This document shows positions 1 through 64,000 of a DNA stretch of 64,000 nucleotides, piece after piece. A program made the translations under genes and the position numbers. The notes below the pieces were generated by a model, which was not told where the DNA came from, made no database searches, and saw only the letters and a list, made by a program, of their open reading frames with translations. Origin of the DNA: Leptolyngbyaceae cyanobacterium JSC-12 (GTDB lineage: Bacteria; Cyanobacteriota; Cyanobacteriia; Leptolyngbyales; Leptolyngbyaceae); NCBI GenBank assembly GCA_000309945.1, contig CM001633.1, positions 2,204,292 to 2,268,291 on the forward strand, written 5' to 3'. Numbering within the stretch: the stretch's first letter is position 1; each line of letters begins with the position of its first letter.

Positions 1-16
1 AAGGGGGAAGGTAGAA

Positions 17-814
17 CTACCCTCCTGGCAATACTGCGCTGCCGGTACCCTGAAACATCATCCACGACAAGAAGAAATTGCTAATGAAGATTGCTAGCAA
101 CGAGGTAACGACAGCGGTTGTGGTAGATTGCCCCACGCCTTTAGCACCGCCAGTGGTGGTTAATCCCCAACTTGAGCCAATTACTGCAATCAAGGCACCA
201 AACACAAAACCTTTAATTGGGGCACTAAATAGATCCCACAAGCCGAGAAAATTTTGCACCGAGTCCAGAAAAACAGATTGAGAAATACCATACAGACTAG
301 TAGCAATCATCAACCCACCCAGTAATCCGGTGATCAAAGAAAGCACCGTCAAAATTGGCAACATCAAGCAGCAGGCAATGACTCTCGGAATCACCAGGTA
401 ATTAATGGGGTCTGTCTTGAGGACATAGAGTGCATCAATTTGCTCGGTAACTTGCATTGTGCCAAGTTCAGCAGCGAAGGCAGAACCAACCCGTCCAGCC
501 AACACAACGGCTGTTAACACAGGTGCTAACTCCCGACACAAAGCCAAGGCCAATACTCCTCCAACCGCGCTGCCTGCCCCCAATGTGATAAATTCTCTAG
601 CAACTTGAATGGTAAATACCATGCCTACAAAGGCAGCAGTAATCAAGGCAATGAGCAAGGATGCAGGACCAACTAATCCCATCTGCTCCAGTGTGTTGCG
701 GCGATGAATTTTACCTGCCAGGATGTGTACCATTACTTGCCCACCCAGCAAGATGGCTGCAAGCAATCGTTCTGTCCATCGACCTAAACCAGAAAGGGTG
801 GGTGTTTCGCTCAC
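17..814 (-). CDS. mlaE: MlaE/YrbE-type ABC lipid transporter permease (Ycf63-like)
   Basis: The 265-residue protein is the membrane subunit of an MlaFEDB-like ABC system that moves phospholipids or other hydrophobic molecules between inner and outer membrane. It is almost entirely hydrophobic after residue 50, with about five membrane segments, and carries the family signature ELAPVLTAVVLAGRVGSAFA at 95-114 followed by GTMQVTEQIDAL at 118-129. The length matches the family (about 250-265). The ATG start lies 17 codons before the first amphipathic helix. The ATPase and MCE partners are not in the window; they may lie beyond its left edge or elsewhere. Family assignment is firm; the substrate in cyanobacteria is inferred. 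Confidence 0.93.
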   Translation of the reverse strand: MSETPTLSGLGRWTERLLAAILLGGQVMVHILAGKIHRRNTLEQMGLVGPASLLIALITAAFVGMVFTIQVAREFITLGAGSAVGGVLALALCRELAPVLTAVVLAGRVGSAFAAELGTMQVTEQIDALYVLKTDPINYLVIPRVIACCLMLPILTVLSLITGLLGGLMIATSLYGISQSVFLDSVQNFLGLWDLFSAPIKGFVFGALIAVIGSSWGLTTTGGAKGVGQSTTTAVVTSLLAIFISNFFLSWMMFQGTGSAVLPGG

Positions 815-1033
815 TGGAAAAACCTGGATGAATGAATTCTTAGTCAGAATAGCTGAAGTTCGGGCACAAGCGATAAGAAAGCCAAAATTGGTATAGACAG
901 CTTCACCAAGATTCTTAAGGCTATTTTAAGATTTGCGATGAATTGGAAAATTTGGAGCGATCGCTCCTTATGGTGTAAGCAGGTAGAAAAAATACTACCG
1001 AAGTGCAGTAGCTATTCTATGACGGTACAGGCC

Positions 1034-1327
1034 ATGTCTACACGCTCAAAGAGGCTTTTGCGTTCTCTAATAGTGACGAGCTTTTTAAGTTTCGTTGCAC
1101 CACTGCTGTTGATTGGTTCTGTCATCACAGCACTAACCCTCGCCTCGCAACTTCCCCTTCTGGGTACAGTGAGTCAGGTGATTTCCAGTCAAATTCTGCA
1201 ATTTCTCCAGGTGTTTGGCAATGGAGATGCACTTGAAGGGGCTATCGTCATTGCATTTGCCTGTATGTTGGTAGGTGCTTTATTTGATGCCTACAGTTTT
1301 TATTACAGTTCGCTGCGGAACGGATGA
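1034..1327 (+). CDS. Small conserved membrane protein, function unknown
   Basis: This short protein (97 residues from ATG 1034) has two predicted membrane segments, one starting about 15 residues in and one near the C-terminus, and ends in a short polar tail. I do not recognise a functional domain. The frame is open upstream to ATG 938 and ATG 1019, but that extra stretch is polar, contains a HIP1 octamer and looks like untranslated leader. I chose 1034 because the basic residues STRSKR directly before the first membrane helix make a typical N-terminus. No clear Shine-Dalgarno sequence separates the choices. It is divergent from the MlaE gene and convergent with the next gene. Confidence 0.6.
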   Translation: MSTRSKRLLRSLIVTSFLSFVAPLLLIGSVITALTLASQLPLLGTVSQVISSQILQFLQVFGNGDALEGAIVIAFACMLVGALFDAYSFYYSSLRNG

Positions 1328-1341
1328 CGATCTATGAGGGG

Positions 1342-2250
1342 CTAGGGTCTCGGTAGGGCGTAGAAGCCTAAATGGTTAGCAACGGGACGTTCTCGCATGG
1401 GCATTTTGGTGTGAACGGGAGAGTTGAGAATTTGAAACCCATTAGGGGTTGCGGTGACAAGGGTCGTTGAGCCGCCTCCGTCTAAATTTAAGGCGGCATC
1501 GGCTCCCAATGCGATCGCGATTTCTGCCAGTTCTCTCAAAGTTACACCTTCGCTGTAGAGCCATTGTTTATCGTCAACAGCAATTAACCACAGCTTTTTA
1601 CCTGTTTTATCCACAGCAACCGCAGTACGGGAATAGTTGTCATCGCTATCAGCAGATCCCTGCCTGGCAGGAATCGCCTGCCCATGCACGACAATGGTGC
1701 TACTTCCGGCAACCGCCTGAGTGGTTCCAGCAGGACATTTACCAGATGCCACAATACGGGCACGGTGATCAGCAGTGATACAGAAAACTGCCCAGTCTTC
1801 CTGGGAGGGGGAATACTCATGCCCATTTGAAATTGCTTGCCCCAAGACACCGACGCGATCGCCACTGTTGGGATAAGAACTCCACGGCGTATTTTCATCA
1901 AACGGGTAGAAGAAATTGGCATTCACTGCCAGTTGCAACTTGAATTCTTCTAAAAACTCAGAGGTAGTGCGGGCATTGGTTTCCCATTCAGGAGCACGTG
2001 CTCTACCAGGAGTTACCAGTACCCTGACACCTTCAGCAGCTAAATCAATAGAAACGATGTGTAGCATGATCGGTCGAGGATGCGATCGATATTCCCGTCG
2101 GTAATAAATACCTTGAAAAAGCTGCTTTTCGATCACTGTTTGGGGCGGACGCTGAAACACCAACCAGCCGAAAATCATCAATGGAATTGCCAGAATTACC
2201 ATGCCTGCAAGGGTCCAGAGGAATTTGTGACTTAGCCAAGTCTGTTTCAT
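1342..2250 (-). CDS. Phosphodiester glycosidase family (NAGPA/DUF2233) exported protein
   Basis: The 302-residue protein has an N-terminal membrane anchor or signal segment at about 11-32 and a single phosphodiester-glycosidase domain after it. Family landmarks are VNANFF at 109-114, the SRTAVAVD stretch at 207-214, the strongly conserved NLDGGGSTTL at 255-264 and RPVANHLG at 288-295. Members cleave N-acetylglucosamine-type residues from phosphodiester-linked glycans, and bacterial ones are often tied to cell-wall or polysaccharide metabolism. The protein is probably periplasmic and membrane-tethered. The exact substrate here is unknown. It stands alone, convergent with the small membrane protein at 1034-1327. 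Confidence 0.85.
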   Translation of the reverse strand: MKQTWLSHKFLWTLAGMVILAIPLMIFGWLVFQRPPQTVIEKQLFQGIYYRREYRSHPRPIMLHIVSIDLAAEGVRVLVTPGRARAPEWETNARTTSEFLEEFKLQLAVNANFFYPFDENTPWSSYPNSGDRVGVLGQAISNGHEYSPSQEDWAVFCITADHRARIVASGKCPAGTTQAVAGSSTIVVHGQAIPARQGSADSDDNYSRTAVAVDKTGKKLWLIAVDDKQWLYSEGVTLRELAEIAIALGADAALNLDGGGSTTLVTATPNGFQILNSPVHTKMPMRERPVANHLGFYALPRP

Positions 2251-2338
2251 GTTGCGTAGGATTGATCAGGGTAAGGGAATGATGGGGAAGGCATTGAAGA
2301 TTAGTGATAAGTAATCGGTAATCAGTTGTTCTAACACT

Positions 2339-2902
2339 ATGAAACAGCGAAACCTGATGAAAGCTTTAGAAATCCTGCTGAAGATCGCGACTTTCTTGTT
2401 AGCGGGGCATGCCATTAGTCATCTAATTTTTGGTAGCTTGGGGCAAACTCCTAGCGATAAAGCCTGGAACTATGGCATCGCGCTGGTGATTAGTTTGGGG
2501 TTGGGAGGGGCAGGGGCAGGTTTGAGATCACGCCTACCATCTCCATTCAACCGCATCGCTACTATTTTGACGGGAGTTGCTTCTGGCGCGGTGATTGGCT
2601 TTTACTATGCAGGAGTGGCAGCGGGTAAAGATCCTCGCTGGGCGATCGCGGGTGCGGTGTTAGGCGGATTGTTGTTGGGCGGTTTGGGGATTGGGTTCAA
2701 GTCTGCTTGGATGGAGATTGTGATTCGGGTAGCAGGCGCAATCACAGCCTATGGTTTTGCTTTCTTAATCGGTGCAACGGCTCTGACGATGCTTAACGTC
2801 GGTTATCTACCAATCGGGCTGCTGCTCAGCCTTGTATCGCTGCTCTACCTGTGGTTTACCCTCAACTCCATCATTAGCCCTTCAAGATCGGATCTGAAGT
2901 AG
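2339..2902 (+). CDS. Hypothetical multi-pass membrane protein
   Basis: A 187-residue, glycine- and leucine-rich protein with about five predicted membrane helices (near 12-30, 45-62, 78-92, 103-118 and 130-172). No catalytic motif or named domain is recognised. The start at 2339 gives a short basic leader, MKQRNLMK, before the first helix; a second ATG seven codons in is equally possible. It is transcribed divergently from the phosphodiester glycosidase gene, with 88 bp between the starts, so the two could share a promoter region. Codon use and HIP1 content are like the neighbours, which argues for a real resident gene. Confidence 0.7.
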   Translation: MKQRNLMKALEILLKIATFLLAGHAISHLIFGSLGQTPSDKAWNYGIALVISLGLGGAGAGLRSRLPSPFNRIATILTGVASGAVIGFYYAGVAAGKDPRWAIAGAVLGGLLLGGLGIGFKSAWMEIVIRVAGAITAYGFAFLIGATALTMLNVGYLPIGLLLSLVSLLYLWFTLNSIISPSRSDLK

Positions 2903-3030
2903 CAAATTGAATCACTTCAATCAGGAATATCCGCTCTGCAAATCGCCCAACCCCGAACAGCAGTCACGGATTGGACACAATCTACGGATTAGGCGGAACA
3001 GCTAGCATAACTGCTAGCAATTAGCTACTA

Positions 3031-3080
3031 GGCGGGAAGCCCCACGCCGTCCCGTAAGGGCAGCGATGGGAGGATGTCAC
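3031..3080 (+). mobile_element. Decayed right end of an IS605/IS1341-type (TnpB) element
   Basis: The block resembles, from memory, the right-end hairpin of cyanobacterial TnpB-type insertion sequences: GGCGGGAAGCCCCACGCC, then a CCC-GTAA-GGG stem-loop, a degraded second arm, and the terminal GGGAGGATGTCAC. The outer arm has mutated (CAGCGATGGG, where a clean partner would read roughly CGGCGTGGG), so the stem no longer pairs perfectly. No tnpA or tnpB coding sequence flanks it within about 1 kb. It is therefore most likely a solo end left after loss of the element. The assignment rests on motif memory and not on a database match. Confidence 0.55.
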
Positions 3081-3171
3081 TCAATTAATGATTGAATAAT
3101 TGCTACCTCTGACTAATTGCTACCTTAAACCTGCGAATCAAGATATGTGTCCACTTATTGCATCTTTACGT

Positions 3172-3663
3172 CTACTGCACAGATTCCTGGGGAACTGGTT
3201 CGGTATAGCCAGATTTAATCCAACCTTCTGCGCCGCTGCTTTCAACGCGAACTTTGACCCACTCTTTATCAGGGCTTTCCTCTAAAATTGTGACTTCATC
3301 GCTATAGTCCACACCACCAACTCGTTCCGTATCAGCACTTGGACCCTGACGGATATTCAAGCCTTCACCCAGGGTAATGCGTGCTCGTTTGGCAGCCGTA
3401 GCGGCAGGTTTGGGGGAAGGGCTAGGGGTGGGTGAGGCAACAGGAGAGGGGGAAGGAACAGCGGGAGAGGCGGCGGCGGATGGTTTGATGGCAGCAGCGG
3501 GTTTGGCAGCAGGGGAAGGGGTGTCGTTCGGGAAAGTGGGACGAGGGGGAGGGGCGGTAAATTGGGAAACTACGAACTGAAAAGCGAAAAAGCTCCCACC
3601 CAGCAGCAGCACGATCGCAATCAGTACAGCGCTAAACCCTTTGAAAAATCCCGACCAACTCAT
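3172..3663 (-). CDS. Membrane-anchored bacterial SH3 domain protein
   Basis: The 163-residue protein has one N-terminal membrane segment (about 8-32), a long Pro/Ala/Ser-rich low-complexity linker (about 37-92) and a C-terminal SH3b domain (about 95-153) with LNIRQGPS at 102-109, a central Trp135 and GWIKSGY at 147-153. SH3b domains typically bind peptidoglycan or other wall ligands, so the linker plus anchor suggests a periplasmic wall-binding protein. It is monocistronic, and the region upstream of its start is a long gap without genes. The function beyond wall binding is not known. Confidence 0.82.
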   Translation of the reverse strand: MSWSGFFKGFSAVLIAIVLLLGGSFFAFQFVVSQFTAPPPRPTFPNDTPSPAAKPAAAIKPSAAASPAVPSPSPVASPTPSPSPKPAATAAKRARITLGEGLNIRQGPSADTERVGGVDYSDEVTILEESPDKEWVKVRVESSGAEGWIKSGYTEPVPQESVQ

Positions 3664-4307
3664 AAGTGACGACCAAGTAAGGATGCTGGAAATTTTATAG
3701 CGATCGCGCCATTTTGTCTCTTAATCTGTCTCATCATGCTAGAGCAAAAACGCAGTTGGCTTAACAACGGTTAGAATAGTTGGTACAATCCGATACTTAA
3801 GAGGGTTGAGCAGATTGAACTGCATTCGGATTTCGTTTACTGGCTGGGATATTGGGTACAGCATTGAATCCTATAGATTGGAAGGTTCATCTCTTGCAAA
3901 ATGACAACGCTCCTCGGACAGGGTTTCTACGAGATGTGCTCTGGCGTTTCGCCACAATTATTGATATTGATGTTGTTTGTTTTAACCTGAAAGGTTTTCC
4001 AATTGCATTCGCTTTGCCACCTGCAATGACCCCAGTAAATTTCTCTTTGCTACGAAAGCTTACAAGGGCGCTCCACAGATCTATTCAGACCGCCACTATT
4101 GTATGCTCAGGTTTTCTTGTGACCTATCAGCAACGCTTTAACAGGCTTTTATTCAGTGCTTTAAGCGAGACTGCTTTATGAACAGTGCTTGAGGCTGCGA
4201 TCGCTCCTGAATTTAGGTTTCTGCCCTAGCAGGAAAATTTGAGAGTTTGCCAGTTTTGTTAGTTTGACGAGTATTTAGAAAAAATTGAGTGCTTAGGAGA
4301 AGCAATC
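3664..4307. other. Gene-free interval, 644 bp
   Basis: The interval separates two divergent starts (SH3 protein on the minus strand, DUF6679 protein on the plus strand). A TTG-started frame at 3852-4181 is open but has no Shine-Dalgarno sequence, no recognised domain and a composition unlike the neighbouring proteins, so I do not call it a gene. Single HIP1-type octamers are present at its two ends. A good ribosome-binding sequence, AGGAGA, lies just before the ATG at 4308. No convincing RNA gene or repeat was seen. Confidence 0.5.
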
Positions 4308-4622
4308 ATGCTACACCGCAAGATATATCAGTTGTGTTGTGATGGTCGTGAAGTGTGGATCTTCTTGCGGGACCAACAGCGCTGGATCGAACGTGCTCGA
4401 ATCCTTGACATTGAAGGTGACCTGGTCACCCTTCGATATGAAACGGAAGAAGACGACGAAACCTGCTCATGGGAGGAGATGGTACGTCTGGAAAGCATTG
4501 GTGCAGTCACCCAAAAATTGGCATCTGTTCCCAAGGGCAACGTGGAACCAACGATTGCCGAAGATTGCCCCGAAGCCGAACAAATTCCTAACAAGCGTTT
4601 TCCTGAATCTAACCCTGACTAA
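4308..4622 (+). CDS. Conserved cyanobacterial protein, DUF6679 family
   Basis: A 104-residue soluble protein whose first 60 residues are the conserved part (MLHRKIYQLCCDGREVWIFL at 1-20, then an ERARILDIEGDLVTLRYETE core), followed by an acidic, variable tail. The family appears throughout cyanobacteria and has no established function. The start is well supported by AGGAGA about 6 nt upstream of the ATG. The stop codon lies inside the first copy of a perfect 16-bp tandem duplication, and the stop of the convergent cupin gene lies in the second copy. Confidence 0.8.
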   Translation: MLHRKIYQLCCDGREVWIFLRDQQRWIERARILDIEGDLVTLRYETEEDDETCSWEEMVRLESIGAVTQKLASVPKGNVEPTIAEDCPEAEQIPNKRFPESNPD

Positions 4623-4644
4623 GGCTCGCCCTGACTAAGGCTCG
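4613..4644. repeat. Perfect 16-bp tandem duplication across two convergent stop codons
   Basis: CCCTGACTAAGGCTCG occurs at 4613-4628 and again at 4629-4644 with no mismatch. The plus-strand stop (TAA, 4620-4622) is in copy one and the minus-strand stop (TAG, complement of 4635-4637) is in copy two. Confidence 0.95.
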
Positions 4645-5000
4645 TAAATGGTTTCGTCTTCTGGTCGCCAGGCAGGCTCAACGATACAGATAAATACCAG
4701 TGGCTCTGCTCCATGATTACGGATAAACTGTCTGGCATTGGGAGGAATATAAATTGCGTCGCCCGGTTCTACGAACTGGGCTTCGTTGTTAATGTGCATT
4801 TCACCCCTGCCCGCCAAAATGTAATAAACCTCTGATGTAGAGAGTGCATGGGGAATCGAAGTTTGCCCAACCGGAACAATCGCGTGAGCAAGACTATATC
4901 TCAACTCCAACGGTTGCTTGTCTGGATGCAACAGTTCTCGCAGCAAAGTGCCATCTCCGGCAACAAACTCTTCGCAATCATCCAGTTTGCGGATCAGCAT
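4635..5000 (-). CDS. Small single-domain cupin protein
   Basis: The 121-residue protein is one cupin beta-barrel. Motif 1 is visible as G45-x5-H51 ... E57 within SEVYYILAGRG, and motif 2 as PGDAIYIPP (79-87) with His96. The usual second histidine of the HxH pair is Leu53, so metal binding would use His51, Glu57 and His96 only. Such small cupins include mannose-6-phosphate isomerase-like and oxalate-decarboxylase-like proteins; no substrate can be assigned. It ends convergently with the DUF6679 gene and is followed closely upstream by a small cysteine-rich membrane protein on the same strand, with six bases between them. Confidence 0.85.
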   Translation of the reverse strand: MLIRKLDDCEEFVAGDGTLLRELLHPDKQPLELRYSLAHAIVPVGQTSIPHALSTSEVYYILAGRGEMHINNEAQFVEPGDAIYIPPNARQFIRNHGAEPLVFICIVEPAWRPEDETIYEP

Positions 5001-5006
5001 GGGAAA

Positions 5007-5303
5007 TCATCGTAGTGCTGTTGAGCAGTTCGCCTCTTTAGGTTCGTAGTCCCCGCAATCAATGGCTTCTTCTGTTAACGCGATCGCCGGATGAACCGTA
5101 CACTTCAGATGATAACTACTGGTGAAATATCGACAATTTGCACAAGGAATTTGATGAAGCTGACGTGTGCGTGCGGCAGTATCTCGCACAGTACTCCAAA
5201 TGCTCCACAAAGTCATTGTTACAATCACCCATGCTGATATAAAGCAAATCGGCACGATGAATGCTTGGATTACCAAAATGATTGGCTTCAGGAGTTGCAA
5301 CAC
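5007..5303 (-). CDS. Small membrane protein with four-cysteine C-terminal motif
   Basis: The 98-residue protein has one hydrophobic helix at about 7-35 and a C-terminal segment with Cys54-x2-Cys57, Cys68 and Cys83 in the arrangement IPCANCRYF ... LKCTVHP ... AIDCGDYEP. Four cysteines with this spacing suggest a zinc or iron-sulfur site, although no partner or reaction is known to me. Several family-like residues (ALTEEAIDCGDYEP) suggest a conserved cyanobacterial protein and not a chance frame. It lies immediately upstream of the cupin gene on the same strand, so the two are probably co-transcribed. Confidence 0.68.
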   Translation of the reverse strand: MLQLLKPIILVIQAFIVPICFISAWVIVTMTLWSIWSTVRDTAARTRQLHQIPCANCRYFTSSYHLKCTVHPAIALTEEAIDCGDYEPKEANCSTALR

Positions 5304-5511
5304 AGGATATTAGAGACTGCCATAGACAAAGTGTAATGATAATGGTAAAGCGATTTTAGTCCTTTGCTTTGGTCACCCTGAGGAAATATTGCAAAGAAAA
5401 GTTACAGTATGAGAGCCAACCATGTACCTTAGGTTGATTCGACCCACACTCAATCCATTAATTGGCTAATCTAGTGGCAGTAAGTTCCGTTTTAACCTTG
5501 CAAAGATTGTA

Positions 5512-6921
5512 ATGAAAGTTTCGATTTCCTCTACACCTGAGGCTTCCTCTCCCGCTCAGTCGCGGCAAATTCGACAACGGCTTGCCAATCCTGATGAATC
5601 GTTATCTTACGAGTTAGGAAAAGCCGTGCAGGAATTGCCACCGCTTTACACTCGGTTGCTTGCTGCCAGTATTAGTTTGTTGGCATTTGGGACGATTGCC
5701 TGGGCCCATTTCAGCAAAGTTGATGAAGTGGCAGTGGCTCAAGGGGAACTGATTCCATCAACACAGGTGCGCCCAGTGCGATCGCTGGGTGGTGGGAATA
5801 TTCAGCAAGTCATGGTGAAGGAAGGGGCGATCGTCAAAAAAGGAGATCCCCTGGTTGAGGTTGAACCTGAAAAAACAAAAGTGATTGATGCCGAAATCGC
5901 CCGTTTGGAAAAAGCATCGCGGTTAATTGATGAAGACATCGCTCGGTTAGAAGCAGAACGGACAGGTAGTGGTCGTGCTGGAACAGCCCTTCAAGACGAA
6001 TTTTTGGCCGCTCGACTCAGAGCATTTGATGAGCAAAAAGCCGCTGCCGAAGCCGAAGCAAGACAGCAATATGCCAGCATCAGCGAAGCGCAAGCACGAT
6101 TAGCACGGCTCCGGGAGAACCTGATTAACGCTCAGGAAAACTTACGCAACGCCCAGGAACAGGAAAAAGGCCTACGTACCCTGTTGTCTGATAGTGCTGT
6201 GCCTCGGTTGGAATACATCCGGGCAAAAGACAACGTCACCAATGCTCAAGATAAAGTCATTTCGTTACAAAAAGAAATTGATGCTCAGCGTGAGCGAATT
6301 CGCCAATCAGAACAAGCCTACCAAGCTGCCAGCAGTAAAGCGCAAGGATTAGGATCTCAACGTCAGAGCGAGATCTTGACCCAACTGACAAAACGGAAAG
6401 AAGAATTAGCCTCTGCCCGAGGACAACTGGAGCAATCCAGACGGCAACGGGAAAAGTCTCTGGTTGAAGCACCGTTTGATGGTACGGTTTACTCAGTTAA
6501 AGCCACAAAGGGACCGGTACAACAGGGCGAAGAGTTACTGTCGATTTTGCCGAAAGGTGAGGAGGTTATTCTGGAAGTCAAAGTTCTGAACCGTGACATT
6601 GGGTTTGTGCGTCCCGGACAAAAGGCAAAAGTGAAAATTGCAACCTTCCCTTATCAAGAGTTTGGGATTGTAGAAGGAGAAGTCATTAAGGTTAGCCCAA
6701 ACGCTATTGTGGAGAAGAATGAAAGTGGGCAGTCGCTGGGACCAGTTTTCCCTACTCGTATTCGGCTCAAACGCACAAAGGTCAAGGTACAGGGCAACGA
6801 TGTTGAATTGACACCTGGGATGGCAGCAACGGGTGAGATTGTTACTCGTCAAAAGTCAATTCTGACTTTCCTGATTGAACCAGTGACTCGTCGCTTTAAT
6901 GAAGCGTTCTCAGTGAGATAA
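5512..6921 (+). CDS. HlyD-family membrane fusion (periplasmic adaptor) protein
   Basis: The 469-residue protein is an adaptor that bridges an inner-membrane exporter and an outer-membrane TolC-type channel in type I secretion. It has a cytoplasmic N-terminus, one membrane helix at about 46-66, a first lipoyl half near 93-120 (VKEGAIVKKGDPLVEVEPEK), a long alpha-helical coiled coil at about 125-330, the second lipoyl half, and a C-terminal beta-barrel domain. No ABC exporter or outer-membrane factor gene is adjacent, so its transport partner is encoded elsewhere. Its last 12 bases overlap the end of the convergent fusion gene at 6910. Confidence 0.92.
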   Translation: MKVSISSTPEASSPAQSRQIRQRLANPDESLSYELGKAVQELPPLYTRLLAASISLLAFGTIAWAHFSKVDEVAVAQGELIPSTQVRPVRSLGGGNIQQVMVKEGAIVKKGDPLVEVEPEKTKVIDAEIARLEKASRLIDEDIARLEAERTGSGRAGTALQDEFLAARLRAFDEQKAAAEAEARQQYASISEAQARLARLRENLINAQENLRNAQEQEKGLRTLLSDSAVPRLEYIRAKDNVTNAQDKVISLQKEIDAQRERIRQSEQAYQAASSKAQGLGSQRQSEILTQLTKRKEELASARGQLEQSRRQREKSLVEAPFDGTVYSVKATKGPVQQGEELLSILPKGEEVILEVKVLNRDIGFVRPGQKAKVKIATFPYQEFGIVEGEVIKVSPNAIVEKNESGQSLGPVFPTRIRLKRTKVKVQGNDVELTPGMAATGEIVTRQKSILTFLIEPVTRRFNEAFSVR

Positions 6922-9840
6922 CGGCGATCGCTGCAAAATTTCAACAATCCCTTGCTCACCGTCAATGCGCACAAGTTGATCGTTCTGTAAGATTTGCGTG
7001 GCATTGTGTACATCCATCACAGCAGGAATGCGATATTCCCGTGCGACGATTGCCCCATGCGATAATCTTCCTCCCGTTTCAGCAATTAATCCTCCTGCCC
7101 TCGCTAACAATGGTGCCCAACCAGAATCGGTATACGGCACTACAACAATCGTATCTTTGCTAATCTCTGGCAAATTGTTCAAACTCAAAATAATTTTGAC
7201 TTGCCCTTCCACCTGCCCGGCACTGGCTCCGATACCTTGAAGTTGCTGACCGGCAGTTCCAGCAGAGTGTTGTATCAGTGGAGTCGGCGGATCTTCTCCA
7301 TAGACAATGAAGGGAACAGCTTCTAACTGACGATCGCGTCCTAACTGAGTTTTCCGTTGAGCAATTACATCTGCCACTGAATAGCCATCAATATGACCTT
7401 GTTGTACCAATTGTCGCACCTCCTCAAACGTGAGAAAGAAAATATCACCGGGGGCGAGGAGCCAGCCAGTTTCTAACCATTGCTGTTCGAGCGCTACAAA
7501 ACTCCAACGCAACTCTGCTAGCAAGCGACTGTAGACTTCAGTTACATGTCCTTTAAGGTCAAATCGGCGTTGCAGTTTCGTTGCTTTTGGGGACACTGTC
7601 AGCGGAGTATAGTCAGGTGGATGCAAACAGAACTGAGCAAATAAGTCTCGAATTGGCTCTGGTTTTTCTTTCCAGGTAGGAACCGCGATATCCGTACCCA
7701 CTTCACTCAAATAACCGTAGCGATTGATCGTTTGATCGAGTTGTGCCAGCACTTCTCTACCAGCATCATGCTTAGTAAGCTCAGTAAACAATGCTGTAGA
7801 ATCAGCCGGAATCTGAGTGGTATCAAGAAGTTGCCGAGCTGATCGCGCCAGGTCTTGCAGCGATCGCAGAGCCGCAACCTCTGGTGTGCTGCTGTTATCT
7901 AAATCCTCATCCTTCACCTTGGCAATAGTTTTTCTCAAGGCTGCACTTAAGGGAGCCAGAATGCTGTAGTAGGTTGCCTGCTTCAAGCACACCAGAATGT
8001 GATTAATTCGAATGAGCAGATCGGAGCTTGTTAAGGTTTCAACTGGAGAGTCAGAAAATATCGCGATCGCAGGAACAAACACCTGACTAAAGTCTCGCCG
8101 GAAGTCTTTTTCTAACTGCAACTCACGCCCCAAGAGCCGCAGTAACCCTGGAACATTTCGTAAAGTTGAGAGCAAGGGAGGCTTACTAAATTTTGTTCCT
8201 CGCGTTAGAAATTCCAGACTTTCGGGGGGCAATCCCATGCGGCGAAAAATTTCCCCTAGGAGGGATGCATTGAAATAGGCACGGGAATAATGCAGCGTCG
8301 CCGTCTCTGTAAAATCTAACCCGTGAGCACGCTTACCTAACACAATGGAAAAAATCTCGCCCCAAACTCCACAGGTGAGAGGTCGATTAATCGACCAAGT
8401 AAGAGGATGGATTAGCCCTGGAATTACCTCAGACGCAATTTTCCGCGTCCAAATAGGCAACAAGGTTGTCACCGGACGAGACTGCAACAGCCAGAGTTTG
8501 CGCCCATCGTAACTCCACTCAATATCTTGTGGAATACCGTGATAGTGAGCTTCCAGATGCCGCGCCAGGTAAGCGACCTGTTGAATCACTTGGGGAGGAA
8601 CCGATCCTGCTCCTTCAATGAGTAATGATAAATCTTCGGGCACACTCCAACTAGATGATGCAGATGTTCGTTGCAGAACTTCATCCTTGATTGCAACTCG
8701 ATAGGTTTCTGGCGTGAGTTTTCCAGAAACCACCTGGCTGGCGTTACCGGGCAATGCCTCAATCACAACATCGTCTCCCTGTCGCAGAATGGGATCTCGG
8801 CTAAAAGCCACACCTGAAAAAACACCACGAACCTGCTGTTGCACAATCACCGTCATGAAGGTGTCTGGCAAGTTGCGATCGCGCCGATACTGCACTGCCG
8901 AAGCCTGATGATAAGAGGCAAAACAACGGGTAATTGCTGGCAACAGCGCATCACGATTGGTAATGCTCAAAATACTTTCATACTGCCCCGCGGCTGAAGC
9001 CCTATCCGAATCTTCGCCGAGGGCTGATGACCTTACAACAAATGGCTGTTTGGGCGAAGGAGAAAGTTGAGCAATCAGCGGTTCTGGATCGTCACCAGGA
9101 GCCAGCACCCAACCAGGGGGGACAGGATATCCTAAGCGTTTGAGTTCGGCGAGGGTTGCCGCTTTTTGTCCCACCTTTTCGGGCTTGAGTGCATGATCTA
9201 GCGTCTGAAGCGCGCGATCGCCTTGAAAAAATCGAAACACAGATTGTGAACCTCGTTGTGCTGACTGTGGGTCCAGATCTAAATCATCCGGAATTTTGGT
9301 GTAAATCCAACCCATCAAACCTGCTAACGTCGCTGAAACCAGCATCAATTCCTGATTATGCGGATGTAATAGCGCTGTAATGACTGGAAACAAGACCAAA
9401 ACCCCAAATTTTGCCTGCTTGCGCTCTCGCAGAATGGTGAAGCTAATTCCCCCAATCAAAAGAACCAAACCAGCAGCAACCGGATCATGCACCAGATACC
9501 CCCAGACAACATTGGTTGTTCCGGCTCCTCGTGCAAACCAGTAGCGTCCCATGACCAGTGCAATCAAAGCAACAATTTCCCAAGCTGAACCACTTGGAAA
9601 AAAGGAGCGAGCAATTAAAACAGTGGCAATCCCTTTCAACGCTTCTGATATCACTGCGAGGAGGCCAACCAGTTGCCCTCCATGATAAAACGCAGCCGAG
9701 ACACTAACATTTCCAGTTCCAACCTGGTCTAGTTTTTGTTGAGTAAAGGCAATAGTTAGCCAGCGAATAAGCGGTAACCCACCCAGCAACGGACAGACCA
9801 CGAATATGACTAAGGCACCCCATACTTGCGTTAGTGTCAT
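6910..9840 (-). CDS. PlsY-like membrane domain fused to PEP/pyruvate-binding and phosphohistidine-swivelling domains
   Basis: The 976-residue protein joins a PlsY-like (glycerol-3-phosphate acyltransferase) multi-helix domain at about 1-185 to a PEP-utilising kinase module. The module shows an ATP-binding PPDK-N region (VGQKAATLAEL at 223-233, VVRSSALGEDS at 268-278, SGVAFSRDP at 342-350, ending LLQSRPVT at 451-458), a helical middle region opening with EVIPGLIHPLTWS, and a C-terminal swivelling domain with GGRLSHGAIVAREY at 923-936, where His928 should carry the phosphate. The middle region resembles rifampicin phosphotransferases and PEP synthases. In the PlsY part, the loop GTGNVSVSAAF corresponds to GSGNxGATN, and the second PlsY motif has become GRYWFARGAG, so acyltransferase activity is doubtful. 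The real substrate is unknown. The ATG start is clear. Confidence 0.8.
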   Translation of the reverse strand: MTLTQVWGALVIFVVCPLLGGLPLIRWLTIAFTQQKLDQVGTGNVSVSAAFYHGGQLVGLLAVISEALKGIATVLIARSFFPSGSAWEIVALIALVMGRYWFARGAGTTNVVWGYLVHDPVAAGLVLLIGGISFTILRERKQAKFGVLVLFPVITALLHPHNQELMLVSATLAGLMGWIYTKIPDDLDLDPQSAQRGSQSVFRFFQGDRALQTLDHALKPEKVGQKAATLAELKRLGYPVPPGWVLAPGDDPEPLIAQLSPSPKQPFVVRSSALGEDSDRASAAGQYESILSITNRDALLPAITRCFASYHQASAVQYRRDRNLPDTFMTVIVQQQVRGVFSGVAFSRDPILRQGDDVVIEALPGNASQVVSGKLTPETYRVAIKDEVLQRTSASSSWSVPEDLSLLIEGAGSVPPQVIQQVAYLARHLEAHYHGIPQDIEWSYDGRKLWLLQSRPVTTLLPIWTRKIASEVIPGLIHPLTWSINRPLTCGVWGEIFSIVLGKRAHGLDFTETATLHYSRAYFNASLLGEIFRRMGLPPESLEFLTRGTKFSKPPLLSTLRNVPGLLRLLGRELQLEKDFRRDFSQVFVPAIAIFSDSPVETLTSSDLLIRINHILVCLKQATYYSILAPLSAALRKTIAKVKDEDLDNSSTPEVAALRSLQDLARSARQLLDTTQIPADSTALFTELTKHDAGREVLAQLDQTINRYGYLSEVGTDIAVPTWKEKPEPIRDLFAQFCLHPPDYTPLTVSPKATKLQRRFDLKGHVTEVYSRLLAELRWSFVALEQQWLETGWLLAPGDIFFLTFEEVRQLVQQGHIDGYSVADVIAQRKTQLGRDRQLEAVPFIVYGEDPPTPLIQHSAGTAGQQLQGIGASAGQVEGQVKIILSLNNLPEISKDTIVVVPYTDSGWAPLLARAGGLIAETGGRLSHGAIVAREYRIPAVMDVHNATQILQNDQLVRIDGEQGIVEILQRSPLSH

Positions 9841-9913
9841 GACTCTAAAATGCAGAAGCGAAAAATTAGTCGAGCATGAACAACCTGGTCTGCTTCTAAT
9901 AGTTGCACAGTTA

Positions 9914-10315
9914 CTAGAGTTCTTCCCGACTTGCCATCAATTCTGGTCTCGCTTGAAAACCAGGTAGCAATTTTGCATCACCCGCTTCAATGTACCCAAC
10001 ATAAAACGCACCTGCCTCAATATCGAGGGCGTTAGCAACGACATCCCCTTCTAAGCGGGCTGTCCGACTAAGTGTCAGTCTCCCTTCTGCAACAACTCGG
10101 GCTTTCAGCACACCATGCACTATCAAGTTACGTACTCTCACTTCAGGTCCCTCAACCAGCCCAGTGGAAGAAATTTCCATATCTCCTCGGACTTCCACCG
10201 TGCCGTGAATCACACCATCTACACGCAAGTTCCCTTCTACATGAAGGTCACCCTGAAATTCGCTGTTAGGCGCAAGATAGGTTGAAGCAGGGATTGGTTT
10301 ATTTCGATGAAACAT
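9914..10315 (-). CDS. Bactofilin-type polymer-forming cytoskeletal protein
   Basis: The 133-residue protein is a single bactofilin (DUF583) beta-helix, from about residue 15 to 115, built of short repeats rich in Gly, Val and charged residues (for example LHVEGNLRVDGVIHGTVEVR and RGDMEISSTGLVEGPEV). Bactofilins self-assemble without nucleotide into filaments that scaffold envelope-associated machinery. The N-terminal stretch, about 14 residues, is short and polar, as in other bactofilins. It lies 73 bp upstream of the fusion gene at 6910-9840 on the same strand and might be co-transcribed with it; no functional link is evident. Confidence 0.88.
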   Translation of the reverse strand: MFHRNKPIPASTYLAPNSEFQGDLHVEGNLRVDGVIHGTVEVRGDMEISSTGLVEGPEVRVRNLIVHGVLKARVVAEGRLTLSRTARLEGDVVANALDIEAGAFYVGYIEAGDAKLLPGFQARPELMASREEL

Positions 10316-10511
10316 AAAGTCTCCGGGACACCAAAAGTTATATCGATGTAAGCTTATTTACTGATAACCGAAGGGCGCAAAGCGCTTTTCACACAGATGC
10401 CTGTCCCTTGCTTAATCTTAATTAAAACAGTGCTGAAATTCATACCTTAAAAATTCTAAAACCAGGGATGACCCAACCGCGATCGCCCCAGCATTTACTC
10501 CAAAGCAACGT

Positions 10512-10539
10512 AAAAAGCCCCCTCCTAGCTGGAGAGGGC
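10512..10539 (-). terminator. Rho-independent terminator of psbA
   Basis: On the minus strand, GCCCTCTCC pairs with GGAGGGGGC (10531-10539 with 10517-10525; one mismatch) around a 5-nt loop and runs into TTTTTA. It lies 36 bp past the psbA stop codon. Confidence 0.85.
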
Positions 10540-10574
10540 TTCGCGTGACCAAAGACTAACCGAAGCCTAAGCCA

Positions 10575-11657
10575 TTAGCCATTGATCGCAGGAGCAGTCA
10601 AAGCCACAGGAGTCGCTTCACCTGCCGCCAAATCCAATGGGAAGTTGTGAGCGTTGCGCTCGTGCATCACTTCCATCCCTAGGTTGGCACGGTTGAGCAC
10701 ATCAGCCCAGGTAGCAACCACACGACCTTGAGAGTCGATGATGGACTGATTGAAGTTGAACCCGTTGAGGTTGAACGCCATGGTGCTGATGCCCAATGCG
10801 GTGAACCAAATCCCAATCACAGGCCATGCACCCAGGAAGAAGTGCAAGGAACGAGAGTTGTTGAAGCTCGCGTATTGGAAGATCAACCGACCGAAGTAGC
10901 CGTGAGCCGCTACGATGTTGTAGGTTTCTTCTTCTTGACCAAACTTGTACCCGTAGTTCTGTGACTCGGTTTCGGTGGTCTCACGCACTAAGGAGGAGGT
11001 CACCAAGGAACCGTGCATGGCGGAGAACAAGCTGCCGCCGAAGACTCCGGCTACACCCAGCATGTGGAAGGGGTGCATCAGGATGTTGTGCTCGGCTTGG
11101 AACACGAACATGAAGTTGAAGGTGCCGGAGATGCCCAGGGGCATGCCGTCGGAGAAGGAGCCTTGTCCGATGGGGTAGATCAGGAAAACAGCGGTTGCTG
11201 CCGCAACGGGGGCGGAGTAGGCGACGCAGATCCAGGGGCGCATGCCTAGACGGTAGGATAGTTCCCATTCACGTCCCATGTAGCAGAAGACGCCGATCAG
11301 GAAGTGCAGGACAACCAGTTGGTAGGGACCGCCGTTGTATAGCCACTCGTCTAGAGAGGCGGCTTCCCAGATGGGGTAGAAGTGTAGTCCAATGGCGTTG
11401 CTGGAGGGGACAACTGCACCGGAGATGATGTTGTTGCCGTACAGGAGGGAGCCAGCGACGGGTTCACGAATGCCATCGATGTCCACAGGGGGAGCAGCGA
11501 TGAAGGCGATGACGTAGCAGATGGTGGCAGCCAGGAGGGTGGGGATCATCAATACGCCGAACCAGCCGATGTATAGGCGGCTTTCGGTTGAGGTGATCCA
11601 CTCGCAAAACTGACTCCACACGTTTCGGCGCTCGGCGCGCTGTAAGGTCGTGGTCAT
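10575..11657 (-). CDS. psbA: Photosystem II reaction centre protein D1
   Basis: The 360-residue protein is full-length D1, the core subunit that binds P680, the acceptor pheophytin, QB and the manganese cluster. Seen in the sequence: Tyr161 (TyrZ), Asp170, Glu189, His190, His198, His215, His252, Ser264, Phe265, His272, and the C-terminal ligands His332, Glu333, His337, Asp342 and Ala344, followed by a 16-residue extension that CtpA removes after Ala344. Residue 130 is Glu (GREWE), the form found in plants and in high-light-type cyanobacterial D1, as opposed to the Gln130 form. Cyanobacteria usually carry several psbA copies; only this one is in the window. It is monocistronic with its own promoter and terminator. 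Confidence 0.99.
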
Positions 11658-11725
11658 AGTCCGTTATGAGTGCAGTAAATGGATGTACGGGTATAAATTT
11701 ACGGTTTGCAATCAACCGTGTACAT

Positions 11726-11754
11726 AATTTAACAACCTCAACCATTTTTGTAAA
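11726..11754 (-). promoter_or_regulatory. Candidate sigma-70-type promoter of psbA
   Basis: Reading the minus strand, TTTACA (11754-11749) and TAAATT (11731-11726) are separated by 17 bp. This predicts transcription starting near 11719 with a leader of about 60 nt. Matches are 5/6 and 4/6 to the consensus; no experimental support. Confidence 0.45.
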
Positions 11755-12021
11755 GAAAGATTTAGAAGTTTTTTGGATTTGTGTAGGAAGGATTCCCGAT
11801 CCAGGCAAGTTCGCCGATTGATAGACTTCAAGCGGGAGTGCTAGGCAGCGTTAACCTCCATCATTGCCAAACCCCAAAGTCATGATGATTTGGGCACAAT
11901 CCGCTAACTTAGATGGATTGGAATGACTAAAAAAGAGCAATCCTTTGTTAGGAATGCTCTCGAATTCGCAAGGCTGATAGACAAATCAGGGCTACTAATG
12001 TGAAAGCGCTCAATCTCAAAC
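11755..12021. other. Intergenic region between psbA and the DUF1815 gene
   Basis: Together with the psbA leader, the gene-free stretch runs from 11658 to 12021. Apart from the psbA promoter and the DUF1815 terminator (11927-11960), nothing further was recognised. Frames open on either strand here overlap the psbA leader and show no domain. Confidence 0.5.
11927..11960 (-). terminator. Terminator downstream of the DUF1815 gene
   Basis: On the minus strand an 11-bp stem (AGAGCATTCCT with AGGATTGCTCT, one mismatch) surrounds a 5-nt loop and is followed by a run of T (complement of the A-run at 11929-11934). It lies about 60 bp past the stop at 12022. Confidence 0.75.
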
Positions 12022-12372
12022 CTAGCTAATCGTCTCTATCGCGATCGCTGAACGGTTTTGAGAAGGCTTAATCTGATACTTCACCAAGTTAGCAAGCTCT
12101 TGAAGCTGGCTGATTGCCTCTGCACCTTCTAGTTTCATTAACTCTCGATCATCTCGCATCTCAGTCCACGTGATCCCGTAGTCAGAAACCAAGAAGCGAA
12201 TGAGATGGTTATCCGTCAAACTCACCATGAAGGACGCACTGTTCATCTGCCCTCCACAGGTATAGCAAGATGCCAAGTAGCCTTGTCGCTCTAACACAAT
12301 TGCCAGAGCTTGTAGGTTCATCACTAAGTCTTGGACGAACTGACGATGTTGTTCTGCGAGTCGAATGAACAC
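12022..12372 (-). CDS. Conserved cyanobacterial DUF1815 protein
   Basis: A 116-residue soluble protein that closely fits the DUF1815 family: an N-terminal helix (LAEQHRQFVQDLVMNLQALA), a Cys-x2-Cys motif in SCYTCGGQMNSASFMVSL, then YGITWTEMRD and a C-terminal helix EAISQLQELANLVKYQ. The family occurs widely in cyanobacteria and its role is unknown. The CxxC could be a redox or metal site. The gene is monocistronic, with a terminator downstream and a long gene-free region upstream. The ATG start gives the expected N-terminus for the family. Confidence 0.88.
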   Translation of the reverse strand: MFIRLAEQHRQFVQDLVMNLQALAIVLERQGYLASCYTCGGQMNSASFMVSLTDNHLIRFLVSDYGITWTEMRDDRELMKLEGAEAISQLQELANLVKYQIKPSQNRSAIAIETIS

Positions 12373-13185
12373 AGTTGCCCTCCAATCACCACGCTCAATT
12401 CTAAACCTTTTAAAACTCTTTTAAGATTTCATTTTCAAATCTGAACTTTGATTTATTACTCCCCTTCAGGGGATTACTCTAACCTCTTAGCCTGATTAAG
12501 TTATAAGGGTATGATATCTGATGAACCAGGGAAGCAAGGTATCAATCGAAACAGTCATCTAAATCAACGAATTCTGAACAACGATCGCGGGCTTTCCCAT
12601 AGGCATCTTCAGTTTATCTAATTGAAAGGTTTTCGTCCTATTATTAGATTTCCTGATCAATCAAATAAGCACAGTTCAGCATAGGTAAGCAATCTAGCTA
12701 CTTAGCCTAAGGATAAATGCTAGTGTCAGCTTGAGTTCACTCCCCGTCTGGGCTATTTTTTATTTCAAGTAGTTTTCCAACATGAATCAATTTCCCAGCA
12801 TTGATAGGTAGTACCCTTCAAGCTTCTCAAGCGTCATAAACCCTGTTCGATTCAGTGCGGTTATCTCTACTTGAAGATGCAATCGATTGAAGTAACATTC
12901 CGGAAACCTTAATCAAGAAAATTTACTCTACACAGTTTCTTGGCAAAATGTTGTGACTTTCCTGGATACTTCTTGCTTCTAAATACTTCTAAATATTCCT
13001 TTGTATTTCTTGCATTAACTTGCACTAATGAGTACAAACAGGTCAACTTCGGATACTAACTAAACCAAGAAGCTTAGAGGGTGCTTGAAAAGGGTGGGGA
13101 TGGTTAAAACCATCACTGCAAACCCAAAGAAACAGCCCCATTCATCTGTGTTCTTAGGTTTATAGCATCCTCTTAGAAAATGAAC
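12373..13185. other. Long gene-free region, about 810 bp
   Basis: No frame in this AT-rich stretch has a start with a ribosome-binding sequence and a recognisable product. It contains a short palindrome (CCCC-TTCA-GGGG, near 12462-12475), a perfect 10-bp tandem repeat (CTTCTAAATA, 12976-12995), and near 12738-12760 a pyrimidine-rich CTCCCCGTCTGGG followed by CTATTTTTTA, which resembles the 3' end of a small RNA but lacks a good stem. It is one of the longest gaps in the window and ends at the IS200-type element. It may be decayed sequence. Confidence 0.5.
12976..12995. repeat. Perfect 10-bp tandem repeat
   Basis: CTTCTAAATA occurs twice in a row in the gene-free region upstream of the IS200-type element. 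Confidence 0.8.
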
Positions 13186-13210
13186 TACCCCGCTGCAAGC
13201 AGACGGGGTA
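13186..13210 (-). other. IS200 right-end imperfect hairpin
   Basis: The arms TACCCCG (13186-13192) with CGGGGTA (13204-13210), and CTGC with GCAG, form an 11-bp stem with a 2-nt loop and one bulged A at 13203. The bulge is a known specificity feature of Y1 transposase ends. Confidence 0.8.
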
Positions 13211-13216
13211 TCAGAA

Positions 13217-13660
13217 TCAAAAAAGAGTAAGCTGCTCATCTCGGTGTAGCTTGAGATATTCGTTACCCTGATTTTTGACGTAGTTCGCAATCATCCCTTC
13301 ATCCCCGTGTTTCCCAACTGTACTTGCAAAATAGCCATCACTCCAAAACTCTCCACCCCATAGCTTTTGCTTCACCTGAGGACAACGCCGAAACACTTCC
13401 CTTGCGGTCAAACTCTTGATCATTTTGACCAATTTGGTCACGCTGTATGTCGGCACCGATTGGACTAAAAAGTGCACATGGTCTTTGTCTACACCGATTT
13501 CTATAAATTTAATCTCGTAGCGTTTCTCAATCTCCAGGCAAACTTCTCGCAAAACTTCATCGACCTGTTCATCAAACACAGCCCGCCGATACTTTGCTGG
13601 AAACACAAGGTGGTATAGCAAAACCGTAACGTTATGACTTTTGTGGATGTACTCGCTCAT
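13217..13660 (-). CDS. tnpA: IS200/IS605-family Y1 transposase TnpA
   Basis: The 147-residue protein is a complete single-strand transposase of the HUH-Y1 class, which cuts and rejoins the element ends as single-stranded DNA. The HUH motif is His61-Val-His63 in KDHVHFLVQS, the conserved FWSDGYFASTVG occupies about 105-116, and the catalytic tyrosine should be Tyr127 in NYVKNQG. Length is normal (130-155) and no frameshift is seen, so the element may still be mobile. The start codon gives the usual MSEYIHKSHNVT N-terminus. It is flanked on both sides by hairpin ends and lies between a gene-free region and hflX. Confidence 0.95.
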   Translation of the reverse strand: MSEYIHKSHNVTVLLYHLVFPAKYRRAVFDEQVDEVLREVCLEIEKRYEIKFIEIGVDKDHVHFLVQSVPTYSVTKLVKMIKSLTAREVFRRCPQVKQKLWGGEFWSDGYFASTVGKHGDEGMIANYVKNQGNEYLKLHRDEQLTLF

Positions 13661-13780
13661 CCCTGCATTTTACGCTGCAGAGCAGCGGGGAATTGACCCA
13701 TAGAGATTAAAGTTTGAACTCTTCTGCCCGTGATTCTGCCGACTTAGACCCCAATAAATGAGGAAGTCGATAGAATACAA

Positions 13781-15493
13781 GTGGGTTGCGTTTGGCTAAG
13801 TGTGCATATCGAGACAGTTTACGGACATCTTCAAGGAGTTAAGCCCAGTCAGTTCAAGCAATTACAGCGGCTTTATCAAGCAAGATTACCGGGCGATCGC
13901 ATCACTACAGCAGAATTTGCCCAGCGAGTCGCAGCTATCAGTACCGATCTGGGACAACCGATTTGCGTATACGTGAATCGAAGGGGACAAGTTATTCGAG
14001 TTGGAGTGGGCACCCTGCGTCAAACTCGCATTCCACCACTTGAGTTACCTCGATATGGAGTTGAGCGCCTGAGTGGAATTCGCTGTATTTCAACCCAACT
14101 CAAGGTTGAGCCTCCGAACGAATCAACCTTAACTTGCATGGCAATTCAACGATTAGACGCCTTGATTATACTAACGCTGAGTGGCAGCGGCTTTGAACGG
14201 CGAGGAGGAGGTGCCACTGGCTATATTCGAGAAACTTACCTGGCTCATCTCATCCCCCATCCAGAAGCCAATTGGACTGTTTCCCCTCCCTTAAGTTTGG
14301 ATGTGCTGACAAATCAGGATTTTGTCAGCTTAGTGGAAGGACTTGAGGAAGAATTTCGGCGAGATTTCGTTGCCCGGCAGGTAGACCGAGATCAAGACCG
14401 GGTCCTGCTAGTAGGGTTACATACTGACAACTGTACTGCTCAAGCTTTCCAGGATAGTTTAGCTGAGTTGGCAAGGTTGGTAGATACAGCAGGCGGGGAA
14501 GTTTTGCAAACCATGAAACAGCGGCGCAACCAGCCGCATCCTCAAACAGTAGTGGGAGAAGGGAAGGTTCAGGAAATTGCCCGAACGGCTCAAACGTTGG
14601 GGGCAAATGTCGTGGTGTTTGATCGAGATTTGTCGCCTGCTCAGGTGCGGAACCTGGAAGAGCAGATTGGGCTACGAGTCGTTGATCGCACGGAAGTAAT
14701 TCTGGACATTTTCGCTCAGCGTGCTCAATCGGGAGCAGGGAAGCTACAAGTTGAACTAGCGCAGCTTGAGTATCGCTTGCCACGACTAACTGGGCGAGGG
14801 CAGTCAATGTCCCGCTTGGGGGGTGGCATCGGTACTCGTGGTCCAGGTGAGACGAAACTAGAAACTGAACGTCGGGCAATTCAGCGACGAATTTCACGAC
14901 TTCAGCAAGAAGTGAATCAATTACAGGCGCATCGAGCCAGAATGCGACAGCGCCGACAGCATCAGGAAGTACCCTCGATCGCAGTTGTGGGTTACACCAA
15001 CGCCGGAAAATCAACCCTGTTGAATGTGCTGACCAATGCTGAGGTTTATACGGCTGATCAGTTGTTTGCGACGTTGGACCCTACAACCCGGCGATTGGTT
15101 GTCCCTGATGCCATGACGCAAGCACCTCGTTCCATTTTGCTCACCGACACCGTGGGGTTTATTCATGATCTGCCACCATCACTAGTGGATGCGTTTCGTG
15201 CCACGTTGGAGGAGGTCACTGAAGCCAATGCCCTGTTACATGTGGTGGATTTGTCGCATCCAGCATGGCACAACCAAATTCGCTCGGTGATGACCATTCT
15301 GTCACAAATGCCAATCGCTCCGGGTCCGGTTTTGCTAGCTTTCAACAAAATCGACCAAGTAGATAGCAACACCTTAGCCCTGGCGCAAGAAGAATTTCCA
15401 CAGGCAGTGTTCATTTCAGCCTGCGATCGCCTGGGACTGGAAACACTGCGACGACGCTTGGGACAACTGGTGCATTATGCAATGTCTGGCTGA
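13781..15493 (+). CDS. hflX: GTPase HflX
   Basis: The 570-residue protein is a ribosome-associated GTPase of the Obg-HflX superfamily, which rescues or splits stalled ribosomes. The conserved HflX domain (about 200-395, with GGGIGTRGPGETKLE) precedes a G domain with G1 GYTNAGKST (about 404-412), G3 DTVGF and G4 NKID. The first roughly 190 residues are an extension typical of cyanobacterial HflX. The start is uncertain: GTG 13781 is the longest, while GTG 13802, seven codons on, would begin at VHIETVYGHLQG and fits the family better; neither has a strong Shine-Dalgarno sequence. The gene lies just after the IS200-type element and converges with phoU, 15 bp apart. Confidence 0.95.
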   Translation: MGCVWLSVHIETVYGHLQGVKPSQFKQLQRLYQARLPGDRITTAEFAQRVAAISTDLGQPICVYVNRRGQVIRVGVGTLRQTRIPPLELPRYGVERLSGIRCISTQLKVEPPNESTLTCMAIQRLDALIILTLSGSGFERRGGGATGYIRETYLAHLIPHPEANWTVSPPLSLDVLTNQDFVSLVEGLEEEFRRDFVARQVDRDQDRVLLVGLHTDNCTAQAFQDSLAELARLVDTAGGEVLQTMKQRRNQPHPQTVVGEGKVQEIARTAQTLGANVVVFDRDLSPAQVRNLEEQIGLRVVDRTEVILDIFAQRAQSGAGKLQVELAQLEYRLPRLTGRGQSMSRLGGGIGTRGPGETKLETERRAIQRRISRLQQEVNQLQAHRARMRQRRQHQEVPSIAVVGYTNAGKSTLLNVLTNAEVYTADQLFATLDPTTRRLVVPDAMTQAPRSILLTDTVGFIHDLPPSLVDAFRATLEEVTEANALLHVVDLSHPAWHNQIRSVMTILSQMPIAPGPVLLAFNKIDQVDSNTLALAQEEFPQAVFISACDRLGLETLRRRLGQLVHYAMSG

Positions 15494-15508
15494 AATTCCC
15501 TAATTTGC

Positions 15509-16174
15509 TCACCGCTGCCCAGTGACAATGTAGGCAACGCGCTTGCCAATGTTGGTGGCATGATCTGCCATACGCTCTAAGTGGCGAATAATCAGCACTA
15601 ACAGCACAATTGGTTCAACCACTCCTTGAATGTTCCGTTGTTGTGCTAAAGAGTGATACAGCGTTTCGTAGTCCAGATCAACTGCATCATCCCGCACTTT
15701 CACAGCTAAACCCGACTCTGCATCAAGATCGGATAAGGCAGCCAGACTCAATGCCAGCATGGCTCGGCAGCGATCGCACATGCGCTTGACCTGATCCATG
15801 TGAGATGGTGTGGGGTATGGAAACAACTGAACTGCAATTTCACCCAAATCTTCGGCATAATCCCCAATCCGTTCCAGATCTCGAACCAACTGCATCAAGG
15901 CACTCAAGAGGCGCAGATCTTGAGCAACTGGAGACTGTAATGCAATTAATGAAACGCAATCTTGTTCAATTTGGCGATAGAGCTGGTCAATCTGATCATC
16001 CTGAATAGAGATTTGACTGGGGGCTTCTAAATCTCGCTCAAACAAAGCTTGGCGCGCCAGCCAAAACGAATTTTCAACCAGTGCCCCCATCCGCAAGACA
16101 TCGCGCTGAATTCGTTTGATCTGGCGTTCAAAATGAATGCGAGTTGTTCCAGAGATTTCCAATTGTTCACCCAA
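15509..16174 (-). CDS. phoU: Phosphate signalling complex protein PhoU
   Basis: The 221-residue protein has the two tandem three-helix PhoU domains (about 15-105 and 115-210) with the repeated ExxD-type metal-binding motifs, for example DLERIGDYAEDLGEI near 93-107 and HLERMADHATNIGKRV near 198-213. PhoU is a negative regulator that couples the PstSCAB phosphate importer to the histidine kinase (SphS in cyanobacteria). No pst or sph genes are adjacent, and no clear Pho-box was seen upstream. Length is standard. The ATG at 16174 gives a normal N-terminus. Confidence 0.95.
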   Translation of the reverse strand: MGEQLEISGTTRIHFERQIKRIQRDVLRMGALVENSFWLARQALFERDLEAPSQISIQDDQIDQLYRQIEQDCVSLIALQSPVAQDLRLLSALMQLVRDLERIGDYAEDLGEIAVQLFPYPTPSHMDQVKRMCDRCRAMLALSLAALSDLDAESGLAVKVRDDAVDLDYETLYHSLAQQRNIQGVVEPIVLLVLIIRHLERMADHATNIGKRVAYIVTGQR

Positions 16175-16538
16175 TGCATACTGAAACCCTTTAGGCTACA
16201 ACCTACCTGAACAAATCAGGCAAGTTGGCTTTTTCAAGTATATAAACCTTGTCTTTTGGATTAGACCATATTGCAGAATACACCTCTGAATCTATCTAGT
16301 AGGTTAACGCTACCCCAAAACCTCAATGGCCTTCTTATAATTCCCATAACAAACCAATGAACTTAATAGAGCAAACCCAATATTCGTTTGCACCTGCGAA
16401 GCGGAGCATCCAATTATCAAGATTTGATAAGATTTGGCACCAGTCTAGCGCAATGAATCTTTACCCAACGTCACGCTTGAAAAGGGCGATCGCGCTATTG
16501 TAGCTAGGCAGTCTACTGCTTCCATGTAATCTCAACTG
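16175..16538. other. Divergent intergenic region, 364 bp
   Basis: The region lies between the phoU start (minus) and the start of a plus-strand gene. A short hairpin CCTGA-ACAAA-TCAGG is seen near 16208-16222 and a HIP1 octamer near 16490. I looked for tandem PyTTAAPyPy-type Pho-boxes and did not find a convincing set. No gene or RNA was recognised. Confidence 0.5.
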
Positions 16539-17342
16539 ATGCGTTCATCCATCCCCATGCACAGCCTGTTTCTGCAACTGCAATCCCGTTATCCCACAAG
16601 TAGCCTGTTAACCGAGCTAGTGCAGGTTCATAAAGGGATGTTTATCGTCAGAGCTTTGGTACAGGTCGGAGGCACTGCGATCGCTACGGGGATGGCATCT
16701 GCAGCATCGGTCGAGCAGGCAGAAGACCAGGCTCGTATCCGAGTACTCAGTCTCCTGGGGATCGTAGCAGACTTTGCCGAACCAACTCTGGTACAACCTG
16801 CGGTTGCAAGCAATGGCAGTGGTACGACAACCCTAGCAACCACACCAGAACAGTCATGGCTTCACTCAACTCCCCAAGAAAACCCCTCGTCAACCAGTCC
16901 AATTCCTTCCCTTCCAGTCAACTTTGCCACTCCTAAAGAATTAATTGATGACGCGCCTACCTTCAACTCATTCAATACCCAGGTAGACGAGCCAACCCTC
17001 CCAAACTATCTAGAGACCTCGTTTGCTGAGTCGAATCCTGTTGCATCAGATCCCGTCGAGCCAGTGGCGCATCCTGCAAAGCCATCTCCGCCACCGAAAC
17101 CTCAGAAAGTAGCCACGAAAATTGAGAACACGCCCATAACTCAAGTGCCAGAAGCAGATGATCTCTCTTCACTCATTGCTCTGACTGATGTCGAAATGGA
17201 TCGAATTGGTTGGACAAAACAAGAAGGACGCGACTATCTCAAGCGCACCTACGGAAAATCGACCCGGCAACGGCTAGACGAAGATGAGTTACTGGATTTC
17301 TTGAATTATCTAAGAGCACTGCCTTCTCTTAATGGACTATAG
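16539..17342 (+). CDS. Conserved cyanobacterial protein, possible single-strand-annealing-type N-terminus
   Basis: The 267-residue soluble protein has two conserved ends and a disordered middle. The N-terminal part (about 8-82) has the pattern FIVRALVQVGGTAIATGMA followed by VEQAEDQARIRVLSLLGI, which weakly resembles the core of Rad52/ERF-type annealing proteins. Residues 83-215 are Pro/Ser/Thr-rich. The C-terminal 50 residues (DVEMDRIGWTKQEGRDYLKR ... DEDELLDFLNYL) form a helical domain I have seen in other cyanobacterial proteins. A DNA-repair role is only a guess. ATG 16539 and ATG 16557 are both possible starts, with no clear ribosome-binding site. Confidence 0.65.
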   Translation: MRSSIPMHSLFLQLQSRYPTSSLLTELVQVHKGMFIVRALVQVGGTAIATGMASAASVEQAEDQARIRVLSLLGIVADFAEPTLVQPAVASNGSGTTTLATTPEQSWLHSTPQENPSSTSPIPSLPVNFATPKELIDDAPTFNSFNTQVDEPTLPNYLETSFAESNPVASDPVEPVAHPAKPSPPPKPQKVATKIENTPITQVPEADDLSSLIALTDVEMDRIGWTKQEGRDYLKRTYGKSTRQRLDEDELLDFLNYLRALPSLNGL

Positions 17343-17349
17343 CGACCTA

Positions 17350-17387
17350 AAACCTCCGAACTTGCAAGAACAAGAACTCGGAGGTTT
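17350..17387. terminator. Bidirectional hairpin between convergent genes
   Basis: AAACCTCCGA (17350-17359) pairs perfectly with TCGGAGGTTT (17378-17387) around an 18-nt loop. It sits between the stop at 17342 and the clpP stop at 17395, so it may terminate both genes, though T-runs are weak. Confidence 0.6.
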
Positions 17388-17394
17388 AGCATCA

Positions 17395-18018
17395 CTACAC
17401 CAGCGCAACTGGATTGGTTGCAGAAGGACGGCGATCAATCACTTGATCAATCAACCCATAATCCTTCGCTTCCCCAGCAGACATAAAGAAGTCCCGTTCT
17501 GTGTCTTCTTGAATGCGGCTGAAAGGCTGCCCCGTATGTTCTGCCAACAGTTCATTCAACCGTTGCTTGTGATACAAAATCTCTTTTGCCTGAATCTCAA
17601 TATCCGTTGCCTGTCCTTGAGCACCGCCTAGCGGTTGGTGAATCATAATGCGAGAGTGGGGAAGGCTCATGCGTTTGCCCTTGGCACCGGCACTCAGTAA
17701 AAAGGCACCCATACTGGCAGCCAGTCCCAGACAAATCGTACATACATCCGGGCGAATTTGTTTCATCGTGTCAAAAATGCCCATTCCAGCCGTGACTGAG
17801 CCACCGGGAGAATTGATGTAAAGATAAATATCTTTTTCGGGATCTTCAGCATCGAGAAACAGCAGTTGCGCGACTACCAAATTCGCCAGATCGGAATCAA
17901 CCTGCTGTCCTAAAAAGACGATCCGCTCCCGTAAAAGCCGGGAATAGATGTCAAAGGCGCGTTCGCCGCGACCAGATTGCTCAATTACAGTGGGAATCAT
18001 GGAGCCTGTCCAATACAT
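17395..18018 (-). CDS. clpP: ATP-dependent Clp protease proteolytic subunit
   Basis: The 207-residue protein is a ClpP serine protease subunit, forming the tetradecameric chamber that degrades substrates delivered by ClpC or ClpX. The triad is Ser102 (in [14 protein letters not shown]), His127 (in [10 protein letters not shown]) and Asp176 (in ERDFFMS). Cyanobacteria carry several clpP paralogues plus clpR; the intact triad shows this is a catalytic ClpP and not ClpR. The ATG at 18018 is preceded by AGGA at a good distance; an internal ATG at codon 7 (MIPTVIEQ) is the other candidate. No clpX follows it downstream, and the upstream neighbour is divergent. Confidence 0.96.
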
Positions 18019-18177
18019 GTTTTTCCTATTCTACAGATTTGTTCCAGAGAACAGGTGAACAAAACCTTGAGTTGGACTCTTTAATGAGTGTCTAACAGGA
18101 TGTTGACTCGGACACAGGAATCGGTAGTGTAGACGGTATATTTTTCAGGAAGCCTGTCTGCAGATGCCTGTCGGATT

Positions 18178-21100
18178 ATGACTCATTCACCCCACCCCGA
18201 TCGCGACCCTAACTCTGAACCTCCCTCAGAACCACAACCATCTCATCGTTCTTCTCGTTTTCGCCAAATTCGCCGGATTGCCATTCCGGTTGGTATTACC
18301 CTGGCGATAGGAACAGGTGGACTTGCGTTTTGGGGATGGCGCTTCATCCACGAGGAACTGCCAGGAATTGTTGCCAAAAACCTGGGTGAGACGTTGAACC
18401 GTCCAGTAAAAGTTGGGGATGTGGAAGGGATTAGCTTATCAGGGTTAGTGATTGGAGAGTCATCAATTCCTCCCACTGCCGATGATACTGATGAGGCGAG
18501 TGTTCAAAGGATTGAGGTTGGCTTCAACCTGTGGCAAACGCTGACGACTGGAAAATTAAAGCTAGCCATTACGCTGAAAGATGCCACTATTTTTCTAGAA
18601 CAGCAAAAAGAGGGCTGGGTCACAACTCGACTCAAAACTCAAGAAGAAGGACGGATTGAGCTTGGTACTATTCGGGTAGAAAATGCGACGGCTCGGCTAC
18701 TGGGTCTAGGCACGATCGCGGGCAAACGTTCAGTAGTGGTGTTGAACCAAATCAATGGCAGACTGGATTTATTTGATCAGAATCAGCGCTTTTCCTATGA
18801 ACTATCAGGACAATCTGCTACCGATGGCAAATTCAAACTGTTAGGCGAAACGTTGTTGCCCTCTCAGGAAACAAATCTACAGGTCCAAGCTGAGAATTTT
18901 CTAGTGTCTGAAGTTGATCGCTTGCTAAATCTCCCTTTTGATCTGCCCAAAGGGCGTGCTGGCGGTAACTTCAATGTAGAACTAAGCCCTAATATCAAAA
19001 ACCCACCGATTAACGGCACGGCCCAGTTTCAAGAAGTAACACTGGCAATTCCGGGTATTCCTCGTCCCTTTGTTAGGGCAAAGGGCACTCTGCAATTTCG
19101 AGGCAATCAAGTTTTGCCAGAGAACGTTGTGGGCACCTATGGCAAAGCAACAGGAATTGTAAATGGGGCGATTGATCTGAACAAAGGCTTTGATTTAAGC
19201 GCCAAGATCCAACCCATTTCCTTACCTGACCTGACGGAGACCTTGAAGTTGTCCCTACCCTTCCCAGTTGAAGGGCGTGTAACGGCTGACTTGAAAGTCA
19301 CTGGACCAATTGAACAACCAATTTTATCGGGAGTAGCACGAAGTATTGCCCCTGGCAAAGTCGATCGCATCGCACTGGAGAATTACAATACTGCTTTTGT
19401 GCTCAATACGGCTGATGAAGAACTTGTGATTCAAAAGATCCAGGCAACTCCAACAGCGGGTGGGCAGGTGCTTGGCTCCGGACGCATTAACCTGGGTGCA
19501 ACCAACGCAGCAGGGCAACCAAGTCCAGAGTTGGCGCTGAATTTCCTGGTGAAGGATGTTCCTGGTGATTCGATCGCACAGGCATACAACAATGGCAATC
19601 CGCTCTCAGTCACCATCGGGGCAGTCAATGCTCAGGCACTGGTTTCGGGTCCCGCAGATAACATTAAAACCACTGTTCGCTGGAGTGCTCCAAATGCAAC
19701 CTACGCTGGTTCCGGCAAGATTGTCATCGCAAATGGAATCACCAGGCTGCAAGATACCACCTTCAAGGTTGAAGGGGGAACGGTCAATCTGGATGCGATC
19801 GCCGCCAATGATAGCTGGCAGGCAGTGATTATTGGTGCAGGCATTCCCTTAAACCGATTTTCACCGGACCTACGAGGGCTGTTTAGTGGCAAATTTACAG
19901 CCTCTGGATCTCTGTCTTCGTTTAACCCTGCCAGCATTCGAGCACAGGGTACGGCTCAATTCTCAGAAGGGATTGCCGTTTTAGATCAACCGCTAGTTGC
20001 CCAGGTGCAGTGGAACGGACAGAAACTATTGGTGCAGCAGGCAACAGCCCCTGGCTTTAGTGCGGCTGGCGCGATCGCCTTAAATTTTGACGATACCCCC
20101 ACAATTACCAGCTTTGACTTGAATGTGCGACTGAATGATTTCAACTTGCAAGATGTTGATGTCATGCTTCCTGGAAACATTGCTTACTCTGGACGGGCAG
20201 ACTTTGATGGCAGAATTACGGGCACTCCTACTGCACCTAGTGTGGATGGCAGACTGGCATTGAAGCAATTTGTTGTAGCAGGTGTAGCCTTTGAACCCTA
20301 TCTGTCGGGAAGAGTTCAGTATGCTCGAGGAGTACGGCTGGATTTGCGGGGAGAGCAAGATCGAATTGCTACAGTCCTGGATTCCCAATTCCGCCCGGTC
20401 GCGTTTGAAATTCGGCAGGGAGATGCGATCGCTGAAGGGCGCACTCAAGGTGAACTGCTCATGGTCACGGTGAAAAACTTTCCACTGACAACAGTTCAAT
20501 TGCCGGTCATTCCCGATCAGTTTTCGCCCAACGGCACCCTAAGCGGCACCTTTGCGGTCAACCTCAATCAACAAACTGCATCCGGTCAGGTGGAAATTGC
20601 ACAGCCAGGGTTAGGGGGGTTCCGTGCTGACAAGTTCGTTGGGCGTGTCAGCGTTGTTGACGGTGTCGCCACCTTGCAAGATGGCAAATTGACCCAGGGG
20701 CAAACCGTTCTGCAATTAGACGCCTCTACCAATCTGCGAGATGCCGACCCTCAGTTCAAAGGACGCATCAATGTGGCTCAAGGGAATATTCAAGATGTGT
20801 TGGAAGCGTTGCAGATCTTTGAACTTCAAGACTTTCAGCGGGGTATTCGAGCACCCATTTATGGTAAAGCTGCTGATTTGCAAACTGTCCCCATCGATGC
20901 CAGCAATGTCTCAATTCAAACTCAACTTCGGCGTCTGGCAGAAATCCAGGCATTGCGAGCGATCGCGCAGGCTGAAAAAGACGCTGCAATCCTTCCCGAT
21001 TTGGCAGAACTCACCGGAAATTTCACCGGAACCATCAATGTGACAGGCTCCCTCTCCGCTGGCATCAATGCCAACTTTGATATTCGGGGACAGGATTTTC

Positions 21101-22947
21101 AATGGGGACGATTTACAGCCAACCAAGTAGTTGCATTGGGCAGTTTCCAGAACGGTGAATTAACCTTGCTGCCCCTCCGGCTCCAAACGGATGATGCCGT
21201 GATCGCCTTCTCTGGGCAACTGCTTGGAGCCAGCCAATCTGGACAACTCCGGATTGAGAACTTTCCCGTGGAACAGTTAACCGACCTGGTGCAACTTCCG
21301 ATCAATGTGAGCGGCTTGTTGAATGCTACCGCCACCATCTCTGGTAGTTTTGGCAATCCTCAAGCGATCGGGCAATTTAGCCTCAACAATACTCAACTCA
21401 ACGCCAAAGACGTTCAAACTATCCGCGGTAGCTTCACGTATACCAATGCCAGACTCGACTTCTCAAACACCATCGCCATCACCGAAACCGATCCCAATCC
21501 TCTTTTCATCGTCGGTAGCATTCCCCTGAAATTATTTGGAGTTGAACCTGCCAGCAATACAGTCAGTCTGGATATCAACGTGAGAGATGATGGCTTAGCC
21601 TTGCTGAATGTGCTGACCAATCAAGTCAGTTGGGTAGACGGCAAAGGCGAAGTGAGAGTCAGTGTGAGAGGAACCCTTGCCAACCCGATCGCCGTTGGGG
21701 TGGTAAGGGTGCAAGATGCCACCCTACGGGCAAGAGCCTTGCCAGACCCATTGACCAATGTGAACGGAACTGCCCGCTTTGTCCAAGATCGGATTCGAGT
21801 TGAGCAATTCGCAGGCGATTTTAGCCAGGGGAAAGTGGTTGCTTCTGGGGTCATCCCGCTGGCAAATCCTCTTGAGCCAACTGACCCAGACCTGGACAAT
21901 CCTTTAACCGTCCAACTGAATAAGATTGCCCTCAATTTAAAGGGACTCTACCAAGGCGGAGTTGATGGCACTGTGATTATTACCAGAGCAGCGCTTGATC
22001 CAGTCATTAGCGGCGACATCCGGCTCAGCAACGGACAGGTTCAGCTTGCTGCTGGAACTCCAGAAGCAGGTGGCGAGGGGCAAACTAGTCAACCATCTAA
22101 CGTGGCATTTGCGGATCTCAAGCTCACTCTGGGAGACGGGGTTGTTTTGGTTAATCAACCCATCCTAAGATTTGTCGCCAGGGGAGATCTGGTGATCAAT
22201 GGAGATGTAACCAGTCCCGAACCTTCAGGCACCATTCGGTTAACCTCCGGGCAAGTTAACCTGTTTACAACACAATTTGTGCTAGATCGCAGTTATAACC
22301 AAACAGCCGTTTTTGTTCCTGGTCGAGGGCTTGACCCTGACTTAAATGTGCGGTTAGTAGCGTTAGTCTCTGAAGTCACCAATCGCCGTCAGCCCTCAGT
22401 ACTCACCCCTTCTGAAATTCTGGACGTTCCAGCCCCAGCATCTAGTTTTGGGTCATTGAGAACCGTCAGAGTGCGAGCAGAAGTGATGGGACCTGCCAGT
22501 CGCCTCTCAGAAAATTTGTCTCTGACCAGTAGCCCACCGAGGTCGGAGGCAGAGATTGTTGCCCTTATTGGTGGTGGCTACATTGATACGCTGGGACGAG
22601 GTGATACGTTGCTAGGGTTAGCCAACCTGGCAGGGTCGGCGTTGTTGACCAATGTGCAAACGTTTATTGGACAAACCTTAGGGTTGAGTGAATTCCGCTT
22701 GTTCCCTACCTTCACAACTGGGAATAACCGTGATACGGGCGAAACCAGTGGGACGTTAGGGCTGGCAGCAGAAGCAGCAGTGGATATTACTCCCACTCTC
22801 TCAGTTGGTGTGATTAAGATTTTGACCAATAATGAACCTGCTCAGTTTGGTCTGCGTTATCGCATTAATAACAACCTGCTATTGCGCAGCTCCACTAATT
22901 TTTCAGGTGATACGAGAGCTTCCGTTGAGTACGAGTTAAGGTTCTAG
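18178..22947 (+). CDS. tamB: TamB-like translocation and assembly module / AsmA-like lipid transport protein
   Basis: The 1589-residue protein has a cytoplasmic N-terminus of about 30 residues, one membrane helix (about 34-55), a very long periplasmic region of repeating beta-strand segments, and a C-terminal TamB (DUF490) domain of roughly 350 residues ending in a beta-strand finishing with Phe. The repetitive beta-taco architecture is shared with TamB, YhdP and other bridge-like proteins that move phospholipids to, or assist protein insertion into, the outer membrane. TamA/Omp85 is not adjacent. Its stop lies only 6 bp from the end of the convergent DUF6930 gene. Confidence 0.9.
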   Translation: MTHSPHPDRDPNSEPPSEPQPSHRSSRFRQIRRIAIPVGITLAIGTGGLAFWGWRFIHEELPGIVAKNLGETLNRPVKVGDVEGISLSGLVIGESSIPPTADDTDEASVQRIEVGFNLWQTLTTGKLKLAITLKDATIFLEQQKEGWVTTRLKTQEEGRIELGTIRVENATARLLGLGTIAGKRSVVVLNQINGRLDLFDQNQRFSYELSGQSATDGKFKLLGETLLPSQETNLQVQAENFLVSEVDRLLNLPFDLPKGRAGGNFNVELSPNIKNPPINGTAQFQEVTLAIPGIPRPFVRAKGTLQFRGNQVLPENVVGTYGKATGIVNGAIDLNKGFDLSAKIQPISLPDLTETLKLSLPFPVEGRVTADLKVTGPIEQPILSGVARSIAPGKVDRIALENYNTAFVLNTADEELVIQKIQATPTAGGQVLGSGRINLGATNAAGQPSPELALNFLVKDVPGDSIAQAYNNGNPLSVTIGAVNAQALVSGPADNIKTTVRWSAPNATYAGSGKIVIANGITRLQDTTFKVEGGTVNLDAIAANDSWQAVIIGAGIPLNRFSPDLRGLFSGKFTASGSLSSFNPASIRAQGTAQFSEGIAVLDQPLVAQVQWNGQKLLVQQATAPGFSAAGAIALNFDDTPTITSFDLNVRLNDFNLQDVDVMLPGNIAYSGRADFDGRITGTPTAPSVDGRLALKQFVVAGVAFEPYLSGRVQYARGVRLDLRGEQDRIATVLDSQFRPVAFEIRQGDAIAEGRTQGELLMVTVKNFPLTTVQLPVIPDQFSPNGTLSGTFAVNLNQQTASGQVEIAQPGLGGFRADKFVGRVSVVDGVATLQDGKLTQGQTVLQLDASTNLRDADPQFKGRINVAQGNIQDVLEALQIFELQDFQRGIRAPIYGKAADLQTVPIDASNVSIQTQLRRLAEIQALRAIAQAEKDAAILPDLAELTGNFTGTINVTGSLSAGINANFDIRGQDFQWGRFTANQVVALGSFQNGELTLLPLRLQTDDAVIAFSGQLLGASQSGQLRIENFPVEQLTDLVQLPINVSGLLNATATISGSFGNPQAIGQFSLNNTQLNAKDVQTIRGSFTYTNARLDFSNTIAITETDPNPLFIVGSIPLKLFGVEPASNTVSLDINVRDDGLALLNVLTNQVSWVDGKGEVRVSVRGTLANPIAVGVVRVQDATLRARALPDPLTNVNGTARFVQDRIRVEQFAGDFSQGKVVASGVIPLANPLEPTDPDLDNPLTVQLNKIALNLKGLYQGGVDGTVIITRAALDPVISGDIRLSNGQVQLAAGTPEAGGEGQTSQPSNVAFADLKLTLGDGVVLVNQPILRFVARGDLVINGDVTSPEPSGTIRLTSGQVNLFTTQFVLDRSYNQTAVFVPGRGLDPDLNVRLVALVSEVTNRRQPSVLTPSEILDVPAPASSFGSLRTVRVRAEVMGPASRLSENLSLTSSPPRSEAEIVALIGGGYIDTLGRGDTLLGLANLAGSALLTNVQTFIGQTLGLSEFRLFPTFTTGNNRDTGETSGTLGLAAEAAVDITPTLSVGVIKILTNNEPAQFGLRYRINNNLLLRSSTNFSGDTRASVEYELRF

Positions 22948-22953
22948 TTGATT

Positions 22954-24594
22954 TTACATCCAGTCAACTGCAAGGCTAAGTCGCAAGGTTCCCAGTCCCA
23001 AATCTTTGTCGGACAGGGCCCGTGCTTCAAAAATTGCCATCATGTCTTTGAACTGTGGGTTTCCGCGGGAGGCACCAGTTAACCCTTTGGCGATGATGAG
23101 ACCGCAATAACCTTTGGTTTTCTTGCAGCGCTGTTCCCATTTTTTGCGAGCAGCAACGTGCGTAGGGTCGTCTTCGCCGAATTCACCAAATAAATGCAGA
23201 TCTCCGTTCCCTGTTTGCAGCAGTCCAATGTCGTAGCGATCGCCCCCGAATGGATCTTCGCCTGGATTGAAGCAAATTGCTTGTAGTCCGCCTGCATCCT
23301 TCAAGTCCTGGATCAGCGCTTTGGCTTTGGGGCGAGAAGTTTGAATCATGATCACAGGAAGCCCATCCCCTGCCTGCGTAACTGACTGCGGTTGGTAATA
23401 TTCTGCCCCCAGCCGTAGCATCTCCAGGACATCCCAGGGAACCATGCCCAGGCTTAAGAAGGAGTTTTCAGGTACCAGATCATTACGCACTGAGGGAAGG
23501 AATGCCTCTGTCTCATCATCTGCCCCTTCCATAGCTAATAGTTCGGTTGCCAAATCGGGCATGGTGGAGACTTTGACCGATAGCTGAGAGGGTTCTTCGC
23601 CATCTATGCCAGGCAATGGGATGCGGTAGCGGCTACTCAGGGCTGGGAACGAATCCTTTTGCAGTTTTTGACGATGTTGGCGCAGGAAGCGATGCAATGC
23701 CTCCAGGCTAATGAGCATACTGGCAGCTTCGTCTTCGTAAAGAAACGATCTCAACCCTTCTAGCGGGTGGAGATTGCCAAACACGGGTTCGAGTTGATCG
23801 CTAGAGGGGGGAAATTTTAATCCAATTGCGCGATCGCCAGGTTCATCCTCGTCGTCGCTCTCAAATGTCAGGAACAAACAATCTTGCCCTAGAAAAGCTT
23901 CCTGCATTTGCTCTAAGGATTCTTGCGAAATTGCCCGCTGCCGGAACTGCTTGAGAGAATCAATCGAGCGATAGAATAATACTCCAAATTCCATCCCCAG
24001 CATTCCCATGACTGAGGCATAAAGGGTTCCCACGTCCCACTGGTTTAGCTCAATGGCAATAATTTCGTGATCGGCAAAGATCTGCCAGGGAGCATCCTCC
24101 CAAATTTCGTAGGCCTTCTTGGTTAGCAACTCGGCAAACTTGGGTGGCAAGTTGGGTGGGCGATTGCCAATCGCATCTTGTAGCCCTCGAAAAATTTCAT
24201 CAATTAAAGGCAACTCAGGCACATATTCCAGAGTAATGTCCAGATCCTGTAAGACTCCTCGGAGAAAAAATTGCAACTCGCGATCGCGCACCACTATCTT
24301 TTTAGGGCGGGCTGGAGTACTGGGATTATGGGGTTGTTCCATCGCCTTAAGTAAGGTGCGAACCACGGCTTCTGGTCCCGTTTGCACTGTCACAATGTCC
24401 ATTGCTCGCACCATTCCCTGGGTACCATCTACCCAAAGAATGCAATCTCCCTCTGGTGGAATTTCGGAGTCCATTTCCATCCAGTCGCCACTATCCGTGT
24501 TGGTAATTAAGCGACGGCGATCGCCTTCCCAGACACTGGGAATCTGCTTCAGTTTTTGCAGACGACGGCAGGTAGAGCGATTAAGCGCATTCAT
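22954..24594 (-). CDS. Conserved cyanobacterial protein, DUF6930-type
   Basis: The protein (546 residues from ATG 24594) is soluble and acidic. Its N-terminal half (IPSVWEGDRRRL, then LWVDGTQGMVRAMDIV) matches what I recall of the DUF6930 family, and a C-terminal part (about 410-546) contains short regions of Lys/Arg-rich sequence. No enzymatic motif is recognised. The frame is open to a GTG at 24624, but I prefer ATG 24594, which starts MNALNRSTCRRLQKL. Neither start shows a clear ribosome-binding sequence. It ends 6 bp from the TamB-like gene and is divergent from the sufA-type gene. Confidence 0.72.
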   Translation of the reverse strand: MNALNRSTCRRLQKLKQIPSVWEGDRRRLITNTDSGDWMEMDSEIPPEGDCILWVDGTQGMVRAMDIVTVQTGPEAVVRTLLKAMEQPHNPSTPARPKKIVVRDRELQFFLRGVLQDLDITLEYVPELPLIDEIFRGLQDAIGNRPPNLPPKFAELLTKKAYEIWEDAPWQIFADHEIIAIELNQWDVGTLYASVMGMLGMEFGVLFYRSIDSLKQFRQRAISQESLEQMQEAFLGQDCLFLTFESDDEDEPGDRAIGLKFPPSSDQLEPVFGNLHPLEGLRSFLYEDEAASMLISLEALHRFLRQHRQKLQKDSFPALSSRYRIPLPGIDGEEPSQLSVKVSTMPDLATELLAMEGADDETEAFLPSVRNDLVPENSFLSLGMVPWDVLEMLRLGAEYYQPQSVTQAGDGLPVIMIQTSRPKAKALIQDLKDAGGLQAICFNPGEDPFGGDRYDIGLLQTGNGDLHLFGEFGEDDPTHVAARKKWEQRCKKTKGYCGLIIAKGLTGASRGNPQFKDMMAIFEARALSDKDLGLGTLRLSLAVDWM

Positions 24595-24808
24595 AGATGG
24601 GTACGGTAAGGAGCAAGGAATCACCCCGATCTAATCAATTCATCTCTGAAAACTGGATGATGAGGCTGATCTCAATCGCGGTTAGATATTCATATTACTG
24701 TGGTGGATTTGATGCAAACGACTGTAGTTATGAGAGTTAATTCACACAATGTTGAAGAGTCGTCATAGTTGGCAATGAGTCATAACACAAGGTCGCTTTG
24801 AAAGCGGG

Positions 24809-24836
24809 TTGAGTGATCTATGCTGGATAGTATGAT
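24809..24836 (+). promoter_or_regulatory. Candidate promoter of the sufA-type gene
   Basis: TTGAGT (24809-24814) and TATGAT (24831-24836) are spaced by 16 bp, with the expected start near 24843 and a leader of about 48 nt to the ATG. Matches to consensus are good, but untested. Confidence 0.45.
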
Positions 24837-24890
24837 TGGAACAAGTGATAAAACCCAATTATCGCGATCGCCAGGGAGTTTTAAGAATCC

Positions 24891-25247
24891 ATGACACAAG
24901 CAACTCAGGCTCAACAGAGAGGCATTCAGATGACAGATGCTGCCCTTAAGCATGTTTTGATGTTGCGGGAGAAGCAAGGAACCGACCTCTGTTTACGGGT
25001 AGGTGTGCGAGGTGGAGGCTGCTCTGGAATGTCGTATACGATGAATTTTGAAGATCCTACCAACATTCAAGAGACTGACGAGGTCTACGACTACGAGGGG
25101 TTCAAAGTTGTGTGTGACCCAAAGAGTCTGCTGTATTTGTACGGTTTAGTGCTGGACTACAGCGACGCGTTGATTGGCGGTGGCTTCCAGTTTACAAACC
25201 CTAACGCCAATCAGACCTGCGGTTGTGGCAAGTCCTTTTCAGCCTAA
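24891..25247 (+). CDS. sufA: Iron-sulfur cluster assembly A-type carrier
   Basis: The 118-residue protein is an A-type carrier (SufA/IscA/ErpA family) that receives Fe-S clusters and passes them to apo-proteins. The three ligand cysteines are all present: Cys44 in GGCSGMSY and Cys110/Cys112 in TCGCGKSFS. Length is typical (105-125). Cyanobacteria have two or three such proteins, and sequence alone does not decide between SufA and IscA. No suf operon genes are adjacent; a TPR protein gene follows 57 bp downstream on the same strand. Confidence 0.92.
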
Positions 25248-25304
25248 TTTTGTCAATAGTGCTGCAATAGTTTTGAACCTTACAGTTTTATTTCTTACTC
25301 TTCC

Positions 25305-25724
25305 ATGACTCAGACTATCGAATCACTTTTTGATGAGGGAATTGAGCGCTATAAGGCAGGAGAAGCCCCAGAAGCATTGATTCCAGTCTTCAAAGAAGTG
25401 TGCGATCGCGCTCCTAAAAGTAGTTCTGCCTGGACATGTCTCGCCTGGTTATACTTGCTTACTGATAAGCCGCTCAAAGCCTATGAAGCTGCCCAAAAAG
25501 CAGTTAAGCTTAATCCGCAAGACCCGCAAGCCCGGGTAAACTTGGCACTGGCAATGCTGGATGCTGATAAGAAAGGCGTGCGCCAACACATCGAACTCGT
25601 GCAACAAATTATTTTGGTAGCGGCTGAACTGCGGGAAGAAATTGAACAAAACATTCAAGATGGCTTGGCTCGTAAACCTGGTTGGAAAAGCTTGGAACGG
25701 GTAAACGCCTGGTTGTTTGAATAA
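25305..25724 (+). CDS. Small TPR-repeat protein
   Basis: The 139-residue protein consists mostly of tetratricopeptide-like helices (about 5-78; AWTCLAWLYLLTDKPLKAYEAAQKAVKLNPQDPQARVNLALA), followed by a helical C-terminal region. TPRs mediate protein-protein contacts; the partner is unknown. The gene follows the sufA-type gene closely and its end overlaps the longest possible frame of the next gene, so the three genes may form one operon with ycf51. Confidence 0.82.
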   Translation: MTQTIESLFDEGIERYKAGEAPEALIPVFKEVCDRAPKSSSAWTCLAWLYLLTDKPLKAYEAAQKAVKLNPQDPQARVNLALAMLDADKKGVRQHIELVQQIILVAAELREEIEQNIQDGLARKPGWKSLERVNAWLFE

Positions 25725-25764
25725 TGCTTTCTGGCATCGCCGTCTTACGAAAGGAATTGATTTT

Positions 25765-26283
25765 ATGTTCTCCACTGAGCAACTAATTACCTACGCCCGG
25801 TGGTCGGGTTATTTCACGATTTTCTGTGCAGTGATTGCGGTGTTGGGATGGCTGCTGAAGTGGGGCATCCGCTTTCGCCTGGTTGGCATTACCGGGTTTA
25901 TGACTGTCTTGACTGGTGGCTTGTTTGCTCTTAGCTTAGGGCTTTATGTGCGTCCCACAATTCCAGATGCCATCCGCTTTGCTTGCGTGTTCGACACAGG
26001 TGGCACAAGTGTTGTGATTTCAGTTCCACCGACTGTCACGGAGACTCAACTGCGAGCAACTCTGGAGCAAGCTGCTCTGGATCTCTATTCCCCCGGTCGG
26101 TTGTCTCAAGGAACTGATAAGATGACAATTCGGGCAAGAACGGTATTGCATCCAGAACCAGGGATTTCCAAACTGGTTTATCTGGGACAGGTGCAGCGAT
26201 CGCTTCTCTCTCGGGACAACGCTCAACTAGAAATTCAACTTGATTCAGCCCAACTGGCTCAACTTCCCCAGCCAACTGCATAA
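25765..26283 (+). CDS. ycf51: Ycf51 family membrane protein (DUF2518)
   Basis: The protein, 172 residues from ATG 25765, has two N-terminal membrane helices (about 13-30 and 38-57) and a soluble C-terminal domain of about 110 residues. It fits the Ycf51 family, which is conserved in cyanobacteria and some algal plastids and has no assigned function. ATG 25765 is chosen because AAGGAATTG precedes it at a suitable distance. The open frame reaches back to 25717 and overlaps the TPR gene, but that extension is polar and lacks a start signal. Confidence 0.88.
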   Translation: MFSTEQLITYARWSGYFTIFCAVIAVLGWLLKWGIRFRLVGITGFMTVLTGGLFALSLGLYVRPTIPDAIRFACVFDTGGTSVVISVPPTVTETQLRATLEQAALDLYSPGRLSQGTDKMTIRARTVLHPEPGISKLVYLGQVQRSLLSRDNAQLEIQLDSAQLAQLPQPTA

Positions 26284-26384
26284 CTGCTGTATAGACAGAG
26301 TTGAAGGATTTGTGAGGGTATGCACAGATACTCCATAGCAAATACTAAAATCAACGTCTATTCCTTTTTATAGTTTTTTGCGAT

Positions 26385-27548
26385 ATGCCAACGACTGTTA
26401 ATTCGCTTCCTGTTCTAAGTGTTGCACCCTCTCAAGTAGTTCGAGGACAAGGAATCTTAGCAGAAGCTATCGCGATGATCGCACAATTGGGACAGCGTCC
26501 GTTTGTGGTTGGCGGAGATACCACACTGCAGCGCGTCCAGTCCCAGTTTCAAGCTGCCTTTCAGCAGCACAACTTGCAATCAGTTCAAAGGTCATATTTG
26601 CCCGATTGCAGCGAAACCAGTTTGGCAACCCTACGTAAGGCTGTTCAGTCTCATCAAGCAGATGTGGTGATTGGGGTTGGGGGTGGCAAAGCCCTTGACA
26701 CTGCAAAGCTACTGTCCTATCAGTGTCAACTTCCCGTGGTTACCATTCCCACATCTGGTGCCACCTGTGCCGCCTGGACAGCGTTATCCAATGTTTATTC
26801 CAACGATGGGGCATTTTTGTATGATGTGCCCTTGTTACATTGTCCCAATTTGTTGATTCTGGATTACGACCTGGTCGCCACGGCTCCTCAACGAACGCTT
26901 GTTGCTGGGATTGGAGACGCGATCGCTAAGTGGTACGAAGCTTCGGTAAGTAGCGGACATACTCAACACACGTTAACGATTGCCGCTGTCCAACAAGCTA
27001 GAGTGTTGCGAGATATTCTATTTCAGAAATCAGTGGAAGCCTTGCAAAAGCCTGGTAGCAATACCTGGCAAGAAGTTGTTGATGCAACCGTTTTGTTGGC
27101 AGGTGTGATTGGGGGCTTGGGGGGTGCTCAATGTCGCACGGTCGCAGCCCATGCTGTTCATAATGGGTTGACCCATCTCCCTGCCAGTCATGGCACCCTG
27201 CATGGCGAGAAAGTTGCCTATGGCATTCTGGTACAGCTCCGTCTGGAAGAGTTAATTCAGGGAAACCAACTGGCTGCCACTGCTCGCCAACAACTTTTGA
27301 AGTTTTACGCCGAGATAGGGTTACCCTGTAGTCTGCATGATCTTGGACTTTCTCAGGTATCCCTTGCCGATCTGGAGCATGCTGCCGCGATCGCCTGCGC
27401 CGAAAAATCTGATATTCATTACCTTCCCTTTCCAGTTAACCCAACTCAACTATTGGCAGCGATGGTGTCAACTACAGCACCCTGCCAAAGTGTGAAACGC
27501 TGGGGAGAAGAAGGGATGGAACATCAAGAAAGCGAGGTGCAGGCATGA
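26385..27548 (+). CDS. Glycerol-dehydrogenase-like iron/zinc-containing polyol dehydrogenase
   Basis: The 387-residue protein belongs to the GldA-type metal-dependent alcohol dehydrogenase family. The nucleotide loop is GVGGGKALDTAK (97-108), and the metal ligands Asp178 (GIGDAIAK), His256 (AAHAVHNG) and His273 (LHGEKVAYG) are intact. The family oxidises polyols with NAD(P); the actual substrate here is not known. The gene overlaps the following aminotransferase gene by 4 bp (ATGA), a sign of translational coupling. That pairing suggests a shared pathway linking a keto/hydroxy compound and an amino acid, but none can be named. Confidence 0.85.
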   Translation: MPTTVNSLPVLSVAPSQVVRGQGILAEAIAMIAQLGQRPFVVGGDTTLQRVQSQFQAAFQQHNLQSVQRSYLPDCSETSLATLRKAVQSHQADVVIGVGGGKALDTAKLLSYQCQLPVVTIPTSGATCAAWTALSNVYSNDGAFLYDVPLLHCPNLLILDYDLVATAPQRTLVAGIGDAIAKWYEASVSSGHTQHTLTIAAVQQARVLRDILFQKSVEALQKPGSNTWQEVVDATVLLAGVIGGLGGAQCRTVAAHAVHNGLTHLPASHGTLHGEKVAYGILVQLRLEELIQGNQLAATARQQLLKFYAEIGLPCSLHDLGLSQVSLADLEHAAAIACAEKSDIHYLPFPVNPTQLLAAMVSTTAPCQSVKRWGEEGMEHQESEVQA

Positions 27549-28768
27549 GTTTGGACTGGATAACCCCGGCAGATCGATTAAAAACTTTGCCCCCTTACGT
27601 ATTTGCCCGATTAGATGAACTAAAGGCACGCGCAAAAGAGCAGGGGCTGGATCTAATTGATCTGGGCATGGGAAATCCAGATGGTGCCACTCCACAGCCG
27701 GTGGTAGATGCGGCGATCGCGGCTCTGCGAGATTCATCGAATCATGGTTACCCCCCTTTTGAAGGCACAGCAGGATTTCGCCAAGCCATTACCGAATGGT
27801 ACGAACGGCGCTACAACGTTAAGCTTGATCCAGACAGTGAAGCCCTGCCACTGTTGGGATCGAAAGAGGGGTTAACTCATCTGGCACTGGCATACGTGAA
27901 TCCAGGAGATGTGGTATTGGTCCCCAGCCCAGCTTATCCTGCTCACTTTCGCGGTCCCTTAATTGCTGGAGCGAACATCTACAGCATCATCCTGAAGCCG
28001 GAAGATGATTGGGTCATCAACCTCAAAACCATCCCAGATGAAGTAGCGGAACGGGCTAAGATTCTTTATTTCAATTACCCTAGCAACCCGACGGCCGCAA
28101 CCGCTCCCCGCCAATTTTTTGAGGAGATCGTAGCATTTGCGCGGCGCTTCAATATTTTGCTAGTGCATGATTTATGTTATGCCGAGCTGGCATTTGATGG
28201 GTATCAACCTACAAGCCTGCTAGAAATTCCGGGTGCAATCGATATCAGTGTCGAATTCCACACCATGTCCAAAACCTACAATATGGCAGGCTGGCGTGTT
28301 GGTTTTGTCGTGGGCAATCGGCATGTGGTGCAGGGCTTGCGAACACTCAAAACTAACTTGGATTATGGCATTTTTCGGGTGCTGCAAACGGCGGCTCAAA
28401 CAGCACTGCAACTCCCAGATGTGTATCTGCATGAAGTACAGGCACGCTATCGGACTCGTCGCGATTTCTTGATTCAGGGGTTAGCAGAATTGGGATGGAC
28501 TATCCCTAAAACCAGAGCCACGATGTATTTGTGGGTTCCTTGCCCACCCGGAGTTAGTTCCACAGATTTTGCTCTGTCTGTGCTGCAGCAAACAGGGGTT
28601 GTGGTCACGCCAGGAAATGCTTTTGGGGCAGGGGGAGAAGGCTATGTGCGCATTAGCCTAATCGCCGAGTGCGATCGCCTGGGAGAAGTGCTGCGCCGTT
28701 TGAAACAAGCAGGTATTACTTATGACTCAGGCGCTGAACTAGCAGCCAGTTTACAAGGAAAGAAATAA
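27545..28768 (+). CDS. PLP-dependent aminotransferase, LL-diaminopimelate/aspartate aminotransferase type
   Basis: The 407-residue protein is a fold-type I class I/II aminotransferase. PLP Lys243 lies in SKTYNMAGWR (242-251); Asp209 binds the pyridine nitrogen, and the N-terminal DLGMGNPDGATP (39-50) is typical of the DapL/AspC-like group. Annotation pipelines often call such proteins LL-diaminopimelate aminotransferase; in cyanobacteria a second, distinct DapL usually performs lysine synthesis, so a different amino-donor reaction is possible. Start and stop are clear. It is coupled to the upstream dehydrogenase by a 4-bp overlap and ends convergently with the rhomboid homologue. Confidence 0.88.
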   Translation: MSLDWITPADRLKTLPPYVFARLDELKARAKEQGLDLIDLGMGNPDGATPQPVVDAAIAALRDSSNHGYPPFEGTAGFRQAITEWYERRYNVKLDPDSEALPLLGSKEGLTHLALAYVNPGDVVLVPSPAYPAHFRGPLIAGANIYSIILKPEDDWVINLKTIPDEVAERAKILYFNYPSNPTAATAPRQFFEEIVAFARRFNILLVHDLCYAELAFDGYQPTSLLEIPGAIDISVEFHTMSKTYNMAGWRVGFVVGNRHVVQGLRTLKTNLDYGIFRVLQTAAQTALQLPDVYLHEVQARYRTRRDFLIQGLAELGWTIPKTRATMYLWVPCPPGVSSTDFALSVLQQTGVVVTPGNAFGAGGEGYVRISLIAECDRLGEVLRRLKQAGITYDSGAELAASLQGKK

Positions 28769-28771
28769 TAG

Positions 28772-29374
28772 TTACCAGAGCTGGCTAACTGGGAAAAGAG
28801 CCGCAATCCCATCTAGAAAGCGAGCAGCTAACACACCGCCCAGAAAGCTAATGAGGCGGGCTTTCCAGACAGAATCTCCGCTAATCGGCACCATTCCCCA
28901 CAGCATCCAGCTACACACACACCCCACAAGAATCGTGACCAAAATTGCCACGATCGCGGGTTCAAAATATCCCCGCAGCAGCAAAAAGCCTAAATAGCTA
29001 AATAAAATATTGCTGCTGCTAAAAAACCTGGCAGACTTGGGAAACAATAGCCCATTTAGACAATCCACCAGTAAAGCGATCAAGGTGACGATCACCAAGT
29101 CACGAGTTCCCCGTAGCAAAAGCAGGGTTCCCAAAAGTAAAAACATTTCGGCATTAGCAAACACTCGCTCAGTCCGATTAATGGAAGCTGAAACCGGAGG
29201 ACTCCAAAAACCTGGCAAGGTGCGAAAGGTGAAACCTATTTCATTGAGGTTTTTCCCTAAAGCCAGTGCGATCGCTAACGAAAATAGCCAGACATACACA
29301 ATGATGTCTGCGATTGTTTTGGCTTGTGTTGCGAAATCGTTAACTGTCACCGATGCTCCATAACCACTTGACAC
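28772..29374 (-). CDS. Degenerate rhomboid-family membrane protein (predicted inactive)
   Basis: The 200-residue protein has six predicted membrane helices and keeps family stretches of cyanobacterial rhomboids, including LLLRGTRDLVIVTL, LFSYLGFLLLRGYF and FLGGVLAARFL. The catalytic residues appear lost. The helix-4 Ser motif, GASG in active members, is SSSN. The helix-6 His motif, GHLFGFLGG in active members, is ARLISFLGG, so the His is replaced by Arg. The helix-2 His position holds Arg (TERVFANAE). The protein is therefore probably a pseudoprotease, comparable in principle to eukaryotic iRhoms, with a chaperone-like or degradation-linked role possible. The comparison is from memory of family sequences. 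Confidence 0.75.
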   Translation of the reverse strand: MSSGYGASVTVNDFATQAKTIADIIVYVWLFSLAIALALGKNLNEIGFTFRTLPGFWSPPVSASINRTERVFANAEMFLLLGTLLLLRGTRDLVIVTLIALLVDCLNGLLFPKSARFFSSSNILFSYLGFLLLRGYFEPAIVAILVTILVGCVCSWMLWGMVPISGDSVWKARLISFLGGVLAARFLDGIAALFPVSQLW

Positions 29375-29510
29375 AGGCTCTCCTGCTTTGATTCTGCCGA
29401 AACTAGCAACGCACCCATCAAAAGGCTAACAATTGCCAAAAGTCTATGCCAAACGGCTAAAAACTCTCTGAATTTTAACCCGTATCCAGACAGACCTCGC
29501 TTCATTGATA

Positions 29511-29541
29511 TTGCATTTCATAACGCCCATATCCCTATAAT
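29511..29541 (+). promoter_or_regulatory. Candidate promoter of the CNNM/CorC-type gene
   Basis: A perfect -10 hexamer TATAAT lies at 29536-29541, with TTGCAT (29511-29516) 19 bp upstream. The spacing is slightly long, so the -35 assignment is weak. The ATG of the next gene is at 29598. Confidence 0.35.
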
Positions 29542-29597
29542 CTGGCAAGGGTTGAATCATCAGGTCTATTTCGCCAACCCCCGCCAGTCTCGAACTT

Positions 29598-30902
29598 ATG
29601 AACGTCGCAACTGATTTGGGGCTCATCCTAATGTTGATCGGGGTGAATGCCTTTTTTGCCGCCGCAGAAATTGCGCTTGTATCTGCGAATCCTGTACGCA
29701 TGAGAATGATGGCAGAGGAGGGAAATCGATCAGCACGGCGAGTGCTCGCTGCAATGGAAGATAGCACTCGGTTTCTAGCAACAGTTCAAATTGGGATTAC
29801 GCTGGCAGGCTTTTTCACCTCAGCAACGGCTGCGACAAATCTTTCTGCCCCAGTCACCGAAATGTTGGAACCCGTACTCAAAGAGGCGGCTGCATCGGTT
29901 TCACTGATTCTCATTACAACTGTCATCGCTTTTATCAGCTTAGTTTTGGGTGAATTGGTGCCTAAGCGTCTGGGACTTCGCAATGCTGAAGCGATCGCCC
30001 TTGCCTCAATCAATCCCATTCGCTGGTTAGGCAAAATCGCCGCCCCAATCGTCAAGTTCTTAAGCATCTGCACCAACATTATTTTGAGACTCACAGGCAA
30101 CCCGGTGATTGATACAGAAGAAAGCGTTAGCACTGAAGAAATTAAAGCGATGGTTGATTCCGCACGGGCAGGCGGATCGGTGGGCGAACAGGAACGTCGC
30201 ATCATTCACGGTGCAGTAGAACTGAGTAATGTCACCGCTCGTGCCATCATGGTGCCGCGGGTTCAAATTCAGTACTTAAAAACCACGACCTCTTTAGAAG
30301 AAGCCTATCAAGTTGCGGCGGAAAACGCCCACACCCGACTCCCTGTTTGCGAAGGCGATCTGGATCATATTGTTGGCATTCTGCATGTCAAAGACTTAAT
30401 TCGCCCGCTGCCAGAACTGAGAGAGCATCCCCCATCGATTGCCGAACTAGTGCGCCCAGTACATTCTGTACCCGAAACTAAGCCTGTTCACGACCTACTG
30501 GAAGAAATGAAAAAAAACCGCCTGCATCTGGTGATTGTGCGGGATGAATTTGGTGGCACTGCTGGATTAGTCACATTGGAAGACGTGCTGGAAGAAATTG
30601 TGGGGGAAATTCGAGATGAATACGACGCGGAAGAAGAGCGGGAATTTCGCCAAATTGGTGAACATGAGGGCATTTTCAAAATTCGCGCCAGCATCGCCAC
30701 GGTGAATAATGAACTGAATCTGGAGCTTCCCCGCGAAGATGCTGCCACCCTGGCTGGATTATTTCTAGAAGATTTGCAGCGTCCCCCTGAACCTGGCGAT
30801 CGCCTCCAGGTCAATGATGTGTTGCTTACCGTGTTGGAAGATGGACAGCGAGTGCGGGTGGCGGTGGTGCCAATGCCCACTACTGAATCAGACGATGATT
30901 AA
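29598..30902 (+). CDS. CNNM/CorC-type transporter-associated protein (hemolysin family)
   Basis: The 434-residue protein has the order DUF21 membrane domain (about 1-185, several helices), two CBS domains (about 205-335, with MVPRVQIQYL at the first and IVRDEFGGTAGLVTLEDVLE at the second) and a C-terminal CorC_HlyC domain (about 350-425). This is the CNNM/CorB/YtfL layout, implicated in divalent-cation (Mg2+ or Co2+) efflux or magnesium homeostasis; the old hemolysin name is misleading. The gene appears monocistronic, with a hairpin downstream. Confidence 0.92.
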   Translation: MNVATDLGLILMLIGVNAFFAAAEIALVSANPVRMRMMAEEGNRSARRVLAAMEDSTRFLATVQIGITLAGFFTSATAATNLSAPVTEMLEPVLKEAAASVSLILITTVIAFISLVLGELVPKRLGLRNAEAIALASINPIRWLGKIAAPIVKFLSICTNIILRLTGNPVIDTEESVSTEEIKAMVDSARAGGSVGEQERRIIHGAVELSNVTARAIMVPRVQIQYLKTTTSLEEAYQVAAENAHTRLPVCEGDLDHIVGILHVKDLIRPLPELREHPPSIAELVRPVHSVPETKPVHDLLEEMKKNRLHLVIVRDEFGGTAGLVTLEDVLEEIVGEIRDEYDAEEEREFRQIGEHEGIFKIRASIATVNNELNLELPREDAATLAGLFLEDLQRPPEPGDRLQVNDVLLTVLEDGQRVRVAVVPMPTTESDDD

Positions 30903-30931
30903 ATACTCGCACATCGGCAGGCCCCCACTAC

Positions 30932-30959
30932 TGGACTCTGGCTTCTGGCGAAGAGTCCA
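30932..30959 (+). terminator. Hairpin downstream of the CNNM/CorC-type gene
   Basis: TGGACTCT (30932-30939) and AGAGTCCA (30952-30959) form a perfect 8-bp stem with a 12-nt loop. There is no T-run, so it may slow or protect transcripts more than terminate them. Confidence 0.45.
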
Positions 30960-31047
30960 CTGGCAAGGATGAATCAACCGCGATCGCCCATAATGGACAC
31001 AAAAGCTAGCGAACCTGCACCTTAGCCCCCTTTCTTTCCTCTCTTTT

Positions 31048-31632
31048 ATGTCTGGTGATTTTGAGAAAAACAGTCTAGATTGGCAACTTCATCTCTGGCA
31101 AATCCGCATTGCCGAATGGGTTGAGCGACTCTTTCAGTCTTCTAACAACAACCCAAGTCTGCCCAACTGGTCGTTTCCAGAATGGCTATTGCAGAGATTA
31201 TTCTGGGCGCTCGCCATCGCCCTAAGCCTGTGGGCACTGTGGCAACTTTATTCTATCCTGGCTCCTTATTTAGGAACCAGCATCCTGGCAAACAGCCAAC
31301 AGCCAACAGCCACAACTTCACACCCAGAAAGGCGAACCACCGCTGAGTGGCACCAGCGATCGCGATTGCTAGCGCAGCAAGGCAACTATCGAGAAGCATG
31401 TCGTGCTCTGTATCAAGCAACCTTGCAACATCTAGATATCGCAGGGCTGATTCCTGGAGAAGCCAGCCGCACCGATGGCGAATATCTTCGTCGGCTGCAA
31501 ACCCTGCCCAATCCTCACCCTTACCAGATTTTGATCCGCACCCATGAGCAGTTGTGCTTTAGCCATATGGAGGTGACTCAAGAAACCTTTGAACACTGTG
31601 AGCAGGCTTACCGGGAGATTGAGACCCTATGA
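31048..31632 (+). CDS. DUF4129 domain membrane protein
   Basis: The 194-residue protein has a cytoplasmic N-terminus, one membrane helix (about 52-75), a short Gln/Pro/Thr-rich linker with repeated CAGCCAA-type codons, and a C-terminal DUF4129 domain (about 100-190) rich in helices. DUF4129 proteins occur in operons with MoxR AAA ATPases and DUF58 proteins, but neither is present here. Its stop codon overlaps the start of the next gene, so the two are translationally coupled. Confidence 0.85.
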   Translation: MSGDFEKNSLDWQLHLWQIRIAEWVERLFQSSNNNPSLPNWSFPEWLLQRLFWALAIALSLWALWQLYSILAPYLGTSILANSQQPTATTSHPERRTTAEWHQRSRLLAQQGNYREACRALYQATLQHLDIAGLIPGEASRTDGEYLRRLQTLPNPHPYQILIRTHEQLCFSHMEVTQETFEHCEQAYREIETL

Positions 31633-32849
31633 TGCAGCTTTCTCGTCGCCAGACCATCATTCTCGCGATCGCCCTCGTATCTCTGATTCTGCTCATCCTA
31701 TTTCTCGCTCCCAGTAGTGGCAATGTGCAACAGTACGGTTCAACCTACAGCCGCATACCTCAGGGCTATGGTGCCTGGTATGCTTTCATGGAAAAACGCG
31801 GCACTTCCCTCCAGCGCTGGCGACGCCCCTTGAGTGATCTGTATAATGCACCCCCAGCCCAGCCAAATAACCAGAAATCCTCTGCTTCTATCCCCAAACC
31901 ACCGATCACGCTGATTCGGATCAGTGGTAGCAGCGATGTTCTGAAGCCTGATGATGAGTGGGTAAAGCAAGGCAATGTATTGGTGTTATTAGGCATGAAG
32001 CCGCGAGTAACTGATACCCCCTTTACCTCCGATCTGGACAGTCCTAATGGCAAAATCCGAATTGAAACCCGCCGTCGCCAGGTAATTACTGGGGGCAAAA
32101 CTAAGGCAGGCGGCAAGGAGACTGCCCTTTTGAGCGATCGCGCTGGAGCCGTAGTATGGCAAGAGACACTGGACAAGGGAAAGATCATCTACTCGTCAAC
32201 CCCCTACCTGGCAGCAAACGCTTACCAGGATCATCCTGCAAACTACGAATTTTTAGCAACATTGGTAACCGAACCTGGTTATCCCATCTGGGTTGATGAG
32301 TTTATGCATGGGCACGAAGACAAAGTCGCTAAAGTAGGTGACACTAAAACCGAAGACGACTTGATCACGTATCTATTTAGAACACCACTATCCTTGCTAG
32401 CACTGCAAAGCGTCATTATTCTGGCAGTACTGATATGGGGACAGAATCGCCGTTTTGGCACTGCAGAGCCACTAGTGTCCCCAGTTATAGACAACAGTGA
32501 AGCTTACATCCAGGCAATGGCAGGAGTGCTTCACAAAGCCAACTGTAGCGAGTTTGTGCTGGAAACTATCGGTAAAGCAGAACAACTCGAAATTCAAAAA
32601 GCACTTGGATTAGGAACAGTTCCCCTATCTCTGGAAGTATTGGCAGAAGCCTGGGAACAGCAAACGGGGCGATCGCCCGAAACCTTGCAATCCATGCTAA
32701 GAACCACTTCCCGCCATCGTCGCCTTACCCATGCAGAACTGCAACAGTGGATTGTCAACATTCAGGTAGTCAGACAAACACTTCCCTATCCTCCTTACCG
32801 CCCCAGCCCCAACTCCTTTCCTGATTCCCATTCATTTTGCCTGTACTAA
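31629..32849 (+). CDS. DUF4350 domain protein
   Basis: The 406-residue protein has an N-terminal membrane segment (about 8-27), a DUF4350 domain (about 38-215) with the typical opening YGSTYSRIPQGYGAWYAF, and a second membrane helix near 260-275 followed by a cytoplasmic C-terminal region. DUF4350 proteins resemble the glutamine-amidotransferase fold and usually sit with DUF4129, MoxR and DUF58 genes. ATG 31629 overlaps the previous stop by 4 bp; a second ATG follows directly, at 31632. The function is unknown. Confidence 0.85.
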   Translation: MMQLSRRQTIILAIALVSLILLILFLAPSSGNVQQYGSTYSRIPQGYGAWYAFMEKRGTSLQRWRRPLSDLYNAPPAQPNNQKSSASIPKPPITLIRISGSSDVLKPDDEWVKQGNVLVLLGMKPRVTDTPFTSDLDSPNGKIRIETRRRQVITGGKTKAGGKETALLSDRAGAVVWQETLDKGKIIYSSTPYLAANAYQDHPANYEFLATLVTEPGYPIWVDEFMHGHEDKVAKVGDTKTEDDLITYLFRTPLSLLALQSVIILAVLIWGQNRRFGTAEPLVSPVIDNSEAYIQAMAGVLHKANCSEFVLETIGKAEQLEIQKALGLGTVPLSLEVLAEAWEQQTGRSPETLQSMLRTTSRHRRLTHAELQQWIVNIQVVRQTLPYPPYRPSPNSFPDSHSFCLY

Positions 32850-32965
32850 CCACTAAGTGTTGTTGCGAAGTTCCGAAAAGCAGGGAACATGATAAGCTGT
32901 CAACTCAGTCAAGGGGATTCAATTCAACGAACTCACCCTTGAGACAGATTACAGAGGTCGTGACT

Positions 32966-34045
32966 GTGAAGATACGGTGGTTGTTCTCTGGCTTAGTTGG
33001 CTTCTGGTTGCTTATGTCATCAATTGCAGAAGCAGCGACCCTTCAGTTTTGGCGATTTGATCAGCGGGACAATCGTCTTGAATTTAGAACCGATGATGGG
33101 GTACAACCACGTGCTCAACTGGTATTTAATCCCACTCGCTTAGTGATTGATTTACCCGGAACCCGGCTGGGTCGTCCCAAGCAGCTAGAGCAATTTAATG
33201 GCAGAGTAACAGCGCTTAGGGTTGCCCAGTTTGATCGAGACACGACACGCTTGGTGTTGGAGTTATCTCCTGGATACACAATTAACCCGAAACAAGTTCG
33301 GTTTCGCTATACAACTGCCCAAAATTGGACGATTGAACTGCCCCAACCAGAATATAATCCTGCGATCGCCAGTGATGATGCCCAGGATGACCAGACGTTA
33401 GAAGTACCACAAGCACCTGTTATACCGCGTGCCTCAGTGGGTGGATTGTTCCCTGTTGCACCCACTCCTCGCCCCAACCCAACTATTCCGATAGTGCCGA
33501 ATGGGCAACCTATTGTGATTGTAGATCCGGGACATGGTGGTCCTGATCCAGGAGCCATAGGGATTGGTGGCTTGCGGGAAACCGATATTGTGCTGGATAT
33601 CAGTCGGCAAGTTGCAGCATTGCTGTCACAACAGGGTGTTTCCGCAGTTTTAACCCGCGATGCCGAATATGATTTGGGGTTGGAACCACGGGTACAAATG
33701 GCAAATCGGGCAAACGCCACTGTATTTGTCAGTATTCATGCCAATGCCATTAGCATGTCTCGTCCAGATATCAGCGGGTTAGAAACCTACTACTTCAATA
33801 CGGGCAAAGAACTGGCAGAGGTGATTCACCGCACGATTTTAGAAGAAACAGGTGTGCGCGATCGCCGCGTTCGTCAGGCTCGTTTTTATGTCCTGCGTTA
33901 TACCAAAATGCCCTCAGTGCTAATCGAAACTGGGTTTGTGACAGGAGCCGAAGATGCCGCCAAACTGAGTGACCCTGGTTATCGCAGTCGGATGGCAGCA
34001 GCGATCGCCCGCGGCATTTTACGTTACTTAGGACGGAGCAGCTAG
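32966..34045 (+). CDS. AMIN-domain N-acetylmuramoyl-L-alanine amidase
   Basis: The protein, 359 residues from GTG 32966, has a signal peptide (about 1-22, ending EAA), an AMIN domain (about 23-110, LQFWRFDQRDNRLEF) that directs it to the septum or wall, a Pro-rich linker, and an Amidase_3 domain (about 185-355) with zinc ligands in VDPGHGG, RETDIV and SIHANA and a catalytic Glu in LIETGF. It cuts the amide bond between muramic acid and the stem peptide during cell separation. GTG 32966 is preceded by AGAGG; a longer TTG-started frame reaching 32837 is unlikely. Its last bases overlap the convergent glycosidase gene by 4 bp. Confidence 0.93.
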   Translation: MKIRWLFSGLVGFWLLMSSIAEAATLQFWRFDQRDNRLEFRTDDGVQPRAQLVFNPTRLVIDLPGTRLGRPKQLEQFNGRVTALRVAQFDRDTTRLVLELSPGYTINPKQVRFRYTTAQNWTIELPQPEYNPAIASDDAQDDQTLEVPQAPVIPRASVGGLFPVAPTPRPNPTIPIVPNGQPIVIVDPGHGGPDPGAIGIGGLRETDIVLDISRQVAALLSQQGVSAVLTRDAEYDLGLEPRVQMANRANATVFVSIHANAISMSRPDISGLETYYFNTGKELAEVIHRTILEETGVRDRRVRQARFYVLRYTKMPSVLIETGFVTGAEDAAKLSDPGYRSRMAAAIARGILRYLGRSS

Positions 34046-35205
34046 AATCGCATGGATGGATAGGGAAACAATGCCTGGAATCCGGTTTGGCGTTCAATAG
34101 GTGATTCAGCTGCAGCGTTCCATAGAGTCTCGTAGTAGAAGAAAGATACACCTAAACCGCGTTCCTGAGCTGCCTGGGTTTGTGCCTGAATTATCGACAT
34201 TGGCACAGGTCTGTTTCGCAGTCCAGCCATAATGGCGATCGCGGTAGGAATTTTTTGCTGCGTTTCCTGAATTTCAGGACGAGTTAGCTGGGGCAGAAAA
34301 CTTTGCAAGTCGGGGCGATACACCTGCACAATCAGTTCATCGGCAATATTGCGCCGCACCCAACCCAGCCAGTCTTGCAACTGAAGTTTATAAGCAAAAT
34401 CGTAGTAGTTGGGCGAAATTGAAAAGATTGCTTTCGGCTTTTTAGCGCTCACGGCTTTGTGCAATTGGCTCATAAATGCTGTAATTTTGTCAGCACGCCA
34501 TTTCACCCAGGCAGGATCTTGTGCATTGGCAGGAGGCGCTTTCTTGGTTTCTTTGGTGTAGAGCGCTACGGTGTAGTTGTCGTAGCCAAACTCGCTAGGC
34601 AGGCTGGTGTGGTCATCAAACTGGATACCATCCACGTCATATTGGGTCACGATTTCCAGCACCAGATCCGTTAAGAATTTCTGTACTTCTGGACGTAGTG
34701 GATTTAGCCAGACGACTTCTCCTGCTGCACTGATGGAGGTTTGGCTACCGTCGCGCTTTTGCGTTAGCCAATCGGGATGGTTGAGCGCTAGTTCGGAACT
34801 GGGAGGAGCCATGAAACCAAATTCAAACCAAGGCACCACGAACAGTCCCTGGGCATGGGCTTGAGCGATTAGGTCAGCCAAAATATCTTGCCCATCCGTG
34901 CCGCGATAGGTGAAGGATTGAATTCTCTGCCGTTGGGCGATCGCACTGGGATAAGTCGTATAGCCTGCATTCCACACCACGGGATAAATTGTGTTGAAAT
35001 TCAACCGTCGCAGTTGGCGGACAGCTTCTTGGACTTTGGTACGATCGCGGAGGGTATCCATATCATTGCTGGTCATCCACACGCCACGAATTTCCGGTCT
35101 TGGTTGCTGCGACACAGCAGAAATGGGAGTGCCAATCAGAATGGTTAAACTCAACGCTGCAATAAAAAGAAAAAGGAGAGGAAGCAAGAAGCGTAATTTT
35201 CTCAT
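34042..35205 (-). CDS. Family-10-like glycosidase (GHL10/DUF187)
   Basis: The 387-residue protein has an N-terminal signal or anchor (about 5-25) and one TIM-barrel domain (about 38-360). The opening PEIRGVWMTSNDMDTLRDRT (36-55) is typical, and the active-site region shows YDVDGIQFDDHTSLP near 190-204 with a conserved Asp pair. Related proteins act on polysaccharides or cell-wall glycans in the periplasm; the substrate is unknown. It is on the same strand as the recombinase-like gene upstream (92 bp gap). Confidence 0.85.
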   Translation of the reverse strand: MRKLRFLLPLLFLFIAALSLTILIGTPISAVSQQPRPEIRGVWMTSNDMDTLRDRTKVQEAVRQLRRLNFNTIYPVVWNAGYTTYPSAIAQRQRIQSFTYRGTDGQDILADLIAQAHAQGLFVVPWFEFGFMAPPSSELALNHPDWLTQKRDGSQTSISAAGEVVWLNPLRPEVQKFLTDLVLEIVTQYDVDGIQFDDHTSLPSEFGYDNYTVALYTKETKKAPPANAQDPAWVKWRADKITAFMSQLHKAVSAKKPKAIFSISPNYYDFAYKLQLQDWLGWVRRNIADELIVQVYRPDLQSFLPQLTRPEIQETQQKIPTAIAIMAGLRNRPVPMSIIQAQTQAAQERGLGVSFFYYETLWNAAAESPIERQTGFQALFPYPSMRF

Positions 35206-35297
35206 CGGCTGACCGCAGAATCAAAACACGAACTGAATGATATTAGCTCTTGTCGATCTTGCTCACCCAATCATCCAAAATCCGGTAACTCTTGTCC

Positions 35298-36671
35298 TTA
35301 CTGGCTAAAAGAAAAAACTAGTTTGAGTTCCCAGGTTGTGTCATGTCGAATTAGCTGGATTTCCCGAAGAAATTCGCGGAAGTAGGCACGGCGTTCTGTT
35401 TCTGAAAGATCGAGCCAGAATTGCGGAATGGAAAGGGTTTGAGCAGTTGCCTTTAGATCTACAGGTGGCAATTGGGAGAGTTGATTTTGCAGTTCGGCAA
35501 TCTCAGTGTGCAATTTATAGGCTCGGAGATCGGCGGTTTCCTGATCCAGCACACCGCTGGTAATCAAGGTTGGAAGTTGCTCAAGCAAGGTTTGTCTGTT
35601 TGCGATCGCACCATTGATACCCTGTTTCACCTGAACCATATCGGGCAATTCCACTTCCGAAACCGCACGGGGCAAGTCTTCACAAATGCGGCGAATCACT
35701 TCTTGCAGTACCTCGTCGTAAGCGATAGCCGCACACTTCGGTTGTGCTAGACAATTGCGTGGACGCAGATACAGGTATTCTTGCTTGCGGTTGTGTGGGG
35801 TGACGCGGGCAACTGTCATTGCAGACCGGCATTCACAACACTTGACTAACCCTGCCAGCGATCGCGGCGCACTTGCAGCCCTGGGTGGCAATCGCCGATT
35901 TCGTCGTAGCAGCCGATCTACCTGCGCCGCCTCATCCCGCGAAATGATGGCAGGGTGGGTATCTCGAACCACTTTACCATCCTGATATTCCAGGTCGCCT
36001 CGATAAACCGGATTGATCAACCAACGCTGCCCCGTCGAAGGGGCAATCTTTTTGTTATATCGCTTTGCCAGATAACGAACCGCTCCCCGCACTGAACCAT
36101 ACAACAAGAACTGTTCAAAAAAATCTTTGACAACAGGAGCCGTTGTGCGATCAATTTCGTATCCCGCCTTGCCACGACGATACCCGTATGGAGCTTTTCC
36201 TGGAGGCGGCAGTGCTTTTACCCGATTTTGGGCGTGCCCCTGCCGAATCCGGCGGCTACGCTGATTTTGCTGAAGCGATTGGAGCCGTTGCAGCAGAGTT
36301 GCCTGAGAATTTCCCAAGTTCACCCCTGTCAACTCAGAACTTGTGTCGGAAAGGTCGTCCAATGTGGCGATTGCAACTCCCAACGCCTCCAACTCCACTA
36401 GGCGATCGCGCACCTCCTGCACCGAATCTCCCAAATCCTCAAGCTGGCGCACCACAACCAAATCCGCAGGCTCTCTCTCACAGTCTTGCAGCAGTTGCCG
36501 CCACTGGGGACGTTTTTCCACAGAAACCGTTGTCTTCGCTGCTTTGCGTTTTCCTTTTGTTACCCCTGCGGCTAAATCCTGGTAGGTTTGAGCAATCTCT
36601 ACCCCCCACGTTGACGGGTCAGGAGGTTGTTCAAGCAGCAGATCACTGTAAACGTAGGCAAGGATTTTCAA
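35298..36671 (-). CDS. Serine-recombinase-family protein with altered active site
   Basis: The 457-residue protein has the layout of a large serine recombinase: an N-terminal resolvase-like domain (about 1-125), a recombinase domain (about 160-250, APYGYRRGKAGYEID), a zinc-ribbon segment (CCECRSAMTV, then a CLAQPKC-type pair, about 275-320) and a C-terminal coiled coil. In active members a DRxxR pair lies in an LDRLGRS-type motif; here the same place reads LEDLGDS (77-83), so both arginines are gone. The likely catalytic Ser position is in YSDLLLEQ (8-15) but is uncertain. The start is a TTG, chosen because it gives the family N-terminus MKILAYVYSD. A DNA-binding role without strand exchange is possible. 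Confidence 0.75.
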   Translation of the reverse strand: MKILAYVYSDLLLEQPPDPSTWGVEIAQTYQDLAAGVTKGKRKAAKTTVSVEKRPQWRQLLQDCEREPADLVVVRQLEDLGDSVQEVRDRLVELEALGVAIATLDDLSDTSSELTGVNLGNSQATLLQRLQSLQQNQRSRRIRQGHAQNRVKALPPPGKAPYGYRRGKAGYEIDRTTAPVVKDFFEQFLLYGSVRGAVRYLAKRYNKKIAPSTGQRWLINPVYRGDLEYQDGKVVRDTHPAIISRDEAAQVDRLLRRNRRLPPRAASAPRSLAGLVKCCECRSAMTVARVTPHNRKQEYLYLRPRNCLAQPKCAAIAYDEVLQEVIRRICEDLPRAVSEVELPDMVQVKQGINGAIANRQTLLEQLPTLITSGVLDQETADLRAYKLHTEIAELQNQLSQLPPVDLKATAQTLSIPQFWLDLSETERRAYFREFLREIQLIRHDTTWELKLVFSFSQ

Positions 36672-36700
36672 GGAAGGAGGGAATGGAAAGCTAAGGACAA

Positions 36701-39700
36701 TCAGGAGGGCGAGAGAGGTAAGGAGAGTGGAAGAGGATGTACCCGCCCTCCTGCCCGACTCGCTTTTTGCAACTGAGTCAGATCTTGCACTGTCAGGCTG
36801 CTGGATTTAAGACTGGTGACCTGAGTTAGGCAGTCTAGCAGATCTGCCCAATGAACTCCTGCCAAACTGGGGAACATTACATGAGCATCTTTAACCCGCT
36901 CGACAGAGCCTAGCCCTACTGCCCACATACCTGCCCGGATTGCCGCCTCGATACCAGATGCTGCGTCTTCTATTACAACACAATGCTCAGGGGCAATGCC
37001 TAGTTGTCTTGCAGCGTGGAGAAACACATCGGGTGCAGGTTTGGATTGGGTAACACTGTTGCCATCAGCGATCGCATCCATGTAATCCACAATCCCCAAT
37101 CGATGCAGCACCTCGGGGGCATTTTTGCTCGAAGACCCCAGAGCAATTTTGATGCCTGCATCTCGCAATTCGGTCAGCAAATCAGCCACGCCGGGCAACA
37201 GTTGGTCTGGCGTAATTGTGCGAATCAGTTCCAGGTAATACCGATTCTTGCGATCCATCATTTCTTGAAACTGGATGGCTGAAACTGACCGTCCGTTGAG
37301 GATTCGTTGGAGTGATTCTCGCCGGGAAACACCGCGCAAAGATTCATTCATTTCTCGGTTGAAGGGAATTCCCACTTCATCTGCCAGTCGTTGCCAACCC
37401 TGGTAATGAAACTCAGAGGTATCAGTAATCACACCATCTAAGTCAAAGATCACAGCCTGGATGGGCGGAAGTTGGCTGGTGGAGGTTGGTTCAACCACCA
37501 CCGGCGATCGCCAATCAAATTCATAAATCTGCCCTTTCCACATCAGGTTAAATGCTAGCCGAGTCCAACCATTGGGTAAAGTTGGTGCTGCGACCGGACC
37601 ATTCGCTGTAAGGTGCACGCCACCAAACCCAAACACCACTGCCTGCCACACTCCACCCGCTGAAGCCGCATGAATTCCTTCTGCTGCATTGCCTCGCACA
37701 TCTGCTAGATCTACCAACGCTGATCGCATGAAATGCTCATATGCCAGATTTGGTTCACCCAATTCGCACGCTAGAACTGCATGAACCGCTGGACTGAGAG
37801 ACGATCCATAGGTGTGATCAGTGCGTGGATTATAATAATCCCAATTGGTTTGCAGAATCTGGCGATTGCGCAGCGCTTCAGCCAGGGCTGATTCAGGCGT
37901 CTCAACTGAAATGCGATCCGCAAAGGCTCCTCGCCGCAGCAAATATAGCAACATCAGGACATCTGCCTGCTTTAAAACTTGCCGTCGATTAGCCCCCTCA
38001 ATTCCCAGAATGGCTTGCATAGAGCGTAAGCGTGGCTCATACGCTGCCAGATTCACATCCTCCAGCGCAAAAAAGTCTTCAAACTGCTCAATTAAGCCAG
38101 TGTCAGGGTCTTGCGGAATCCATAGCCGATGTATAACCGTTGCCCAATGCTGCAATCGACTCTCAGATAGATCCAGCGATCGCTGCAAATCCGCAGCCGT
38201 TTGAGGATAGTAAATTTCCAACCAATCCCACAGTTTCAGCGCCGTCTCCAGATGCCACTGCACCATTGCATTGGTGAATGCGTTGTTATTCACCCGCTCA
38301 TGATATTCATCCGGTCCAATCACATCACAAATCTCGTAGTACTCGCGAGCTTCGTTCCATTCCACTCGACTGCCCCAGAACACAGCCGTATCCAAAATTA
38401 TTTCTGCCCCGTAGCGACACATCCACGCATCATCGCCTGTTGCCTGCCAATACTGCCAGACAGCATAAGCAACATCTGTACTGATGTGCAGTTCAATCTC
38501 ACCACACCAAATACGAACCAGGGATTTGGGATCATGGGCATCTGGCACCCAGTTAGGCGTGACTTCATCCCCAGTATCCGCACTTTCCCACACATACATC
38601 GCCCCTTCGTAGCCAGCTTGCAGTGCTTTGCGGCGGGCACCTGGCAACATGTGATACCGATAGGTGAGCAGATTTCGCGCCAAGTGGGGCTGAGTATAAA
38701 TTAAGAAAGGCAAAACAAAGATTTCAGTATCCCAGAAAATGTGCCCCCGGTAGGCAAAGCCAGACAGTGCTTTGGCGGGAATGCTAACGCGATCGCTGTG
38801 GCGTGGCGCGGCTGACAGCAGTTGAAACAGGTTATATCGCACTGCCAACTGAGCCGTACTGTCTCCCTCAATTACAACATCGCTGATTCGCCAGACCTCT
38901 GCCCAGGCAGCTTCGTGTTCGGCTCGTAGATTAAGATAGTCTGGCAAGGCTACTAGAGTTTGAGTGGCAGCCTGTACCGCATTTTCAGTATCACGAGAGG
39001 TAAATATAGCAACTATCTTATCAGCCGTGACTGTTTGCCCTGGTTGTAGTGTAAATCGAGCAATCACTGCAGCATGACCATGAAATGCCAATGTGTCGGT
39101 ATGGCAATTGGTGTCCGAAATTTCTAACTGGGCAGCGATCGCCAGATTAATCTGAGACTGGCGACTCTGCAAATGTAGACAAATTGTATTATCCTGTCCT
39201 ATTTGCTCCACCTGTTGCCAGTGCATCAACCCTTCATTGTCTGGGAAACCATTTAAGCCCGCATGAATTTCAACCACTCCGGCAAAATTAATCGAACGAA
39301 TTTGACACCGAACGGCTGCAACATGCTGTTTCGCCAAACTCACAAACCGTTCAAACCCTAGCTCGATAACGTGCCCCGCAGGACTCCGCCATTGCACTAA
39401 CCGACTCAAGATTCCTCGACGAAGATTTAACCACCGTTTGTAATTCAGAATCTCGCCCTGATCCAGCCGAAATCGCTCCCATTTGATACCAGCGTCTGCC
39501 CCCGTCTGGATACCAATTTGGAGAGTCAGTGACGCCCAATCGGGACAATTGGCTAATTCTGTCACAACTACAGGTGCAGCATCATAAACGCCACTGATTA
39601 AAGTCGCTGGACAACTCCTGGGATAGCCTTCCTCAAACGTACCGCGAGTTCCCAAGTAGCCGTTACTAAGCGTAAAAACAGTTTCCTTGTGATGCAGTTG

Positions 39701-39763
39701 AGTTGGATTAAACGTACCTTCTGTGGTTTCAATAACCACCCAGTCAATGTCATTCATGAACAC
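36701..39763 (-). CDS. GH65 glycoside phosphorylase fused to beta-phosphoglucomutase
   Basis: The 1020-residue protein joins a GH65 disaccharide phosphorylase (about 1-760; general acid Glu486 in DVIGPDEYHE) to a HAD-type beta-phosphoglucomutase (about 770-990; FDLDGVITDTSEFH, with the nucleophile Asp and the acid/base Asp in the DxD motif). The pair would split a maltose- or trehalose-type disaccharide with phosphate into glucose and beta-glucose-1-phosphate, then convert the latter to glucose-6-phosphate. The exact disaccharide is not decided by the sequence. The protein ends in a low-complexity tail (GGRVHPLPLSLPLSPS) encoded partly by a 10-bp hairpin, so the last residues may be dispensable. 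It is followed 29 bp later by the recombinase-like gene. Confidence 0.92.
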   Translation of the reverse strand: MFMNDIDWVVIETTEGTFNPTQLHHKETVFTLSNGYLGTRGTFEEGYPRSCPATLISGVYDAAPVVVTELANCPDWASLTLQIGIQTGADAGIKWERFRLDQGEILNYKRWLNLRRGILSRLVQWRSPAGHVIELGFERFVSLAKQHVAAVRCQIRSINFAGVVEIHAGLNGFPDNEGLMHWQQVEQIGQDNTICLHLQSRQSQINLAIAAQLEISDTNCHTDTLAFHGHAAVIARFTLQPGQTVTADKIVAIFTSRDTENAVQAATQTLVALPDYLNLRAEHEAAWAEVWRISDVVIEGDSTAQLAVRYNLFQLLSAAPRHSDRVSIPAKALSGFAYRGHIFWDTEIFVLPFLIYTQPHLARNLLTYRYHMLPGARRKALQAGYEGAMYVWESADTGDEVTPNWVPDAHDPKSLVRIWCGEIELHISTDVAYAVWQYWQATGDDAWMCRYGAEIILDTAVFWGSRVEWNEAREYYEICDVIGPDEYHERVNNNAFTNAMVQWHLETALKLWDWLEIYYPQTAADLQRSLDLSESRLQHWATVIHRLWIPQDPDTGLIEQFEDFFALEDVNLAAYEPRLRSMQAILGIEGANRRQVLKQADVLMLLYLLRRGAFADRISVETPESALAEALRNRQILQTNWDYYNPRTDHTYGSSLSPAVHAVLACELGEPNLAYEHFMRSALVDLADVRGNAAEGIHAASAGGVWQAVVFGFGGVHLTANGPVAAPTLPNGWTRLAFNLMWKGQIYEFDWRSPVVVEPTSTSQLPPIQAVIFDLDGVITDTSEFHYQGWQRLADEVGIPFNREMNESLRGVSRRESLQRILNGRSVSAIQFQEMMDRKNRYYLELIRTITPDQLLPGVADLLTELRDAGIKIALGSSSKNAPEVLHRLGIVDYMDAIADGNSVTQSKPAPDVFLHAARQLGIAPEHCVVIEDAASGIEAAIRAGMWAVGLGSVERVKDAHVMFPSLAGVHWADLLDCLTQVTSLKSSSLTVQDLTQLQKASRAGGRVHPLPLSLPLSPS
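36712..36753 (-). other. Perfect 10-bp hairpin at the end of the GH65 gene
   Basis: CAGGAGGGCG (36712-36721) and CGCCCTCCTG (36744-36753) pair exactly around a 22-nt loop inside the last codons of the gene. There is no T-run. It could be a terminator-like or mRNA-stabilising structure. Confidence 0.55.
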
Positions 39764-39911
39764 TCAGGGTCAGGGAAAAATATGCTTCATTTGCTATAGT
39801 TCCCTACGCAAAATCACACCGATAACCAGAAAGATTTGATGTAAGAAATCTAACAGCTTCTATATGGAACTTTATGATTTGTTTCAAACATCGTTGGCTC
39901 AAATCATCAGC

Positions 39912-39951
39912 TGATTAAAAGCTGATCAAAGTGATTAAAAGCTGATCAAAG
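39912..39951. repeat. Perfect 20-bp tandem repeat upstream of the DUF4168 gene
   Basis: TGATTAAAAGCTGATCAAAG occurs at 39912-39931 and 39932-39951. A CAGCTGATTAAAAGC-like half precedes it. It lies about 80-120 bp before the start at 40034, so it may contain a duplicated regulator site or be a neutral duplication. Confidence 0.9.
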
Positions 39952-40033
39952 AGTCTGTTCCACTCAAACACTCTTTAATCGATTCAGATACACTGAGGAG
40001 ACGTTTGACTCTTTCGATCACTAAGGATTTCCA

Positions 40034-40525
40034 ATGGTAAAACACATCCTGGCAAGTTGCTCACTAGTTGTTTTGTTAGGGGTGGGCAGTTTGCCAGCCC
40101 TCGCCCAACAAAAGCCAGCACCTTCTTCTGCTCCGACGGCTCAACAGTCTGTTGGCGATGAGGATTTGAAAAAGTTTGTGAGTGCAGCAAAGAAATTGGA
40201 AGTTATTTCTCAGGAACGAAATACAGCGATCGCGCAAACCGTTCAAAAAGAAGGCTTGAGTTTGGAGCGGTTTAGAGAAATTTATTTATCCAAACAAAAC
40301 CCTAAGGCAACGCCTAAGAAAGAAGTGTCGCCAGATGAGCAACAAAAGTACGATCGCGCCATCAATCAGCTTGTTCAAATTCAAAAAGACACTCAAACCA
40401 AAATGGGTAGTGCCGTTCAATCGGAAGGACTGGATGTTCCCCGGTTCTTGCAAATTCTAGAAGCGGTGCAAAAAACCCCCGACTTGCAAAAAAAAGTAGA
40501 ACAGCTATTGAAGTCTACAAAATAA
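40034..40525 (+). CDS. Exported DUF4168 protein
   Basis: The 163-residue protein has a signal peptide (about 1-24, cleavage after ALAQ-like residues) and a DUF4168 domain (about 44-160) made of helices rich in Lys, Gln and Glu. Family members are predicted periplasmic or outer-membrane-associated in many bacteria; function is unknown. TAAGGA precedes the ATG at a good distance. A 20-bp tandem repeat lies upstream. Confidence 0.85.
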   Translation: MVKHILASCSLVVLLGVGSLPALAQQKPAPSSAPTAQQSVGDEDLKKFVSAAKKLEVISQERNTAIAQTVQKEGLSLERFREIYLSKQNPKATPKKEVSPDEQQKYDRAINQLVQIQKDTQTKMGSAVQSEGLDVPRFLQILEAVQKTPDLQKKVEQLLKSTK

Positions 40526-40556
40526 CACCAGATGACAACCGTAAGAGGCTGAGAGT

Positions 40557-42404
40557 ATGGTGTTGAAAGCATCGTTACGCATTTGGAATTTGTTTCCGTC
40601 AGCCATGACTGCTTCTCCACCTACTCCTGTCTCTGAACCCAAATATTTTCTCACTCGTCTAATCGCAACCTGTAATGGTTTCCGCCCAATCTGGGTAAGA
40701 GTCTTGCTCTCTTGCCTCAGTTGGGCGATTCCATTAGCGATCGCGCATCCCGGAGAAGCAGCAGAACGAATTTATGTGACGTACAACATTCTGGAACGTT
40801 CAATTTCGATCTCATCGTTAGAAGCTTATGCCAAGCAGGGCATTATCGACGAAGACCTGGCAGCTTACGCTCGCTATGCCAATCCAGATGTCTTAAAAGA
40901 ACTCAGAACTGCTTTGCAGAGCAAAGCAGACTTGAAACTAGTCACTGTTTCCCAGTTTCTCTATTCACCTCAAGGAGAAGCCGCGCTCAAACGTTTGGGG
41001 CAGGTGATTCAGCCAGAATCACGGCAACCTGGGTACAAAGCAATTCGGGCAGCCTTAATTCTCTCAGCAGCTGATCCAGAAGGGCTGACATTGTTAAACT
41101 TCTTGAAAAAGTTCCCTTCAAAAGGCATCCGCATTGACCTGGAGCGGAGTTTGCGGGTAACACGAGAGGCAGAACAATTAATTAACCAAACTAAACGAGC
41201 AACTCAGGTAATTACGGAACTGGCTCAGATGGAAGCAGCAAGCACACCATTAGATCCAGGTCTGGCAGATTTGCGGCAACCTGGTAGCTTCTCTTTTCAG
41301 AAACAATCCATCACATTAACCGATCCAAGTCGCCAAACAATTCCCATCCCCCCTGCTCAGCCCGCGTCTGCAGCTGCGATCGTGCAAGGGCGTACTTACC
41401 CAGTGGATATTTATTTACCGGAATCTGGCAAGGTGCCACTGCCTACCCCCATTCCAGTTGTGGTGATTTCCCATGGCTTAGGGTCTGATCGCAATTCGTT
41501 TGCTTACCTGGCTGAACATCTGGCATCTCATGGGTTTGCTGTCCTAGTTCCTGCACATCCAGGCAGCGATCGCCGCCAGATGGAAGCTCTATTACAGGGC
41601 ATTGCCAGCGAAGTGGCAGAACCTACCGAATTCGTAAACCGTCCGCTCGATATTACTTACTTACTAAATCATCTGGAACGGCAAGCTGCTACGAATCCTG
41701 CCTATCAGCGATTGAACCTGAAGCAAGTAGGCGTGATTGGTCAATCGTTTGGTGGATATACGGCCTTGGCAGTTGCGGGTGCTCCCATCAGCTTTGAACA
41801 ACTTCAAAAAGACTGCCCTAGTGTTGAGAATACATTTAATCTTTCCCTTCTATTGCAATGCCGCGCCCAGGAACTTGCTCAAACACCCCAAGCACGCACA
41901 GATTTCCGAGATCCACGGGTGCAAGCTGTGATTGCTATGAATCCTATAGACAGTGCAGTGATGGGACAAACGAACTTAGGATTAATCACAGTTCCCACCA
42001 TGATCATTGCAGGCAGTGCTGATACAGTAGCGCCCAGCCTGTTCGAACAGGTGCGTCCATTTACCTGGCTGACTGTGAATGACAAATACCTGGTGCAAAT
42101 GGATCCTGGCACTCACTTCTCGGTCATTGGTGGCGGTGAGATTCCAGGTGGGGCTGGTGCATTAGAGATTCCATCAGAAGTTTTGGGACCGAACCCTGTG
42201 ATCGCTCAACGCTATGTGAATGCTCTTGCCCTTGCCTTTTTCCAGACTTACATTGCCAATCGTTCATCTTTCCGCTCCTACCTTAATGCTGCCTACGCCG
42301 AATCCATCTCTGACCCTGCTCTAAGCCTACAATTAGTTCGCACCCTCACCCCCGAGCAACTCACTGCAAATCGGCGAACACCTACCCGCGCCTTCTCGCT
42401 TTAA
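40557..42404 (+). CDS. Alpha/beta hydrolase with N-terminal DUF1400 domain
   Basis: The 615-residue protein has an N-terminal membrane segment, a DUF1400 region (about 68-195; RIYVTYNILERSISISSLE), a linker, and an alpha/beta-hydrolase domain (about 250-580) with VVISHGLGSDRNSF as the oxyanion-side region and the nucleophile elbow GQSFGGYTA. The catalytic His is likely in MDPGTHFSVI. Related cyanobacterial proteins are predicted lipases or esterases exported to the periplasm. ATG 40557 is preceded by GAGGCTGAGAG; ATG 40605 is a second possibility. The gene is 31 bp after the DUF4168 gene and may be co-transcribed with it. Confidence 0.86.
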   Translation: MVLKASLRIWNLFPSAMTASPPTPVSEPKYFLTRLIATCNGFRPIWVRVLLSCLSWAIPLAIAHPGEAAERIYVTYNILERSISISSLEAYAKQGIIDEDLAAYARYANPDVLKELRTALQSKADLKLVTVSQFLYSPQGEAALKRLGQVIQPESRQPGYKAIRAALILSAADPEGLTLLNFLKKFPSKGIRIDLERSLRVTREAEQLINQTKRATQVITELAQMEAASTPLDPGLADLRQPGSFSFQKQSITLTDPSRQTIPIPPAQPASAAAIVQGRTYPVDIYLPESGKVPLPTPIPVVVISHGLGSDRNSFAYLAEHLASHGFAVLVPAHPGSDRRQMEALLQGIASEVAEPTEFVNRPLDITYLLNHLERQAATNPAYQRLNLKQVGVIGQSFGGYTALAVAGAPISFEQLQKDCPSVENTFNLSLLLQCRAQELAQTPQARTDFRDPRVQAVIAMNPIDSAVMGQTNLGLITVPTMIIAGSADTVAPSLFEQVRPFTWLTVNDKYLVQMDPGTHFSVIGGGEIPGGAGALEIPSEVLGPNPVIAQRYVNALALAFFQTYIANRSSFRSYLNAAYAESISDPALSLQLVRTLTPEQLTANRRTPTRAFSL

Positions 42405-42544
42405 GCTCTCGTTTTTTGAACATTTGCGGATGGGCTTTGCTGAAGTTGCATGACATCTGTCATGGCTTTTTCGTTGTTACAGGAAAACTTTTCACCAAGT
42501 TTGAAGCATTTAACAACGCCCCCTTATGGAAAGGATCTGCATCT

Positions 42545-43582
42545 ATGAAACGTCTAGTCGTTTGTTGTGATGGTACTTGGAATCGTTTAGGTCGTTATCC
42601 AACGAATGTTGTAAAAATCGCTCAAGCGGTTAAACCATTTGCCAGGGATGGGAAGGCACAAGTCGTGTATTATCAGCAAGGCTTAGGCACGAAATGGTAC
42701 GATCGCGTACCTGGCGGCGCATTCGGTTGGGGAATTGATTACAACATTCAAAACGCTTACCAGTTCCTGTGCTTCAACTACGAACCAGGAGATGAAGTGT
42801 ATCTTTTTGGATTTAGCCGTGGGGCTTACACTGCTCGCAGCCTTGCCGGAATGATTTATTGCTCCGGGTTGCTGACACGCCAACACATTGATAAAGTACC
42901 ACACGCCTACGACCTCTATCGCGATCGCGACATCACACCCGATGCCATTCAAGCAAAGAACTTCCGCTCCCAATATGGCATTCGCTACAACGAATCAGAC
43001 CAAATTCCGATCACCCTTCTGGGCTGCTGGGATACAGTCGGTTCTTTAGGCATTCCTGACTTATTTCCATTCCTACCAGTGGCTGATTTGGTAAATGCCA
43101 AATATCGGTTTCACAATACCCGATTGAATCGCATGATTCAAAATGCGATTCATGCTGTTGCGATTGATGAACGCCGGAAAGTCTTCAATGTAACACCCAT
43201 GCAGCAAAGCGCTAGCAATCCTAATCAAACTCTCCGCCAGGTCTGGTTTCCAGGAGGGCATGGCTGCGTTGGTGGCGGTACTGAGCAACATTGCAAATTA
43301 TCAGACGCGGCTCTGAAATGGATGATAGATGAAGTTGCTCAACTAGGTCTCAAGCTGGAATTTGATATGACTCGCATTCGAGGTGAACTGGTCTACGACC
43401 CATTAATTCCCTTTAATGCGTCTCCTGGTTTCTTCGGATTAGCTGGCTTGCACGATCGCGTCATTCCCCGAAAAGACCCTCACAACACATTGCATGATAG
43501 TGTCAAAATCCGTTGGCGCAGCCTTCCCGACTACCGTCCAGTCAGCCTTTTGCCATTTAGAGATCAACTCAATTCACAGTAA
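42545..43582 (+). CDS. DUF2235 (Tle1-like) predicted lipase/hydrolase
   Basis: The protein, 345 residues from ATG 42545, opens with MKRLVVCCDGTWN, the conserved start of DUF2235. The serine nucleophile elbow is GFSRGAYTARS (about 89-99); DUF2235 includes type VI secretion phospholipase effectors, but many copies, including cyanobacterial ones, are not linked to a secretion system. AAAGGA lies 9 nt before ATG 42545, so this start is preferred over a longer frame from 42416 whose extra residues look unconserved. Confidence 0.85.
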   Translation: MKRLVVCCDGTWNRLGRYPTNVVKIAQAVKPFARDGKAQVVYYQQGLGTKWYDRVPGGAFGWGIDYNIQNAYQFLCFNYEPGDEVYLFGFSRGAYTARSLAGMIYCSGLLTRQHIDKVPHAYDLYRDRDITPDAIQAKNFRSQYGIRYNESDQIPITLLGCWDTVGSLGIPDLFPFLPVADLVNAKYRFHNTRLNRMIQNAIHAVAIDERRKVFNVTPMQQSASNPNQTLRQVWFPGGHGCVGGGTEQHCKLSDAALKWMIDEVAQLGLKLEFDMTRIRGELVYDPLIPFNASPGFFGLAGLHDRVIPRKDPHNTLHDSVKIRWRSLPDYRPVSLLPFRDQLNSQ

Positions 43583-43706
43583 GACATCGACGCAGAAATT
43601 AGGGAGATTAGGAACTCTTGCATCATTGAACCGTCTTTGTTGATCAGCTTTGTCGTAGTTTATGATTTCTATGAGGAATCCTGCTAAAGTCATACTGATA
43701 AACAAA

Positions 43707-43728
43707 GCTTCACAAAGCGAAGCCTTTT
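43707..43728 (+). terminator. Possible weak terminator downstream of the DUF2235 gene
   Basis: GCTTC (43707-43711) and GAAGC (43719-43723) form a 5-bp stem with a 7-nt loop, followed by CTTTTG. It lies shortly before the start of the DUF2808 gene, so it could also act in that leader. Confidence 0.35.
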
Positions 43729-43760
43729 GTGATCAATTGTTGCCAAGTGGTAAATAGCCT

Positions 43761-44294
43761 ATGTTTTCGAGATCCTCCGTGCGAAAAGCTCTTACTGGAC
43801 TGGCGATCGCCAGCTGCTTCATGGGTGCAATCCCCGTAGTTAGCTACGCTCAAAGTGGTTTGCCTGGTCTCACGATCTTCGGCGGTGTTAGAGGTGATGA
43901 TAATCTTAACTATCGGTTGGACTTCGGTGGCAGAGCAAATGGTTGGGATCGCTATCGCCTGAGAATACCCGCTAAGAAAATGAAACTGGCTGTCGCACAG
44001 TTCGCTATCTCCTATCCCGACTATTTCAAAGGCACCTTTGATCCCAAAAGCATTGACCTGCAAGTTCAGGGAAAATCTGTTCGCATTCGAGAAGCGAACT
44101 GGAACCAGGAAAACAACTTAATCGAAATTTTCCCAGAAGAGCCTGTTCCTGCGAATAGCAAAGTGGAAATCTGGCTAGAAAATGTCAAAAATCCCAGTAC
44201 AGGTGGCATGTTTTACTTCAATCTGCAAGTACAGTCACCTGGCGATCTCCCCTTGTATCGTTATCTTGGTACCTGGGTGATTCAGATATCCTAA
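43761..44294 (+). CDS. Exported DUF2808 protein
   Basis: The 177-residue protein has a signal peptide (about 1-30, ending YAQ) and a beta-rich DUF2808 domain (about 38-175; FGGRANGWDRYRLRIPAKKM, then FAISYPDYFKGTFDPKSI). The family is common in cyanobacteria and is predicted to be periplasmic or secreted, with no known function. The gene ends before a strong terminator at 44332-44354. Confidence 0.87.
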   Translation: MFSRSSVRKALTGLAIASCFMGAIPVVSYAQSGLPGLTIFGGVRGDDNLNYRLDFGGRANGWDRYRLRIPAKKMKLAVAQFAISYPDYFKGTFDPKSIDLQVQGKSVRIREANWNQENNLIEIFPEEPVPANSKVEIWLENVKNPSTGGMFYFNLQVQSPGDLPLYRYLGTWVIQIS

Positions 44295-44331
44295 TCCCGA
44301 ACATCTATCAACCTTTTGCTGGTACACCATG

Positions 44332-44354
44332 AGACGCTGCAAAAGCGTCTTTTT
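44332..44354 (+). terminator. Rho-independent terminator of the DUF2808 gene
   Basis: AGACGCT (44332-44338), a 5-nt loop GCAAA and AGCGTCT (44344-44350) form a perfect 7-bp stem, followed by a T-run to 44354. Confidence 0.85.
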
Positions 44355-44441
44355 AATTGAGTTCACATCTGCCTGTTACATGGCGGGATGCTATTATTAG
44401 AGACTGTGGCTTTTTGAATTGGAAAGTTTGGGAGAATCACG

Positions 44442-44582
44442 ATGACACAGCGCACATTGGGTGGAACCAACCGCAAGCGTAAGCGAACCTCTGGCTTTCG
44501 TGCTCGGATGCGGACAAAAAATGGTCGGCGTGTTCTGAAAGCTCGCAGAAGAAAAGGGCGGGCACGTTTGGCGGTTACTTGA
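44442..44582 (+). CDS. rpmH: 50S ribosomal protein bL34
   Basis: The 46-residue, very basic protein begins [18 protein letters not shown] and contains [20 protein letters not shown], the signature of L34. A GGGAGAA ribosome-binding sequence lies before the ATG. It opens the conserved bacterial cluster rpmH-rnpA-yidC. No dnaA or origin is adjacent on the left, which is usual in cyanobacteria. Confidence 0.97.
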
Positions 44583-44698
44583 TTCCCCAGGTTCTCAGAT
44601 CGCTTTGTATGGGTTGTTGCATATGTCCCATTTCTCCAGTCGTTTTCCACTCATTTTAGTTTCTTGGCTGCTGTGTTTATGCAGGAGACTGGGTTGAT

Positions 44699-45112
44699 GT
44701 GGGACTTCCCAGAGCTAATCGCCTGAAGCATCGAGAGGACTTCAACCGGATCTATCAGAAAGGACGTCGCTTCAAAACGGATCATCTAACTCTCAGAGTG
44801 GTATCGCGTGTAGGGGTTAATAGCTCTACTTTTTCCTCCAAGGCTAAACCAGAAACCAGCTCACCAACTCGAATCGGTATCTCGATCAGTGTGAAGGTAG
44901 ATAAGCGATCAGTGGTTCGTAACCGCATTCGGCGACAAATTCAGGCAATTTTTCGTCAGTTTCTCCCCTACCTTCGCCCCAATCTGGATTTGCTGATCAT
45001 TCCACATCCCCAAGCGGTTCAGTGCGATTACTTTCAATTTCTGCAAGAATTAGAGCAGTTGCTAGTAGAAGCTGAGGTGCTAAATGGCAATCCAGGAGGA
45101 TGTATTTTATGA
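44699..45112 (+). CDS. rnpA: Ribonuclease P protein component
   Basis: The 137-residue protein is the protein subunit of RNase P, which processes tRNA 5' ends. The RNase P signature is KVDKRSVVRNRIRRQI (about 66-81), and the N-terminal LPRANRLKHREDFNRIYQKG is typical. The start is a GTG at 44699; an out-of-frame ATG two bases before it would not give this protein. Its 3' end overlaps the start of the next gene by 29 bp, so the pair is translationally linked. Confidence 0.95.
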   Translation: MGLPRANRLKHREDFNRIYQKGRRFKTDHLTLRVVSRVGVNSSTFSSKAKPETSSPTRIGISISVKVDKRSVVRNRIRRQIQAIFRQFLPYLRPNLDLLIIPHPQAVQCDYFQFLQELEQLLVEAEVLNGNPGGCIL

Positions 45113-45482
45113 GGGGGGTCCTCACATTGGGGATCTGATTGTGAATATTTTGTTGGGGTTTACGGTGATTTGTATTCCGTTGACGATTGGAGCAATCGTA
45201 CGAGCGCTTTGGCTACGGTATCGCATCACTAATCGGAGAATTTCGGTGACTGGCGGCTGGATGGGGCGAGATCGCTCGGATATTGTGTATTCAGAAATTA
45301 AAAAAGTTGTAACGGTTCCTCGTGGTCTGGGTGCTTGGGGCGATATGGTAATTACGCTAAAGGATGGTAGCCGTCTAGAACTGCGAGCAATCCCTAAGTT
45401 CCGTGAGATTTACGATTACATCACCCAGCGCATCTCTCCAACAGCAAAAGCGGCAAGCGGTAGTCTTGGTAGTCGGGGCTAA
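45084..45482 (+). CDS. PH-like (bPH2) domain membrane protein
   Basis: The 132-residue protein has two membrane helices near 15-45 and a bacterial PH-like domain (about 48-115; RITNRRISVTGGWMGRDRSD, then YSEIKKVVTV). Its position in the rpmH-rnpA-yidC cluster is, as I recall, shared by many cyanobacteria, so a link to membrane-protein insertion is likely but not shown. The start overlaps the end of rnpA. Confidence 0.85.
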   Translation: MAIQEDVFYEGGPHIGDLIVNILLGFTVICIPLTIGAIVRALWLRYRITNRRISVTGGWMGRDRSDIVYSEIKKVVTVPRGLGAWGDMVITLKDGSRLELRAIPKFREIYDYITQRISPTAKAASGSLGSRG

Positions 45483-45595
45483 CGGCTGGTAGAGTGTTAC
45501 CCGTACTTGTCGATGGGTGAACTAGAACAGGTATGCTGTGATAGCAAGTAGACAAGACAAATTCTGCAAACTCAGTAGGGATCGAGAAAACGCGA

Positions 45596-46768
45596 ATGGA
45601 CTTTGGAGTAGGGTTTCTTTCCAACAACATCATGTTGCCAATCCTGGACTTTTTTTACGGGATTGTGCCAAGTTACGGTTTAGCGATCGTTGCATTGACA
45701 TTGGTCATTCGCTTTGCGCTCTACCCACTGAGTGCAGGCTCTATCCGCAATATGCGCCGCATGAAAGTGGTTCAACCCGTCATGCAGAAGCGGCAACAGG
45801 AGATTCGGGAACGTTACAAGAATGACCCTGCCAAGCAGCAAGAAGAAATGGCAAAAGTCATGCAGGAACTGGGAAACCCTCTCGCAGGCTGCTTCCCTTT
45901 ATTACTGCAAATGCCAGTGTTGTTTGCCCTGTTTGCAACGTTGAGAGGTTCGCCATTTTCTGACGTTCCTTACAACATCAATTTCCAGATTTTGCCGAAA
46001 GAGCAGATCGAGCAAATTCAACCCCAGGCTTACACGACAAAACCGCAAAACATTTTCATCGCAGACAATGTTCATGCACCGATTTCTGCGATCGCCCCTG
46101 GTGGTACTAAATTAGCAGTAGGCGAAACCACCAAGATTGAGTTTCAAACTGCTGAAGGTAAACCCATTGGTGAATTGCTGCAAGAACATCCTGATTTCGC
46201 CTCTAAGCTCACACCTCGATTTGAAGTCGTCAGTGGTGCAGAGCGAGTCAAAATCAATGAAAACGGCACAATCGAAGCGTTGCAGCCAGGGGATGTGACG
46301 ATCAAGACAATTATTCCAGGTCTAGCAGCCGATAAAGGCTTTCTCTTTATTGACAAGTTGGGACACGTGGGCGCGATTGATCCAGATGGCACAATCCACT
46401 GGGACATCGTCGCTATGATTGTTTCTTTTGGTGTCAGCATTTACATTAACCAACTCCTGTCTGGGCAGGGCGGCAGCTCTGCAGCTTCAGCAAATCCGAG
46501 CCAGGAGACGGTGAACAAAATTACGCCGATTCTGTTTTCTGGGATGTTTTTATTCTTCCCGCTGCCAGCTGGTGTGTTGATGTATATGGTGATTGCTAAC
46601 ATCTTTCAAACTGTCCAAACCTTCTTGTTATCACGAGAACCATTGCCAGAAGAAATCCTGAAACTGGTTGAAGCGGAGGAGAAAACCGCAGAAAAGGCTG
46701 CTGCGAAGAAGGAAGGAAAAGATAGCTTACCGTTTGAGCCAGGTCGGAAGAAGAAAGCCCAGAGTTAA
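45596..46768 (+). CDS. yidC: Membrane protein insertase YidC with inserted periplasmic domain
   Basis: The 390-residue protein is the YidC/Oxa1/Alb3 insertase, acting alone or with SecYEG. Conserved Arg39 ([12 protein letters not shown]) lies in the first core helix, and core segments [20 protein letters not shown] (94-113) and [20 protein letters not shown] (310-329) follow. Between them is an added beta-rich segment at about 160-255 (VGETTKIEF, then [17 protein letters not shown]) that resembles a bacterial Ig-like (BIG2) domain; insertions here are found in cyanobacterial YidC. The C-terminal tail is Lys-rich, as expected for ribosome contact. Confidence 0.94.
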
Positions 46769-46770
46769 TC

Positions 46771-47262
46771 ATGGATATTGAACGAGAACAACGTGGGCAG
46801 CAATGGTTACAAGAACTGTTGAATCTGTCGGGCATTGCTGCAAAGGTAAGTGCTGAGAGTAATCCTGCTTTTTGGGAAGATAGCTGCTGGCTGGTAATTG
46901 ATGAGTCTAGCTTGACGGATGAGCAAGTGGCTCAATTGATCGGTGCCGATGGTCGTGTGCTTGATGCAATTCAGTATCTTGCAAATACGACGCTGAATTT
47001 GGGAGTTCCACCAGAACAGCAAGGCGCATTTACAGTTGATCTGGCGGGTTATCGGGAACAGCGATATCGTGAGCTGAAGGCGATCGCAGAGCAAGCGGCT
47101 GAAACAGCACGGGAAACGGGGCAAGAAGTTGAACTGAAATCTCTGTCTGCGGCAGAGCGTCGTCAGGTACATACAATTCTCAAGGAGCAAACCGATTTAA
47201 AAACCTATAGCCGTGGTCAGGAGCCAGACCGCCGGTTGGTGGTTCGTGTATTGGAAGATTAA
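46771..47262 (+). CDS. jag: Jag/KhpB-type RNA-binding protein
   Basis: The 163-residue protein has a KH-type region (about 35-90; LIGADGRVLDAIQYLANTTL) and an R3H domain (about 105-160; SAAERRQVHTILKE ... TYSRGQEPDRRLVV). Jag/KhpB binds single-stranded RNA and, in Gram-positives, helps control cell growth and division. The short N-terminal Jag-N domain seen elsewhere is missing. Its start follows the yidC stop by 2 bp. Confidence 0.93.
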   Translation: MDIEREQRGQQWLQELLNLSGIAAKVSAESNPAFWEDSCWLVIDESSLTDEQVAQLIGADGRVLDAIQYLANTTLNLGVPPEQQGAFTVDLAGYREQRYRELKAIAEQAAETARETGQEVELKSLSAAERRQVHTILKEQTDLKTYSRGQEPDRRLVVRVLED

Positions 47263-47286
47263 ATTGCCAAACAGGCTTGGGAGATT

Positions 47287-47817
47287 ATGGAACCGATTCA
47301 TATTCCTGAATTAATGAGGGCACCTGAGCAAACGGAAACCATTGGGTTTAATGAGGGGATTGCTGACTTGGAAACATTAACCCCAGTGCAGGGTGTGCTT
47401 CGGGTAAGTCATCGCGGCAACTTTTTGGAAGTTAGTGCTCGGGCTGAGACAATTATTACGCTTGCGTGTGATCGCTGCTTGCAGCAATATAACTATCGGC
47501 TATCAATTCAGCCATCAGAGCTAATCTGGCTGGATGAGTCAGTAAATGATGAGGTGAATCCTATTTTGCTAGACCAGGATCTGGAAGTGGGGGATTTGGT
47601 AGAAACGCTATCACCACAAGGTTACTTTGATCCTGAGACTTGGCTTTACGAACAACTTTGCTTAGAAATTCCTCAACGCAAACTCTGTGATGCTCAATGT
47701 CAGGGCATTGAAGTCCCCCAAGCTGATTTTTCTCAACCTATCGTAGATCGGCGCTGGGCGAGGTTAGAAGCATTTCGCAACCAACTGTTAGATAAAAATT
47801 TATCAGATAAGAATTAA
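47287..47817 (+). CDS. yceD: YceD-family (DUF177) protein
   Basis: The 176-residue protein fits the YceD family, in which the central region has a Cys-x2-Cys motif (LACDRCLQQY, about 58-67) followed by acidic strands, and a second cysteine pair LCDAQCQG near the C-terminus that may complete a metal site. Bacterial YceD is tied to 23S rRNA or ribosome maturation. The stop codon region lies in a 19-bp tandem duplication (47803-47840). Confidence 0.9.
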   Translation: MEPIHIPELMRAPEQTETIGFNEGIADLETLTPVQGVLRVSHRGNFLEVSARAETIITLACDRCLQQYNYRLSIQPSELIWLDESVNDEVNPILLDQDLEVGDLVETLSPQGYFDPETWLYEQLCLEIPQRKLCDAQCQGIEVPQADFSQPIVDRRWARLEAFRNQLLDKNLSDKN

Positions 47818-47840
47818 AAACTCAGATAAGAATTAAAAAC
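47803..47840. repeat. Perfect 19-bp tandem duplication at the yceD stop
   Basis: TCAGATAAGAATTAAAAAC occurs at 47803-47821 and 47822-47840. The first copy contains the stop codon of yceD. Confidence 0.93.
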
Positions 47841-47940
47841 ATTGCAACCAATCAAATCTGCATTCTGAGGGTCAATTCCAACGAAAATAAGAAGTAGCTT
47901 AAAAAGCTAACCTTTTAATCTCCAACTTCAGATCTCCGCC

Positions 47941-49467
47941 ATGAGCTTCAGCGAAGAATTTGAGCTATTGCTGCGGGCACGCTATCCGCTCATTTATATT
48001 CCTACCCAGGAAGAAGAACGAGTTGAAGCTGCGATCGCCCACTCTGCCAAACAACAGGGAAATCGCTCAGTTTACATCTGGGATTTTGTTGATGGCTATC
48101 AGGGGAATCCGAATGATGCAGGGTTTGGGAAACGAAACCCTCTGCAAGCTCTAGAACTGATTGAAAAAATTCCTGCCACAGTGGCAGCGGTATTCGTACT
48201 GAGAGACTTTCACCGCTTTTTAGAGGATGTCTCAGTGGCTCGTAAAATCAAAAACCTCCAGCGATTGCTGAAATCTCAGCCGAAGAATATTGTGATTTTG
48301 TCGTCTCAGATTACAATTCCCGACGATTTGAGCGACGTATTGACCGTTGTAGAATTTCCCTTACCCTCACCTGCGGAAATTCGAATAGAGATTGAGCGGT
48401 TGCAGGGTGCAACGGGGCAAACTCTAGAAACTCGCATCCTGGATGAGTTAGTGCGTTCCTGCCAGGGACTTTCCCTGGAACGGATTCGGCGGGTGCTGTC
48501 GCGGGCGATCGCAATGCATGGAGAACTGCGACCAGAGGATGTAGACCTGATTCTGGAAGAAAAGCGCCAGACAATTCGCCAAACCCAAATCCTCGACTTT
48601 TACCCCACAACCGCCAATATTACGGACATCGGTGGCTTGGATAATCTGAAAGAATGGTTGCTGCGTCGAGGCAGTTCCTTCTCCGAACGGGCACGGCAAT
48701 ATGGCTTGCCCTATCCTCGTGGACTGTTATTGGTGGGAATTCAAGGGACAGGGAAATCGCTGACAGCAAAAGCGATCGCTCACCATTGGCACCTTCCCCT
48801 ACTGCGATTAGATGTCGGTCGCCTATTTGCCGGACTCGTTGGTGAATCAGAGTCCCGCACTCGTCAAATGATCCAGTTGTCTGAAGCACTAGCTCCCTGC
48901 GTATTATGGATTGACGAAATTGACAAAGCTTTTGCTGGAATTGATAGCCGAGGGGATGCTGGAACCACCAGCCGTGTATTTGGCACCTTCATCACCTGGA
49001 TGGCAGAGAAAACCAGCCCGGTGTTTGTCGTCGCCACTGCTAACAATATCCAATCCCTGCCGCCAGAAATGTTACGCAAAGGGCGGTTTGATGAAATTTT
49101 CTTTGTGGGATTACCCACTCAAGAAGAGCGCAAAGCTATTTTTGCTGTGCATTTAGAGCGATTGCGCCCCCACACGTTGAAAAATTACGACCTGGAACGG
49201 CTTGCCTACGAAACCCCTGATTTTTCAGGGGCAGAAATTGAGCAGATGTTGGTAGAAGCGATGCACACAGGTTTCAGCCAAAATCGCGACTTCACAACTG
49301 ACGACATTTTGGAGGCTGCCAGTCAAATCATTCCTCTGGCACGCACGGCTCAAGGACAAATTGAATTTTTGCAAGAATGGGCAGCATCCGGCAAAGCTCG
49401 ACTTGCTTCAAAATACACTCCCCTAAGTAGCCGAATTCAGCGACAGATTCAGCATCCTGAGTCGTAA
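47941..49467 (+). CDS. ycf46: Ycf46-type AAA ATPase
   Basis: The 508-residue protein is an AAA ATPase of the Ycf46 family, found in cyanobacteria and in algal plastids. The N-terminal domain (about 1-230) precedes an AAA module with Walker A GIQGTGKS (266-273), Walker B LWIDEID (322-328) and sensor residues in FVVATANN and MLRKGRFDE. As I recall, Ycf46 has been connected with the control of photosynthesis or CO2 use in Synechocystis, but its substrate is unknown. It is in the same direction as yceD, 123 bp downstream. Confidence 0.92.
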   Translation: MSFSEEFELLLRARYPLIYIPTQEEERVEAAIAHSAKQQGNRSVYIWDFVDGYQGNPNDAGFGKRNPLQALELIEKIPATVAAVFVLRDFHRFLEDVSVARKIKNLQRLLKSQPKNIVILSSQITIPDDLSDVLTVVEFPLPSPAEIRIEIERLQGATGQTLETRILDELVRSCQGLSLERIRRVLSRAIAMHGELRPEDVDLILEEKRQTIRQTQILDFYPTTANITDIGGLDNLKEWLLRRGSSFSERARQYGLPYPRGLLLVGIQGTGKSLTAKAIAHHWHLPLLRLDVGRLFAGLVGESESRTRQMIQLSEALAPCVLWIDEIDKAFAGIDSRGDAGTTSRVFGTFITWMAEKTSPVFVVATANNIQSLPPEMLRKGRFDEIFFVGLPTQEERKAIFAVHLERLRPHTLKNYDLERLAYETPDFSGAEIEQMLVEAMHTGFSQNRDFTTDDILEAASQIIPLARTAQGQIEFLQEWAASGKARLASKYTPLSSRIQRQIQHPES

Positions 49468-49518
49468 CCAGGGTTCGCATTCGACAATCTTTGTTATCTG
49501 CTTGATGCAATCGTTGAT

Positions 49519-49548
49519 AAACCCCTTCTCAGCAAACCCCTTCTCAGC
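49519..49548. repeat. Perfect 15-bp tandem duplication upstream of the creatininase gene
   Basis: AAACCCCTTCTCAGC occurs at 49519-49533 and again at 49534-49548, between ycf46 and the next start. Confidence 0.9.
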
Positions 49549-49612
49549 ACAATATTGGAGTTTCCTCGTAGGATGAAGAAAAGAACCAACAACATCGATA
49601 CAGGATAACAAG

Positions 49613-50362
49613 ATGACGTTGCTACATCTGAGCACGTGGACAGAAGTTGAAACGTACTTGCAGCGATCGCAAGGGATTATTGTCCCAATTGGCTCTACTG
49701 AACAGCATGGTCCGACAGGACTGATTGGCACTGATGCAATTTGTGCAGACGCGATCGCAAAAGGCGTGGGAGAAATGACCCAAACCTTAGTAGCTCCCAC
49801 TATGAACGTAGGAATGGCACTTCACCACACCGCCTTTCCAGGAAGCATCAGCCTGCGCCCCAGCACTCTCATTTTAGTGATTCGAGATTACATTAGTTCG
49901 CTTGCCAAAACAGGCTTCACCCGATTCTTTTTTATCAATGGACATGGCGGCAATGTCGCTACTCTAAAAGCCGCCTTTTCCGAAACGTATGACTTTCTGG
50001 CTGAGTTGAACTTACCCCATGCCGCTCAAGTGCGCTGCCAAGTCAACAATTGGTATATGTGCAGCTCAGTGTATCGTCTTGCAAAAGAACTATATGGCGA
50101 TCAGGAAGGTTCTCACGCTACACCCAGTGAAGTCGCTGTTACTCAATACGTCTATCCAGAATCTATTAAACAGGGGTTTCTCAGCCCCAATGTTTCCAAA
50201 GATCACCGCATTTATAGCGCGATCGATTTTCGTCATCGTTATCCTGATGGACGCATGGGTTCAAACCCCTCCCTGGCAACCCCCGAACACGGTAAACAAT
50301 TTTATGAACTAGCCGTTAAAGAACTCAGTAACAGTTGCCTGGAATTCCTGACTGCAGAATAA
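49613..50362 (+). CDS. Creatininase-family amidohydrolase
   Basis: The 249-residue protein is of the creatininase superfamily (creatinine amidohydrolase / FAPy deformylase). Motifs with metal-binding residues are GSTEQHGPTGLIGTD, HHTAFPGSISLRP and FFINGHGGNVATL. The family in cyanobacteria hydrolyses cyclic amides or formyl-purines; creatinine itself is unlikely to be the substrate. It is monocistronic. Confidence 0.88.
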   Translation: MTLLHLSTWTEVETYLQRSQGIIVPIGSTEQHGPTGLIGTDAICADAIAKGVGEMTQTLVAPTMNVGMALHHTAFPGSISLRPSTLILVIRDYISSLAKTGFTRFFFINGHGGNVATLKAAFSETYDFLAELNLPHAAQVRCQVNNWYMCSSVYRLAKELYGDQEGSHATPSEVAVTQYVYPESIKQGFLSPNVSKDHRIYSAIDFRHRYPDGRMGSNPSLATPEHGKQFYELAVKELSNSCLEFLTAE

Positions 50363-50584
50363 ACTATCGTTCCTGTCAGCACCCCACTAAACATCTTTTC
50401 TAGAATCCGCTCCAACTTGCCAACACGTATCCAAACAGGCATAGTAGCCGAGCCATTGTAAGAAAGGCATAGGTTGGCTTGCTTCCACCGTTTGTGCTAA
50501 GTATCTCGGTGACTATCGGTTCACCAGCTATGAGGACATGTGATTCACCTAGATAGACTTTATGGTGAAAAATCATGAATACAG

Positions 50585-50610
50585 CAAAAAGCCCCGCTTT
50601 CGCAGGGCTT
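50585..50610 (-). terminator. Rho-independent terminator of the porin gene
   Basis: On the minus strand AGCCCTGC pairs with GCGGGGCT (one wobble) around GAAA, and a T-run follows. It lies 30-50 bp after the porin stop codon. Confidence 0.85.
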
Positions 50611-50638
50611 CTCAGATCATTAGCTGAAACTAGTAGAA

Positions 50639-52438
50639 CTAAAAGGTGAAGGTAGTTCTGAGAGTGCCAATCAGCGTATCCTTATCATTGTTCTGGTCGG
50701 AGTTGACTATCCAGATGACACCCGGAGTAATGGAGATATTATCGTTCAACCGAATTCGGTAGAAACCTTCGACATGAATAGGAATACTACCTCGGCCGCC
50801 TTCATAGGGTTCTGTACCCGCAAGCAAACCTAAGAGGTTCCCCTTCTTGCCGAAGTCTGCGAAAGACAGCCCCAAAGCATAGGTCCAAACGTCAATGGAG
50901 CCTCTGCCATCTCTGAGACCATCAACGTCAAAAACAGAACCCCAGGCGTTGATGGCAAACGTATCGGAAAACTTGTAGACAGCAGAGACACCACCACCGT
51001 TGATAACCACCCCTTCGGGACCAGTCAAAGTGCGACCCAGGAAGTTAGCAAAGCGAGTACCAACTAGAGTAGAACCTTCATCACCACCGAAGTTAAAGAT
51101 TCCAGTTTGCTGCTTCTTGAAGGAATTGACATAGGTCAAACCAATCGAGAACTTATCGTTAGGAGTGAAGTTGATCTGACCCATGGCAGTGTAGCTGCCA
51201 TCAAACAACCCATTGCCACGAGCAGGGTTATTTGCAGTGTCTGCCATATAACCCACACTCAGAGAAAAGGGTTTACCGACTCCAAAGGTTGCTGCAGCAC
51301 CAGCGCCACCACCAATGTTGTAAATGGGGTTGCGTTGAGCAAACAGTGATAGTGCACCATTTCCACCATCAAAATCTTCTAGATAGCCGGTATGGGTAGG
51401 GAATAGATCATAAAACAGACCCGCAAATGCAGGGATATAAACCTGAATGTTCTCACCAACGGGGAAATAGTAAGCAACCCAGTCAGCAAGCACACGGTTG
51501 CCACCTGTGTTACCGAGGTTGAAGGTCTGGCTTCCTTCAAGGATGTTGCCATCTTGGTTGCCAGCGAGGTCAAAGGCTCTGAACCGTTCAGCATTACCAG
51601 CAGCAAGTCGAACTACCAACTTATCCTGACCACTAAAGCTGCTGGATAGCGTTAAACGAACCCGATTTTGGAATACAGTCTCGTTTCTGCCAGGTTGAGC
51701 AAATTCATCCGTAACTGCGAAGATAACTTCTCCAGAAAGCTTGGTTGTCGTGGAGAATTGTTGCTTTTCTAGGGTAGCTGTACGGACTTCCAAAGCTTCA
51801 ACACGACCACGCAGCGCAGCCAGTTCAGCAGCGAATTCCTCTTGCAAACGCTTGACGACTTCCAGATCCTCTTTGCGAACAAAGTCTGCAGTTGCCGCAG
51901 CAATCAGTTCTTGAATCTTGTCTAAGCAGGCGTTCAAACCAGCAGCAAACTCATAGCGGGTCATTGCCCGGTTGCCACGGAAAGTCTTATCGGGATAACC
52001 CACAATACAACCATAGCGCTCAACCAATGATTGCAGTGCTTGGAATGCCCAGTCAGTCGGTCTTACATCAGAAAACTGCGATACAGACGTGACTTGACCT
52101 GCCCGGTTAGCCCGTCCTTCTCGAACATACTGGTTGATTTGATTTAGGGTGCTGGAGGTGTTCTCCAACGAATCAACACTGCTCTGGCTAGGTAGGGCTT
52201 GTGCAAACTTTTGCTCAAAAGATCCAGTGAGATTCGATACAGATTCAGCAGTTGAAACTTCAGAGGTTGGAATGGCAGTTAGTTCTTGAGAGCCGGAAAC
52301 GAACATCTGAGATTGGCTAGTCTCTGATTTCACTTCCGCTGCCTTTGTTTCAGCAGAGATAGAAGGGGCTGCGATCGCCAGGATGGCACCCAGAACTGCT
52401 GGACTAGCTAGCAATGACTTGAAAAAAATATTTGACAT
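50639..52438 (-). CDS. Iron-uptake porin with SLH domain (Som/OprB type)
   Basis: The 599-residue protein is an outer-membrane porin of the cyanobacterial iron uptake family. It has a signal peptide (about 1-29), an N-terminal linker, one SLH domain (about 120-178; FSDVRPTDWAFQALQSLVER) that binds the pyruvylated wall polymer, a coiled coil (about 190-225) and a C-terminal OprB-like beta-barrel ending in Phe. The start is set by GAGGAGGA 8 nt before the ATG. A 16-bp palindrome (52495-52510) in the upstream region is a possible regulator site. The gene is monocistronic with its own terminator. Confidence 0.93.
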   Translation of the reverse strand: MSNIFFKSLLASPAVLGAILAIAAPSISAETKAAEVKSETSQSQMFVSGSQELTAIPTSEVSTAESVSNLTGSFEQKFAQALPSQSSVDSLENTSSTLNQINQYVREGRANRAGQVTSVSQFSDVRPTDWAFQALQSLVERYGCIVGYPDKTFRGNRAMTRYEFAAGLNACLDKIQELIAAATADFVRKEDLEVVKRLQEEFAAELAALRGRVEALEVRTATLEKQQFSTTTKLSGEVIFAVTDEFAQPGRNETVFQNRVRLTLSSSFSGQDKLVVRLAAGNAERFRAFDLAGNQDGNILEGSQTFNLGNTGGNRVLADWVAYYFPVGENIQVYIPAFAGLFYDLFPTHTGYLEDFDGGNGALSLFAQRNPIYNIGGGAGAAATFGVGKPFSLSVGYMADTANNPARGNGLFDGSYTAMGQINFTPNDKFSIGLTYVNSFKKQQTGIFNFGGDEGSTLVGTRFANFLGRTLTGPEGVVINGGGVSAVYKFSDTFAINAWGSVFDVDGLRDGRGSIDVWTYALGLSFADFGKKGNLLGLLAGTEPYEGGRGSIPIHVEGFYRIRLNDNISITPGVIWIVNSDQNNDKDTLIGTLRTTFTF

Positions 52439-52494
52439 TAATTAGTCCTCCTCACACCAACGTAGGCGACTGGTTTTGCATCTGTCAGACTAAG

Positions 52495-52510
52495 ACTGAT
52501 TCTAATCAGT
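52495..52510. promoter_or_regulatory. Perfect palindrome upstream of the porin gene
   Basis: ACTGATT-CT-AATCAGT lies 57-72 bp upstream of the porin ATG. Two-fold symmetry suggests an operator. Its core TGATTCTAATCA is only loosely like Fur boxes, so the regulator is unknown. Confidence 0.35.
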
Positions 52511-52631
52511 TTGGCACTACTGCTTACTCAGCATAAGCGTAATCTAGATTAATAGCAGGATCAAGCCTGAAATGTAATATGGGTTACAAAACCTTCATCT
52601 GACAGCGCTGGAAGCTCGATTTTTTGAGGAA

Positions 52632-54290
52632 TTAACTGATGGATTCATTTGGATCTGACAAATGATGTCCAATGACAGAAAAAACTCGACGATGCTCAAA
52701 TAACTGAACTAAGTCAGGGTTGATCTTGTTATGAGCTGATTCTTGTTTCAGGATTTTAAGGGCAGTGCTTGGATGTAAGCCCCGCTTGTAGGGGCGATCG
52801 CCTGCGGTTAGAGCATCATAAATATCGGCAACTGCCATAATTTGCGATTGGATGGGAATGTCTGCGGCCTCCAGCCCACGAGGATATCCACTGCCATCAA
52901 GTTTTTCGTGGTGTCCGTAGGCGATCGCAGGCACATCTTGTAATTCCTTTGTCCAGGGAATTCGTTTCAAAAATTGATAGGTATGGGTAACATGAGACTG
53001 GATTGATAATCGTTCTGCTTCAGTCAAGTTGCCACGACGTACAATTAGTTGTTCCATCTCTTGAGCACTGATTAGTGGTTTATACACTCCATCCACGTCG
53101 CGATAGGTATATTGCGCGATCTCTTTGAGCTGCATCAACGGTTCTTCAGCAAGAATTCTGGGTTCATTTGCTTCTAACACAGTTTCCCAGTAGTGATCTA
53201 ATTGAGCCAGCTTTTCTGCCAATTCGGCGTCCAGTTGTGCTAGTTTCTGGCAGTCAGCACAATCTACACCAGATGGATGAGGATGCTTGAGTAAGTGACT
53301 GGGATGCTCGATCAAGTGGCGATACTTTGCCTGGGCGCATTCCATTTCTAGCGTGCGACGTACCAACCCAAATCGATTCTTAATAACTTCCAGTTGTAAT
53401 GGATAGAGTTTTTTTGCCTTCACCAGGATGGCTTCTGGCACACCCACCTTGCCGAAATCGTGAAGCAAGGCAGCGTAGCGAATTTCTTGGATCTGGCGCT
53501 CGCTGAAACGGATTGATGCGAGAGACCCCTTGCTTATATCATTCACCTCTTCACTCAAGCGAACGGTCAAATCAGCAACACGTTCTGAATGCCCAGAGGT
53601 GCATGGGTCGCGTGTTTCAATAATTTGAACCGCAGCTCTAACAAATCCCTCAAACAATTGTTCAATACTTTCTTGCAAGTGGTTGCGCTCAATTGAAATC
53701 GCTGCCTGACTGGCGAGCGATCGTACAATTCGTTCTTCTGCTTCTGAAAAAGGTTGAGTCACTTCCAGCACATTCTCAGGCGTAATCACAAGCTCTGACG
53801 AAACCTTACGATTAATAAGTTGCAGAACTCCAATCGTTTCACCTTTCTGATTTTGCATCGGCAACACTAACACTGATCGCGTTCGATAACCAATGCTGCG
53901 GTCAAAGCTGCAATCAAGCTGGTAGGGGACATCCGTCAGAAGTTCATAAGCATCTGCTAAATTCAGGGTCTCGCCAGTGAGTGCCACGTAGCCTGCTAAA
54001 CTCTTTGGCGTGATCGGCATGCAAAACTCTCGAAAAGACGTTGTCGGTTTTGAAAAATTCTGAGCAACTTTAAACAAAAGACTCGGGACATCAGCATCTC
54101 GAACAATCAGATAAACACTACCCGCATCACTCGAAGTAATTTCCCGACTTTTAGACAAGATTAAACTCAATAGCTCCTCTAGATCATGCGTACCAGAGAG
54201 CGCTGTGCCAATTGCCAGTAGCTTTTCAATCAACTCTGCTCTTTCAGCAGCTGCCTGCGAAAAATCCTGGCTGTCCGTCGTACTCAACAT
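52632..54290 (-). CDS. GAF and HD-GYP domain cyclic-di-GMP phosphodiesterase-like protein
   Basis: The 552-residue cytoplasmic protein has a GAF sensory domain (about 20-205) and an HD-GYP phosphodiesterase domain (about 212-535). All main motifs are present: HSERVADL (234-241), the metal pair His277-Asp278 in LLHDFGKVGVP, GHHEKLDGSGYP (459-470) and the later VADIYDALTAGDRPYK. Active members hydrolyse cyclic-di-GMP to pGpG or GMP. Between HD and GYP lies an added segment (about 305-425) with Cys344-Ala-Asp-Cys347, which may bind a metal or sense redox state. The input to GAF is not known. Confidence 0.9.
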   Translation of the reverse strand: MLSTTDSQDFSQAAAERAELIEKLLAIGTALSGTHDLEELLSLILSKSREITSSDAGSVYLIVRDADVPSLLFKVAQNFSKPTTSFREFCMPITPKSLAGYVALTGETLNLADAYELLTDVPYQLDCSFDRSIGYRTRSVLVLPMQNQKGETIGVLQLINRKVSSELVITPENVLEVTQPFSEAEERIVRSLASQAAISIERNHLQESIEQLFEGFVRAAVQIIETRDPCTSGHSERVADLTVRLSEEVNDISKGSLASIRFSERQIQEIRYAALLHDFGKVGVPEAILVKAKKLYPLQLEVIKNRFGLVRRTLEMECAQAKYRHLIEHPSHLLKHPHPSGVDCADCQKLAQLDAELAEKLAQLDHYWETVLEANEPRILAEEPLMQLKEIAQYTYRDVDGVYKPLISAQEMEQLIVRRGNLTEAERLSIQSHVTHTYQFLKRIPWTKELQDVPAIAYGHHEKLDGSGYPRGLEAADIPIQSQIMAVADIYDALTAGDRPYKRGLHPSTALKILKQESAHNKINPDLVQLFEHRRVFSVIGHHLSDPNESIS

Positions 54291-54551
54291 TGGAACATGA
54301 CCGTAAATGGTGGTTAAACCCTGCTTTTATTGAAGATTAAACTGCTCAAGATCTGCCAGCTACTAGTTAAAGGTTGACAAAAGATTTGAAGACTGTATCA
54401 AAAGTTGAGTGAAATCACTGATTCTGCTAGTTAAAAATACTTAATTTTTTCCAGCACATCACAATTTATGTAATTCCAACATAGCCAGCAGTTTTGCAAA
54501 TGGCATCCTGCCTGATCAGGTGATACCTCTTACACACTAGGAGCGAAATCT

Positions 54552-55481
54552 ATGACCGACTATCGATACCTCAGCATTTGGGGGTTGCTGTTAGGAGCCT
54601 TTGTTTTTCTGTTATCGCCTGCTCAAGCTGAGCCAGGCAATCGGACAACAGAATCTCAAGTTTATAATCTGCGGCAACAACAAAATCAAGCCATTGATGT
54701 TGTTCTAGATCAACTGGCACAGGCAGATGTAGTATATTTGGCAGAAACTCACGATCGCCCTCAGGATCACCAGGCTCAGCTAGAAATCCTGCGCTCGCTG
54801 CTGCATAGACGCTCTAAGCTAATTATCGGCATGGAAATGTTTCAGCGACCTTATCAAGGTACTCTGGATCGTTACATTGCTGGGCAAATTACTGAGACAG
54901 ACTTAATTCAACAAACTGATTACAAGCGCCGATGGGGGTATCCCTGGGAACTTTATGCTCCAATTATTCGGTTTGCTAAAGATAACCAGTTACCAATTGT
55001 TGCACTCAATACTCCTAGCGAAGTCACTCGCAAAGTAGCACGGGCTGGATTAGACAACCTGACGCTAGTAGACCGTCAGTGGATTCCACCCCGGTCAGCG
55101 ATTCTGGCGAAACCAGAGGCATATCGGCAGCGCATCCGCCAGATTTATGATGAAATCCATCAGGGCAAAGGAACCAGTAACGATTTCGAGCGCTTTTTCC
55201 TGGCGCAGATCGTGTGGGATGAAACGATGGCAGAGCGAGTAGCAACGACATTGCAAAAACAGCCCAATTCACTAGTTGTTGTGCTGGCTGGGCAGGGGCA
55301 TGTGATGTATGGAGATGGGATTCCATCTCGGGTTGCTCGACGGATGGCAACCATTCGCAAAGCAAGCCCATTCAAGCAGATTACTGTGTTGCTAAACCCA
55401 ACCGATGATTTGAAGTTGGAACCCGCGATCGCAGATTATTTCTGGTATTCGCCTGGAATCGGCGCAGGAGGAAGCAGGTAG
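54552..55481 (+). CDS. ChaN-family exported protein
   Basis: The 309-residue protein has a signal peptide (about 1-26, ending AQA) and one ChaN-type domain (about 45-285). Motifs are YLAETHDRPQDHQAQLEIL near 65-83, GMEMFQRPYQGTLD near 97-110 and VLAGQGHVMYGDGIP near 248-262. ChaN-like proteins bind heme or iron and belong to a superfamily with erythromycin-esterase-like folds. AGGAGCG before the ATG supports the start. The gene ends in a 46-bp convergent overlap with pgsA. Confidence 0.85.
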   Translation: MTDYRYLSIWGLLLGAFVFLLSPAQAEPGNRTTESQVYNLRQQQNQAIDVVLDQLAQADVVYLAETHDRPQDHQAQLEILRSLLHRRSKLIIGMEMFQRPYQGTLDRYIAGQITETDLIQQTDYKRRWGYPWELYAPIIRFAKDNQLPIVALNTPSEVTRKVARAGLDNLTLVDRQWIPPRSAILAKPEAYRQRIRQIYDEIHQGKGTSNDFERFFLAQIVWDETMAERVATTLQKQPNSLVVVLAGQGHVMYGDGIPSRVARRMATIRKASPFKQITVLLNPTDDLKLEPAIADYFWYSPGIGAGGSR

Positions 55482-55978
55482 ATAGCCCCTGAAATCAGAG
55501 TCAGTGCCACGCTAAACCAAAAAGCAATTTGAGTGGGTACTTGCCATGCCTGTGAGAGGGGAGCTATCAGCAGAGCGATCGCCCCAATCTGACTCACCGT
55601 TTTCAGCTTGCCCCAAGTATTTGCCCCCTGAATTGCTGAGTTGCCTTGCAAGCCAGGTCTAACCCGCCATCCTGCGATCGTCAGTTCTCGCGCCAAGATC
55701 AAAAACACTCCCCATCCAGGAATTTGTCCTAACTCAACTAAAGCCAATAACGGAGCCAAAACAAGCAACTTATCCACCAGGGGATCCAGAAATTTTCCCA
55801 ACTCCGTGACTTGATTCAACTTGCGTGCCAGATAGCCATCAACCCAGTCAGTACTTGCACCAACCAAGAAAATTACGCAAACAAGCCACCGCATTTCAAC
55901 AGTTGGATGACTTAAACCATACAAAATCGGGGGAATTGCCAGTAAACGAGTAACCGTCACCCACGTTGGCACATTCAT
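55436..55978 (-). CDS. pgsA: CDP-diacylglycerol-glycerol-3-phosphate 3-phosphatidyltransferase
   Basis: The protein, 180 residues from ATG 55978, is PgsA, which makes phosphatidylglycerol phosphate, the precursor of the only phospholipid of cyanobacterial thylakoids. The CDP-alcohol transferase signature is complete: D-W-V-D-G-x2-A-R-x8-G-x3-D-x3-D, seen as DWVDGYLARKLNQVTELGKF followed by LDPLVDK. It has about five membrane helices. The frame is open to 56041, but MNVPTWVTVTRLLAIPP from 55978 matches the family N-terminus. Confidence 0.93.
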   Translation of the reverse strand: MNVPTWVTVTRLLAIPPILYGLSHPTVEMRWLVCVIFLVGASTDWVDGYLARKLNQVTELGKFLDPLVDKLLVLAPLLALVELGQIPGWGVFLILARELTIAGWRVRPGLQGNSAIQGANTWGKLKTVSQIGAIALLIAPLSQAWQVPTQIAFWFSVALTLISGAIYLLPPAPIPGEYQK

Positions 55979-56126
55979 AGCAGCCGTAATCTCCCACATA
56001 CATCTTTGAGTACCATATCGGTCAACACAAAACAGGGACAAGCCCCCAAAGACTCGTCCCCGTGTACCTCGCAGGAAGTAGTCAGCGTTTTCACACTGAA
56101 TCAGGAGGAAACTGATGACCCTATGT

Positions 56127-57041
56127 TTAGAAAGCTCCTCTCTTGGCTAGAACGACCAGAATTGTCTTGAAAATAAGTTTCAGGTCATAAATAACTGACC
56201 ATTTTTTCTGATAAGCAACATCCAACGATACGATCTCTTCAAAATCCAAAACTGTTGAACGGCCATTTACCTGCCACTCGCCAGTAATTCCAGGTTTGAC
56301 ATTCAAACGTTCCCAGTGATGCCGCTTGTAACCCATTACCTCATCAACTGTAGGGGGTCTGGTTCCAACCAGGCTCATTTCTCCTTTCAAGACGTTCCAA
56401 AACTGAGGCAGTTCATCCAAACTTGTTTTGCGCAGAAACCGTCCAACTCTCGTCACTCTGGGGTCATTGCGATTTTTGAAAATTCCACCTTTAGCTTCGT
56501 TATGAACCAGATGTTTCAACTTATCCGCATTCGTTACCATTGAACGAAATTTCCAAATGCGAAACGTCTTACCACCATATCCACAGCGAATTTGGCTGTA
56601 AAAGATGGGACCAGGGTCGTCCAATTGGGTAGCGATCGCAACGGGAATCGCCACCAGTGCCGCGATAGATAAACCAACGAGTGCACCTGCAATATCAATC
56701 AGGCGTTTGAGTTTACAATTTACCGAAGGGTGCACCTGAGTCAGGGAAACACGGTTATGGGATAGTATCGAAAAAACCTTCTGTTTCGCTTGTTCAAGCG
56801 ATAATGGCTCCATTGGTGAAGGATTAGAAGTGACCACCACAGCGTTAACCCCGTTAGATGAATGAATTGGATAGACCTGATCCTCACCATAAGTAAATTC
56901 CCTGAAATTGAACAGTAAGTACCTATGCGTTTGCTCAATCTTTGAATTGTGCTTCAGATTTATAAAGATCCAATATTTTTGCCTCAGGTTTAAAGGGGAA
57001 GGAAAGATAGGCAACTTTTCAAGAATTTTCCTGAAAAGCAC
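56127..57041 (-). CDS. Undecaprenyl-phosphate sugar-phosphate transferase
   Basis: The protein (up to 304 residues) is a polyprenyl-phosphate monophosphoglycosyl transferase of the WcaJ/PglC type that starts exopolysaccharide repeat units. It has one membrane helix (KRLIDIAGALVGLSIAALVA, about 112-131) followed by the catalytic core with DPGPIFYSQIRCGYGGKTF, SLDELPQFWNVLKGEMSLVG and KPGITGEWQVNGRS. The N-terminal 100 residues are poorly conserved and not a full five-helix domain. The start is uncertain: GTG 57041 gives the full length, and ATG 56813 (MEPLSLEQAKQ) gives about 228 residues. An imperfect 28-bp repeat lies just upstream. Confidence 0.9.
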   Translation of the reverse strand: MLFRKILEKLPIFPSPLNLRQKYWIFINLKHNSKIEQTHRYLLFNFREFTYGEDQVYPIHSSNGVNAVVVTSNPSPMEPLSLEQAKQKVFSILSHNRVSLTQVHPSVNCKLKRLIDIAGALVGLSIAALVAIPVAIATQLDDPGPIFYSQIRCGYGGKTFRIWKFRSMVTNADKLKHLVHNEAKGGIFKNRNDPRVTRVGRFLRKTSLDELPQFWNVLKGEMSLVGTRPPTVDEVMGYKRHHWERLNVKPGITGEWQVNGRSTVLDFEEIVSLDVAYQKKWSVIYDLKLIFKTILVVLAKRGAF

Positions 57042-57058
57042 TATAAAAAATTAGTGAA

Positions 57059-57114
57059 GTTAAAATGTTCGAGAAATGACTGGGACGTTAAAACATCCGA
57101 GAAATCACTGGATC
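57059..57114. repeat. Imperfect 28-bp tandem repeat upstream of the sugar transferase
   Basis: Copy one at 57059-57086 and copy two at 57087-57114 share 22 of 28 bases; both begin GTTAAAA and contain CGAGAAAT-ACTGG. The repeat fills the space between the end of the SGNH-like gene and the transferase start. Confidence 0.75.
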
Positions 57115-57120
57115 GTCATA

Positions 57121-58437
57121 TCACCCTGAAAACATTCGAGGGAGATAGATACAGGCAGTATTACAGCGCTCGCTAGTGAATGAGGATACTTCTGGTGATG
57201 GATAGAGCGCTTGCCGTGGAACAAAGGTTGATACAGAATTGGCTAACTCTTTACTCAGTTGCAGCGAGACAGCTGTTGCACCATAACGATTGAGATGGCT
57301 GGGGTCTGCAAAATAATGGTTTTGACTTAAGTGTGGCTGGGCTGCTAGATCCTTGAATATGAAGCGTTTTGACTGAGCAGCACGTCGCATCTGATTGCGA
57401 AAACGATCTTCGTACTGAGTTCTTGTAAAGTCTAAGTAGGTTGATGTGAGCGGGAGATTTACGAAAACCAATGGCACCCGTCGCGTATTGACAAAGCGCA
57501 AAACCTTTTCAAAAGCAGTTGCTTGATTGCCTGTTAATTCAAAATTGCGATAGTCGGCATCGAATGCGCCAGCCACCCGAGGATAGCGTTGAAAATAGAG
57601 GCTGGGACTAAACCGGGTATTAACAATTTGAAAGCCCAGCGTTTCTGCTGGATGAGCAGAAGATTGTGGCGAGGCTGTGAGACGTTGATTATGCCGCACA
57701 ACGAGTTTAATGGGTTGCTTACAAGCTTGATGGGGCGATCGCTCTTTGGTGACAACTTTAGGAACACGCTCACCGGATATTCCTGCATGTGAAGTTGGCT
57801 GAATCAATAAGGGCAAAGGCAAAAGATCCATACAAATATGACCCACGTTCAAGCCAGGAGGCGCAGGGGGAATTGGCCGGACTCCAGACATCAGCAATTG
57901 ATGACCCCGTGAGGACACAATTTTGTCAAACGTGTGGTCAACCCGCCCACTGTTGAAAGCACGTGAGCCATCTGCCCAAATAATCAATTTTGGCAGGCGT
58001 TCTGGCGGGATTAGCTGATGCAGCAGCCAGTCTACAACTTGAGCAGTCGCTCCATTGATGCCAAAGTTGTAAATTTTGAGTCCTGGGTAACCTTGCTCGG
58101 CAAGCCCCTGTTGCAGGGCGATGGGATCGACACCTTGCAGCGCACGGGAACTACCCACAATTAAAATATCTGGAGTGCCAACCTGCTCTAGATAAGCGGT
58201 GTATTGTTGAAGTTGGCGATCAAGTTGCTGACTGTTGAAGCTAGGAAATACAGTTGGGGTTGGAAGCGGATAACCAGGAGAAACATTCCTAGGAACAACA
58301 TCAGACGGCTCAATTTTGAGCTCAACCACCACGTCACCCGGTGCAGGGGTTGCTGTAAAACCAGCACCAGGAAAAGGCGCTGTGGATAAAGTGCTGAATA
58401 AGGGAACAGCGATCGCCAGTGAGGAAACCCATCTCAT
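57121..58437 (-). CDS. Exported SGNH/DUF1574-like protein
   Basis: The 438-residue protein has an N-terminal signal-like segment (about 1-27), a Pro-rich linker and an SGNH-like domain. The likely nucleophile is in DILIVGSSRALQGVDP (about 90-105), and the matching Asp/His pair lies in YFADPSHLNRYGA near 376-388. Proteins of this type O-acetylate or otherwise modify exopolysaccharide or wall polymers. It sits next to the sugar-phosphate transferase on the same strand, which supports a polysaccharide role. The function is not certain. Confidence 0.72.
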   Translation of the reverse strand: MRWVSSLAIAVPLFSTLSTAPFPGAGFTATPAPGDVVVELKIEPSDVVPRNVSPGYPLPTPTVFPSFNSQQLDRQLQQYTAYLEQVGTPDILIVGSSRALQGVDPIALQQGLAEQGYPGLKIYNFGINGATAQVVDWLLHQLIPPERLPKLIIWADGSRAFNSGRVDHTFDKIVSSRGHQLLMSGVRPIPPAPPGLNVGHICMDLLPLPLLIQPTSHAGISGERVPKVVTKERSPHQACKQPIKLVVRHNQRLTASPQSSAHPAETLGFQIVNTRFSPSLYFQRYPRVAGAFDADYRNFELTGNQATAFEKVLRFVNTRRVPLVFVNLPLTSTYLDFTRTQYEDRFRNQMRRAAQSKRFIFKDLAAQPHLSQNHYFADPSHLNRYGATAVSLQLSKELANSVSTFVPRQALYPSPEVSSFTSERCNTACIYLPRMFSG

Positions 58438-58530
58438 GCGAGGATCTGCAACTCAATCGAGATCCAGTCAACCACATTGCTTTTTACAGAATCAACCGAG
58501 ATAGCAACGGATTAAATATCATCCCAGTCT

Positions 58531-59661
58531 TTAAGGCACACTTTCAAAGCGTTTGATGGGTTTAGCAGACGTGATTGATGTCTGGACAGCCGCTGATTGT
58601 CTGGCAGAGATAGGAGGCTGTTTGCTTGGGGATGCCCGGCGTGATAGGTTTTGAGTCCACGCTTTTTTGGCAGTCGATTGGTTGATAGCAGGCATATCGC
58701 GCTGGGACTGAAGTGCTTCTGGTGGGATGGTACAGCGGATCGCTATTTCATCTGTTTTGGTGTAGTTTTGCAGAAGCTTGAAAAACTTAGAAAAGCTGAA
58801 ACTTCTGGGATCCATACGAGAGCCTGAACGATCAACGGCTTTGTGAGTTGTGATGCGATCATCCGGTACAGCTGTTTTGGAGACTAACCAGGCTAGGGAT
58901 TGATATTGAGCCTCCGTGTAGCCACTATGGCGGTAGGCATTGTTAATGCCATCGGGTGGAGTCTCTAAGGACACGTGATAGGCAAAGTTGTTCACTGAAG
59001 GAGGAAATTTTGCGTGGGTTTTTACCGATTCTTTGCCGCGCTTACTAACAAAAACAGAGTTTCCAGCGCCATAAGCACGTTTATCAGGTGGAACCAAATA
59101 CACAATGGTGCCATCCCGCTGAATCAACGTATGGTAACTCGCTTGATCTTCATCGCGGGGATGGGGAGTAAGGAAAAAATTAATCGTACTAGCGGCTGAT
59201 CCCACCGTTTCGTGCAAGACCACAATCGGATCAAGGTTTGCAGGGTTGCCATCAATATCTAGCAAAAAGCGATCGCCATAATTGGTTGGATGAATAAGAA
59301 CAATTTCTTCACGCGGCTGGTATGCAGGAATAGGGCGTGCTCCATCTGGATAAACTAAGCGATTAGCTAAATCGGTGAACTGAAGCTGACGAAACCTCAA
59401 CAATGACAACGGGGTCTTAGAATAGGCTGCCCTGGAAGACCTAGCCATAGAGGCTTTAGGCGTTTCTTCTGGCCTGATCATGCAATCTGTTGGCAGACTT
59501 TGATCATCAGCGGAGTAATTGGGAGGGCGAACAACATCGGAACTGGGCTGACTGGGAGATTCAAATTCTGCTCGCTGTGCCTTACTTGCATTCACCGTGA
59601 TAATTAAAGTCATGACACACAGAACAAAGAGAGAAATCGTTGTCACCAGATTTCGTTTCAT
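58531..59661 (-). CDS. AmpD-type N-acetylmuramoyl-L-alanine amidase (Amidase_2)
   Basis: The protein, 376 residues from ATG 59661, has an N-terminal membrane or signal segment (MKRNLVTTISLFVLCVMTLI) and an Amidase_2 domain (about 130-300). Zinc-site landmarks are VVLHETVGSA, SYHTLIQRDGT and RITTHKAVDRSGSRMDP. It hydrolyses the muramoyl-alanine bond in the periplasm. The tail (about 310-376) is Ser/Gln/Lys-rich and has no domain. The open frame runs back to a TTG at 59811, and ATG 59676 is also possible; no start has a clear ribosome-binding sequence. I prefer ATG 59661 for its normal signal peptide. Confidence 0.85.
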   Translation of the reverse strand: MKRNLVTTISLFVLCVMTLIITVNASKAQRAEFESPSQPSSDVVRPPNYSADDQSLPTDCMIRPEETPKASMARSSRAAYSKTPLSLLRFRQLQFTDLANRLVYPDGARPIPAYQPREEIVLIHPTNYGDRFLLDIDGNPANLDPIVVLHETVGSAASTINFFLTPHPRDEDQASYHTLIQRDGTIVYLVPPDKRAYGAGNSVFVSKRGKESVKTHAKFPPSVNNFAYHVSLETPPDGINNAYRHSGYTEAQYQSLAWLVSKTAVPDDRITTHKAVDRSGSRMDPRSFSFSKFFKLLQNYTKTDEIAIRCTIPPEALQSQRDMPAINQSTAKKAWTQNLSRRASPSKQPPISARQSAAVQTSITSAKPIKRFESVP

Positions 59662-59676
59662 GCCAAATAGTTTCAT

Positions 59677-60125
59677 GCCAGCTAGCCAATACACCGAATT
59701 TTGTTCATTAAACAATGCGCGAGAAGCAAAAGTATTACAAACTTGTCCACGGTCAACTTCGTCCTTTTTCTTTAGGGAAGCCTCCAGTTCCGAAGTTAAA
59801 TATGGTTTCAATAAACTGGACGTAAAACTACTGAACCTTAGATAAAAACACGCAATTAAGTGATGCCTATCAAGAGATATTAAATCTTAAGTAATATTAA
59901 GCACAAAATTTAAGCACGAAATCACAATTCCTATTGTTTCAACCCATCAAAAGAAAGCCGCATAATTCCTTATTTGTTTGCGATCGCTGATTTCTTCCGA
60001 ATTACCAGCCTTGAGAAATCATTAAGTTTTGCTTAAAATATGAATGTTCTTTTGAATACATTCCGACAACTATTTTTCTCATAATCTTTCAGTTATTCTT
60101 CACTTACAACTGCTAAGGAGGATCT
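59677..60125. other. AT-rich intergenic region before the BMP importer
   Basis: About 450 bp between divergent genes, with long AT-rich stretches, one HIP1 octamer and no recognised gene. No purine-riboswitch-type core was found. It ends at a very strong Shine-Dalgarno-like AAGGAGGA (60115-60122), which precedes a 19-codon frame. It should contain the promoter of the importer operon. Confidence 0.5.
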
Positions 60126-60185
60126 TTGAGCAATTTGTTACGCTCCCTTATACAGCAATCGTTTTCCTCTGCTAGGAGAGTTTAA
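60126..60185 (+). CDS. Possible 19-residue leader ORF upstream of the BMP importer
   Basis: AAGGAGGA is followed 3 nt later by TTG at 60126 and an open frame of 19 codons (product MSNLLRSLIQQSFSSARRV) that ends at TAA 60183-60185, 3 nt before the GTG of the binding-protein gene. The next gene's own ribosome-binding sequence (AGGAGAG, 60174-60180) lies inside this frame. The layout suggests translational coupling or a regulatory leader peptide, but TTG starts and short SD spacing make this uncertain. Confidence 0.35.
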   Translation: MSNLLRSLIQQSFSSARRV

Positions 60186-60188
60186 AGA

Positions 60189-61367
60189 GTGAGCACGCAT
60201 CGAAGCATTATTCATATTCCCAGGCGGCAGGTAATTCGCGGGATTTTGGCAACAGTCGCCTTTGCAGCAACTACTAAACTCACAGCCTGTTCATCGGATG
60301 GTGAAACTGGGACGGCAGACGGTGGAGCTTCCGACAAGCCTCTTGTCATTGGGTTTATTTATGTCGGTGCAAAGGACGATTACGGCTGGAACCAGGCACA
60401 TGCTCTAGGTGCGCAGGAAATTTCTAAGCTTCCTGGTGTCAAGCTTGTCGAGCAAGCTAGTGTACCTGAAACGAAAGAAGTGCAGGAAGTCATGCGCAAC
60501 ATGATTGAGCAAGATGGTGCAACCGTCATCTTTCCCACCTCTTTCGGCTACTTCAAACCCCATACCATTGAGATGGCAAAGCAGTACCCTGACGTGCAAT
60601 TCTTCCATTGCTCAACGCTTTGGCAGGATGGGATGCCAACAAATATTGGAAACTATTATGCTGCCACCGATGAAGGGCAGTACATCGCAGGGCGGATTGC
60701 AGCTCAATCCACCAAGAGCGGAAAGCTTGGATTTGTAGCAGCAAAGCCAGTAAATCCGGTGCTTCGCAATATTAATGGCTTCATTATGGGTGCTCGTAGC
60801 GTCAAGCCCGATATCACAATGCAAGTTATTTTCACGGGAGATTGGAACGTACCTGTGAAAGAAGCCGAAGCAACGAACTCCCTGGCAGATCAAGGCATTG
60901 ACGTAATTGGTGTTCATGTTGACAGCCCCAAAGTTGTTATCGAGACAGCTGAGAAACGGGGCATTCTCTCTGCCGGATACCATGCAGACCAGTCGACATT
61001 AGCACCCAAAGGGTATCTCACAGGGACAACCTACCGTTGGGGGCAGGTCTACAAAGAATATGTTGATCAGATTAAGGCTGGTAAGAAAGTTGCAGACGGC
61101 GGGATTCCTCGAATCAGCCAAGGAAGTTTGAAAGAAAACTATATTCAGATGGCTCCTTTCGGTCCTGCAGTATCGGACGCAGTTAAGAAAGATGCAGATG
61201 CAACCATAGCAAAGTTTGTGGATGGTTCTCTGATTGTTTACACGGGTGAAATCAAGGACAACACGGGTAAAGTACGGGTTCCTAAAGGGACAGCATATAA
61301 GCTTACTGACCCTGAATTAGACAAAGTTGATTGGCTAGCAAATGGCGTTATCGGAAGTGTGAGCTAG
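60189..61367 (+). CDS. BMP-family ABC transporter substrate-binding lipoprotein
   Basis: The 392-residue protein is a Bmp/Med-type binding protein; relatives bind purine nucleosides. The N-terminus has twin arginines Arg12-Arg13 in PRRQVIRGIL and a lipobox ending in LTAC with Cys34, so it appears to be a Tat- or Sec-exported lipoprotein. The mature domain (about 50-385) has FIYVGAKDDYGWNQAH, DEGQYIAGRIAA and the late APFGPAVSD. The start is GTG 60189, with AGGAGAG upstream. It is the first of four genes in one operon. Confidence 0.9.
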   Translation: MSTHRSIIHIPRRQVIRGILATVAFAATTKLTACSSDGETGTADGGASDKPLVIGFIYVGAKDDYGWNQAHALGAQEISKLPGVKLVEQASVPETKEVQEVMRNMIEQDGATVIFPTSFGYFKPHTIEMAKQYPDVQFFHCSTLWQDGMPTNIGNYYAATDEGQYIAGRIAAQSTKSGKLGFVAAKPVNPVLRNINGFIMGARSVKPDITMQVIFTGDWNVPVKEAEATNSLADQGIDVIGVHVDSPKVVIETAEKRGILSAGYHADQSTLAPKGYLTGTTYRWGQVYKEYVDQIKAGKKVADGGIPRISQGSLKENYIQMAPFGPAVSDAVKKDADATIAKFVDGSLIVYTGEIKDNTGKVRVPKGTAYKLTDPELDKVDWLANGVIGSVS

Positions 61368-62510
61368 ATGTTTAGTTCTACAAACTGGCGAAAAACAGCA
61401 GAGGCAATCACAATCCCAATCGGCGCACTGCTGTTTGCCTTAGTGCTGTTTGGTCTATTTTGTGCACTTTGCGGCAAAAATCCTTTTGCAGTGTATGGCT
61501 TAATTTTTAGGTCTGCCTTTGGCAATTGGAAATCCTTTCAGGGCACGTTATTACGTGCGGCACCTTTGATGCTTACCGCACTTTGTACTGCCCTCCCAGC
61601 GCGCTTGGGGTTAATGATTATTGGGAACGAAGGGGCATTGGTAATGGGAGGTTTAGCCTCGATCGTCGTCGGGTTAATCCTTTCTTATGGCAGCGTGACT
61701 CCAAGTGCTGAGCAACTCCAACAGGTCTCTGGCATCCCCTCAGTGCTGGTGCTGTCAGGGATGGCGTTAGCAGGGATAGTAGCAGGCGGTCTCTGGATTG
61801 CGGCTGTGGGCGCCTTGAGGCATTATCGAGCAGTCAATGAAACTATCAGTAGTTTGCTGATGAATTACATTGCGATCGCCATCATGAATCAGCTCGTAGG
61901 CGGTCTCATTAAAGATCCAGGTGAAACCGTCAAAGCCTCTAGTTTTGCCTTACCAGAAGTGAACCGATTAACAAATCTGCCAGCTACCCGAATTCACTTT
62001 GGCTTGCTCTATGGAATCATTGTGTGTGTTCTTGCCTATATTCTGATTCAGCACACCACCTTCGGTTTTGCAGCCCGAACAGCAGGTGGCAATGTTAAAG
62101 CAGCTCGAATTGCGGGGCTTCCAGTTGGCAAGCTTACCATCATTATCTGCTTCCTGGCGGGGTCGTGCGCTGGCTTGGCAGGCATGGCAGAAGTGGCAGC
62201 GGTTCATGGTCGAGTTAATGAATCATTGGTAGCTGGTTATGGTTACACTGGCATTCTGGTTGCGTTTGTCGCTCGCTACAATCCCATCGCTTGCACCATC
62301 GTTGCCATCTTGTTAGGAGGGATTATTTCCAGCGGCGGCGCACTCCAACGAAACCTGGGAATGCCAGATGCAACGGTGCTGGTATTCCAAGGGCTAGTCT
62401 TCTTAGTCATTCTTTACAGCGACTCCCTGTATGGGCGCTTCAAAATTTTCAAGGAGCCTGTGGTTAAGGCTCCACTCCCACCTTCTGCCTCAACAGCAGT
62501 TCCTGTTTAG
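61368..62510 (+). CDS. BMP-type ABC importer permease 1
   Basis: The 380-residue protein is a BPD_transp_2-type permease with about eight to nine membrane helices. Family motifs are RAAPLMLTALCTALPARLGL, NEGALVMGG and NETISSLLMNYIAIAI. It starts directly after the stop of the binding-protein gene, with no gap, and is longer than permease 2, as in YufP-type nucleoside systems. Substrate probably a nucleoside or related compound, by family. Confidence 0.9.
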   Translation: MFSSTNWRKTAEAITIPIGALLFALVLFGLFCALCGKNPFAVYGLIFRSAFGNWKSFQGTLLRAAPLMLTALCTALPARLGLMIIGNEGALVMGGLASIVVGLILSYGSVTPSAEQLQQVSGIPSVLVLSGMALAGIVAGGLWIAAVGALRHYRAVNETISSLLMNYIAIAIMNQLVGGLIKDPGETVKASSFALPEVNRLTNLPATRIHFGLLYGIIVCVLAYILIQHTTFGFAARTAGGNVKAARIAGLPVGKLTIIICFLAGSCAGLAGMAEVAAVHGRVNESLVAGYGYTGILVAFVARYNPIACTIVAILLGGIISSGGALQRNLGMPDATVLVFQGLVFLVILYSDSLYGRFKIFKEPVVKAPLPPSASTAVPV

Positions 62511-62590
62511 AGGTTCAATGCGATAAAGCGGTTATTTTTCTTCAAGACATATTCAGAAGTTTTCAAACAATGCTTACAGGACGATAATTC

Positions 62591-63550
62591 ATGGCAGCAG
62601 AAACACTTGGTTGGTGGGGAGTTCCCCTCGGTATTCTGGCAGGAACCCTTAGAGGAAGTGCTCCATTTTTGTTTGTCAGCTTGGGCGAATGCTTGACCGA
62701 AAAGAGCGGCAAAATCAACCTGGGGTTGGAAGGAACATTGTTAATGGGAGCCATGAGTGCCTATGCTATTTCCTATTTGGGCACCGAGAAGTGGGGCATG
62801 ACTCCAGCCGCATCTCCCTGGCTAGGAGTTCTGATCGCAGGTCTGGCAGGCATGGTCATGGGATTTATTCATGCCTGGTTATCTCAGCAACCCAAAGTGA
62901 ACGACATTGCCGTTGGCATCGCTATGATTATTTTCGGCAGTGGAGTCGCATTTTTTCTCGGAAAACCGTTTATTCAGCCTCAAGCTCCCCAGTTGCCATC
63001 AATTGAGTTAGGGCAATTGTTTTCAAACTCACCAGCTTTGCAATCAGCACTCAAAATCAGTCCTTTATTTTTGATTGGGCTAGTGCTAGCACCTCTAATG
63101 AACTGGTTCTTTAACTCCACACGTCCAGGATTGTTTGTGCGTGCAGTAGGTGACAGTCCCGATGCAGCTCTGGCGATGGGAGTATCAATCAAGAAAGTAA
63201 GAATGCTTTGCATTATTGTGGGCAGTTTTCTGGCTGGCATTGGGGGAGCGTATTTGTCGCTAGTTTATCCCGGTAGCTGGACGGAGCGTATCTCCAGCGG
63301 TCAGGGTTTGATGGCAGTGGCATTGGTCATCTTTGCGCGATGGAACCCAATTCAATGCCTGTGGGCTTCTTTATTCTTCGGCGGTGCACAGTCGATTGGT
63401 CCGGCACTGCAAGCAGTGGGGATTGATCAGGGCTACTACTTATTTAACGCTGCACCTTATTTCCTCACCCTCCTGATTATGATCATTACCTGTTCCCCCA
63501 AGAAGACATTGTCAGGTGCACCTGGTGCCCTGGGCACGATTAGTGGATAG
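62591..63550 (+). CDS. BMP-type ABC importer permease 2
   Basis: The 319-residue protein is the second permease (YufQ-like). It has about eight membrane helices, an early family motif GKINLGLEGTLLMGAMSAYA, and a later GVSIKKVRMLCIIVGSFLAG. The gap to permease 1 is 80 bp and contains no gene. The two permeases should form a heterodimer with the ATPase encoded next. Confidence 0.9.
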   Translation: MAAETLGWWGVPLGILAGTLRGSAPFLFVSLGECLTEKSGKINLGLEGTLLMGAMSAYAISYLGTEKWGMTPAASPWLGVLIAGLAGMVMGFIHAWLSQQPKVNDIAVGIAMIIFGSGVAFFLGKPFIQPQAPQLPSIELGQLFSNSPALQSALKISPLFLIGLVLAPLMNWFFNSTRPGLFVRAVGDSPDAALAMGVSIKKVRMLCIIVGSFLAGIGGAYLSLVYPGSWTERISSGQGLMAVALVIFARWNPIQCLWASLFFGGAQSIGPALQAVGIDQGYYLFNAAPYFLTLLIMIITCSPKKTLSGAPGALGTISG

Positions 63551-63657
63551 CTCTGGTGGGGTTTTGTCCTTCTCGGATATTCTTAAAAATTTGCCCTCCA
63601 GTTTGCAAGTTCTATCCTGTTTAACTTTGTCTCTCACATTCCCTCTCAGGAGGTTCC

Positions 63658-64000
63658 ATGACCAACGTTGCTAACCAGACTGAACCTAATCCTCTACCAC
63701 CTCTCCCTACGATGACAACCCCACCAGAGCTTGAGGTTGTCAACATGACTAAGCGGTTTGGCAGCCTTGTGGCATTAGACAACGTTTCGTTGCATCTCAA
63801 ACCAGCCACGTTTCATGCGCTCTTAGGTGAGAACGGTGCTGGCAAAAGTACGTTGGTAAAGTGCATCATGGGCTTTTACAAAGCGGATCATGGGGATGTG
63901 CTTATCAATAAACATGCTCGGGCGATTGAGAGTCCACGAGATGCTCATAAGTACGGCATCGGTATGGTCTATCAACACTTCACCTCAGTCCCAGCAATGA
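63658..64000 (+). CDS. BMP-type ABC importer ATPase, cut by the window end
   Basis: The first 114 codons of the ATP-binding subunit are present; the gene runs off the right edge. The start ATG 63658 is preceded by a near-perfect CAGGAGG. Walker A is GENGAGKST, and the Q-loop begins at MVYQHFT. YufO-type relatives carry two ABC modules in one chain, so the full gene is probably about 1.5 kb. Its N-terminal extension (about 22 residues) is Pro/Thr-rich. Confidence 0.93.
   Translation, partial: MTNVANQTEPNPLPPLPTMTTPPELEVVNMTKRFGSLVALDNVSLHLKPATFHALLGENGAGKSTLVKCIMGFYKADHGDVLINKHARAIESPRDAHKYGIGMVYQHFTSVPAM

Follow-up and report, generated by a model that had tools for sequence, protein, structure and literature searches.

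The window analysed here is a stretch of 64,000 nucleotides from the genome of Leptolyngbyaceae cyanobacterium JSC-12. In the ORF listing of this window, a minus-strand frame at 28772-29374 comprises 200 codons, i.e., 200 amino acids when counted from a GTG. It encodes a homologue of rhomboid proteases with an altered catalytic site, hereafter the pseudo-rhomboid, located between an aminotransferase gene and the gene of a CNNM-type transporter. The features of the locus are as follows.

27545..28768, plus strand: aminotransferase class I/II gene (Pfam PF00155), convergent with the pseudo-rhomboid gene, the two stop codons being 3 bases apart; same arrangement in G002.
28772..29350, minus strand: coding sequence of the pseudo-rhomboid, 192 amino acids from a conserved GTG start, with six predicted membrane helices; the start matches the alignments of orthologues from 7 other genomes.
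28772..28792, minus strand: clade-specific C-terminal tail P-V-S-Q-L-W-stop, in which P, S and the final W are invariant in 8/8 members.
28856..28858, minus strand: codon CGC for Arg165, which stands in place of the catalytic His (GlpG H254); six orthologues have CAT here.
29012..29014, minus strand: codon AGC for Ser113, which occupies the nucleophile column (GlpG S201) within the SSSN that replaces GASG; AAC in the sister genome.
29153..29179, minus strand: loop-1/helix-2 region, which reads HGxxxHLxxN in active relatives; N58 and N66 lie here and both His are absent.
29351..29374, minus strand: eight codons that may extend the N-terminus if translation begins at the upstream GTG; the orthologues do not conserve them.
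29598..30902, plus strand: gene of a transporter with CNNM, CBS and CorC_HlyC domains (Pfam PF01595, PF00571 and PF03471), divergent from the pseudo-rhomboid gene; the two genes are also adjacent in G002 and G011, but in no other member.

Of the two GTG codons, the one at 29350, located 8 codons after that at 29374, is more probably the conserved start. The alignments with the orthologues start at this codon, the L011/L047 orthologue lacks any start codon further upstream, and the GTG at 29374 is not conserved, being replaced by GCA in the sister genome. The choice between the two is not fully settled because a GGAG, similar to a ribosome-binding site, precedes each GTG. No Rfam match was obtained around the gene.

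A preliminary description had taken this frame for a rhomboid that had lost all its catalytic residues. The frame proved to be a real gene and a rhomboid homologue. Indeed, the encoded protein was aligned with two active-type rhomboid paralogues of its own genome at E values of 3e-22 and 2e-20, a likeness far beyond chance (“active” designating here a catalytic site that is complete in sequence). Besides, the profile of its clade matched that of the active-type cyanobacterial rhomboids with an hhalign probability of 99.9% over 185 columns. The comparison with the Pfam Rhomboid model (PF01694), suggested in the preliminary description as a check, gave no match to the window copy, while two of the eight clade members were matched (best E 3.2e-5). 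Against all Pfam, the Derlin model included, the window copy matched no family even at E 10, and neither NCBIfam nor Pfam names this protein. An AlphaFold2 model contained six helices at low confidence (mean pLDDT 55). Used as a Foldseek query, this low-confidence model returned GlpG at the top (probability up to 0.99, best E 0.14, none below 0.1), followed by iRhom1 and iRhom2. From homology, a six-helix rhomboid fold is very likely. Searching solved structures with sequence profiles led to weak and implausible matches only, and the profile of the active family found none at E ≤ 0.001. Hence, the GlpG numbers used in this work are a correspondence of motifs, not the product of a computed alignment with GlpG.

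The pseudo-rhomboids share whole-length homology, at 29-38% identity, with cyanobacterial GlpG-type rhomboid proteases (PF01694, MEROPS S54) such as those encoded at G000:C1:603067-603603 and 4666967-4667317. Both groups have the same single-domain architecture, with six helices predicted in the clade, and a common core made of W, Y-L-G-F-L, W-G-x-x-P and G-G. In contrast to these proteases, the clade lacks the Ser-His dyad, the GxSG motif and the His pair of loop 1, and possesses a loop 1, a WK motif and a C-terminal tail of its own. Elsewhere in the genome of the window, four canonical PF01694 rhomboids are encoded, two of which belong to the same cyanobacterial subfamily as the pseudo-rhomboid. 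Besides the two paralogues named above, two further canonical rhomboids of this genome are located at G000:C1 371885-372322 and 2527185-2527661 (L002 and L001); the pseudo-rhomboid profile misses both, which are too dissimilar, and one of them lies within a 532-codon open frame.

Among 36 related cyanobacterial rhomboids, from this and other genomes, the equivalents of H145, H150, N154, G199, S201, H254 and G257 were invariant (36/36), and at the G202 equivalent 34 of them have G and 2 have S. Two otherwise intact rhomboids, L019 (G029) and L024 (G003), carry GASS in place of GASG. All 36 retained the complete Ser-His dyad, whereas none of the eight members of the pseudo-rhomboid clade did. 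In the window copy, the HIGASG of the related rhomboids is replaced by FFSSSN, and GxSG is thus destroyed, while W[EQ]GHL is replaced by WKARL, the catalytic His being Arg165. On these two motifs the preliminary description read the sequence correctly. Its broader claim, that every catalytic residue is gone, holds for the dyad, broken by Arg165, and for the His pair of loop 1, but Ser113 still occupies the column of the GlpG S201 nucleophile and N66, the equivalent of GlpG N154, is kept. An intact GxSG or His elsewhere in the alignment, which would have contradicted the description, was not found.

The lesions extend to the whole clade without being identical. At the nucleophile position, the seven orthologues carry N, D, K, N, N, N and H, and Ser in no case; this variability (S, N, D, K, N, N, N, H with the window copy) contrasts with the near-invariance of the adjacent helices. 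At the catalytic His position, six orthologues have His, so that this residue was lost only in the window copy (Arg) and in G013 (Tyr). Both His of the loop-1/helix-2 motif HxxxxHxxxN are absent from 7/8 members, G019 keeping one of them, and the N is kept in 6/8. The glycines of GxSG are replaced in nearly all members, most of which carry S, R or N at the G199 position. Ser113 of the window copy looks secondary rather than ancestral, because N, D, K or H stands at the nucleophile position of the seven orthologues and the AAC codon of the sister genome is a single transition away from AGC. As judged from residues and codons, on which the order of the losses and of the regain is based, the simplest reading would be that Ser disappeared from the clade before its members diverged and that a chance change restored a Ser in the window copy, which for its part lost the His. 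Rhomboid-type proteolysis by the window protein appears very unlikely.

The profile search delineated eight members, i.e., the window genome, G001, G002, G011, G013, G015, G019 and G028, among which are Leptolyngbyaceae cyanobacterium C42_A2020_001, Leptolyngbya sp. ULC077bin1 and Pantanalinema sp. GBBB05. They represent 8 of the 42 genomes of the order of the window, and none was found outside this order in samples of 390 genomes of the class and 386 of the phylum. In the 390 class genomes, members of the clade scored 265-345 bits and all other proteins 124 bits or less; the 386 phylum genomes yielded no further member at E ≤ 1e-36. A search of genome contigs with the single protein gave no match, and one with the alignment recovered six orthologues. 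Scanning viral contigs with the alignment of active rhomboids gave one locus. In the phylogenetic tree, the eight inactive proteins are monophyletic (support 99/93) and apart from all active-type proteins, G013 being on a long branch. Since long branches meet where the clade joins L028/L029, as warned by the program, the nearest active relative of the clade is unsettled. Several residues that active relatives rarely or never have are fixed or nearly so in the clade (P46, P51, P52, D96, C97, K163, S168, P187, S189 and W192). They accompany three clade-specific motifs, namely LPG-x-W-S-P-P in loop 1, an invariant WK preceding the old His and the tail P-x-S-x-x-W. Such conserved residues are expected if the clade acquired a new role. 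The pseudo-rhomboid clade is vertically retained and restricted to a small group of filamentous cyanobacteria.

The loss of the catalytic site, the patchy presence (8/42 genomes of the order) and a surplus of changes on the window branch could indicate a gene in decay, whose function is gone and whose reading frame is not yet broken. Concerning this surplus, Tajima-type counts at conserved sites (window:sister) were 13:4, 11:3, 13:3 and 7:1 for four of the six outgroups (nominal chi-square 4.5-6.3), and 9:8 and 10:4 for the remaining ones; with the former four, the excess changes include the His. However, all eight clade genes are full length and free of stops, and the clade-specific residues are conserved down to the final residue of the protein. 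In one-ratio codon models, the overall omega (dN/dS) was 0.099-0.105. The window branch had an omega of 0.04 with its own ratio and of 0.05 when the sister branch was freed too, these branch values being rough as synonymous sites are near saturation. An omega of 1 on the window branch was rejected (2 delta lnL = 42), and neutral drift of the gene is excluded. The identity to the sister genome is 86% for the pseudo-rhomboid, vs. 87% for one active paralogue, which is equally diverged, and 93% for another, which is less so. Decay is therefore very improbable given the intact frames, the low omega and the conserved residues, and this reading is close to refuted. The gene is under purifying selection, and we hold with high confidence that it encodes a bacterial pseudo-rhomboid kept by selection. 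The candidate status proposed at the outset is thereby strengthened, with the dyad absent from 8/8 members, a single supported clade and an omega far below 1. The possibility that the window gene was simply a decayed copy of a gene still active in close relatives was likewise not upheld, as no orthologue there has the active site.

Regarding function, the reading that we rather favor from the sequence comparisons is that of a selected, lineage-restricted bacterial pseudo-rhomboid working as a non-cutting membrane scaffold or client-binding adaptor. Without proteolysis, the pseudo-rhomboid would serve as a membrane-embedded scaffold, in which the six-helix rhomboid body, binding transmembrane helices and distorting the bilayer, would hold client membrane proteins. 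New contacts would be made through the clade-specific surfaces, i.e., the LPG-x-W-S-P-P of loop 1, the invariant WK and the P-x-S-x-x-W tail. The most likely outcome would be the presentation of clients to another protease. Alternatively, the protein could protect the substrates of the four canonical rhomboids of the genome, or compete for them.

The first of these outcomes has a precedent in YqgP of Bacillus subtilis, a bacterial rhomboid for which a role independent of proteolysis has been demonstrated, its protease-dead variant S288A still presenting a magnesium transporter to FtsH (PMC7231995). The role of the clade is inferred. YqgP itself is proteolytically active and carries an additional N-terminal domain, whereas the dyad is missing from every orthologue of the clade, as is any additional domain. 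This difference weighs against an adaptor built on the YqgP model, since the adaptor role of YqgP requires an unoccupied active-site cavity and the N-terminal domain (PMC7231995), while the window protein has no such domain and the clade carries bulkier residues at the G199 and S201 positions. In eukaryotes, Derlins and iRhoms take part in the quality control and trafficking of membrane proteins (PMC12615303). Like the clade, for which the rhomboid fold is very likely, Derlins (Der1, Dfm1) and iRhoms are rhomboid-fold pseudoproteases kept by selection without the catalytic dyad. They differ from it in being eukaryotic and in having extra parts, such as the large iRhom homology domain (PMC12615303). 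About 192 amino acids leave no room for the iRhom features, i.e., a large luminal iRhom homology domain and a cytoplasmic N-terminal domain. The clade most likely arose from bacterial rhomboids independently of Derlins and iRhoms. Somewhat doubtful is the proposal of a Derlin-like adaptor that would recognize membrane proteins and deliver them to FtsH or another processive protease; the division into proteases and pseudoproteases known from eukaryotes would then have arisen independently in cyanobacteria as well.

Instead, the dead paralogue could act as a regulator, pairing with the active rhomboids of the same genome or competing for their substrates. The four canonical rhomboids of the genome, two of them from the same subfamily, are consistent with this, as is the presence of active rhomboids in the genomes that carry the dead form. 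A regulatory function has been suggested for inactive rhomboids of plants (PMC1560137). Indeed, rhomboid-like proteins of Arabidopsis and rice were predicted to be inactive from the loss of essential residues (PMC1560137); the clade shares this predicted inactivity, these plant proteins being likened to it by residue loss only. However, many relatives of the family have active rhomboids without a pseudo-rhomboid, which is therefore unneeded for a general control of the active enzymes, and no genetic linkage to any active rhomboid was seen. Regulation is thus rather unlikely. The chances that the protein would be a client-binding adaptor rather than a regulator of its paralogues seem about even, and in our judgment the adaptor is the most likely function, followed by the regulation of active paralogues.

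The pseudo-rhomboid might also be the dedicated partner of the adjacent CNNM-type transporter, a relation that would resemble that of YqgP to MgtE, the magnesium transporter on which it acts (PMC7231995). Both genes are divergent neighbors in the window, with 248 bases from start to start, and are adjacent in G002 and G011. In G002 the whole neighborhood is identical in arrangement, and G011 keeps the transporter neighbor. However, no close homologue of the transporter was found at E ≤ 1e-120 in G001, G015, G019 and G028, all of which have the pseudo-rhomboid, and G015 and G019 are 99% complete. Moreover, the two genes are on different contigs in G013, and 12 genomes carry the CNNM gene without the pseudo-rhomboid. 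A consistent partnership was consequently rejected as a rule by co-occurrence (four clade genomes without the transporter, twelve non-clade genomes with it), and a dedicated one is highly improbable. Finally, a residual or altered catalysis, involving Ser113 and another base in the window copy or the His of six orthologues and another nucleophile, is scarcely credible, as nothing of the kind is common to the clade, the Ser position varies freely (S/N/D/K/H), and in nearly all members the GxSG glycines are replaced and the His145/His150 equivalents absent.

In the literature reached, pseudo-rhomboids are eukaryotic (iRhoms, Derlins and plant proteins), and a bacterial pseudoprotease function belongs to the otherwise active YqgP (PMC7231995). 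Our search for bacterial pseudo-rhomboids yielded YqgP only, as a functional precedent, and older mentions of inactive prokaryotic rhomboids may exist. The clade represents a variant of a known superfamily, maintained by selection and confined to one lineage, with a function deduced from the comparisons above. With the dyad missing from every known member and active paralogues in the same cell, it constitutes a small test system for the rhomboid fold without proteolysis. It also offers a way to test how pseudoproteases arise.

Downstream of the CNNM gene, the window contains DUF4129 and DUF4350 genes (31048-32849), a block also found 3′ of the CNNM gene in the relative L071. G015 keeps these DUF4129 and DUF4350 neighbors; there, the block is followed by a MoxR-like ATPase and adjoins the pseudo-rhomboid without the CNNM gene. 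In G028, the aminotransferase gene is about 1.6 kb from the pseudo-rhomboid. In genomes devoid of pseudo-rhomboid, the clade profile detected no rhomboid of either kind beside the CNNM gene, so that emergence of the pseudo-rhomboid in situ from an active gene is unsupported. In one of these genomes, G014 (L068 2780-3020), the aminotransferase and CNNM genes directly adjoin each other. This arrangement is an apparent empty site, compatible with either the ancestral state or a loss, and is useful for dating the gain or loss of the pseudo-rhomboid.

What the first reader, a model, noticed from the sequence alone, without database searches (positions are those of the whole stretch)
35298..36671. 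Serine-recombinase-like protein whose active-site arginines are replaced
The place of the catalytic DRxxR-type motif reads LEDLGDS, so both arginines needed for strand exchange are absent. The recombinase and zinc-ribbon domains are otherwise well kept and the gene is a full-length open frame. It sits among housekeeping genes with no element boundaries or integrase partner, so it may be a vertically inherited DNA-binding protein.
Basis: partly seen in the sequence, partly recalled or inferred. Interest (0 to 1): 0.5.

Follow-up and report, generated by a model that had tools for sequence, protein, structure and literature searches.

The report
Recombinase-derived, catalytically dead cyanobacterial protein
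Most sampled cyanobacteria outside one small-genome group carry a single copy of a protein built like a DNA-cutting recombinase whose cutting residues have been replaced while the part expected to grip DNA is strongly conserved, so it has probably become a DNA-binding housekeeping protein of unknown target.

Summary
The 457-aa frame (35298-36671, -) is a full large serine recombinase (LSR) by fold, but not only the two DRxxR arginines are gone: on gamma-delta resolvase numbering R8 is Tyr, S10 Asp, R68 Asp and R71 Asp, while D36 and R45 stay. Of 149 distinct orthologues, 147 lack all four of R8, S10, R68 and R71; 29 of 29 XisF-type/canonical comparison LSRs keep R8, S10 and R68. The gene is single copy in 118 of 129 sampled Cyanobacteriia genomes outside one small-genome family, in 27 of 28 families; 0 of 57 genomes of that family and 0 of 200 outside the class have it. 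Its tree follows host families (24 label changes, minimum 23). It is under purifying selection (median dN/dS 0.107; recombinase domain 0.035). A VOC (glyoxalase-fold) gene sits just upstream on the same strand in 54 of 99 genomes holding both. Best reading: a domesticated, catalytically dead LSR kept as a sequence-specific DNA-binding protein. Catalytic-residue loss, descent and constraint are shown; DNA binding and regulation are inferred; the target is unknown.

The parts
35298..36671 (-). Full gene: catalytically dead large serine recombinase homologue, 457 aa, TTG start (stop codon 35298-35300)
   Evidence: orthologues begin at the same M-K-I-x-A-Y
36312..36671 (-). N-terminal resolvase-like domain (residues 1-120), active site replaced
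   Evidence: fold match to gamma-delta resolvase 2gm5_C Z 10.7, 112 residues, 3.2 A; catalytic columns
36642..36656 (-). residues 6-10, YVYSD, in place of gamma-delta Y6-A-R8-V-S10: R8 to Tyr, S10 to Asp
   Evidence: (resolvase letters)
36423..36443 (-). residues 77-83, LEDLGDS, in place of LDRLGRD: D67 to Glu, R68 to Asp, R71 to Asp
36207..36311 (-). helix E and basic linker (residues 121-155), basic at positions 138, 140, 141, 143, 146 and 150 in most orthologues
   Evidence: helix 123-151 in the model; column counts
35886..36206 (-). recombinase domain (residues 156-262), the most conserved part
   Evidence: Pfam PF07508; mean identity 0.70 in the family vs 0.29 in the XisF/canonical set; dN/dS 0.035
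35652..35885 (-). zinc-ribbon domain (residues 263-340) with Cys 278, 281, 307, 313
   Evidence: Pfam PF13408; Cys counts
35472..35651 (-). coiled-coil region (residues 341-400)
   Evidence: two long helices in the model; full-length match to LSR-DNA complexes
35301..35471 (-). C-terminal part (residues 401-457), conserved FWxDLSexERRxxFREF
36701..39763 (-). upstream gene on the same strand, about 30 bp gap: GH65 phosphorylase fused to a HAD hydrolase; possible operon partner in this genus only
   Evidence: Pfam; same order in L031

Best explanation
It is a domesticated large serine recombinase. An ancestor close to XisF-type recombinases lost strand-exchange chemistry once, before the sampled cyanobacterial families split, and the protein has since been inherited with the chromosome as a single copy. 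It most likely works as a dimer that binds one particular DNA sequence through helix E, the recombinase domain and the zinc ribbon, with the former catalytic domain kept as a dimerisation or partner-docking module whose active site is now acidic and should not hold the scissile phosphate. I think it most likely acts as a transcription or chromosome-organising factor. The VOC protein encoded just upstream in many genomes could be a small-molecule-binding or enzymatic partner. Shown: fold, loss of catalytic residues, single copy, vertical descent, purifying selection, VOC linkage. Inferred: DNA binding, dimerisation, conserved target, regulation, VOC partnership.
For: Catalytic residues lost in 147 of 149 orthologues but kept in the XisF-type and canonical LSRs compared (R8, S10 and R68 in 29 of 29; R71 in 25 of 29). 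The dead proteins form one side of a branch (78 rows against 17 XisF-like/canonical rows, SH-aLRT 98). Single copy in 118 of 118 genomes, one of them split in two pieces; host-family labels need 24 changes where 23 is the least. Constraint has moved: mean pairwise identity, dead family vs XisF/canonical set, is 0.43/0.39 in the N-terminal domain but 0.70/0.29 in the recombinase domain, 0.54/0.26 in the zinc ribbon and 0.63/0.23 at the C end (the two sets differ in overall depth). dN/dS medians over 35 independent pairs: whole 0.107, residues 1-155 0.137, recombinase domain 0.035, rest 0.102. Model pLDDT 87 with full-length matches to LSR-DNA complexes. Basic helix-E end kept: H146 146/149, R150 148/149. 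VOC gene upstream on the same strand in 54 of 99 genomes that hold both, gap 50 bp or less in 28 of the 54.
Against: No DNA-binding site was found: upstream regions gave no shared word or dyad beyond the HIP1 background. No binding, knockout or expression data. VOC is not adjacent in 45 of the 99 genomes with both and not found in 19 of 118 genomes with the dead LSR, so the partnership is not obligatory. Eleven of 129 genomes outside family f2 lack the gene, so it is not universally required. A few copies are broken: split in G117 and in G010, G011, G037, and the N-terminal part is missing in G069; some of these may be assembly errors.
Confidence: 0.6

Rival explanations
1. It still recombines DNA by an altered active site (for example Ser9 as nucleophile or an Asp-based mechanism).
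For: R45 and D36 are kept in 148 and 149 of 149; position 9 is Ser in 53 of 87.
Against: Position 9 is not Ser in 34 of 87; R8, R68 and R71 are replaced, mostly by Tyr and acids; in this genome no other serine recombinase is found and no element surrounds the gene.
Confidence: 0.03
2. It is a subunit or modulator of an active XisF-type recombinase (hetero-oligomer or dominant-negative regulator).
For: Nearest curated family is XisF (NF041201, 135 bits).
Against: XisF-type proteins at E<=1e-60 occur in 19 of 386 genomes; 103 of 118 genomes with the dead protein lack one, and 4 of the 19 lack the dead protein. This genome has no other Resolvase-domain hit.
Confidence: 0.04
3. It binds DNA widely as a structural, nucleoid-associated protein rather than regulating particular genes.
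For: One conserved protein without a conserved operon or upstream motif; absent from small-genome lineages.
Against: Recombinase and zinc-ribbon domains of LSRs read sequence (recalled for characterised integrases); no abundance data here.
Confidence: 0.2
4. It has lost DNA binding too and works as a protein-protein or zinc scaffold, perhaps with the VOC protein.
For: VOC linkage; the N-terminal domain is still kept (dN/dS 0.137).
Against: The domains that face DNA in LSRs are the most conserved part and basic helix-E residues are kept.
Confidence: 0.1
5. A decaying remnant of an LSR (pseudogene in the making).
For: Catalytic residues lost; a few broken copies.
Against: dN/dS 0.107 over 35 pairs; open frame in nearly all of 118 genomes.
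Confidence: 0.02

Closest known systems
XisF, fdxN-element excision recombinase (NCBIfam NF041201)
   Same: Best curated sequence match; same domain order; same phylum
   Different: 135 bits against a cut-off of 375; active site replaced; not in an element; single vertical copy. XisF excises a developmental element (PMC4874684, passages read)
Large serine integrases (4kis LSR-DNA complex, 9dxd series, Bxb1 9iu2, phiC31 9rah)
   Same: Fold of all domains: 4kis_B Z 16.7, 278 residues, 5.0 A; 9dxd_A Foldseek E 7.7e-20
   Different: No catalytic serine or arginines; no attachment site or phage
Gamma-delta resolvase / Gin (small serine recombinases)
   Same: N-terminal domain fold, 2gm5_C Z 10.7 over 112 residues; D36 and R45 kept
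   Different: R8, S10, R68 and R71 replaced
IS607-family TnpA (serine transposase with a chemically inactive dimer state)
   Same: Serine-recombinase fold whose dimer is chemically inactive (PMC6188088, search listing only)
   Different: TnpA works as a transposase; here the catalytic residues themselves are gone

Membership tests
Large serine recombinase (active site-specific recombinase) | resolvase-like N-terminal domain | tested here: met
   Pfam PF00239 40.5 bits, residues 51-150; fold Z 10.7 to 2gm5_C
Large serine recombinase (active site-specific recombinase) | recombinase domain and zinc ribbon with four Cys | tested here: met
   PF07508, PF13408; Cys in 147-149 of 149
Large serine recombinase (active site-specific recombinase) | catalytic Ser and Arg8/68/71 | tested here: not met
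   absent in the window protein; all four absent in 147 of 149 orthologues
Large serine recombinase (active site-specific recombinase) | carried by a phage, plasmid or excisable element | tested here: not met
   vertical tree; none confirmed in viral contigs; only distant LSRs in plasmids and phages
Large serine recombinase (active site-specific recombinase) | strand exchange activity | not testable with these tools
   needs biochemistry
XisF equivalog (NF041201) | score above curated cut-off 375 | tested here: not met
   135.2 bits for the window, 141.3 for L060
XisF equivalog (NF041201) | lies in the fdxN or another interruption element | tested here: not met
   no element ends at the window; usual neighbour is a VOC gene
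XisF equivalog (NF041201) | XisH/XisI partners | not tested
   not searched
Pseudogene of an LSR | relaxed constraint, broken frames | tested here: not met
   dN/dS 0.107 over 35 pairs; few broken copies
Sequence-specific DNA-binding regulator | binds a defined DNA site | tested here: inconclusive
   no shared upstream motif; constraint pattern fits

The most novel reading that the evidence does not exclude
A class-wide cyanobacterial DNA-binding factor made from a large serine recombinase: active site turned acidic, target specificity frozen across nearly all host families, so that one conserved DNA site (not yet found) is read in most cyanobacteria, with a VOC-fold protein as its co-inherited ligand-sensing partner.
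Probability: 0.3. Interest if true: 0.8.

Novelty: new variant of a known kind. Interest (0 to 1): 0.6.

Why it matters
Serine recombinases are known as mobile-DNA enzymes. A near-core chromosomal copy that has lost its chemistry, and conserves its DNA-reading half more strongly than its catalytic half, would be a clear case of an integrase domesticated into a housekeeping DNA-binding protein at the scale of a bacterial class. A Resolvase-domain hit is reported in the named Synechococcus elongatus control genome (not checked to be this orthologue), so common lab strains probably carry it and the function could be tested directly.

Tried and rejected
HIP1 reader. The dead protein is missing where the highly iterated palindrome GCGATCGC is rare (family f2; three reduced g78 genomes), so I asked whether it reads HIP1. 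Among 129 genomes outside f2: HIP1-rich 112 with and 7 without the gene, HIP1-poor 6 with and 4 without (cut at 100 per Mb, my choice). The HIP1-poor holders score low against the family model, but f5 keeps 42-43 of 44 conserved recombinase-domain columns without HIP1, HIP1-rich f23 has no gene, and identity to the window protein hardly differs between HIP1-poor G131 (50%) and its congeners (50-52%). A window AAA protein used as control is not faster in G131, G069 or G200 but is diverged in f5 and f16; the second control, an amidase, has many paralogues and is hard to read. For the idea: G131 does lose 6-7 of 44 recombinase-domain columns that its congeners keep. I judge the link unproven and confounded by lineage and genome reduction.

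Autoregulatory site: words of 7-10 bases and dyads in upstream regions of non-redundant loci (54 upstream of the gene, 49 upstream of VOC, 35 between the two) gave nothing clear beyond HIP1, against 20 random-segment sets. Promoter of the window's possible GH65 operon: about 120 bp are conserved with L031, but the 20-bp tandem repeat at 39912-39951 is not seen in L031.

XisF accessory, active recombinase and pseudogene: rejected as given under rivals. Defence system: no PADLOC match. Literature: searches found no description of this family; the held library is open-licence PMC only, and the XisF-XisH-XisI model paper was not held.

Rows dropped: 11 short or broken loci and all identical proteins before the 149 count; L174 was set apart as canonical. 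The adjacency count (97 of 173 loci) holds duplicates of some genomes and short flanks, so I used. Copy numbers rest on at most 4 best candidates per genome being scored.

Full report
What is there. The frame 35298-36671 on the minus strand is open and 457 aa long, with a TTG start. Orthologues start at the same place (M-K-I-x-A-Y). Pfam reads Resolvase, Recombinase and Zn_ribbon_recom, with the Resolvase match covering only residues 51-150. An AlphaFold2 model from 59 aligned orthologues has mean pLDDT 87.2. It matches complete LSR-DNA complexes: 9dxd_A at Foldseek E 7.7e-20, 4kis_B at Z 16.7 over 278 residues with rmsd 5.0; the N-terminal domain matches gamma-delta resolvase 2gm5_C at Z 10.7 over 112 residues with rmsd 3.2. 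Whole-chain rmsd values are large, as expected if domains are placed differently.

The active site. Aligned with gamma-delta resolvase, Gin, XisF-like and other LSRs, R8 is Tyr, S10 is Asp, D67 is Glu, R68 is Asp and R71 is Asp; D36 and R45 stay (the resolvase letters come, the residue roles are recalled). Across 149 distinct orthologues: R8 in 0, S10 in 1, R68 in 1, R71 in 0; all four absent in 147. In the comparison set of 29 XisF-like and canonical proteins R8, S10 and R68 are present in all 29 and R71 in 25, so loss of R71 alone is not diagnostic, but the rest is. The replacement is not random: Tyr at 8 in 141, acidic residues at the S10, R68 and R71 places in 119, 141 and 122 of 149.

How widespread and how inherited. 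With a family profile, 118 of 386 genomes of the phylum hold one copy each (G117 in two pieces) at E<=1e-30. Sorting by the group codes: 118 of 129 Cyanobacteriia genomes outside family f2, in 27 of 28 families; 0 of 57 in f2; 0 of the 200 genomes outside the class. Among closer relatives 47 of 58 genomes match at E<=1e-10; the weak match in G047 and the extra hits looked at in G005 and G021 are canonical LSRs, and G010, G011 and G037 carry the gene in two pieces. The 74 loci all carry cyanobacterial record titles. Trees: 78 dead rows against 17 XisF-like/canonical rows are split by one branch with SH-aLRT 98 (a quick tree, with long branches noted). Host-family labels on 93 rows need 24 changes with 23 the least possible, shuffled mean 60.3; NCBI orders on 48 named rows need 15 with 12 the least. 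That is what vertical descent predicts. No relative was confirmed in viral contigs; phage and plasmid collections gave only distant LSRs.

Selection. Over 35 independent pairs (84-99% identity) median dN/dS is 0.107; residues 1-155 0.137, recombinase domain 0.035, the rest 0.102 (Nei-Gojobori written by me; dS is high in some pairs). Mean identity within the dead family against the XisF/canonical set: N-terminal 0.43/0.39, helix E 0.43/0.31, recombinase domain 0.70/0.29, zinc ribbon 0.54/0.26, coiled coil 0.45/0.22, C end 0.63/0.23. In the comparison set the catalytic domain is the best kept part; in the dead family it is among the least kept. LSRs that serve different elements read different sites (recalled); a frozen recombinase domain suggests one shared target. 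That last step is inference.

Neighbourhood. A VOC-family gene (glyoxalase fold, PF00903) occurs upstream on the same strand in 47 of 75 loci including the window's. By genome: 99 of 386 hold both, 19 the dead LSR only, 5 the VOC only, 263 neither; the two are within 5 kb on the same strand, VOC upstream, in 54 of the 99, with a gap of 50 bp or less in 28. The 263 include f2 and the genomes outside the class, so co-occurrence is inflated by lineage. In the window's genome the VOC gene is about 261 kb away, and the dead LSR lies about 30 bp behind a GH65-HAD gene, an arrangement shared with L031. VOC keeps invariant His8, His51, His73 and Glu116, which would fit a metal site (recalled for the superfamily).

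Mechanism. The chemistry of serine recombinases needs the serine nucleophile and arginines that hold the phosphate (established, recalled); with these replaced, mostly by acids, cleavage should not occur. What is left is helix E, a basic linker, and two DNA-reading domains. So the likeliest job is binding a specific DNA site. XisF-type recombinases cannot be obligatory partners: only 15 of the 118 genomes with the dead protein hold one at E<=1e-60, and 4 of 19 XisF-type genomes lack the dead protein. In the window's own genome this gene is the only Resolvase-domain hit. I could not find a target site, and the HIP1 idea did not hold up well (see tried and rejected). Regulator is my first choice, chromosome organiser the second.

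Known or new. The nearest curated family is XisF, at 135 bits against a cut-off of 375. Interruption-element xis genes have been surveyed; that paper notes 44 further xis-like genes without an interrupted gene nearby (PMC4874684, passages), which may include members of this family, but the passages I saw do not discuss lost active sites. Searches found no account of a conserved inactive LSR in cyanobacteria. I file it as a new variant of a known kind: LSR by descent and fold, not an active member.

Noticed in passing
window 39912-39951: Perfect 2 x 20 bp tandem repeat TGATTAAAAGCTGATCAAAG upstream of the GH65-HAD gene; about 120 bp nearer the gene are conserved in L031 but the repeat is not.
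   Followed up: partly
window 42416-43582 (+): Protein with a T6SS Tle1-like phospholipase catalytic domain (PF09994, 294 bits), next to a DUF1400 alpha/beta hydrolase at 40557-42404.
   Followed up: no
L135 (G286) and L152 (G046): The only two of 149 orthologues with one catalytic residue in place (R68 in L135, Ser at the S10 place in L152); possible early states or reversions.
   Followed up: no
G069, G131 (genus g45), G200, f5, f16, g78 species: Genomes outside f2 with almost no HIP1 (20-142 copies), in g45 and g78 beside HIP1-rich congeners (about 3000 copies); in these the dead recombinase is lost, truncated or low-scoring.
   Followed up: partly
L212, L213, L226 (XisF-like): XisF-like proteins with DRIGSS in place of DRxxR, i.e. 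R71 replaced by Ser while R8, S10 and R68 stay.
   Followed up: no
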